Part shown: piece after piece, positions 1 through 33,782 of the stretch
Position numbering within the stretch: position 1 is the first letter of the stretch
Layout: each line of letters starts with the position of its first letter
Origin: Ruminococcus sp.
GTDB taxonomy: Bacteria > Bacillota > Clostridia > Oscillospirales > Ruminococcaceae
DNA: 33,782 nt
Reading direction: 5' to 3'
Assembly: GCA_015066925.1 (NCBI GenBank)
Contig: SVNL01000011.1
Location: 1 to 33,782, forward strand
Position numbers and translations under genes: made by a program
The notes under the pieces: model-generated
Told to the model about the DNA's origin: nothing
The model's input: the letters and a program-made list of their open reading frames with translations, nothing else
Database searches by the model: none

Positions 1-54
1 TTTTTAAATAATAATATATAATAAAACAAGATTGAATTAAAAATTCAGGGGGTG

Positions 55-1866
55 ATGAGTATAAAAAAATATCTGAAAACAATGGCGGCTCTTATTAAGG
101 CTGCTCCTGTAATCATTGTTTTTGAAATAATATTCAAGCTTATTCTTCTGGCAGTAATATCTCCGCTTCTGAAATTTATGCTCAACACCTCTATGAAGCT
201 TGCGGGAATAAACTATCTCACAGCGGATAATATGAAAAAATTCTTTTCAAATCCGTTGACTTTTTTATTCGGATTTGTAATAATAGTCGGTGCAATTTTC
301 ATTTTGCTGATTGAAATATCTGCCATAATAGGCTGTTTTGCGATATTCAATAAAAAGAAGCGAACTGGTATTGCGGGAATGATGAAGGCAGGCGTTTTAA
401 CTGCGATTAAAAGCTTTAAAAGCGTAAAGAATTTTCCTGTTTTCTTCCACACATTCTGCATACTTGTTTTCACACAGCTTGCGGCTACATCAGGACTTTT
501 CAGCTATGTCGGATTTCCTAATCTTCAGACACTTGCAGGTATTCCGACAGAAAAAATGTTCTCAATGGTGTATATTACGGGACTTATCGTATTTACGATA
601 TTTTTTATAGGACGTATGTACAGTCTTCCGCTGTTTGTGCTTACCGATATGAAATACAGCGAATGTGTGAAGAAGAGTAAGGAAATTACCCAAAAGAGAA
701 GAATAAAATTATCGGTTAAATTTATTTTGTGGAATATGGGGCTTGCATTATTATGTGCACTTCTTATATTTGGGGTAAGCTTTATCACCGTTTTTGTGGC
801 AAGAGGTTTTTCTGAGGCGAAAAGTGCTGTAAGCTTCGGCATAAAGTGTATGGAGAATGTGTTTACGATGGTTATTATATGCTCCGTACTTTTTTCAACT
901 CCTATGCTTGTGCTTTACATAGTTTCAAGCTTCTTTACGGAGAAAAATAATATACGTGCGACTGAAATAAACCTTCCCGAAACAAAAGTGAAACCACTTG
1001 TAATAAGAACAACCTTCGGCATACTTGTAGCCGCAAGTTTAATTCTTAATTGTTCGTATCTGAAAAACACTTCGGATATTAAGGTTGATATGGCGTTCCT
1101 TAAACGAACCAAGATTACGGCTCACAGAGGAGCTTCTGCTGATGCGCCTGAAAATACTCTGCACAGCTTTGAAAAAGCAATTGAAATAGGTGCGGATTAC
1201 ATTGAGCTTGACGTACAGCAGACTGCTGACGGACAGCTTGTGGTGTTCCATGATAAAAATCTCAAGCGTATAACAGGTAAAGACGCTGTTCTTAATACTC
1301 TTACCTATGATGAGCTTTTAGAACTCGACTGCGGCGGCTGGTTTTCGGATGAGTTCAGCGATACTCAGATAATGCTTTTTTCAGAGGTGCTCGAACTAAC
1401 CGAGGATAAAATAAAGCTTAATGTTGAAATAAAAAAATGCGATAATATCAAAGAGGTAGCAAGAAATACCGCACTTATGATTGAGGAATACGATTGCGTT
1501 AAAAAATGCTATGTAACCTCGTTTTCGTATCAGGCGCTTAAAACTGTAAAAGAGGTAAATCCGTCAATAAAAACAGGAATTATCTCGAATATGATGACCT
1601 ACAACAGCTATACAAAGCTTAAATATATCGACGCAATAAGTCTTAACAAAATATTTGCAACTCAAAATATCGTTAATATGGCACACGCAAACGGAAAGAA
1701 GGTTTTCGTCTGGACGGTAAATGATAGCTATGAAATAGATAAATATATCACAATGGGCGTGGATAATATTATAACCGATACCCCCGATAAAGCTCTTGAA
1801 TGTGTATATTCAAAGGGTGCGGAGGGATATGTTGTTTCCATTCTTTCGTGGCTGTTTAATTTCTGA
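55..1866 (+). CDS. Membrane-anchored glycerophosphodiester phosphodiesterase (GDPD)
   Basis: Probably hydrolyses glycerophosphodiesters (lipid head groups or glycerol-phosphate polymers) to glycerol-3-phosphate and an alcohol on the outer face of the membrane. The first ~340 residues are hydrophobic with about seven membrane spans, like the membrane domain that precedes GDPD in many Firmicutes. The catalytic GDPD domain follows at ~355-595: AHRGA with the first catalytic His near 357, ENT, the metal-binding ELDVQ, and VVFHD with the second His; it ends with the usual VWTVND and IITDTPDKA. The length, ~600 aa, is normal for the two-part form. A GTG at 52 directly precedes ATG 55; the AGGGGG ribosome site at 47-52 favours ATG. 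A TATAAT at 17-22 may be its -10 box, but the -35 lies outside the window. A second, soluble GDPD is encoded at 21668. Confidence 0.9.
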   Translation: MSIKKYLKTMAALIKAAPVIIVFEIIFKLILLAVISPLLKFMLNTSMKLAGINYLTADNMKKFFSNPLTFLFGFVIIVGAIFILLIEISAIIGCFAIFNKKKRTGIAGMMKAGVLTAIKSFKSVKNFPVFFHTFCILVFTQLAATSGLFSYVGFPNLQTLAGIPTEKMFSMVYITGLIVFTIFFIGRMYSLPLFVLTDMKYSECVKKSKEITQKRRIKLSVKFILWNMGLALLCALLIFGVSFITVFVARGFSEAKSAVSFGIKCMENVFTMVIICSVLFSTPMLVLYIVSSFFTEKNNIRATEINLPETKVKPLVIRTTFGILVAASLILNCSYLKNTSDIKVDMAFLKRTKITAHRGASADAPENTLHSFEKAIEIGADYIELDVQQTADGQLVVFHDKNLKRITGKDAVLNTLTYDELLELDCGGWFSDEFSDTQIMLFSEVLELTEDKIKLNVEIKKCDNIKEVARNTALMIEEYDCVKKCYVTSFSYQALKTVKEVNPSIKTGIISNMMTYNSYTKLKYIDAISLNKIFATQNIVNMAHANGKKVFVWTVNDSYEIDKYITMGVDNIITDTPDKALECVYSKGAEGYVVSILSWLFNF

Positions 1867-1880
1867 TTGCAAACAGTAAA

Positions 1881-1907
1881 TGCAAAAAATGTCCGATATT
1901 TTTTGCA
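1881..1907 (+). terminator. Weak hairpin after the GDPD gene
   Basis: A perfect 10-bp inverted repeat (TGCAAAAAAT / ATTTTTTGCA, 7-nt loop) lies 14 nt after the stop codon. Its right arm contains the T-run, so it could act as a weak intrinsic terminator. It is almost free of G and C, so the call is tentative. The rest of 1908-2088 shows no gene that I can support. Confidence 0.4.
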
Positions 1908-2088
1908 CCATATTCGTCTGCATAATTTCCGTCATCATGCACAGAATTTTTTCGATATATGAGAGTATGTGTACCGTATTTTTATACAATCTGACGAAAA
2001 AGCCTGATTTCACATCTGCCCTAAATTTTTATACGGCTTTGTTTTAATAAATTTCAGCAGATTTTCACATAAATGCGTCGAAAAATAC

Positions 2089-2117
2089 TTGACTTATTAC
2101 GAAAAATATAATATAAT
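2089..2117 (+). promoter_or_regulatory. Sigma-A promoter of secDF
   Basis: TTGACT at 2089-2094 and TATAAT at 2112-2117 are separated by 17 nt, a near-perfect vegetative promoter about 45 nt upstream of the secD start. Confidence 0.8.
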
Positions 2118-2162
2118 AATTATAATTGTCAGTATGACACATTTTTTCAAGGAGGCATGACT

Positions 2163-3578
2163 GTGAAAAAAAATAATAAATCAGTTTTCTTCATTGTCAG
2201 CATTTTGATTCTCGCTTTTGCTGTGTCAACACTTTTTGGCTTCAGCACATATTTCGGTGATATCGAAACAGTAAGAATCAAAGGCGTAAAAGATATTCGA
2301 TTGGGTATTGATATCCAGGGCGGCGTTGACGTTACATTTAAGCCTGAGGGCGATACAGATGTAAGCGAAAACCAGCTTAAAGTGGCAACAGAGGTTATGA
2401 AAGCCCGTCTTGTTTCACTTAACATCAACGACAGTGAAGTTTACAACGACACAAAAAATGACAGAATTATCGTTCGTTTTCCATGGCAGGCAGGCGAAAA
2501 GGACTTTGATCCTGAAGCCGCTGTAAAGGAGCTTGGTGATACTGCTGAGCTTACATTCCGTATCGGTGACGAGTACGATGTCGATGAAGAGGGCAATATT
2601 ACTCCAAAGGGCGAAGTCGTTCTTACAGGTGCAGATATCAATGCAGCTGCAAATGGTCAGCAGCCAAAGAGCGAAGGCGGTACGGATTACGAGTATGTTG
2701 TTCAGCTCAAGCTTAATGATTCGGGTAAAGAAAAGTTTTCACAGGCTACAGGTCAGCTTGCGGGCACTACAACTCCACTTTCAATCTGGCTTGATAACGA
2801 GATGATTTCAGCACCTACTGTTAATCAGCAGCTTTCAGACGGTACTGCTGTTATCACAGGTAATAATTTTACATACGAAAGCTCAAAGCTTCTTGCAGAT
2901 AAAATCAATTCAGGTGCACTTCCTTTCAATCTTGAAACAGTAAGCTTCAAGACAATTTCTCCTACAATGGGACAAGGCTCACTTGATGCTATGATTCTTG
3001 CAGGTATTATTGCAATGATTTTCATTGCGATTTATATGATTGTGCTTTACAGACTCCCGGGCTTTGTAGCTGTTATCGGTCTTATCGGACAGGTTGCGGG
3101 AAGCCTTGCAGCTATTTCAGGCTGGTTCGGATTTATGAACAGCTCAACTCTCACTATCCCGGGTATCGCAGGTATTATCCTTGCAGTAGGTATGGGTGTT
3201 GACGCAAATATTATTACTGCCGAAAGAATTAAGGAAGAAATCAATACAGGTAAAACTATTGATTCTTCACTTCGTGTTGCTTATAAGAGAGCGTTTACAG
3301 CTATTCTTGACGGTAACATCACTATGATTCTCGTAGCTATCGTTCTTATGGGTGCATTTGGTGTTCCATCAAGTCCGTTTGCTAAGCTTCTCAAGCCACT
3401 CTTCTTTGCATTTGGTGCTACTACAGAGGGTGTTATCTATTCATTCGGCTTCACTCTTATGGTTGGTATTATCCTTAACTTCCTTATGGGTGTATTATGC
3501 TCAAGACTTATGCTCACCTCACTTTCAAAGTTCAAGGTGTTTAAAAACAAGAAGCTTTACGGAGGTGCTGTAAAATGA
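2163..3578 (+). CDS. secD: Protein translocase subunit SecD
   Basis: Accessory subunit of the Sec translocon that uses the proton gradient to help pull exported proteins across the membrane. It has an N-terminal membrane span, the family motif LGIDIQGGVDV at ~47, a large extracytoplasmic domain, and five spans from ~275 containing GMGVDANIITAERIKEE, the SecD signature. At ~471 aa it is a normal single SecD; Bacillus carries a fused SecDF instead. The start is best placed at GTG 2163: AAGGAGG at 2149-2155 is 7 nt before it, but only 1 nt before the in-frame ATG at 2157. The stop overlaps secF by 4 nt (ATGA), so translation is probably coupled. Confidence 0.95.
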   Translation: MKKNNKSVFFIVSILILAFAVSTLFGFSTYFGDIETVRIKGVKDIRLGIDIQGGVDVTFKPEGDTDVSENQLKVATEVMKARLVSLNINDSEVYNDTKNDRIIVRFPWQAGEKDFDPEAAVKELGDTAELTFRIGDEYDVDEEGNITPKGEVVLTGADINAAANGQQPKSEGGTDYEYVVQLKLNDSGKEKFSQATGQLAGTTTPLSIWLDNEMISAPTVNQQLSDGTAVITGNNFTYESSKLLADKINSGALPFNLETVSFKTISPTMGQGSLDAMILAGIIAMIFIAIYMIVLYRLPGFVAVIGLIGQVAGSLAAISGWFGFMNSSTLTIPGIAGIILAVGMGVDANIITAERIKEEINTGKTIDSSLRVAYKRAFTAILDGNITMILVAIVLMGAFGVPSSPFAKLLKPLFFAFGATTEGVIYSFGFTLMVGIILNFLMGVLCSRLMLTSLSKFKVFKNKKLYGGAVK

Positions 3579-4528
3579 AGAATGAACAGAAAATCTATAA
3601 TTTCTGCGGAAACAGAAAGCTTGTAGCTTCTATTGCAGTAATATTCGTATTGCTTGCCGTTATCGGCACATTGATTATGAAGGTTGATGTTGCTATCGAA
3701 TTCAAAGGCGGTACAATTATCACTTATAATTATGTCGGCGATATTAATACAAAAGATGTAGAAAAGGTTATTTCAGATACACTTAATCTTAATGCTAAGG
3801 TTGGTGCAGGTGAAAACCTGAGTACAGGCGAAAACAATATTACAGTTGAGTTCACTTCAAAGGAAGGGCTTTCAGCTGAAAGACAAAATCAGCTTTCAAA
3901 TGCTCTTAATGAGAAGTTTGCTGATAACAAGCTTGAAATACTTGACTCTAATGACGTTAATCCGACAACAGGTAAGGAATTCTTCCTTAAATGTCTTGTA
4001 GCTGTTTTATTTGCAGCACTCCTCATTATTGTTTACGTTGCTCTCAGATTTAAGAAAATCGGCGGCTGGCCGGCAGGTGTATGCTCGGTTATCGCTCTTT
4101 TCCACGATATGCTTGTAGTTTATGTTGCATTCATATTCTGCGGATTTGAAATCAACTCAAACTTTATGGCTGTTATACTTACTATTCTCGGTTATTCAAT
4201 CAATAACACTATCGTTATTTACGACAGAATCAGAGAAAATAAGTCACTTATGCCAAAAGCTTCACTCAGAGAAATCACAAATGCAGGCTGTACACAGTCA
4301 CTTACACGTTCTGTAAGAACTACTGTTACAACACTTGGTACAATGCTTATTGTATCAATCGTAGTATTTGCAAGTGGATATACTTCACTTCTCAGCTTCT
4401 CTATTCCGCTTATCTTCGGTCTTATTTCAGGTGCATATTCATCACTCTTTGTTTCAACAACAGTATGGGTTGCATGGCTTGAAAAGGCTGAGACTAAGAA
4501 AAAAGCTAATAAATCATCAAAGAAGTAA
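3575..4528 (+). CDS. secF: Protein translocase subunit SecF
   Basis: Partner of SecD in the SecDF complex. It shows one N-terminal span, the IEFKGGT motif near residue 46, an extracytoplasmic domain, and a C-terminal bundle of five spans with ALFHDMLVV and LGYSINNTIVIYDRIREN, the SecF signature. The length (317 aa) is typical. It starts on the ATGA overlap with secD and ends 4 nt before a strong terminator. A basic, lysine-rich tail (KKANKSSKK) is usual for the cytoplasmic end. Confidence 0.95.
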   Translation: MKNEQKIYNFCGNRKLVASIAVIFVLLAVIGTLIMKVDVAIEFKGGTIITYNYVGDINTKDVEKVISDTLNLNAKVGAGENLSTGENNITVEFTSKEGLSAERQNQLSNALNEKFADNKLEILDSNDVNPTTGKEFFLKCLVAVLFAALLIIVYVALRFKKIGGWPAGVCSVIALFHDMLVVYVAFIFCGFEINSNFMAVILTILGYSINNTIVIYDRIRENKSLMPKASLREITNAGCTQSLTRSVRTTVTTLGTMLIVSIVVFASGYTSLLSFSIPLIFGLISGAYSSLFVSTTVWVAWLEKAETKKKANKSSKK

Positions 4529-4532
4529 TAAA

Positions 4533-4571
4533 AAAACAGCTTCTGATGCAGATTGCATCGGAAGCTGTTTT
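4533..4571. terminator. Bidirectional terminator between secF and the tail-like cassette
   Basis: An 18-bp stem with one G-T wobble (arms 4533-4550 and 4554-4571, 3-nt loop). T-runs follow on the plus strand (to 4575) and, as A7 at 4530-4536, on the minus strand. It can therefore stop transcription from secF and from the convergent gene ending at 4593. Confidence 0.85.
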
Positions 4572-4592
4572 CTTTAATCTCAAAGCTTATCC

Positions 4593-4979
4593 TTACTGAT
4601 TGTAGAAGATGTTATACACGCATTTTTCGTCGAAGAATGCTTCTGTCAAAAGAATGTTGTCAAGATAAAGATATTTTCCGTTTTTTTCATTGGCAAAAAG
4701 TGTGGAAAAGGATGCAAGCTCAAGGCCGTGAAGCTTTGTAAGAACAGGATATCCGTTGTTTATATTTTCGCCAAGACATCTGAAAAGCCATATCGGATAA
4801 GGCGGAAAAAAGAGCTTGCTTTTTGCTTTCGGAAGATATGTAAGCCTTGGATAATCTTCGTTGATAAGCATCAGATTTTTCGGATACGGAGGATATGAAA
4901 TGCTTTTTTCATATACGTCGGCAATACCTGCATGACTGGGATATCCGCCGAGGCAGGCATCAGTAAACTGCCAGCTCAT
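4593..4979 (-). CDS. Small protein of the tail-like cassette, function unknown
   Basis: A 128-aa soluble protein rich in Tyr, Pro and aromatic residues, with recurring short elements: GGYPSHAG, SYPPYPKNL, FFPPYPIWL and NNGYPVL. It has no signal peptide or membrane span. I do not recognise a named family. The NNGYP-type elements remind me of small proteins next to tail-fibre genes in clostridial prophages, but that is impression rather than proof. It has its own GGAGGG site 9 nt upstream and starts 2 nt after the stop of the preceding gene, so it is the last gene of a three-gene minus-strand unit. Confidence 0.65.
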   Translation of the reverse strand: MSWQFTDACLGGYPSHAGIADVYEKSISYPPYPKNLMLINEDYPRLTYLPKAKSKLFFPPYPIWLFRCLGENINNGYPVLTKLHGLELASFSTLFANEKNGKYLYLDNILLTEAFFDEKCVYNIFYNQ

Positions 4980-4981
4980 AA

Positions 4982-5851
4982 TTACTCACCCTCCACAATA
5001 AAGCCTATTGATTTAAGATACTCAGTGTTCTTGCAATTTTCGGTAGAAAGAGCATATATGTTTGAGTCGAAGGCGGTGGTTGTCGGAGCAACATCCTTAT
5101 CGTAGAAGCAGGTTCCATGAATATTACCTGAAGTTGTAAATCTTGAAATATGATTAAGCGTCGGAAGAACGAAATAGCAGTTAGACATATTTCCCGAAGG
5201 AGGAGTTGTTATAGAAGATTGTGAAGAGATATTTGCGAATACAGCAGTGTTAAGCATCTTTTCGCTGAATAAGTATGCTGAAGAAGAGTTATTGCTTGAA
5301 GTATAGGTTATATCTGCATTTATGTGACAATTGGTCATAGTTCCTCTGAAAAGTCCAAGCACCATTGAAGCTCTTGCAAGACAGTTTATAGACGAGTTTT
5401 CGATAAATATTTCCTTTCCGCTTTGAACAATAAAATAAAGGTCTGTTGCTGAATTGAATGAAATGTTGGAAGTGAAGCTGAGATTAATTCCCGAGAAATA
5501 AACGTTGTATGAGGAAATATTTGAGAAAATAGTAGATTTTCCACCGTTTATATAAATGTTTTCGAGGTTTATATTCTTGAAATAAGTGACCTGCTTGTCG
5601 GCAAATTTGAAAATGGATTTTAAGGTTGATGTTGAAGAATTGTTGAGGAAAATATTTTTTATTGTATGATTTCCGCCGTCGAAATGCGAACAGTTAATTG
5701 TAATGGTACTCCATTGAGCCGCATAAGATGTATCGTTTATATCAATGTCTGTTCCGAGAAGATAATATGTACCCGAACCTCCGCTTATATTTAAAAGGTC
5801 GTTGAAATTTTCTATAATATATGGATTTTCTTTAGTTCCTGAACCTGTCAT
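4982..5851 (-). CDS. Beta-helix-like protein, probable tail-fibre or receptor-binding part
   Basis: A 289-aa protein. Its start (GSGTKENPYIIENFNDLLNI, then YLLGTDIDIND) is the module that opens many GLUG or pectate-lyase-like beta-helix proteins, and it continues with HFDGGNHTIKNIFLNN. The middle is full of Ser, Asn and short Ile/Phe strands, as expected for a right-handed beta-helix; there is no signal peptide. In clostridial phages such modules occur in tail spikes and fibres. The start at 5851 has GAGGAG about 10 nt upstream; the gene begins 8 nt after the BppU-like gene. The same opening module occurs in the dockerin protein at 24454, but that one is secreted. Confidence 0.65.
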   Translation of the reverse strand: MTGSGTKENPYIIENFNDLLNISGGSGTYYLLGTDIDINDTSYAAQWSTITINCSHFDGGNHTIKNIFLNNSSTSTLKSIFKFADKQVTYFKNINLENIYINGGKSTIFSNISSYNVYFSGINLSFTSNISFNSATDLYFIVQSGKEIFIENSSINCLARASMVLGLFRGTMTNCHINADITYTSSNNSSSAYLFSEKMLNTAVFANISSQSSITTPPSGNMSNCYFVLPTLNHISRFTTSGNIHGTCFYDKDVAPTTTAFDSNIYALSTENCKNTEYLKSIGFIVEGE

Positions 5852-5858
5852 AAATAAA

Positions 5859-6506
5859 TCACTCCTCTGTAATAATGTAAAGAACGTTAGGCGTATGAGC
5901 TGAAGTATCGTAATCGGCTTTGGTGATTGGCTGGATTACGGGACGTGAAAGAAGCTCCTTTAAATCGGCTTCGATTACGTCAAGACGTGCATTGAGTGCG
6001 TCCAGATTGAAAGAGTCGATAAGAGCCTGAATTTCATTAAGACCTTCTGTTACGACTGTGGCAATTGAATTTATTGCCTGTTCAACGGTGTCGGGCATAG
6101 GTGCGTTACTGCCGATTGGCGATGGTTTAATAAAAATAGGTGCCATATCGTATTTGAGTATGACCTGAGGAGTTTCGTTGTCGTCTGATAAAAGAACAGC
6201 CCTTATTTCCAGAGTAAGTACACCTGAAGTTACGGTAAAGTTTTCTGAAATGTTCCATATAAGCATTAATTTTTCGTCTGACGTCTGTAAAATGAGCCCT
6301 TGCTGAGCCTCTTCATCTTTTTCGGTGACTCCCTTTATGAAGAACTGACATTCGCTCAGGTCGTAGCCGCTATAATACCTGTCAACGACAAATGCGATTA
6401 TTTCAGACGACTTTTCCCCTTGAATAAGCAGATTTTTCAGCAGATGAGTGTCAATGGTTTTTCCGTTTGCGGTAATCTTTAAATATACCTCACGAGCTTT
6501 TTGCAT
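5859..6506 (-). CDS. BppU-like baseplate / upper tail-fibre protein
   Basis: A 215-aa protein. Residues ~1-115 resemble the N-terminal domain of phage baseplate upper proteins (BppU/DUF2479 type): an all-beta unit with ...GYDLSECQFFIKG and alternating strands. Residues ~130-190 form an amphipathic helix or coiled coil (NALNARLDVIEADLKELLSR). The C-terminus, ITKADYD...PNVLYIITEE, is the usual ending of short upper tail-fibre proteins. The start is ATG 6506, 6 nt after a perfect AGGAGG; a longer reading to 6623 has no such site and begins inside the promoter region. First gene of the minus-strand cassette. There is no capsid, portal, tape-measure, lysis or integrase gene in the window. Confidence 0.7.
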   Translation of the reverse strand: MQKAREVYLKITANGKTIDTHLLKNLLIQGEKSSEIIAFVVDRYYSGYDLSECQFFIKGVTEKDEEAQQGLILQTSDEKLMLIWNISENFTVTSGVLTLEIRAVLLSDDNETPQVILKYDMAPIFIKPSPIGSNAPMPDTVEQAINSIATVVTEGLNEIQALIDSFNLDALNARLDVIEADLKELLSRPVIQPITKADYDTSAHTPNVLYIITEE

Positions 6507-6578
6507 AAAATACCTCCTGATAATTTTTTCAGAGAGCTCCACAGTGCCCTCTATATATAGTCTGAAAAACACCCTTAT

Positions 6579-6602
6579 GTAAACGAAAACGTAAACATAA
6601 AC
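6579..6602 (-). repeat. Four tandem hexamers (xTAAAC type)
   Basis: Four adjacent 6-bp units: GTAAAC, GAAAAC, GTAAAC, ATAAAC (plus-strand reading). All end in AAAC and keep exact 6-bp phase. They overlap the likely -35 region of the minus-strand cassette, so they may be a binding array for a regulator; they could also be chance in AT-rich DNA. Confidence 0.55.
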
Positions 6603-6665
6603 TGAAAATTCTACGTTTTGCACAAAAAAGAATGTTTGATTTAGTAGTATTTCGCAATCTTTCTA

Positions 6666-6694
6666 TTGACAGATTTTAGCGGATTTGATATAAT
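6666..6694 (+). promoter_or_regulatory. Consensus sigma-A promoter of the glycan operon
   Basis: TTGACA at 6666-6671, a 17-nt spacer, and TATAAT at 6689-6694: a perfect consensus. Transcription should start near 6701, giving a leader of about 150 nt before the first gene. Confidence 0.85.
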
Positions 6695-6849
6695 GAATGT
6701 ATATATGTTATTATGACTTATTGTAGCGCTTAGGGCACATTTTTTCGTTTATGTCAGCTTCTGATGTTCGGAAATCTTTATGAAGCGCGTTTTCAATATT
6801 AAAAGGAGATTTCATCAGGCGAAAGAGAAATATATCCTGATTAAACATT

Positions 6850-8235
6850 ATGAATAAAAAAGATCAATATAAAAGACTGATTACCTTCGGTTCTGCCGTA
6901 TTGCTTATGGCAATGCTTATAAGCACTTTCGGTATAGTGTGGTATGAGTTTTATAGTGAAGCCATTATGCTTCCGTTTTATAGAAGAGGTAACTGGGTTC
7001 TTATTGGTATCTACACGGTAATGCTGTTCGTTTTCTTTAAAGCATACGGCGGCTTTCGAGTGGGATATCTTAAAAGAACCGACGCGTTTTATTCTCAGAT
7101 GATTTCGATTTTCTGCGTCAATGTCATATCTTATTTTCTGATAAGTCTTATCGGACGTCATTTTATGAATGTAATCCCTATTGTGATTATGACTGTTATC
7201 GATTTCTTTTTTATCGGCTTGTGGACATACCTTACGGGTGAAATGTATTTCGTTATCTATCCGCCAAGAAAGCTTGTTATCCTTTATGGAAGTCATCAGG
7301 CGGCGTCACTCGTTATGAAGATGAGCTCAAGAGTCGATAAGTATATGATTTGCGAATCGGTCAATATTAATGAGCATGCAGATAAAATAAAAGAAATTAT
7401 TCTTAAATATGAGGGTGTCATAATATGTGATATTCCTGCGGAACAGCGAAATGATTATCTTAAATTCTGTTTCGAAAATTCGTTGCGAGCGTATATAGCT
7501 CCGAAAATTTCCGATATTATTGTAAGAGGTGCAGACGATATACGCCTTTTTGATACTCCGCTTCTTCTTTGCAGAAACGGCGGACTTTCATTCGAACAGC
7601 GCTTTTTCAAGCGTGCATTTGATATTATACTTTCACTTCCTGCATTTATCGTTCTTTCACCGCTTATGCTCATTATTTCAATCGTTATTAAGATTTCTGA
7701 CGGCGGCCCTGTGCTCTATAAGCAGTGCAGACTGACTCAGGACGGAAAAGAATTCAACGTTTTGAAATTCAGAAGTATGGTTGTTGACGCCGAAAAGAAC
7801 GGTGGTCCTCAGCTTTGCACAGAAAATGATGACCGTATTACAGCTGTCGGAAAAATTCTCAGAAAATGCAGATTTGACGAGTTTCCACAGCTTATAAATG
7901 TCCTCAGAGGCGATATGTCACTCGTAGGACCAAGACCTGAACGTCCGGAGCTTGTTGATGAATATAAAAAGCAAATGCCCGAATTTGAATACAGACTCAG
8001 AGTTAAGGCAGGGCTTACAGGCTATGCACAGGTAATAGGTGTTTATGATACAACTCCATACGATAAGCTTAAAATGGATTTGATGTATATTGAAAATTAT
8101 TCAATAAGAAGTGATTTGCAGATTGTTCTTATGACGCTAAAAACTATGCTGTTCCCTACAAAGACAAACGAGGCAACTGATTGTAACGTTACGGGAAGCA
8201 GTAAAAATAAGAATGGAAAAGAGGAAAAAAAATGA
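6850..8235 (+). CDS. Polyprenyl-phosphate sugar-1-phosphate transferase (glycan initiator)
   Basis: Probably transfers a sugar-1-phosphate from a UDP- or GDP-sugar to undecaprenyl phosphate, the first membrane step of exopolysaccharide or glycan assembly (WbaP/CpsE-type family). Layout: four N-terminal spans (~10-120), a soluble part starting near KLVILYGSH, and from ~250 a catalytic domain with a re-entrant hydrophobic helix, KFRSMVVDA, the Asp-Glu motif in RFDEFPQLINV (~340), and SLVGPRPERPE (~360), the family hallmark. 461 aa is a usual length. The substrate cannot be told from sequence. ATG 6850 has no good ribosome site next to it; AGGAG at 6804-6808 is separated from it by a hairpin (see findings). 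The 3' end overlaps manC by 4 nt. Confidence 0.9.
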   Translation: MNKKDQYKRLITFGSAVLLMAMLISTFGIVWYEFYSEAIMLPFYRRGNWVLIGIYTVMLFVFFKAYGGFRVGYLKRTDAFYSQMISIFCVNVISYFLISLIGRHFMNVIPIVIMTVIDFFFIGLWTYLTGEMYFVIYPPRKLVILYGSHQAASLVMKMSSRVDKYMICESVNINEHADKIKEIILKYEGVIICDIPAEQRNDYLKFCFENSLRAYIAPKISDIIVRGADDIRLFDTPLLLCRNGGLSFEQRFFKRAFDIILSLPAFIVLSPLMLIISIVIKISDGGPVLYKQCRLTQDGKEFNVLKFRSMVVDAEKNGGPQLCTENDDRITAVGKILRKCRFDEFPQLINVLRGDMSLVGPRPERPELVDEYKKQMPEFEYRLRVKAGLTGYAQVIGVYDTTPYDKLKMDLMYIENYSIRSDLQIVLMTLKTMLFPTKTNEATDCNVTGSSKNKNGKEEKK

Positions 8236-9308
8236 AAATAACCGCAGTAATTATGGCAGGCGGAAGAGGCGAACGCTTCTGGCCAAAGAGCAGAAATTCA
8301 TATCCAAAGCAGTTCCTTTCACTTACAAAAGACGGAGAAACTATGATTCAGAAAACTGTCAACAGACTTCTTCCTCTTGTTGATAAAGAAGATATATTCA
8401 TAGTTACAAACGAATCATATATAAAGCTTGTAAATAAACAGCTCCCTGATATTCCGAATGAGAATATTCTTGCTGAGCCTTGTGCCAGAAATACTGCACC
8501 ATGTATTGCACTTGCCGCAGCTGTTATAAATAAAAAGTATGACGACGCTGTTATGCTTGTATTGCCATCAGACCACCTTATCGGCTATGAAGAACTTTAT
8601 ATCGGTACTCTTAAAAAGGCTATAAAGGCTGCTATGGACGGAAGTAATCTCGTTACAATCGGAATTACACCGACATATCCTGAAACAGGCTATGGATATA
8701 TCAACTTCAGCAGTAAAACTTCAGAGGCAGAACCTGATGCATATAAGGTGGCACGCTTTGTTGAAAAGCCTGACCTTGATACTGCAAAGGATTACCTTGC
8801 TTCAGGCAAATATCTCTGGAACAGCGGTATGTTTGTATGGAAGGTTTCGTCAATCAAGAGCAATCTCAAGGCGTTTATGCCGGATATATACGAGGGCGCA
8901 GAAAAAATCGGAGACGCTTACGGTACTGAAAAATTCAATGAAGTGCTTTGTAAGGAATTTACCGCTTTCAGAAGCGAATCCGTTGACTTCGGTATCATGG
9001 AAAAAGCCGATAATATCTATACAATTCCTGGAAGCTTCGGCTGGGATGACGTAGGAAACTGGCTTGCTGTTGAGAGAATTAATGAAACAGATGAACAATC
9101 AAACTATATAGAAGGAAATGTAATTTCAATCAATTCCGAAAGAAGTACAATCTGTGGCGGAAAGCGTCTTATTGCTTCGGTTGGAGTGGAAGACCTTATT
9201 ATCGTTGATACAGATGACGCTGTTCTGATTTGCTCAAAGAATAGCACTCAGGACGTTAAAAAGGTAATTGCTCAGCTTAAAGAACAGGGCAGAAATGAGC
9301 TCGTTTAA
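8232..9308 (+). CDS. manC: Mannose-1-phosphate guanylyltransferase
   Basis: Makes GDP-mannose from GTP and mannose-1-phosphate, feeding the Gmd encoded next. The nucleotidyltransferase signature GGRGERFWP is at residues 10-18, followed by YPKQFL, LPSDH, TGYGYI, FVEKP (~175), WNSGMFVW and GWDDVGNW (~270). The length (358 aa) matches the single-domain form; the C-terminal mannose-6-phosphate isomerase domain of bifunctional enzymes is absent, so isomerase and phosphomannomutase must be supplied elsewhere. It starts on an ATGA overlap with the previous gene and lies 44 nt before gmd. Confidence 0.92.
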   Translation: MKITAVIMAGGRGERFWPKSRNSYPKQFLSLTKDGETMIQKTVNRLLPLVDKEDIFIVTNESYIKLVNKQLPDIPNENILAEPCARNTAPCIALAAAVINKKYDDAVMLVLPSDHLIGYEELYIGTLKKAIKAAMDGSNLVTIGITPTYPETGYGYINFSSKTSEAEPDAYKVARFVEKPDLDTAKDYLASGKYLWNSGMFVWKVSSIKSNLKAFMPDIYEGAEKIGDAYGTEKFNEVLCKEFTAFRSESVDFGIMEKADNIYTIPGSFGWDDVGNWLAVERINETDEQSNYIEGNVISINSERSTICGGKRLIASVGVEDLIIVDTDDAVLICSKNSTQDVKKVIAQLKEQGRNELV

Positions 9309-9325
9309 GCTTGAAGAAATAATAA

Positions 9326-10390
<1,065 letters not shown>

Positions 10391-10404
10391 TAATGACATT
10401 TCAG

Positions 10405-10423
10405 GGGCGAACAGAGTTCGCCC
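10405..10423 (+). repeat. GGGCGAA-type palindrome in the glycan operon
   Basis: A perfect 8-bp stem (GGGCGAAC / GTTCGCCC) with a 3-nt loop, between gmd and the next gene. No T-run follows, so it is not an obvious terminator; it may stabilise the upstream message. A close relative lies downstream of dnaK (31681-31716). Confidence 0.7.
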
Positions 10424-10451
10424 TTGTGCAGTTTATGAAAAGGATGTAATT

Positions 10452-11600
10452 ATGAATATAGCTTTTGACGCACTTCCGCTTATAAGCGACAGGATTACGG
10501 GAATAGGCTGGTGTGAGGCAGGTCAGACTATGGCTATGGCAAGGCTTCACCCCGAAAACAACTACACATATAATTTCTTTTCACGCAAGGATGACCACAT
10601 CAAGCTTGAACGTATAGAGAAATTTGCAAAGGATAATATAAAAATAAAGCTTGTTCACGGTTCAGGATTTTTGTATCGAACAGTATCAACATTCCTGCCT
10701 GTGCCATACAGCAGATATTTCGGAAAAGAAGCAGAGCTTACTCATTTTTTCAATTATATAGTACCGCCGAAGGTAAGCGGAAAAACGGTTGTTACTATAC
10801 ACGATATGGTGTATAAGGCATTTCCCGAAACAGTAAGAGCGAGAACGAAATATATGCTTGATACAGGGCTTAAAAGCTCAATGAAGCGTGCTGACATTAT
10901 CGTTACGGATTCAGAATTTTCAAAAAGAGAAATTGTAAAGTATTTTCCGAAGCACGAAAATAAAATAAGAGTAGTACCATGCGGAGTAGATTTGGAAAAA
11001 TTCAAGCCGTTCAACGATAAAGTAAGAATTGAAGAAGTGAAGAAATCTCTTGAAATAGAGGGAGAATATTTTCTTTACCTCGGAACAATAGAGCCAAGAA
11101 AAAATCTTGAAAGACTTATTGAGGCTTATTATATATTCTCACAAAGAACAGGCGGAGAATGTCCTAAGCTTGTGCTTGCAGGCGGAAAGGGCTGGCTTTA
11201 TGACAGCATTTTTGCAAAGGTTACAGAGCTTAAACTCAGCGATAAGATTATATTTACAAAATATGTTCCCAGCGAGGATATGAATGCTCTTATGTGTGGA
11301 GCACTTGCATTTGTATTTCCATCTGTTTATGAGGGATTTGGTATGCCTCCGCTTGAAGCAATGGCGTGCGGAGTTCCCGTTCTTGTGTCGGGAGAGGCTT
11401 CTCTGCCCGAGGTTACAGGTGATTGTGCTGTGATTGTTGACGCATATTCACCCGAAAATATTGCAGAAGGAATGAACAGGCTTTATTCAGACAGTAATTT
11501 GCGTGAAGAGCTGAGTAAACGCGGATTAGAGCGTGCACAAAGCTTTAGCTGGGATAATTCGGCAGAAATACTATATAATGTATACAGGGAGCTTTTTTGA
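10452..11600 (+). CDS. GT4-family glycosyltransferase
   Basis: A 382-aa retaining glycosyltransferase with two Rossmann domains, expected on the cytoplasmic face building the lipid-linked glycan. Seen: VVTIHDMVYKAFPE and ADIIVTDSEFSK in the N-domain, then VPCGVDLEKF, YLGTIEPRKNLERLIEA, and the EX7E motif EGFGMPPLE at ~294-302, which binds the nucleotide sugar. The start is ATG 10452, with AAAAGGA upstream; a longer reading from 10383 would run through the hairpin at 10405-10423 and lacks a site. The partner sugar is probably GDP-D-rhamnose or GDP-mannose by context. It overlaps the next gene by 1 nt. Confidence 0.9.
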   Translation: MNIAFDALPLISDRITGIGWCEAGQTMAMARLHPENNYTYNFFSRKDDHIKLERIEKFAKDNIKIKLVHGSGFLYRTVSTFLPVPYSRYFGKEAELTHFFNYIVPPKVSGKTVVTIHDMVYKAFPETVRARTKYMLDTGLKSSMKRADIIVTDSEFSKREIVKYFPKHENKIRVVPCGVDLEKFKPFNDKVRIEEVKKSLEIEGEYFLYLGTIEPRKNLERLIEAYYIFSQRTGGECPKLVLAGGKGWLYDSIFAKVTELKLSDKIIFTKYVPSEDMNALMCGALAFVFPSVYEGFGMPPLEAMACGVPVLVSGEASLPEVTGDCAVIVDAYSPENIAEGMNRLYSDSNLREELSKRGLERAQSFSWDNSAEILYNVYRELF

Positions 11601-12733
11601 TGAGTCGGAAATTGCGTATATTAGAGGTAAATAAAGCATATTATCCGCATGTCGGCGGAATTGAGAGTCTTGTAAAGCAGTATGCCGAAAATTTCAGTGA
11701 TAGGGCAGACGTTAAGGTTCTTGTATGCCGTGAGGACAGAGGCAAAAGCTTTACTGTAAAGGTAAATGGAGTTGAAATTGTACGTTCAGGAAGCTTTGGA
11801 ACATATTTTTCGTGTCCGTTATCGCTTTCATTTATAATGAACTTCAGAAAAATGGCTAAGAATGCAGACGTAGTACATATAAACGTACCGTTTCCTCTTG
11901 CAGATTTAGCCTGTCTGCTTTCAGGATATGAAGGCAGAGTGGTAGTATCATGGCACAGTGATGTTGTAAAGCAGAAAAAACTGCTTATGCTTTATAAACC
12001 GCTTATGATGCGTTTTTTAAAGCGTGCAGACCTTATACTTGCCGCAACAGAGGGGCATATAAAGAGTTCTCCTTATATTTCGGTGCATAAGGAAAAGTGC
12101 AGAATAGTTCCGTACAGTATTAATGTGAAGAAATATCTTGAAGCTCCTCAAAAGCCTGTGCTCAGCGATATTTTGACTGATAAAAAAGCAGTGAAGGTAT
12201 TCTTTACAGGCAGACTTGTTTATTATAAAGGCGTTGATGTTCTTATCAATGCTTTCAGGAATGTAAAAAACTGTGAGCTTTTTATTGCGGGAACAGGTAA
12301 ACTTGAAAAAGAGCTTAAAGAGTATACCTCAAAGCATGGAATGAACGACAGGGTTCATTTTCTTGGATTTTTACCCGATGAAGAGCTTAAAGCCGCATTT
12401 CGTGACTGTGATATATTTGTGCTTCCGTCAGTTGAAAACAGCGAGGCTTTCGGAATAGTTCAGCTTGAAGCAATGGTGTATTCAAAGCCTGTTATAAATA
12501 CAGCCTTACCGACAGGAGTACCATATGTAAGTCTTGACGGAGAAAGCGGAATAACTGTAAAACCCAATGACGCAAATGCACTTTCAGAGGCGATAAACAA
12601 ACTTGCAGAGAATAAAGAGCTTCGTGAAAGCTATGGCAGAGAAGCGTATAACAGAGTCTGCCGCTTTTTTGATGACTCGGTTGTTCTCGACAGAATATAC
12701 GACGCATTATCTATGGGAGGTAAATTAAATTGA
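11600..12733 (+). CDS. GT4-family glycosyltransferase (mannosyl/rhamnosyl type)
   Basis: A 377-aa GT-B glycosyltransferase. It begins with LEVNKAYYPHVGGIE, then SWHSDVVKQK, FFTGRLVYYKGVDVLI and the EX7E motif SEAFGIVQLE (~282-290), followed by KPVINTALPTGVPYVS. The last block is typical of enzymes that add mannose or D-rhamnose in O-antigen-like polymers (WbdB/WbpY-like), which fits the GDP-D-rhamnose genes around it. I prefer ATG 11600, 9 nt after AGGGAG, over TTG 11597. The 3' end overlaps rmd by 4 nt. Confidence 0.9.
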   Translation: MSRKLRILEVNKAYYPHVGGIESLVKQYAENFSDRADVKVLVCREDRGKSFTVKVNGVEIVRSGSFGTYFSCPLSLSFIMNFRKMAKNADVVHINVPFPLADLACLLSGYEGRVVVSWHSDVVKQKKLLMLYKPLMMRFLKRADLILAATEGHIKSSPYISVHKEKCRIVPYSINVKKYLEAPQKPVLSDILTDKKAVKVFFTGRLVYYKGVDVLINAFRNVKNCELFIAGTGKLEKELKEYTSKHGMNDRVHFLGFLPDEELKAAFRDCDIFVLPSVENSEAFGIVQLEAMVYSKPVINTALPTGVPYVSLDGESGITVKPNDANALSEAINKLAENKELRESYGREAYNRVCRFFDDSVVLDRIYDALSMGGKLN

Positions 12734-13668
12734 AAGCATTGATTTTAGGTGGAGCAGGATTTGTAGGACATTACCTCATTAACAAGCTTCGTTCAAGCGG
12801 ACATGAAATATATGCAACCTGTCTGCCGAATGAGCAGATAGCGGAAAAAGACTGTGAGATTTTAAATCTTGATATACTTGATAAATCCGCAGTAACAGAT
12901 ACTTTAACACAGATAAAACCTGATTGTATTTTTCATTTGGCGGCACAGAGCTCTGTTTCGTATTCGTGGAAAAATCCTCAGCTTACTGTTGACGTAAATG
13001 TCAAAGGAACTCTTAATGTTCTTGACGCAATGCGAGAGGCAGGACTTGAAAAAACAAGAATACTGCTCATAGGTTCGGGTGAGGAATACGGATATATCCG
13101 TGAGGGAGCTTGTCCTATAAATGAAAACGAGCCGCTTCATCCCGGAAATATATATGCGGCAACAAAAGCGTGTCAGTCAATGATAGGCTCGATATATGCA
13201 AAAGCATACGGAATGGATATCGTAATGGTAAGAGCATTCAATCATATCGGTCCTGCACAGATTACACAGTTCGTAGTTGCTGATTTCTGCAATCAGGCTG
13301 CTCAGATTGAAAAAGGTATGAAGGAAGCAGAAATAAGAGTAGGAAATCTTGCGGTAAAGCGTGATTTTACAGATGTCCGTGATATTGTAAGAGCATATGA
13401 GCTTTTAGCGCAAAAGGGTGTAAGCGGAAAGATTTATAATGTAGGAAGCGGAAATGCTGTTCTGATTGAGGACATATTGAAGCTTATTATTTCAAAATCA
13501 AAGGCTGAAATATCTGTTGTTGTTGATAAGGCACGTTTAAGACCTGCAGATATTCCTGTTATCGAAGCTGATATAAGCTTGATTAAGGCTGATACAGGCT
13601 GGGAGCCTTCGATACCTCTTGAAAAAACAATTGAGGATACTCTCGATTACTGGAGAAACGAAATATAA
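12730..13668 (+). CDS. rmd: GDP-4-keto-6-deoxy-D-mannose reductase (GDP-D-rhamnose forming)
   Basis: Reduces the Gmd product at C4 to give GDP-D-rhamnose. GGAGFVG at 7-13 binds NAD(P), LAAQSSV follows, and YAATK (~142-146) holds the catalytic Tyr/Lys. The blocks RAFNHIGPAQ, RDFTDVRDIVRAY, YNVGSGNA and RPADIP are the Rmd signature and argue against GDP-fucose synthase or a plain UDP-sugar epimerase. 312 aa is normal. It starts with TTG at 12730, 8 nt after GGGAGGT; no ATG is available at the expected position. Last gene of the glycan operon; no flippase, polymerase or ABC exporter follows. Confidence 0.88.
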   Translation: MKALILGGAGFVGHYLINKLRSSGHEIYATCLPNEQIAEKDCEILNLDILDKSAVTDTLTQIKPDCIFHLAAQSSVSYSWKNPQLTVDVNVKGTLNVLDAMREAGLEKTRILLIGSGEEYGYIREGACPINENEPLHPGNIYAATKACQSMIGSIYAKAYGMDIVMVRAFNHIGPAQITQFVVADFCNQAAQIEKGMKEAEIRVGNLAVKRDFTDVRDIVRAYELLAQKGVSGKIYNVGSGNAVLIEDILKLIISKSKAEISVVVDKARLRPADIPVIEADISLIKADTGWEPSIPLEKTIEDTLDYWRNEI

Positions 13669-13680
13669 AAATTAAATATT

Positions 13681-13702
13681 ATATCGGAAGATTTTCCGAT
13701 AT
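13681..13702 (+). repeat. Hairpin after rmd
   Basis: A perfect 9-bp inverted repeat (ATATCGGAA / TTCCGATAT, 4-nt loop) 12 nt after the rmd stop. The sequence after it is not a clean T-run, so termination would be partial at best; it may mark the end of the glycan message. Confidence 0.5.
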
Positions 13703-13771
13703 ATGAATGGGAATTATTTCCTGTATAACAGCAGATTATTTCCGAAATAAAAAGAAAGTGAGGTAAAAGTA

Positions 13772-14131
13772 ATGTCTGATAAGACTCTCAAGCCTTGGAT
13801 GTGTGAAACTTTCAAGGATGAAGCTGAAGAAAAAGGCATGTTTAAAACAACAAAGCGGCTTGAACAGTTCGGAGAAAGTCAGAATGAATATAATAAGCTT
13901 GTATATGAGACTGTTCAGGAGCTGAAAAAGCGTGTTACAGCACTCGAAACAGAGCAGGAACGCTTTACATCACTTCTTAAACGCTGTGCCTCAGAACTTG
14001 TAAGCGTAAAAAATGAAGTGGATAAGCTTAAACTTTCATCAAAGCTGAATACAAATACAATTAAACGACTTGTTACTGAGATAGAAACAATAACCAAAGC
14101 AAATAATGATAAAAAAACTGATGATGAGTAA
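13772..14131 (+). CDS. Small coiled-coil protein, function unknown
   Basis: A 119-aa soluble protein. Residues ~40-110 carry heptad-like spacing of Leu, Val and Ile (VQELKKRVTALETE, SVKNEVDKLKLSSK), so it is probably a long coiled coil; the tail (NNDKKTDDE) is charged and disordered-looking. No signal peptide or span. I recognise no family. GAGG lies about 10 nt before ATG. It sits 103 nt after rmd and 41 nt before the atp promoter, so it may be the end of the glycan transcript or a lone gene; I see no convincing promoter of its own. Confidence 0.75.
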   Translation: MSDKTLKPWMCETFKDEAEEKGMFKTTKRLEQFGESQNEYNKLVYETVQELKKRVTALETEQERFTSLLKRCASELVSVKNEVDKLKLSSKLNTNTIKRLVTEIETITKANNDKKTDDE

Positions 14132-14172
14132 GAAAAATATAGAAAACATTACAACAAAATTAGTATAAAGTC

Positions 14173-14201
14173 TTGACAAATATTATAAAAAGTTGTATAA
14201 T
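14173..14201 (+). promoter_or_regulatory. Consensus sigma-A promoter of the ATP synthase operon
   Basis: TTGACA at 14173-14178 and TATAAT at 14196-14201 with a 17-nt spacer, a perfect consensus. Expected start near 14208, about 30 nt before the hairpin at 14239. Confidence 0.85.
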
Positions 14202-14238
14202 GTACGTGTATATGTGAAATATAATTTGAGGTTGACTT

Positions 14239-14280
14239 ATGGAGGTTTTTGCCGAAACGAAAATCTCCATTTTTATTTTT
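14239..14280 (+). terminator. Leader terminator (possible attenuator) before atpB
   Basis: An 11-bp stem with one G-U pair (arms 14239-14249 and 14260-14270, 10-nt loop) is followed by TTTTT-A-TTTTT up to 14280. The T-run ends 25 nt before ATG 14306 and the only promoter I see is upstream, so all operon transcripts must pass this hairpin. This is the arrangement of a transcriptional attenuator; the signal that would control it is not visible. Confidence 0.65.
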
Positions 14281-14305
14281 AGCGATGAAAGAGGGTGAAT
14301 TTTCA

Positions 14306-14995
14306 ATGGAGGAGCTTTCTGAAAAGCTGTTGGAAGAACTCGAATGTCGTATAGCATTTGAAATACCGATATTCGGTGGAATACCTGTTCCTGAATCGTG
14401 TGTTGTAACGTGGATTATTATGGCAATACTCGTAATACTTTGCAGGATTTTTGTGAGAAATCTTAAAACTGTTCCGACAGGTCCACAGCTTCTTGTTGAA
14501 ATGCTTATCGGCTGGCTTAATAATTTTTTTCTGGAAATTATGGGCGAAAAAGGAAAGAAATTCCTTCCCTTTCTGGAAACGCTTATTATTTATATAGCGT
14601 TTTCAAATCTTATCGGATTGATCGGATTAAGACCGCCTACAAAGGATTTCAACGTTACTTTAGGACTATCCGTAATGAGTATAATATATATCCAGTATTG
14701 CGGAATAAAGAAAAAAGGTGTAAAGAAGTGGCTGAAAAGCTTTAAAGAGCCTGTAGCACTTCTGCTTCCGATTAATATACTCGAGCTTGTCATAAGACCG
14801 CTTTCACTTTGTATGCGACTTTTCGGTAATGTTCTTGGTGCGTTTGTAGTAATGGAGCTTGTAAAGCTTTGCGTACCTGTCGGCGTACCTGTTATACTGG
14901 GACTTTATTTCGATATTTTTGACGGACTTATTCAGGCTTATGTATTCGTTTTCCTCTCGTCACTTTTCCTTGCGGAAGCAATAGAGGACGAGTAA
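14306..14995 (+). CDS. atpB: F1Fo ATP synthase subunit a
   Basis: Membrane stator subunit that forms the proton half-channels against the c-ring. About five to six spans; the block SLCMRLFGN contains the essential Arg that faces the c-ring carboxylate. The N-terminus FEIPIFGGIPVPES is typical of clostridial subunit a. I place the start at ATG 14306 (229 aa), with GAGGG 10 nt upstream; in-frame extensions to ATG 14285 or TTG 14249 would add 7 or 19 residues, the latter running through the leader hairpin. First gene of the operon, order a-c-b-delta/alpha-gamma-beta-epsilon; atpI is not present just upstream. Confidence 0.93.
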   Translation: MEELSEKLLEELECRIAFEIPIFGGIPVPESCVVTWIIMAILVILCRIFVRNLKTVPTGPQLLVEMLIGWLNNFFLEIMGEKGKKFLPFLETLIIYIAFSNLIGLIGLRPPTKDFNVTLGLSVMSIIYIQYCGIKKKGVKKWLKSFKEPVALLLPINILELVIRPLSLCMRLFGNVLGAFVVMELVKLCVPVGVPVILGLYFDIFDGLIQAYVFVFLSSLFLAEAIEDE

Positions 14996-15054
14996 ACGTT
15001 AAACAGGAACAATATTAATGATGTAAAATAAAATTATTTTTGGAGGATTAAATC

Positions 15055-15276
15055 ATGGGAACAATCGCAATTGGTGCTGCTATCGCAGTTTTAACAGGTT
15101 TAGGTGCAGGTATCGGTATCGGTATCGCAACAGCAAAGGCAGTTGACTCTATCGCAAGACAGCCGGAGGCAAAGGGCGATATCAATAAAGCACTTCTTCT
15201 CGGATGTGCGCTTGCAGAAGCAACAGCTATCTATGGCTTTGTTATCGCACTTCTTATAATCCTTTTCCTTAAATAA
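15055..15276 (+). CDS. atpE: F1Fo ATP synthase subunit c
   Basis: A 73-aa helical hairpin that makes the rotor ring. Helix 1 is Gly-rich (GLGAGIGIGIA), the polar loop is ARQPEAKGD (residues 34-42), and helix 2 carries the ion-binding Glu55 in LAEATAIYG. Aligned by eye to the Na+-binding c subunit of Ilyobacter, the Na+-ligand positions Gln32 and Ser66 are Ile22 and Ala56 here, which points to H+ rather than Na+ coupling. Strong GGAGG site 9 nt before ATG. It is 84 nt from atpF. Confidence 0.95.
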   Translation: MGTIAIGAAIAVLTGLGAGIGIGIATAKAVDSIARQPEAKGDINKALLLGCALAEATAIYGFVIALLIILFLK

Positions 15277-15360
15277 GAGATATATAATGCCTTATCGGGA
15301 GCGTTTTTTGCTCTTAGAGAAGCTTTGGGCAATGATTATATCTGTCGGGAGGGATTTTTA

Positions 15361-15909
15361 ATGTTTAGTTTGAATACCGTTGCAGCAGTAAGTGCATCTG
15401 AAACAGTTATGGCAAGAGGTATGCTTACGCTTGACGCAACAATTATATGGACTTTTATAAATATACTGCTTCTGTTTCTGCTTTTGAAGATATTTCTGTT
15501 CAAGCCTGTCAATAAAATGATGGACGAGCGTACAAAGAAGATACAGGACGACATCGACGCCGCTAAAAAGGCAAGAGAAGAAGCTGAAGCAATGAAAATT
15601 GAATATGCCGCAACTTTGAGAAGTGCAAAGGATGAAGCACAGGAAATTGTGGCAAAGGCTATCGACAAGGCTGAGGATGAAAGAAAAGCTATCGTAACAA
15701 AAGCAGAAGACGAGGCTCATGAAATTTTCAAGAATACAACAAAAACTATCGAGGTTGAGCGTAAACGCTCTGTGCAGGAGGCTCAGACACAGATTGCTGA
15801 TCTTGCTATTGCGGCAGCATCAAAAATTCTCGGTGAAAATGTAGACGATGAAGCCAACAGAAAAATTGTTGATACCTTTCTTGAGGAAGAGGGTGCCGAC
15901 AACCGATGA
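15361..15909 (+). CDS. atpF: F1Fo ATP synthase subunit b
   Basis: Peripheral stalk subunit linking Fo to F1. A single N-terminal span ([19 protein letters not shown], ~25-45) with FKPV after it, then a long charged helix rich in Ala, Glu and Lys ([19 protein letters not shown]) that dimerises. 182 aa from ATG 15361, which has GGGAGGG 7 nt upstream; a longer reading from 15325 is not needed. It overlaps the next gene by 4 nt (ATGA). Confidence 0.92.
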
Positions 15910-17981
15910 AAGAATTTGAAAAAGAAGCTGTGAATAAGCTTTTAAAGCATGGAGTTTCCGAGGAAATAATCGACGAAACAAAAAGTATTTTTTCTGCCTG
16001 TGAAGACCTTGCTGAAACTCTCAGCAGTCCTATAGTAACAACTGAGGAAAAGCATAGAATAGTAAAACAGCTTTTTCCTAAAGAAATGCATACCTTTATC
16101 TGTACGTTGTGCGATAAAGGCTCTATAGGCAATATAAATTCTCTTCTTAATGAATACTGCTCTATTCTTATGGAGAAAAACGGAAGCATAAAGGCTGTTG
16201 TACGCTATGTGACAGAGCTTACCGATTCGCAGAAGAATAGTATGCAGCAGTTTATCAAGAGCAAATTCAATGTTGAAAATGTTGAGATAAAATACCGTAA
16301 GGACGAAAGCATTATCGGCGGATTTATACTCAACGTCGGCGACTATGAATACGATAAAAGCTTCAGAACAAGTGTAAAGGCTCTGCACCAGAATCTCAAG
16401 GACAGAGCAAATGCAAATTCAATCAAGAATGATAAAGAAAGTGAAAATGATTCACTTAGAGCAAATAATATCATATCTGTACTTAAAACAGAAATTGCCG
16501 ATTTTGAAAAGAAAACAGGCATTGCCGAAACAGGATATATCACAAGAATAGGTGACGGCATCGCTAAAGTATATGGTATGAATCGTGCAATGTACGGTGA
16601 GCTTGTTGAATTTGAAACAGGTATAAGAGGTATTGTACAAAATCTTGAAAAGGACGGCTGCGGAGTAGTTTTGCTCGGAAATGACCACGGACTTACCGAA
16701 GGCTCAATTGTTGTAAGAACAGGAAAAAGAGCAGGTATAGGTGTAAGCGACCAGCTTCTTGGAAGAGTTGTTGATGCACTTGGTGCGCCAATCGACGGAA
16801 AGAGCGATATAGTTGCTGAGGAATATTTTCCGATTGAAAATGAAGCACCGGGCGTAGTTGACAGACAGCCTGTTAACGTTCCGCTTCAGACAGGTATACT
16901 TGCGATAGACTCAATGTTTCCTATCGGAAGGGGACAGCGTGAGCTTATTATAGGCGACAGACAAACAGGAAAAACATCAATTGCCGTAGATACAATTATA
17001 AATCAGCGTGAACAGGACGTAATCTGCGTATATGTAGCAATAGGACAGAAATCGTCAACAGTTGCCAAGGTAGTAAATACACTGAAATCAAAAGGAGCTA
17101 TGAAATATACAATCATTGTTTCCGCATCTGCAAGTGAGCCTGCACCGTTCCAGTATATTGCGCCTTATTCGGGTACCGCAATTGCGGAATATTTTATGTC
17201 AAAGGGCAAAGATGTGCTTATTGTATACGATGACCTTTCAAAGCATGCCGTTGCTTACAGAGCAATGTCACTTCTTCTGCAAAGACCACCGGGACGTGAA
17301 GCGTATCCGGGCGATGTATTCTATCTGCATTCAAGACTTCTCGAGCGTTCGTGCCGTCTTGATGAGGAGCACGGCGGCGGCTCAATAACAGCCCTGCCTA
17401 TTATCGAAACTCTTGCAGGAGATGTATCTGCATATATTCCGACAAATGTAATTTCAATTACAGACGGTCAGATTTTTCTTGAAGAGGATTTATTCAACGC
17501 AGGTATGCGTCCTGCGGTAAACGTAGGGCTTTCAGTATCCCGAGTAGGCGGTGCAGCACAGACAAAGGCTATGAAGACTGTTGCGGGAAATCTGAGAATA
17601 GAGCTTGCTCAGTTCAGAGAAATGGAAGTGTTTACACAGTTCTCATCAGAGCTTGATGGAGCAACTGCTGACCTTTTAAATCACGGACATACTCTTATGG
17701 AGCTTTTAAAACAGCCGCTTTATAATCCGCTTCCACTTCACGAACAGGTTGTGCTTTTGTATGCGGCTTCACATCATATGCTTAAAGATGTTCCGCTTAA
17801 ACAGCTTAAAGACGTTAAAACTGACCTTATAAAGCATATAAGAAAATATGCGAGTGATGTTCTTAACGAAATCGACAGCAAAAAGGCTGTTGACAGTAAG
17901 CTTGGCGAGAAAATAGAAAATGCAATAAATGAATATAAGAGGCTGGTGAATACAAATGCCGAATATGAGGGAGATTCGTGA
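15906..17981 (+). CDS. atpHA: ATP synthase delta-alpha subunit ORF (fusion, or atpH and atpA joined by a 1-nt deletion)
   Basis: One open frame of 691 codons. Residues ~1-165 are a full delta (OSCP) subunit: an N-terminal helical part and a C-terminal part ending in [18 protein letters not shown]. Residues ~182-691 are a full alpha subunit: [21 protein letters not shown], Walker [25 protein letters not shown], and [15 protein letters not shown] with the Arg finger. No in-frame ATG, GTG or TTG lies in the linker. However, an ATG at 16447 is one base out of frame exactly where alpha should begin: one extra G after 16449 would give alpha as MDSLRANN... (511 aa) and end delta at TAG 16457 (183 aa), both normal sizes. 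So this is either a real fusion or a single-base deletion (mutation or assembly error). Sequence is solid for both functions. Confidence 0.9.
16447..16459 (+). other. Delta/alpha junction with possible missing G
   Basis: Bases 16447-16459 read ATGATTCACTTAG. With GG instead of the single G at 16449, the ATG would open the alpha frame (Met-Asp-Ser-Leu-Arg) and the delta frame would stop at the TAG 16457-16459, an overlapping stop/start of the kind seen elsewhere in this operon. As given, the two frames are joined. Confidence 0.7.
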
Positions 17982-18861
17982 GAGAATAAGCAGTATTGAG
18001 CAAATTCTGAAAATAACGAATGCAATGTATCTTATCTCATCATCAAAGCTGAAAAAGGTAAGAAAACAGCTTGAAGCGACGGAGCCTTATTTTCATAAGC
18101 TTCAGTCAACTCTTGATGATATTCTTTACCATACCCCAAGTACGAAGCAGAAGTATTTCGATAAGCGTCCTGATATTCCCGAGGAAGAACGAAAAAAGGG
18201 ATATGTTATCATAACGGCTGATAAAGGCTTGTGCGGAAGCTATAATCATAATGTTTTAAAGCTTGCCGAGCAGGAGGTTGCTAAAAGCCATAACTGTACT
18301 CTTTTCGTAATGGGACAGGTAGGACGTATGTATTTTTCAAGACGTATAAAAAAAGATATAAAGGCTGTTCTTGATGCAGAATTTATGTTCACACCGCAAA
18401 ATCCTACACTTTACCGTGCAAGAGAGATTGCAGAATTTCTTCTTGAAAAATTTGAAACAAAACAGCTTGATGAGGTTTATGTAATATATACCGAAATGAT
18501 AACGTCTGTTAAATTTGAAACAAAGATTATTCCCGTACTTCCTTTCAGCCGTCACCACTTTGCAATGACTGAGGAGGGAAGACTTAAAAAGCTTCCGAAA
18601 GCTTCGTTCCACCCATCTCCTAAAGTGGCAATGGACTATCTTATTCCGAATTATGTAAAGGGAATTATCTATGGAGCTATGGTCGAAGCCTTTTCATGTG
18701 AACAGCAGGCAAGAATGACAGCAATGGATTCAGCAACCGCAAGTGCGAGAGATATGATAAAAGAACTGTCACTGCTATATAACAGAGCAAGGCAAGCCGC
18801 AATAACACAGGAAATAACTGAGGTTGTAAGCGGTGCAAAGGGCTTGAATAAGGAAGAATAG
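17956..18861 (+). CDS. atpG: F1Fo ATP synthase subunit gamma
   Basis: Central rotor shaft of F1. N-terminal helix [20 protein letters not shown], with the conserved [15 protein letters not shown] in the middle (the family GLCG motif), and the C-terminal helix [20 protein letters not shown] with [10 protein letters not shown]. 301 aa is normal. ATG 17956 lies inside the 3' end of alpha (26-nt overlap), with AGAGG about 13 nt before it; ATG 17965 is possible. Ends 58 nt before atpD. Confidence 0.95.
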
Positions 18862-18898
18862 CAAATGAATGACGTTGCGTTCACTATATGAGAAGTAA

Positions 18899-20314
<1,416 letters not shown>

Positions 20315-20332
20315 GAGGGAGGCTTTATTTAT

Positions 20333-20749
20333 ATGAGTAAAACCTTTCAGCTTGATATTATTGCAAGTGACCGTGTTTTTTACAGCGGTGAATGTGAGGA
20401 ATTAGTCTTTCCTGCTCTTGACGGACTTTACGGAGTTCTTCCGCTTCATGAACCGCTCGTAACAGCGGTAAGTCCCGGCGAGCTTAAATACAAGGTTGAT
20501 GGCAAATGGTACTATGCAGCAGTATCAAACGGATTTGCAGAGATAATGCCGCAATTTGCAGTAATACTTGCCGATTACGTTGAGTTTCCCGAGGAAATAG
20601 ACATAAAGCGTGCCAAAGAAGCAAAAATGCGTGCACAGGAACGTATGAAGCAGAAGCAGAGTGTAATTGAATATTATCGTACACAGGCGGCGCTTAACAG
20701 AGCTATGAACAGACTTAAAGTTTCGGGAAAGCGTTTTAAGGATATGTAA
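20333..20749 (+). CDS. atpC: F1Fo ATP synthase subunit epsilon
   Basis: Small F1 subunit that couples gamma to the c-ring and can inhibit hydrolysis. An N-terminal beta-sandwich (FQLDIIASDRVFYSGE, YGVLPLHEPLVT, where GVLPGHAPL is usual) and a two-helix C-terminal domain (AKEAKMRAQERMKQKQ...ALNRAMNRLKVS). 138 aa is normal. GAGGGAGG about 10 nt upstream. Last gene of the operon; a terminator follows at 20800. Confidence 0.94.
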   Translation: MSKTFQLDIIASDRVFYSGECEELVFPALDGLYGVLPLHEPLVTAVSPGELKYKVDGKWYYAAVSNGFAEIMPQFAVILADYVEFPEEIDIKRAKEAKMRAQERMKQKQSVIEYYRTQAALNRAMNRLKVSGKRFKDM

Positions 20750-20799
20750 TCCGTAAATCTAAGATATATTGCTTTTTAAAAATAAAGAGCAATAACAGG

Positions 20800-20837
20800 C
20801 AGTATCGTGCGAAGAATGTGCGGTACTGTTTGTTTTT
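20800..20837 (+). terminator. Terminator after the atp operon, in the birA leader
   Basis: An 11-bp stem with three G-U pairs (arms 20800-20810 and 20818-20828, 7-nt loop) followed by TTTGTTTTT. Its T-run ends 17 nt before the birA ATG, so it either ends the atp message or meters read-through into birA. A weaker AT-rich hairpin precedes it at 20768-20793. Confidence 0.75.
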
Positions 20838-20854
20838 CATGCGGAGGAATTATA

Positions 20855-21640
20855 ATGCTAAGTGAAAAAAATATCGTAAATGAGCTTGATACTGAGGTTT
20901 TCGGAAGAAAGCTTGTGGTACTTGATGAAATTGATTCGACAAATAATTATGCTAAATTACTGGCACAAGACGGTGCTGAAAACGGAACAGTAGTTATAGC
21001 TGATTATCAGACCGCAGGTAAAGGAAGACTCGGAAGAAGCTTTGTATCACCAAAAGGAACAGGACTATATCTGAGCCTTATAATAAGAAACAATATCAGT
21101 GTATCATCAGCTCAGCTGATAACATCATGCGTGGCGGTTGTGGCGGCAGAAGCTATAGAGGAGCTTTGCGGCTGTGATGTAAAAATAAAATGGGTGAACG
21201 ATTTGTTTCTCGGCGGAAGAAAAATATGCGGAATACTTACCGAGGCTTCGATAGGCTTTGAAGAGGCTAAGCTTGACTATGTTATAATCGGAATAGGAAT
21301 AAATGTATCAAGTCTTAAAGGAAAGCTAGACAGTGAGCTTGAAAAAATTGCAAGCTCGATTGAAGATGAAACAGGAGAAAAAATAAGCCGAAGCAAGCTG
21401 TGTGCAGTACTTCTGAAAAAGCTTGAGGAGCGTATGAATGACATTGAAAGCAGAGCGTTTTTAAAAGAATATCAAAGACGTTCAATGATAATAGGGGAAA
21501 GAGTTGTTATAGAAGAAAGAGGAGTCAGCAGAGCAGGAAAAGCAATTGCAATAGCTGATGACGCAGGTCTTACAATAGAGTTTGAAAACGGTGAAATACA
21601 TACAATAAATTCCGGGGAAGCAAGAATATTAAAAGAATAG
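20855..21640 (+). CDS. birA: Biotin--[biotin carboxyl carrier protein] ligase, short form
   Basis: Attaches biotin to carboxylase subunits through biotinyl-AMP. IDSTNNYAK, the signature AGKGRLGRSFVSPKGTGLYLS, KIKWVNDLFLGGRKICGIL and IIGIGINV are all present, followed by the small C-terminal SH3-like domain (IIGERVVIEE...). The N-terminal winged helix of the repressor type is missing, so it is only an enzyme. 261 aa from ATG 20855 with GGAGG 7 nt upstream; the longer reading from 20807 passes through the terminator stem and is unlikely. I see no promoter between the terminator and the start. Followed by a GDPD gene 27 nt later. Confidence 0.92.
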   Translation: MLSEKNIVNELDTEVFGRKLVVLDEIDSTNNYAKLLAQDGAENGTVVIADYQTAGKGRLGRSFVSPKGTGLYLSLIIRNNISVSSAQLITSCVAVVAAEAIEELCGCDVKIKWVNDLFLGGRKICGILTEASIGFEEAKLDYVIIGIGINVSSLKGKLDSELEKIASSIEDETGEKISRSKLCAVLLKKLEERMNDIESRAFLKEYQRRSMIIGERVVIEERGVSRAGKAIAIADDAGLTIEFENGEIHTINSGEARILKE

Positions 21641-21667
21641 AATAATAATGTAAGGGGAGGTGGTTTC

Positions 21668-22318
21668 ATGAAAATTTTTGCTCACAGAGGTTATACGAAA
21701 AAAGGAGATGCGGAAAACACTCTTGAAGCATTTGAAAGTGCAGTTGCAGAGAAAATGTGTATAGAGCTTGATGTGCGTCTGACAAAAGACGGAGTACCCA
21801 TAGTTTTTCATGACGCTTCGCTGAAAAGAATGACGAATAACAATTTAAAGCTGGCGGATATCAATTACGGTGAGCTTAAAGATATAAAAATGAAAACAGG
21901 CGAAGCAATTCCGAGTTTAAAAGAAACGCTTGAGCTTGTGAATGGACGTACATTGTTGCTGATAGAGCTAAAGACTGCAAAAAAAGGCTTTACAAATCAT
22001 AGGCTTGAAAAAGCGGTTATAGAAATTTTAAAGGACTATAGCGGAGAATATATGCTACAGGCATTTAATTATTTTACGGTAAAATACTGCAAAAGGAAGC
22101 TTAAAAGGATTAAAACAGGAAGACTTTCAAGTAATCACTATGGTTCGGGATATTGCGGGGATTTTGTTAATTATAAGCTTAAACATCTTGACGGAAAAAA
22201 GGTGGAAAAGTTCAGAAAAAAGGGTATAGAGGTTTATGGCTGGACAGGAGATGACGGTAATACAGGAAAATCCCTTGAAAAAGCTGTACTTCTTGGACTT
22301 GATGGAATTATTTTGTAA
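21668..22318 (+). CDS. Cytoplasmic glycerophosphodiester phosphodiesterase
   Basis: A UgpQ-like enzyme that cleaves glycerophosphodiesters to glycerol-3-phosphate. MKIFAHRGYT holds the first catalytic His6; ENTLEAF, IELDVRLTKDG (Glu33 and Asp35 as metal ligands) and PIVFHD (His48) follow; LLIELKT supplies the third acidic ligand. The C-terminal blocks VYGWTGDD and LGLDGIIL are degenerate compared with the usual VWTVN and DGIITD. 216 aa, slightly short for the family (~230-250), with no signal peptide or span. GGGGAGG lies 7-8 nt before ATG. Probably co-transcribed with birA. Confidence 0.88.
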   Translation: MKIFAHRGYTKKGDAENTLEAFESAVAEKMCIELDVRLTKDGVPIVFHDASLKRMTNNNLKLADINYGELKDIKMKTGEAIPSLKETLELVNGRTLLLIELKTAKKGFTNHRLEKAVIEILKDYSGEYMLQAFNYFTVKYCKRKLKRIKTGRLSSNHYGSGYCGDFVNYKLKHLDGKKVEKFRKKGIEVYGWTGDDGNTGKSLEKAVLLGLDGIIL

Positions 22319-22324
22319 AAAGTA

Positions 22325-22353
22325 TTGCAATTTATGAATAAGTATGGTATAAT
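22325..22353 (+). promoter_or_regulatory. Promoter of the DUF975 gene
   Basis: TTGCAA at 22325-22330 and TATAAT at 22348-22353, 17 nt apart, with a TG at 22345-22346 that makes an extended -10. Confidence 0.7.
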
Positions 22354-22424
22354 TTGTTAAAATATGCAGATATAAGAGTTTTTTGAAAGAAAAATGTCGT
22401 TCTGCAAAATGTATGGAGGGAACT

Positions 22425-23210
22425 ATGTATAATCATCAACAAATCAAGTTAAATGCAAGAACTCATATCAATGGCAATCATAATGCAATGCTGGTTGCAC
22501 TGATATTTACACTTCTTTGCGGAGGAGCAGGCGGCTCAGCAGGTTCAATTGGGAATTTCGGCGACTCTTCTTCATCTTCTTCGTCATCATCATCAGCTGA
22601 AGTGCCGGATGAGTTGGCCGGATTTGTAGCAGGCGTAGCACTTGTGGTTTTGGGAGTAATGTTAATTGCAATTCTGGTTGCATTGGCATTTTCATTCTTT
22701 GTATCACAGCCTATATCAGTTGGCGTTTACGGCTGGTTCAGACGTTCTATAAACGAAAAAAAGCCGACTGTCGGCTCGGTATTCAATACGTTCAAGGGCG
22801 GATATTATCTTAAAACAGTAGGGTTTTCATTCCTTGTAAATCTTTATATTACATTATGGACGTTCCTTTGCATTATTCCCGGTATTTACAAAAGCTATCA
22901 ATACTATATGGCAACCTTTATAAAAACTGAAAATCCCGATCTGAGCACAAGTAAATGCCTTGAAATGAGCAAGCTTATGACTGACGGACATAAAGCGGAT
23001 TTATTTTATCTTGACCTCAGCTTTTTCGGCTGGACACTGCTTGGTGCACTTACCTGCGGCATACTTAACATTGTGTATGTAGTTCCTTATCAGATGTCGG
23101 CAAAGGCTTATGCTTATGAGGCATTGAAGGCAGAGGCTATTTCATACGGAAAAATCGCAAAAGAAGATTTTATCTGTATGAGCGGCGGATATTATCCGGA
23201 GGATTTTTAA
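22425..23210 (+). CDS. DUF975-family integral membrane protein
   Basis: A 261-aa membrane protein of the DUF975 type: a short N-terminal amphipathic stretch (QQIKLNARTHINGN), about five to six spans, and the family features VGVYGWFRRS, CIIPGIYKSYQYYMA (cytoplasmic, Gly-Ile-rich) and YVVPYQMSAKAYAYEAL. Function unknown; members are common in Firmicutes. Between spans 1 and 2 a run of ten serines (22566-22595) replaces the usual short loop. Start at ATG 22425, 4 nt after GGAGGG; the longer reading from 22383 lacks a site. Confidence 0.85.
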   Translation: MYNHQQIKLNARTHINGNHNAMLVALIFTLLCGGAGGSAGSIGNFGDSSSSSSSSSSAEVPDELAGFVAGVALVVLGVMLIAILVALAFSFFVSQPISVGVYGWFRRSINEKKPTVGSVFNTFKGGYYLKTVGFSFLVNLYITLWTFLCIIPGIYKSYQYYMATFIKTENPDLSTSKCLEMSKLMTDGHKADLFYLDLSFFGWTLLGALTCGILNIVYVVPYQMSAKAYAYEALKAEAISYGKIAKEDFICMSGGYYPEDF

Positions 23211-23327
23211 TCAAAATTAAGGGTGAATTTGATAAAATTTGATTTTAATCGCCTTGCAGACGGCAAATTTCAGAGGATTTTGTCGCTTGTTAAATAATTT
23301 GGAGATATGTGCGATTTTAATATAAAT

Positions 23328-23348
23328 TTTGTCAACGCACTTGACAAA
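23328..23348 (+). promoter_or_regulatory. Perfect dyad over the pspA -35 box (operator candidate)
   Basis: TTTGTCAA at 23328-23335 and TTGACAAA at 23341-23348 form a perfect 8-bp inverted repeat with a 5-nt spacer. The right half contains the -35 hexamer itself, a classical position for a dimeric repressor. The regulator is not identifiable here. Confidence 0.6.
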
Positions 23349-23369
23349 TCGTTAAAATTCAATTATAAT
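23341..23369 (+). promoter_or_regulatory. Consensus promoter of pspA
   Basis: TTGACA at 23341-23346, 17 nt, TATAAT at 23364-23369. Expected start near 23376, leaving a ~100-nt leader that contains a small hairpin (23415-23434) before the AAAGGAGGG site. Confidence 0.85.
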
Positions 23370-23474
23370 TACATCAAGCTAATTGAAAATGCGGATGAAT
23401 TTGGAAGAGCTGTTGCTGTATAAGGATGTACAGCGTGCTTAAAATAAATTTAACCTTAAAGGAGGGAGTTTACA

Positions 23475-24191
23475 ATGGGAATATTTAAAAGACTTGCTGA
23501 TTTACTTAAATCAAACGTTAACGATCTAATTGATAAAGCAGAAGACCCTGAAAAGATGGTTAAGCAGATTATCTCTGATATGCAAAAAGAACTCGCAAAC
23601 TCAACACAGGCTCTCGGAAAAGCTGTTGCAAGCGAGCGTATGGCTGAAAAGAGATATAAAGACTCTGAGGTTAATGCTAAAAATTGGGAGCTTAAAGCTA
23701 AGGCTGCTCTTCAGGCTGGCGATACAGAGCTTGCTAAAAAAGCTCTTGCAAATAAGGTTAAGGCTGATGAAGATACTGAAAGCTATAAAGAAATGTATGA
23801 AACAATTTCAAGTCAGACAGACGCTATCAGAGATCAGGTAGAGGTTCTCAAGGCAAAGCTTGATGAAGCAAAGAGCCGTCAGGCAATGCTTATTGCACGT
23901 TCACAGATGGCTGAAACACAGAAAAATCTTGCAAAATCAGTTGGCGGATTTGATCCTTCAAGTTCAATTGAGAAATTCAATAGAATGGAAGAAAAAATCA
24001 TGCGTAAGGAAGCAGAGGCAGAAGCCTTTGCAGAAATTTCAGGTGTTGCACAATATGCCGAAGACGATACTTTTGAAAAGCTCCAGTCAGACGCTAAGGT
24101 TGATGCAGAGCTTCGCAGACTTATGGCTGAAATGGGCGGCACTACAGAGGATGAAACATTAAATAAAGCTACTTTAGAAGCAGGTGAATAA
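23475..24191 (+). CDS. pspA: PspA/IM30 (LiaH-like) membrane-stress protein
   Basis: A peripheral membrane protein that polymerises on damaged membranes. It begins MGIFKRLADLLKSNVNDLIDKAEDPEKM, the family signature, with an amphipathic N-terminal helix. It is almost wholly helical and coiled-coil (QDMQKEL-type heptads, KALANKVKADEDTESYKEM, AKLDEAKSRQAML), ending with FNRMEEKIMRKEAEAEA, where the usual form is similar. 238 aa is normal. Very strong AAAGGAGGG 8 nt upstream; own promoter with a perfect dyad on its -35. The next gene, a tiny membrane protein, begins a few bases after the stop. Confidence 0.93.
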   Translation: MGIFKRLADLLKSNVNDLIDKAEDPEKMVKQIISDMQKELANSTQALGKAVASERMAEKRYKDSEVNAKNWELKAKAALQAGDTELAKKALANKVKADEDTESYKEMYETISSQTDAIRDQVEVLKAKLDEAKSRQAMLIARSQMAETQKNLAKSVGGFDPSSSIEKFNRMEEKIMRKEAEAEAFAEISGVAQYAEDDTFEKLQSDAKVDAELRRLMAEMGGTTEDETLNKATLEAGE

Positions 24192-24195
24192 TAAA

Positions 24196-24369
24196 TTGGA
24201 AAATAATAATGAGATTTTAGAAGAAAGAAAAAGCAATAGCGCAATGATAAAGCTTATGCTGGCAATTTTTCTTGCACTCGGTTCTGTAGTATATATTATG
24301 TATCGTGGTGCAAGCAATAGAGCGTATAAGGAAAAATGGCAGGATTACGATGAATGTGGTCTTGGCTGA
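24196..24369 (+). CDS. Small single-span membrane protein downstream of pspA
   Basis: About 57 aa: a charged Asn/Glu-rich N-terminus (ENNNEILEERKSN), one span (MIKLMLAIFLALGSVVYIMY), and a charged tail. I place the start at TTG 24196, 9 nt after AGGTGA and 4 nt after the pspA stop; GTG 24184 (61 aa) would overlap pspA. No named family recognised. Tight linkage to pspA makes it a candidate membrane partner or anchor, by analogy with PspB/PspC, though there is no sequence similarity that I can see. Confidence 0.7.
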   Translation: MENNNEILEERKSNSAMIKLMLAIFLALGSVVYIMYRGASNRAYKEKWQDYDECGLG

Positions 24370-24396
24370 TAAATTAAGTGTGCTATAAAATAAATT

Positions 24397-24430
24397 GGCT
24401 GTCGGGCACCTTTTTTTCTGACAGCCTTTT
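24397..24430 (+). terminator. Terminator between the psp unit and the dockerin gene
   Basis: GGCTGTC (24397-24403) pairs with GACAGCC (24420-24426) across a 16-nt T-rich loop, then TTTTGTTGTTATT. It ends the psp message and lies ~24 nt before the next ATG. A possible extended -10 (TGCTATAAA, 24381-24389) lies just upstream, which would put the hairpin in the leader of the dockerin gene. Confidence 0.65.
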
Positions 24431-24453
24431 GTTGTTATTATGGAGGGATACAA

Positions 24454-26289
24454 ATGTTTTTTAAAGCAGGAAAATTAATTGCAGCTCTTACTGCGGCAGG
24501 GATAATCGCAGGTACAGCTCCTTGCGGCGGTGCAGTAGCGCTGGAGCCGTTCGATGGGATAGATAATGCCGATACATCACCTGAGTCTTTCAATTGGATA
24601 GATTATGCTGATACATCGTGGTATAGCAAGAATATATTCGCATCTTCAAATCCGAACGATTATTGTATAGATATCTCAACTCCCGAGCAGCTTGCGGGAA
24701 TTGCAAAGCTTGTAAATGATGGAGAGGATATCAGCGGTCTGGAGTTTAACCTGACAAATGATATTATTCTTGATGATAATGATATGTTTGACGATATTGT
24801 AAAAGAATGGACTCCGATTGGTGTTAATTCAGAAAAGCCGTTCAGTGGAGTATTCAACGGAAACAGCTATACAATTTATGGACTTAATATAAGAGAAAAC
24901 AGAGATTATAACGGCTTGTTCGGATATGTTAAATGTTCATCTGTAAAAAATCTTGCGTTTGAGAAAGGAAAAATATCAAGCGGAATAAATGTCGGAGTAG
25001 TCAGCGGAAGTGCTGAGCATTCAACTTTTGAGAATTGTTACAGTGATATTTCTATTCTTAATAAAGCAGGTGAGGGTGACGCTAATTGCGGCGGAATTGT
25101 CGGAAATTCAAAGGATAATGAATACGAAAACTGCATAAGTATCGGTACAACTACTAATAAGTCGGTGTGTGCTGAAAATAACGTTGGCGGAATTGTCGGA
25201 TGTTCAGTAAACGATACGTACAATAGATGTGCTTCAGAGGGATTTGTTGCAGGATATTCTCAAGATGCTGTGATATGTGTCGGAGGAATATGCGGAAAAG
25301 CTGTTGGCTGTAGTATAAGCGAGGCTTTTTCCGCTAATGCTGTTGTTGCTAAGGCAGGAGATGGATATGTCGGCGGAATTGTTGGTTTGGCACAAGACGC
25401 TGAAGATATAACAACAGATATATACAGATGTATAAGCAGAAGCTTTTCAAACCTTAATTCTTCAATAGGCTATGCAGGCGGAATTACAGGCTATGGAGGA
25501 AATATAGCTACATCATGTCATATTGGTGATGTTACATCATCAGATGTTGGAAAAGATGCTGTGTTAGGCGGTATCGCAGGCGGACATGCTGATATAGAAA
25601 ATTGCTACTGCTTATCAACAGTTTATGGTTCAATTCTCGATGGAGCAGATGAAAGCGGTTTTATTACAGAACCTGAGATAAAGGAAACTGTAATTTTAAT
25701 GGGAAATATCATTGGCGAAAAGGACGAGAATGATATGCTTATTGATACATATTATATTGACGGCAACAAAAGATTTAACCATGCAATTGTTGGTGCAGTA
25801 GGCAATGACGATTCATATAACGAGCTTGAAAGATGCTTAACGGAAGAGGAAATAGTATCAGATGAATTTGCTCAGCTTATGGGTGAGAATTTCTGTAAGG
25901 TTGATAATTATCCTCCGCTTATAAAGGGATATAGATTTATTGAAGAAATTGAAAATCCTGGAGATGCAAATGAGGACGGCTGTGTGGACATTTTTGATGT
26001 TGCCGCAGTACAGAAACATCTTGTTAATGACAATAACTCACTTAATCCTCTTGGAAAAAGTCTTGCTGATGTTGATAATGAAGCGGGTATAACCATTGCA
26101 GATGCTGTAAGAATTAATCGCTATGTTGTGGGTATGAAGCCTGATATGTGGCATGACGGTGCTGCGTGTCGTAAGGGTGATAACAATTCTACAAGCGGTT
26201 CTGTAAACACTACTCTGACTGATATAAGTAAAGATGAAAACGATGATAATGAACCAGTTGACTTTACTCAAGGCGATACTATTACCTGA
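24454..26289 (+). CDS. Secreted GLUG-repeat protein with type I dockerin
   Basis: A 611-aa exported protein. Signal peptide ~1-29 (basic FFKAGK, hydrophobic core, AVA before LEP). Residues ~65-150 form the module IDISTPEQLAGIAKLVNDG...WTPIG...FSGVFNGNSYTIYGLN that precedes GLUG repeats; then at least six repeats built on GGI[VCTA]G from ~190 to ~390, likely a beta-solenoid for adhesion or carbohydrate contact. A dockerin follows at ~503-566: loop 1 DANEDGCVDIFD is canonical for Ca2+, loop 2 DVDNEAGITIAD is degenerate. Dockerins bind cohesins of a cellulosome-like scaffold. No catalytic domain is evident. Unusually, a ~45-residue acidic Ser/Thr-rich tail follows the dockerin. Good GGAGGG site 7 nt before ATG. 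Confidence 0.88.
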   Translation: MFFKAGKLIAALTAAGIIAGTAPCGGAVALEPFDGIDNADTSPESFNWIDYADTSWYSKNIFASSNPNDYCIDISTPEQLAGIAKLVNDGEDISGLEFNLTNDIILDDNDMFDDIVKEWTPIGVNSEKPFSGVFNGNSYTIYGLNIRENRDYNGLFGYVKCSSVKNLAFEKGKISSGINVGVVSGSAEHSTFENCYSDISILNKAGEGDANCGGIVGNSKDNEYENCISIGTTTNKSVCAENNVGGIVGCSVNDTYNRCASEGFVAGYSQDAVICVGGICGKAVGCSISEAFSANAVVAKAGDGYVGGIVGLAQDAEDITTDIYRCISRSFSNLNSSIGYAGGITGYGGNIATSCHIGDVTSSDVGKDAVLGGIAGGHADIENCYCLSTVYGSILDGADESGFITEPEIKETVILMGNIIGEKDENDMLIDTYYIDGNKRFNHAIVGAVGNDDSYNELERCLTEEEIVSDEFAQLMGENFCKVDNYPPLIKGYRFIEEIENPGDANEDGCVDIFDVAAVQKHLVNDNNSLNPLGKSLADVDNEAGITIADAVRINRYVVGMKPDMWHDGAACRKGDNNSTSGSVNTTLTDISKDENDDNEPVDFTQGDTIT

Positions 26290-26321
26290 TATTGTTTAAA
26301 ATGAAGTTTTTGTGAAAGCTC

Positions 26322-26349
26322 TTGATTTTTTCTGAAAATATGATACAAT
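26322..26349 (+). promoter_or_regulatory. Promoter of the ferredoxin gene
   Basis: TTGATT at 26322-26327 and TACAAT at 26344-26349, 16 nt apart. The expected start falls at ~26356, directly before the palindrome at 26359-26371. Confidence 0.6.
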
Positions 26350-26358
26350 ATAAATGAT

Positions 26359-26371
26359 GAGGTCTGACCTC
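26359..26371 (+). repeat. Palindrome at the ferredoxin transcription start
   Basis: GAGGTC-T-GACCTC, a perfect 6-bp dyad around one T. At the DNA level it could be an operator; in RNA it would be a 5-bp hairpin at the very 5' end, which often stabilises abundant messages. Confidence 0.55.
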
Positions 26372-26397
26372 GTTAATAATAATGGAGGTGTAACACA

Positions 26398-26568
26398 ATG
26401 GCTTATAAAATTTCTGATGATTGCATCAGCTGTGGTGCTTGCGAAGCAGAATGCCCAGTAAACGCTATTTCTGCAGGCGATTCTAAGTACGTAATTGATG
26501 CTGATACTTGCATTGAGTGCGGTGCTTGTGCAGGTGTTTGTCCTGTATCAGCTCCTAGCGCTGAATAA
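26398..26568 (+). CDS. 2[4Fe-4S] ferredoxin
   Basis: A 56-aa clostridial ferredoxin, an electron carrier for low-potential fermentation reactions. It has two cluster-binding motifs, CISCGACEAECP (residues 9-20) and CIECGACAGVCP (38-49), each CX2CX2CX3CP, in the usual pseudo-symmetric arrangement with one Cys of each motif serving the other cluster. AATGGAGGTG lies 8 nt upstream. Own promoter and terminator, so a single-gene unit, as expected for a highly expressed ferredoxin. No partner oxidoreductase lies nearby. Confidence 0.96.
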   Translation: MAYKISDDCISCGACEAECPVNAISAGDSKYVIDADTCIECGACAGVCPVSAPSAE

Positions 26569-26583
26569 TTTTTATTCCATAAG

Positions 26584-26622
26584 TAAACAGCTTCCTGTTT
26601 TTGGGAAGCTGTTTATTTTTTT
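26584..26622 (+). terminator. Terminator of the ferredoxin gene
   Basis: A 12-bp perfect stem (TAAACAGCTTCC / GGAAGCTGTTTA, 26584-26595 and 26604-26615) followed by seven T. One of the strongest terminators in the window. Confidence 0.92.
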
Positions 26623-26626
26623 GTAC

Positions 26627-26655
26627 TTGATTTTTCGTATAAGCTGTGATATAAT
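26627..26655 (+). promoter_or_regulatory. Promoter of the lipoprotein gene
   Basis: TTGATT at 26627-26632 and TATAAT at 26650-26655 with 17 nt between, plus a TG one base before the -10 (extended -10). Confidence 0.75.
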
Positions 26656-26721
26656 ATATGTATTGATTTTTAATGAGGCTTAAATGCTTCATATTTGTTT
26701 TACTTAATATGGGAGGATATT

Positions 26722-27342
26722 ATGAGAAATTTAAAAGCAACTGCACTTTTTGCTGCAGGTTTAATTATGCTTACTTCATTCGGAGCATGTAATAAAAAAA
26801 AGGAAACTGAAAGCAAGGTTGAACATTCAAGAACTGCTGTTGAGAATATTAACGATGTTAATGTTGTTACACCGGAAGAGGAAGTTGGTTCTATAAAGCA
26901 TGAAGCAAAGCTTGCTGAAGCTGTTACAGTTGGCGATACTGTGTTTACAGTAAATAATATTATTGATATCGACCACATTACAGGTGACGGACGTTATATC
27001 TATATTGATTATACAATTGAAAATAAGTCTGATAAAGATTACCCTACCGATGCTATCAATAACTTTTATATAAATGTTGATGGAGTTGAGGATATTTTTG
27101 ATATACGTTCAGATGTATTCGCTAAAAGATATATTAACGGATATTCATCAGAATTTACAATTGCTGCGAATACTCAGATATCAAATTATGTTGGATTTGT
27201 AATTCCTAAGGATGCAAAGGAAATTACTGTCGGATATTATGTAACAGGTTCAGACAGAGATAAGAAGAATATCGTGCTCTGTAAAGCTAAACCTGATGAT
27301 TTCGTTTCTCCACCTGCAGGAATGATAAAAAGCGAAGAATAA
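26722..27342 (+). CDS. Lipoprotein with DUF4352-like domain
   Basis: A 206-aa exported lipoprotein of unknown role. Signal peptide ~1-22 ends in LTSFGAC, read as a lipobox with Phe at -3 (unusual; Leu/Val/Ile preferred), so Cys23 would carry lipid. The charged linker KKKETESK is typical after such a Cys. Residues ~75-190 look like an immunoglobulin-like beta-sandwich of the DUF4352 kind: TVNNIIDIDH...YIYIDYTIENKSDKDYP...FVIPKDAKEITVGYY. ATG 26722 has GGGAGG 6 nt upstream; ATG-like extension to 26695 lacks a site. Own promoter and terminator. Confidence 0.8.
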   Translation: MRNLKATALFAAGLIMLTSFGACNKKKETESKVEHSRTAVENINDVNVVTPEEEVGSIKHEAKLAEAVTVGDTVFTVNNIIDIDHITGDGRYIYIDYTIENKSDKDYPTDAINNFYINVDGVEDIFDIRSDVFAKRYINGYSSEFTIAANTQISNYVGFVIPKDAKEITVGYYVTGSDRDKKNIVLCKAKPDDFVSPPAGMIKSEE

Positions 27343-27382
27343 TAAATTGCAATATTAGACTGATAGTTATATTGAAGTTTTA

Positions 27383-27426
27383 CAAAGCTATTTTTGATAT
27401 TTATGTCAAAAGTAGCTTTGCTTTTT
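27383..27426 (+). terminator. Terminator of the lipoprotein gene
   Basis: CAAAGCTA (27383-27390) pairs with TAGCTTTG (27413-27420); the inner TTTTGA / TCAAAA extends the stem after one mismatch. CTTTTTGTTG follows. Confidence 0.85.
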
Positions 27427-27435
27427 GTTGCGACA

Positions 27436-27464
27436 TTGACTTTTCATATTTTTACTGTTATAAT
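27436..27464 (+). promoter_or_regulatory. Promoter of the WapI-like gene
   Basis: TTGACT at 27436-27441, 17 nt, TATAAT at 27459-27464 with an upstream TG (extended -10). It begins only 10 nt after the preceding terminator. Confidence 0.75.
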
Positions 27465-27501
27465 AACTTAAATAAAAAATCAAAATTTGACGAGGTAAAA
27501 T

Positions 27502-27906
27502 ATGAATCCTAAATTGGAGTATTGTGGAAATTATATAGAAATAAAAGATTTTAAACACTTCATAGAAGAAGAAAAGGCAGGAAATCCGTATAATTGCGTT
27601 TTTTCTATAAAAGTAAAATCAGGATTATTTGCCGGATACGCAAATGCTTGTGAAGCTGATTATAAAGAAGTGAAAAAATTAGCTGAGAAGCTTGATGAGC
27701 TTATAAACTTTAAGATTTCGGAATTTACATTCACTGAAATAAGTTACGGAAATAGTATTTCATTTATTGCTGATAAATTCGGACATATTAAGATTAAAGG
27801 AAATATAATACATGATGGAGATATGATGACTCATTCTCTTAAATTTGAATTTATTGCAGAACAAACTGTTTTTTCTGATTTTATTACAGCATTAAGGAAT
27901 TTATAA
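27502..27906 (+). CDS. WapI-like immunity protein (orphan)
   Basis: A 134-aa acidic, cytoplasmic-looking protein. Its pattern, an early GNYIEI, a middle FSIKVKSGLFAGYANA followed by a helix (KKLAEKLDELI), then strands and FGHIKIKGNII plus SLKFEFIAEQT, resembles the WapI family that neutralises contact-dependent WapA toxins. I judge this from memory of the family, so the call is moderate. There is no toxin, Rhs repeat or second immunity gene nearby. GACGAGG lies ~6 nt before ATG. Own promoter; a weak hairpin follows. Confidence 0.55.
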   Translation: MNPKLEYCGNYIEIKDFKHFIEEEKAGNPYNCVFSIKVKSGLFAGYANACEADYKEVKKLAEKLDELINFKISEFTFTEISYGNSISFIADKFGHIKIKGNIIHDGDMMTHSLKFEFIAEQTVFSDFITALRNL

Positions 27907-27937
27907 ATTTCGGTTTGTCGTATTGAAACTTATATAA

Positions 27938-27971
27938 AACTCCCTGAGAGATTTGTTTTTCTTTGGGAGTT
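27938..27971 (+). terminator. Probable terminator of the WapI-like gene
   Basis: AACTCCC (27938-27944) and GGGAGTT (27965-27971) enclose a 20-nt loop; the sequence after it is pyrimidine-rich but not a clean T-run. The remaining bases to the hrcA promoter hold nothing else I can support. Confidence 0.5.
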
Positions 27972-28070
27972 GCCTCTTTATTGCTTTGCTTTTTCTTGTT
28001 GTTATAATGCCCTAAAAAATAAGCTAGTGCAGTTTCAAATGGTGCAAATATACAAAAATGAATAAATCCC

Positions 28071-28099
28071 TTGACATTTGGGCATAATAGTGATAAATT
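28071..28099 (+). promoter_or_regulatory. Promoter of the hrcA heat-shock operon
   Basis: TTGACA at 28071-28076; the best -10 at proper spacing is TAAATT (28094-28099, 17-nt spacer) with a TG one base before it. A perfect TATAAT at 28099-28104 is too far from this -35 (22 nt). Confidence 0.65.
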
Positions 28100-28103
28100 A
28101 TAA

Positions 28104-28130
28104 TTAGCACTCGAGAGGTGAGAGTGCTAA
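28104..28130 (+). promoter_or_regulatory. CIRCE operator (HrcA binding site)
   Basis: TTAGCACTC, nine bases, GAGTGCTAA: a perfect CIRCE element in the standard 9-9-9 form, just downstream of the promoter and ~25 nt before hrcA. HrcA encoded here is expected to bind it and repress the operon until heat shock. Confidence 0.97.
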
Positions 28131-28154
28131 AAGCACAGAAAGGTTGTGGATAGC

Positions 28155-29186
28155 GTGGACGATAGAAAGCTCAAAATACTTGCTGCTGTAGTTGATGAGT
28201 ATATCAAAACAGGCGAGCCTGTCGGTTCAAAGGCTATCGCGGGACTTATTGATATAAAGGTTTCAGCCGCTACTATCAGAAATGATATGGCTGCACTTGA
28301 GCATATGGGCTATCTTGAACAGCCTCACACCTCAGCAGGCAGAATTCCTACATTTAAAGGCTACAGATTGTATATCGACGAGCTTCTTACGGTTGAAAGT
28401 CTTCCTCAGGATGAACGTAACAGACTCGATAAAATTCTCGACGAACAAGACGTGCTTACAGAGGATGTAATCATTCAGAGTGCTGTAACTACATTGGCAG
28501 AGCTTACACAGTGTGCCGCAGTAGTTGCGAATTCAGCTCCGAAATTTTCGGTTATATCAAAGGTCGAGGTTATCCCGACAGGTAAAAGAATGTATGTAAT
28601 TCTTCTTATTACTTCAAACGGTAATATAAAGAATAAAGCATGCAGACTGGAATTCGACCTCAATCACGAACAGCTTGAATTCTTTACACATTATATAGAG
28701 GAAAATATCCATGGCGTTTCAGTTGAAGAGCTTTCAGAAGAAATGCTGGATAAAATGGTAGCCGCAATGGGTGCTTATATGGTAGCACTTTCACCGCTTA
28801 TAAAAGGTATATATGAGCTTTCCGAGGGCTTGAAGCATGAGGAAATTACTTTCAGCGGTGAGGAAAATCTCTTTTCATGCGGTGACCTCGATAAAATGGA
28901 GGTTGTTCGCTTCATTGAACATAAAAATCGCATAACCGAACTTCTTGATGATACCTTCAGCGGTATACAGGTTAAATTCGGTACGGAGGACGATAAATTC
29001 GTTATCGGTAATTCGAGTATGATAGTTTCAAATTATCAGAAGGATCACAGAAATGCAGGTTCACTTGGAATAATCGGTCCGATGCGTCTTGACTATGGAA
29101 AAATAATTCCGTATGTAGAGTATTTTACACAAAAGCTCACAACGCTTATCTCTGAAAATGAAGATGAGCTTGATGATATAAACTGA
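28155..29186 (+). CDS. hrcA: Heat-inducible transcription repressor HrcA
   Basis: Represses its own operon through CIRCE, with GroE as a folding sensor in this family. N-terminal winged helix (~1-75): RKLKILAAVVDEYIKTGEPVG, then SAATIRNDMAALEHMGYLEQ and HTSAGRIPTFKGYRLYID. The GAF-like middle and the C-terminal block IIGPMRLDYGKIIPYVEYF are typical. ~343 aa. Start uncertain: GTG 28155 (11 nt after AAAGG) gives the common VDDRKLKIL start; GTG 28146 is only 2 nt from that site and would add three residues. First gene of hrcA-grpE-dnaK-dnaJ. Confidence 0.95.
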   Translation: MDDRKLKILAAVVDEYIKTGEPVGSKAIAGLIDIKVSAATIRNDMAALEHMGYLEQPHTSAGRIPTFKGYRLYIDELLTVESLPQDERNRLDKILDEQDVLTEDVIIQSAVTTLAELTQCAAVVANSAPKFSVISKVEVIPTGKRMYVILLITSNGNIKNKACRLEFDLNHEQLEFFTHYIEENIHGVSVEELSEEMLDKMVAAMGAYMVALSPLIKGIYELSEGLKHEEITFSGEENLFSCGDLDKMEVVRFIEHKNRITELLDDTFSGIQVKFGTEDDKFVIGNSSMIVSNYQKDHRNAGSLGIIGPMRLDYGKIIPYVEYFTQKLTTLISENEDELDDIN

Positions 29187-29209
29187 CTTTCAGAAGGGAG
29201 ACGACTGAA

Positions 29210-29755
29210 ATGGATAACAATGAAAAGGATATGATTTCCGAAGAGAATACTGATGCGGAAATCAATGAGGAAGCTCTTGATGAAGAGGATGCGGCAAGTG
29301 AGTATAATGATATGGCAGTCCATATCGAAGAAATAGAAAATGCACTTGCTGAAGCAAATGATAATTATCGCCGTCTTTTTGCTGAGTATGATAACTACCG
29401 CAAAAGAACTGCAAAGGAAAAAAGCGAAACATTCACAAATGCAACAATAAAGTGCGTTGAGGAAATTCTTCCTGTGTTTGACAGCTTTGAAAGAGCAGTT
29501 GAGAGTGAATGTACCGATGAAAATTATAAAAACGGTATGCTTATGATTTACGGTCAGCTTAAAGCTTTTTTTGAAAAGCTTGACGTAAAAGAGGTTGCAG
29601 GTGTAGGAAGCGAGTTTGACCCGAATATACACAACGCAATCAGTAAGGCAGACAGCGAGGAATATGCGACAAATATAGTTTGTCAGGTATATATGAAGGG
29701 ATATAAGCTTGGTGATAAGCTTGTACGTCCTGCAATGGTAGTCGTTGCAAATTGA
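29210..29755 (+). CDS. grpE: Nucleotide exchange factor GrpE
   Basis: Releases ADP from DnaK. Acidic, disordered N-terminus (~1-40), long dimerising helix with NYRRLFAEYDNYRKRTAKEK, and the C-terminal beta domain with HNAISKADS and GYKLGDKLVRPAMVVVAN, the GrpE signature. 181 aa is normal. AAGGGAG lies ~8 nt before ATG; 23 nt after hrcA and 66 nt before dnaK. Confidence 0.95.
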   Translation: MDNNEKDMISEENTDAEINEEALDEEDAASEYNDMAVHIEEIENALAEANDNYRRLFAEYDNYRKRTAKEKSETFTNATIKCVEEILPVFDSFERAVESECTDENYKNGMLMIYGQLKAFFEKLDVKEVAGVGSEFDPNIHNAISKADSEEYATNIVCQVYMKGYKLGDKLVRPAMVVVAN

Positions 29756-29821
29756 GTCTGGTAAAACAGACTTTCATATACACATAAAACAAATCAATTG
29801 GATTTTACGGAGGTAATCAAA

Positions 29822-31669
29822 ATGGGAAAGATTATTGGTATTGACTTAGGTACAACAAACTCCTGCGTAGCTGTTATGGAAGGCGGTAACGCAGTTGTAA
29901 TCGCAAACTCAGAAGGTGCAAGAACTACTCCATCAGTAGTAGCTTTCACAAACACAGGTGAAAGACTTGTAGGTCAGGTAGCTAAAAGACAGGCTATCAC
30001 AAACCATGAAAAGACAATTTCTTCAATTAAAAGACATATGGGTTCTGACTATAAGGTTGAAATTGACGGTAAGAAGTATACTCCACAGGAAATTTCAGCA
30101 ATGATTCTTCAGAAGCTTAAAGCTGATGCAGAGGCTTATCTCGGCGAAACAGTTTCAGAAGCAGTAATTACAGTTCCTGCATATTTCACAGATTCACAGC
30201 GTCAGGCTACTAAGGACGCAGGTCAGATTGCAGGTCTTACAGTTAAGAGAATTATCAACGAGCCTACAGCTGCTGCACTTTCATACGGTATAGATAAGGA
30301 AGAAGACCAGACAATAATGGTTTACGACCTCGGCGGCGGTACATTCGACGTTTCAATTATTGAAATGGGCGAAGATATTCAGCAGGTTCTTGCAACAGCA
30401 GGTAATAACCGTCTTGGTGGTGACGACTTCGACCAGAAGATTATCGACTGGATTGTTGCTGAATTCAAGAAGACTGAGGGTATTGACCTTTCAACAGATA
30501 AAATGGCTATGCAGAGATTAAAGGATGCTGCAGAAAAGTCAAAGATTGAGCTTTCATCAACAACAACTTCAAATATTAATATTCCATTTATTACAGTAGA
30601 CGCAACAGGTCCTAAGCACCTTGACCTTACTCTTACACAGGCTAAGTTCAACGAGCTTACAGCTGACCTCGTTCAGGCTACAATGGGCCCTGTAAGACAG
30701 GCTCTCGAAGACAGTGGACTTAAAGCAAGTGAACTCAGCAAGGTTCTTATGGTTGGTGGTTCTTCAAGAATTCCTGCTGTTCAGGAAGCTGTTAAGGCAT
30801 TTATCGGTAAGGAACCATTCAAGGGAATCAATCCTGATGAATGTGTAGCACTCGGTGCTGCATATCAGGGCGGTGTTCTTGGCGGTGATGTTAAGAACGG
30901 TCTGCTTCTCCTCGACGTTACACCACTTTCACTCGGTATTGAAACCGCAGGTGGTGTATGCACAAAGATGATCGAAAGAAACACTACAATTCCTACAAAG
31001 AAGTCACAGGTGTTCTCAACATATGCTGATAATCAGCCTGCTGTTGACATCAACGTACTTCAGGGTGAACGTGAATTCGCAAGAGATAACAAGCAGCTCG
31101 GTACATTCCGTCTTGACGGTATCGCTCCTGCACCAAGAGGAATTCCACAGATTGAAGTAACATTTGATATTGACGCAAACGGTATTGTACACGTTTCAGC
31201 TAAGGACCTCGGTACAGGTAAGGAACAGAATATCTCTATCACAGCTTCAACAAATATGTCTAAGGAAGATATTGATAAGGCTGTAAGAGAAGCTGAGCAG
31301 TATGCTGAAGAAGATAAGAAGAAGCGTGAAGCTGTTGACAATAAGAATGAAGCTGAAAACCTTGTATTCCAGTGCGAAAAGGCTCTTGCAGACTTTGGTG
31401 ATAAGGTTTCTGCTGAAGATAAGTCAGCAATCGAAGCTAAGTGCGCAGACCTTAAATCAGCAATCGCAGCTGATAACCTTGACGATATAAAGGCTAAGAA
31501 GGATGACCTTCAGAAAGCATTCTATGACCTTTCATCAAAGATTTATCAGCAGGCTAATCCAAATGGCGAGGGAATTGATCCATCACAGTTTGCAAATGCA
31601 GCAGGTGCTGCTGCTGATAACGGCGGAAACGACGACGGAGTTGTTGACGCAGATTTCACAGAGGTTTAA
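29822..31669 (+). CDS. dnaK: Chaperone DnaK (Hsp70)
   Basis: ATP-driven Hsp70. Nucleotide-binding domain ~1-360: [44 protein letters not shown]; linker [15 protein letters not shown]; substrate domain and helical lid ~370-600; the C-terminus [10 protein letters not shown] is the usual EEVD-like end of bacterial DnaK. 615 aa is normal. ATG 29822 has CGGAGG 7-8 nt upstream; the longer frame from 29798 is not needed. Codon use is strongly biased, as expected for high expression. Followed by a hairpin before dnaJ. Confidence 0.97.
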
Positions 31670-31680
31670 TTTGAATAATA

Positions 31681-31716
31681 ACGTTTCGGGGCGAAAATTC
31701 CTTTCGCCCTAAACGT
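31681..31716 (+). repeat. GGGCGAA-type hairpin between dnaK and dnaJ
   Basis: Inner stem GGGCGAAA / TTTCGCCC (31689-31696, 31702-31709, 5-nt loop), extended by ACGTTT / AAACGT after a bulged C and a G-U pair. No T-run follows, so it may slow polymerase or protect the dnaK message 3' end, lowering dnaJ relative to dnaK. It shares the core TTTC-GGGGCGAA/TTCGCCCT with 10405-10423. Confidence 0.75.
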
Positions 31717-31758
31717 GTCTTATATTGCCTATACCAGACAGGCGGAACGGAGAAGTTT

Positions 31759-32898
31759 ATGGCGGATAAAAGAGATTATTATGACGTGCTTGGAATACAA
31801 AAGGGTGCTTCCGATGACGAGATAAAAAAAGCGTTTAAAAAGAAAGCAAGAGAATTTCATCCCGATTTGCATCCGGATGACCCAACCTGTGAAAATAAAT
31901 TCAAAGAAGTAAATGAAGCATACGAGGTGCTTTCGGATTCAGAAAAGCGTTCAAGATACGACCAGTTCGGTCACGACGGAGTAGATGCGGCATTTGGTAA
32001 CGGCTTCGGTGGCTTCGGAGATATGGGCGATATTCTTGAGAATATTTTCGGCGGCTTCGGTGGAGGCTTTGGCTTCGGCGGAGGCGGACGTTCATCTGCA
32101 AATGCTCCGAAAAGAGGTCAGGATATCAATGAAGCAATTGTTATTGACTTTATGGAAGCTTGCTCGGGTAAAAAGCATGAGCTTAAAATAAACAGAATGG
32201 CACAGTGTGACTCTTGTAACGGAACAGGTGCAAGCAGCGGTACATCAGCAGAGGTTTGTCCTGACTGTCAGGGAAGAGGAAGCGTTAAAACAACACAGCG
32301 TACACCATTCGGTGCTATATCATCTACAAAGCCATGTCCACACTGCGGCGGTAAGGGAAAGATTATAAAAAATCCATGTCAGAAATGTCGTGGACTCGGA
32401 AGAGCAAGAACAAGCAAGACTGTAAGCTTTGATATACCTGCGGGTATTGCAGACGGTCAGACAATACGTCTTTCCGGACAGGGTGACTGCGGTGCAAACG
32501 GTGGGCCTTCAGGAAATCTTAATATAACTATTTCCGTAAGACCACACCAGCTTTTCACAAGAGATGGATACGATATTCATTGCGAAATACCTGTTACATT
32601 TACACAAGCCGTCCTCGGCGATGAGATTACAGTTCCGACAATTGACGGAAATGTAAAGTATAACATAAGCGAAGGAACTCAGACAGGAACAGTATTCAGA
32701 CTTAAAGGAAAAGGTGTAAAGAAGCTCAACAGAACAGAACGCGGACACCAGTATGTAAAAATTACAGTAGAGGTTCCGAAAAATCTTTCAAAGAAGCAGA
32801 AAGAGCTTCTGAAGAACTTTGAGACATCACTTTCTGAAAAGAATTATGCAAAAAGACCGTCATTCTTTGAAAAGCTCAAGGGAATTTTAAATCAGTAA
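31759..32898 (+). CDS. dnaJ: Co-chaperone DnaJ (Hsp40, class A)
   Basis: Stimulates the DnaK ATPase and presents substrates. J domain ~1-70 with HPD at ~34-36, then a Gly/Phe-rich region (GFGGFGDMGDILENIFGG), then four zinc-binding CXXCXGXG repeats at ~150-215 (CDSCNGTG, CPDCQGRG, CPHCGGKG, CQKCRGLG), and the C-terminal substrate domain (IPAGIADGQTIRLSGQG). All class A features are complete at 379 aa. CGGAG lies ~8 nt before ATG. Last gene of the heat-shock operon; strong terminator after it. Confidence 0.97.
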   Translation: MADKRDYYDVLGIQKGASDDEIKKAFKKKAREFHPDLHPDDPTCENKFKEVNEAYEVLSDSEKRSRYDQFGHDGVDAAFGNGFGGFGDMGDILENIFGGFGGGFGFGGGGRSSANAPKRGQDINEAIVIDFMEACSGKKHELKINRMAQCDSCNGTGASSGTSAEVCPDCQGRGSVKTTQRTPFGAISSTKPCPHCGGKGKIIKNPCQKCRGLGRARTSKTVSFDIPAGIADGQTIRLSGQGDCGANGGPSGNLNITISVRPHQLFTRDGYDIHCEIPVTFTQAVLGDEITVPTIDGNVKYNISEGTQTGTVFRLKGKGVKKLNRTERGHQYVKITVEVPKNLSKKQKELLKNFETSLSEKNYAKRPSFFEKLKGILNQ

Positions 32899-32903
32899 AA
32901 TAT

Positions 32904-32946
32904 AAAACGCATCAGATAAGAGATTTTCATCTGATGCGTTTTTTGT
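32904..32946 (+). terminator. Terminator of the heat-shock operon
   Basis: A 14-bp perfect stem (AAAACGCATCAGAT / ATCTGATGCGTTTT, 32904-32917 and 32929-32942, 11-nt loop) running into TTTTTTGTTGTTTT. Confidence 0.93.
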
Positions 32947-32978
32947 TGTTTTCGGCGTATTGAAATTAATTTGCATTT

Positions 32979-33017
32979 AAAAGCTAAAACGGGCGGAATG
33001 TATATATTCCGCCCGTT
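32979..33017 (-). terminator. Terminator of the acyl-CoA synthetase gene
   Basis: A 12-bp perfect stem (AACGGGCGGAAT / ATTCCGCCCGTT, 32988-32999 and 33006-33017, 6-nt loop). Read on the minus strand it is followed by TTTTAGCTTTT (32987-32977), so it ends the gene at 33098. Not T-rich on the plus side. Confidence 0.8.
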
Positions 33018-33097
33018 GAATTATTGTGTACTGAAAATCTGAAATGAACCATATTATCGTCCACAGCTTTTCGACATTGTTTGCTGTTTCGGAAGAA

Positions 33098-33782
33098 TTA
33101 CTTTTTAGCGTCCTCTGCACGAATTTCTGCACGACGGATTTTTCCGCTTCCTACAGTTTTCGGCAAGCTATCTCTGAACTCAACAACTCTTGGATATTTA
33201 TAAGGAGCAGTATGTTCCTTAACATATGTCTGGATTTCTTTTTTGAGTTCATCTGTTCCTTCTGTTCCGTTTGTAAGAACGATTGTTGCTTTTACAACCT
33301 GTCCTCTTATTTCGTCGGGAACACCTGTTACAGCACATTCGAGAACATATGGAAGCTCCATAATAACACTTTCGATTTCAAAAGGTCCGATACGGTAGCC
33401 TGATGATTTGATAAGGTCATCAACTCTGCCTACATACCAGTAATAGCCGTCTTCGTCCATTCTTGCAGTATCACCTGTATGATACCAGCCGTCATGCCAA
33501 GCCTCTTTTGTGCTTTCTTCATTTTTGTAGTAGCTCATAAAAAGACCGCAAGGCTTATTATCGCCGACTCTTATGCAGATTTCACCTGTTTCACCGTCAT
33601 CAGCTTCTGTTCCGTCGGCAGAGAGAATATGAACGTCATAAAGAGGATTAGGTCTGCCCATACTTCCCGGTTTTGCTTCCATTCCGACAAAGTTTGCAAC
33701 AGAAAGAGTAGTTTCTGTCTGACCGAAGCCTTCCATAAGAGAAATTCCTGTTGCTTTTTTGAACTGATAGAATACCTCAGGG
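33098..33782 (-). CDS. AMP-forming acyl-CoA synthetase, C-terminal part (runs off the window)
   Basis: Activates a carboxylic acid to acyl-AMP and then acyl-CoA. The 5' part is outside the window; at least 227 residues are visible (…[15 protein letters not shown] then [10 protein letters not shown]). Seen: the adenylation motif [49 protein letters not shown] with the hinge region, and the end motif [12 protein letters not shown] with the catalytic Lys. The wording [11 protein letters not shown]...RGQVVKA is typical of acetyl- or medium-chain acyl-CoA synthetases. The end motif has one extra residue compared with the usual PKTxSGKIRR. Substrate not predictable. Convergent with dnaJ. Confidence 0.9.

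Follow-up and report, generated by a model that had tools for sequence, protein, structure and literature searches.

The F1Fo ATP synthase operon in a 33,782-nt stretch of Ruminococcus sp. DNA, the whole of which we call the window, was found to encode the delta and alpha subunits in one open reading frame, with a full-length delta (OSCP) ahead of a complete alpha. These bacteria of the gut and rumen appear to make two parts of the ATP synthase from a single gene, as one fused protein. Each enzyme would then have three copies of a stalk-anchoring part of which there is normally one, and its motor might be able to hold more than one side stalk. Taken as a whole, the genomic evidence makes it likely that one delta-alpha polypeptide is made, that it is the sole source of both subunits in the genome as assembled, and that the enzyme holds three tethered deltas and at least one peripheral stalk.

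The frame opens with an ATG. Its residues 20-164 match PF00213 (OSCP/delta) over profile positions 24-172 with 96.5 bits (gathering cut-off 22.3), and residues 184-679 match TIGR00962 (atpA, F-type alpha) with 766 bits (curated cut-off 484.45), which bears out the claim of a sequence-only reading of this DNA that a complete delta and a complete alpha share one open frame. Ahead of the delta C-terminal domain, approximately 90 residues can be aligned with the N-terminal domain found in separate deltas. The operon has the order a-c-b-[delta-alpha]-gamma-beta-epsilon and the F1Fo set is complete. Delta is joined here to alpha and not to b, which has an open reading frame of its own carrying PF00430; this atpF is the sole b frame seen in the operon, and its stop overlaps the fusion start by 4 nt. 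The genome, an assembly that is 79% complete and in 116 contigs, contained a single full alpha and a single delta match. No second alpha was found in this 79% complete assembly; the only other alpha-like matches, at 29% and 27% identity, include the beta gene of the same operon. Sodium-binding c rings have a glutamine at the GxGxG helix, and this glutamine is absent from the c subunit of the window.

Table. Features of the ATP synthase operon in the window (positions on the forward strand; domain boundaries within the fusion are approximate).
Feature	Position	Strand	Evidence and remarks
a subunit (atpB)	14249..14995	+	PF00119, 159 bits, on 14303-14992; start codon provisional
c subunit (atpE)	15055..15276	+	PF00137, 67.3 bits
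b subunit (atpF)	15325..15909	+	PF00430, 90.4 bits; start codon provisional
delta-alpha fusion ORF, 691 aa, stop included	15906..17981	+	PF00213 + TIGR00962
delta N-terminal domain, ~residues 1-90	15906..16175	+	retained; boundary inferred from alignment
delta C-terminal domain, ~residues 91-168	16176..16409	+	b-binding part by homology
linker, ~15 residues	16410..16454	+	without in-frame ATG/GTG/TTG
alpha including N-terminal helix	16455..17978	+	TIGR00962 residues 184-679; PF02874, PF00006, PF00306
gamma subunit (atpG)	17956..18861	+	PF00231, 305.5 bits; overlaps fusion 3' end
beta subunit (atpD)	18914..20314	+	PF00006 + PF02874
epsilon subunit (atpC)	20333..20749	+	PF02823 + PF00401

The sequence-only reading had favored an ordinary overlapping delta-alpha pair merged by a 1-nt deletion or a frameshift, and the incomplete state of the draft (79%, in 116 contigs) speaks for an assembly or sequencing error of this kind. 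It had also correctly observed that an ATG at 16447, the expected start of alpha, lies one base off the fusion frame, and its arithmetic on the TAG at 16457 was sound. However, no ribosome-binding site precedes the ATG at 16447 (duplex energy with the anti-SD, -0.9 kcal/mol), and comparison of the junction in related Ruminococcus genomes, as had been proposed, showed a continuous frame, with linkers whose length differs among species by whole codons. This unbroken frame with other linkers rules out a 1-nt deletion in the window, and we regard the chance that a lost base created the fusion as negligible. The alternative that the same reading had allowed for, a true fusion, is instead supported by the continuous frame in the relatives.

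Within the genus, a PF00213 search detected delta in 115 of 120 genomes, and delta and alpha were in one frame in 111 of the 115. The open frame measured 577-699 aa in 109 of the 111 fused genomes; in the other two it was shortened by contig ends, and the fusion was checked in fetched DNA. Among named records, the fusion occurs in eight strains of R. flavefaciens (Y1, ATCC 19208, FD-1, MA2007, YL228, ND2009, XPD3002 and SAb67). In a search of 60 relatives the protein was found in 57, and in most of 35 same-genus genomes the match covered both delta and alpha with no stop inside it; among these 35, alpha was split over two frames in G033, and G016, G017 and G022 did not show the fusion. Two fusion contigs of FD-1 are identical across the match and probably represent one locus assembled twice, and the two fused matches of G362 may have the same origin.

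A stand-alone delta (frames of 178-187 aa) was present in 13 genus genomes. Only a separate delta was found in four of the 115 (G016, G371, G399 and G400), and a fused frame accompanied a stand-alone delta in nine (G034, G432, G410, G360, G401, G021, G397, G359 and G382); thus, the genus does not strictly depend on the fusion. The nine dual genomes suggest either two F-type ATPases per cell or mixed bins. A possible additional delta of G382, in a frame of 758 aa (E 1e-5), was discarded, as our own delta profile did not recover it on fetched DNA. Two records titled Alistipes (L107 and L131) hold a Ruminococcus-like fused operon and are probably misnamed bins.

The ratio of one delta to three alphas could still be kept if free alpha were produced as well, by internal initiation or a programmed frameshift. 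In 93 of the 102 fused genus loci the stretch from delta to alpha contains at least one in-frame start codon, counting ATG, GTG and TTG, and in most of the loci there is an in-frame ATG within the last delta helix, although without a ribosome-binding site. The remaining nine junctions, that of the window among them, have no such codon at all. In the window none was present in the 63 codons from the delta 'DKS' to the alpha 'GDGIA', in agreement with the sequence-only reading, and six of 86 distinct junction segments lacked one (L001, L111, L112, L116, L118 and L120). An internal start for free alpha should carry a ribosome-binding site. The median anti-SD duplex energy was -12.6 kcal/mol at the fusion start (102 genus loci) and -10.7 kcal/mol at the alpha starts of separate-gene loci (n = 66), whereas it was -0.3 kcal/mol at the in-frame junction start codons (n = 179) and -1.1 kcal/mol at control codons within alpha (n = 1160). 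Even the strongest junction start per locus had a median of only -1.5 kcal/mol, and in none of the 93 loci did it reach the -10.7 kcal/mol median of separate alpha starts. In other lineages, a junction start with a strong site was found in 3 of 47 truncated-fusion loci (L210, L232 and L154).

Synonymous variation at the junction was not lowered in three 12-codon windows over codons 162-197 of 80 distinct proteins (1.12, 1.18 and 1.03 of expectation). Given such freely varying synonymous sites we rejected an overlapping nucleotide signal, and the junction starts, being absent or of weak anti-SD energy, led us to reject an internal alpha start at ATG, GTG or TTG. A frameshift from the delta frame, moreover, would yield free delta and not free alpha. 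Free alpha through internal initiation is unlikely on these genomic grounds, and an enzyme that keeps one delta per three alphas by either route seems to us very improbable.

The fused delta itself has changed. Delta helices I and V bind the alpha N-terminus. In helix I the residue after the tyrosine position was small (A, G or S) in all 62 separate deltas but in none of the 102 fused genus deltas, which had L, I, V or M instead, the column being set by L034 and the loci being counted with redundancy left in. The two domains also differ in conservation: at equal alpha identity (0.74-0.80), the identity of the delta C-terminal domain was 0.61 in the fused genus versus 0.41 among separate deltas, and that of the N-terminal domain 0.36 versus 0.38, in comparisons whose pairs are not independent. 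Once each cluster was represented by a single row, the N/C ratio was 0.63 in the fused genus (bootstrap 0.60-0.65, 33 rows) and 0.91 for separate deltas (0.86-0.96, 43 rows). Thus, unlike the b-binding C-terminal domain, the N-terminal domain is not extra-conserved in the fused genus. For alphas of equal divergence, the a and b subunits were also more alike in the fused genus than in the separate-gene set (0.69 versus 0.55 for a and 0.53 versus 0.42 for b), and the C-terminal effect may therefore be partly general. In other full-length lineages the N/C ratio was 0.81, 0.83 and 0.96 (one to three pairs each), so that the shift outside the genus is weak or absent on very few pairs. The helix-I motif was retained in the genus groups g78, g33, g134, g172 and g260.

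Fusions are not confined to the window's genus. Among fetched loci, the full-length form was found in this genus, in g33, g59, g78, g134, g172, g260 and g336, and at locus L138. A truncated form of the Acidaminococcus kind, the delta C-terminal domain followed by alpha, was present in 31 further genus groups, and at these loci there was no gene for the delta N-terminal domain between b and alpha. The group g59 holds both forms. In a class sample of 391 genomes, in which stop-free frames of at least 580 aa were counted, at least 35 genomes besides the window had the delta C-terminal domain and alpha in one frame; of the frames listed, 8 were full-length (671-691 aa) and the other 27 were shorter, 26 of which were checked by domain and proved truncated. 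A phylum sample of 299 genomes yielded 13 outside the class with such frames (601-659 aa), as judged by length alone.

To place the forms, trees were built on the alpha part. The 244 loci with alpha, many of them from the same genome or close kin, comprised 129 full-length, 66 separate, 47 truncated and 2 triple forms; they were thinned to 92 rows, 43 of which were hand-chosen for a more careful tree. On the 92-row tree (quick method), the full-length fusion required 7 changes, at least 6 of them forced by well-supported branches, and the truncated fusion 8, at least 5 of them forced; the careful 43-row tree likewise gave 7 changes for the full-length form (bootstrap 6-8), gain and loss being indistinguishable in all these counts. 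The group g51, in which the genes are separate, was sister to the window's genus (100/99). Within g59, G093 has a truncated form that was nested with full-length forms (100/97). The tree by itself gives no direction, but this nesting suggests that fusion may have come first and domain loss later. L122 and L195, labeled as truncated, were rejected because they are actually cut at contig ends.

Fused and stand-alone deltas occurred together in 6 of 17 delta-probed genomes (G093, G112, G277, G461, G569 and G740). Two loci, L155 (1988-4207, +) and L156 (710-2917, -), carry a triple fusion of b', delta C-terminal domain and alpha (740 and 736 aa), in which PF00430, PF00213 and the alpha domains each score above cut-off; an additional b-like frame lies upstream, and the delta-alpha junction has no in-frame start codon. 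If left uncut, such a protein would provide three b' anchors per F1, making multi-stalk enzymes in nature more plausible. At L153 a stand-alone gene of 74 aa for the delta C-terminal domain (2402-2623, +) precedes a separate alpha, a case that, from its gene arrangement, appears to be loss of the N-terminal domain without fusion. At L238 and L247, placed inside the truncated-fusion clade, alpha has a short N-terminal extension and no delta was found at the locus; their genomes (G683 and G616) hold a full stand-alone delta elsewhere. By eye, the separate delta frame upstream of alpha at L044 (G318, g51) contains two tandem delta C-terminal domains, and the 386-aa a-subunit frames of L142 and L144 seem to have a repeated N-terminal stretch.

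The closest counterpart is an engineered one. Working with Bacillus PS3 FoF1, Ueno et al. (2025; PMC12229609) removed the part of delta that occupies the threefold axis, its N-terminal domain, and fused the remainder to alpha; the resulting deltaDeltaN-alpha enzyme reached an H+/ATP ratio of 5.8, with as many as three stalks and a subunits. Chain I of PDB 9JC1, the PS3 deltaDeltaN-alpha polypeptide in three copies, aligns with residues 93-663 of the window's fusion. In both proteins the delta C-terminal domain precedes alpha in one polypeptide, the three copies per F1 seen in PS3 being predicted here. However, the N-terminal domain was deleted there by design, whereas here the whole delta is fused, and multiple stalks were shown for PS3, whereas for the Ruminococcus fusion they are a possibility. 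The Discussion of the same article mentions natural deltaDeltaN-alpha fusions (Acidaminococcus fermentans; UniProt G4Q3K6 and A0A1I2C5T3), which share with ours a delta and an alpha fused in the operon, but their N-terminal domain is reported missing and here it is present. In the b-delta fusion of mycobacteria and Gordonia (PMC5709465; PDB 9vkp, 'b-delta') delta is likewise merged with another stator subunit, but there it is joined to b and stays single, whereas here it is joined to alpha. The available part of PMC5706428 does not treat a delta-alpha fusion. In the literature searched, which did not extend to subscription papers or preprints, delta-alpha fusions were found in the main text of PMC12229609 only, and no mention of the full-length form was found. 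The suggestion of a new F1 architecture thus holds in part: the delta-alpha joint was already known, in print since 2025 without the N-terminal domain, and the full-length form with this domain appears to be the new part.

Because F1 has three alphas, the fusion would put three delta domains on each F1 unless the protein is cut, a stoichiometry problem rightly raised in the sequence-only reading. We propose that each of the three deltas would be tied via a flexible linker to an alpha N-terminus, and that the b dimer would still be bound by the delta C-terminal domain. The covalent tie would take the place of the delta N-terminal domain as anchor, leaving that domain free to drift, or to be lost in other lineages; the divergence of this domain in the genus and its loss in kin support the view that a tether would lessen the need for the N-terminal anchor. 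The deltas would not remain tethered if the fusion were translated whole and the linker then cut, giving ordinary alpha and surplus delta, which would be lost. A protease site could resemble this linker, which is short, polar and variable, and the end product would be that of the known single-delta enzymes. However, inspection of the linkers by eye revealed no conserved cleavage motif, the engineered PS3 fusion is described as functioning uncut (PMC12229609), and the fusion is seen on several branches, with the N-terminal domain then lost or b' joined on, a pattern hard to reconcile with parts that are always separated. Cutting thus seems unlikely to us, if clearly less remote than the production of free alpha.

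With the three deltas tethered, at least one peripheral stalk would be assembled, and the main alternatives concern the number of stalks. A near-neutral gene merger may have left an intact fusion in an ordinary single-stalk enzyme, with one N-terminal domain on the threefold axis, one C-terminal domain on b2 and two deltas idle. The N-terminal domain that limits PS3 to one stalk according to PMC12229609 is still here, which favors this possibility; yet helix I is altered, the C-terminal domain is extra-constrained and the N-terminal domain is not, and several lineages have dropped the N-terminal domain entirely. We give the single-stalk enzyme slightly less than an even chance. A second or third stalk would hinge on whether the threefold axis is still occupied by the altered N-terminal domain, and we consider more than one stalk possible but the less probable outcome. 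Extra stalks, each with its own a subunit, would give a higher ion-to-ATP ratio. A natural multi-stalk enzyme of this type, with a full-length delta per alpha, an unblocked threefold axis and as many as three b2-a units per rotor, and hence a ratio raised for use at low ion-motive force, is put forward as a tentative reading of the gene structure. Were it true, the genomes with both fused and separate operons would hold two gear ratios.

To our knowledge, F-type ATP synthases are built with a single peripheral stalk and a single a subunit. According to PMC12229609, no enzyme with several a subunits had yet been identified, and a natural multi-stalk FoF1 awaits verification. The present fusion makes this question directly testable, in named strains and with the fusion as the sole source in many genomes. 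The relatives, moreover, form a series of separate genes, full-length fusions and truncated fusions, which bears on how evolution could break the stoichiometry rule fixed by delta, through fusion and later domain loss, as the g59 nesting suggests. As for the ion-motive force on which such an enzyme would run, Rnf is a possible source of a modest one, RnfC being above cut-off in 29 of 40 genus genomes, including that of the window.
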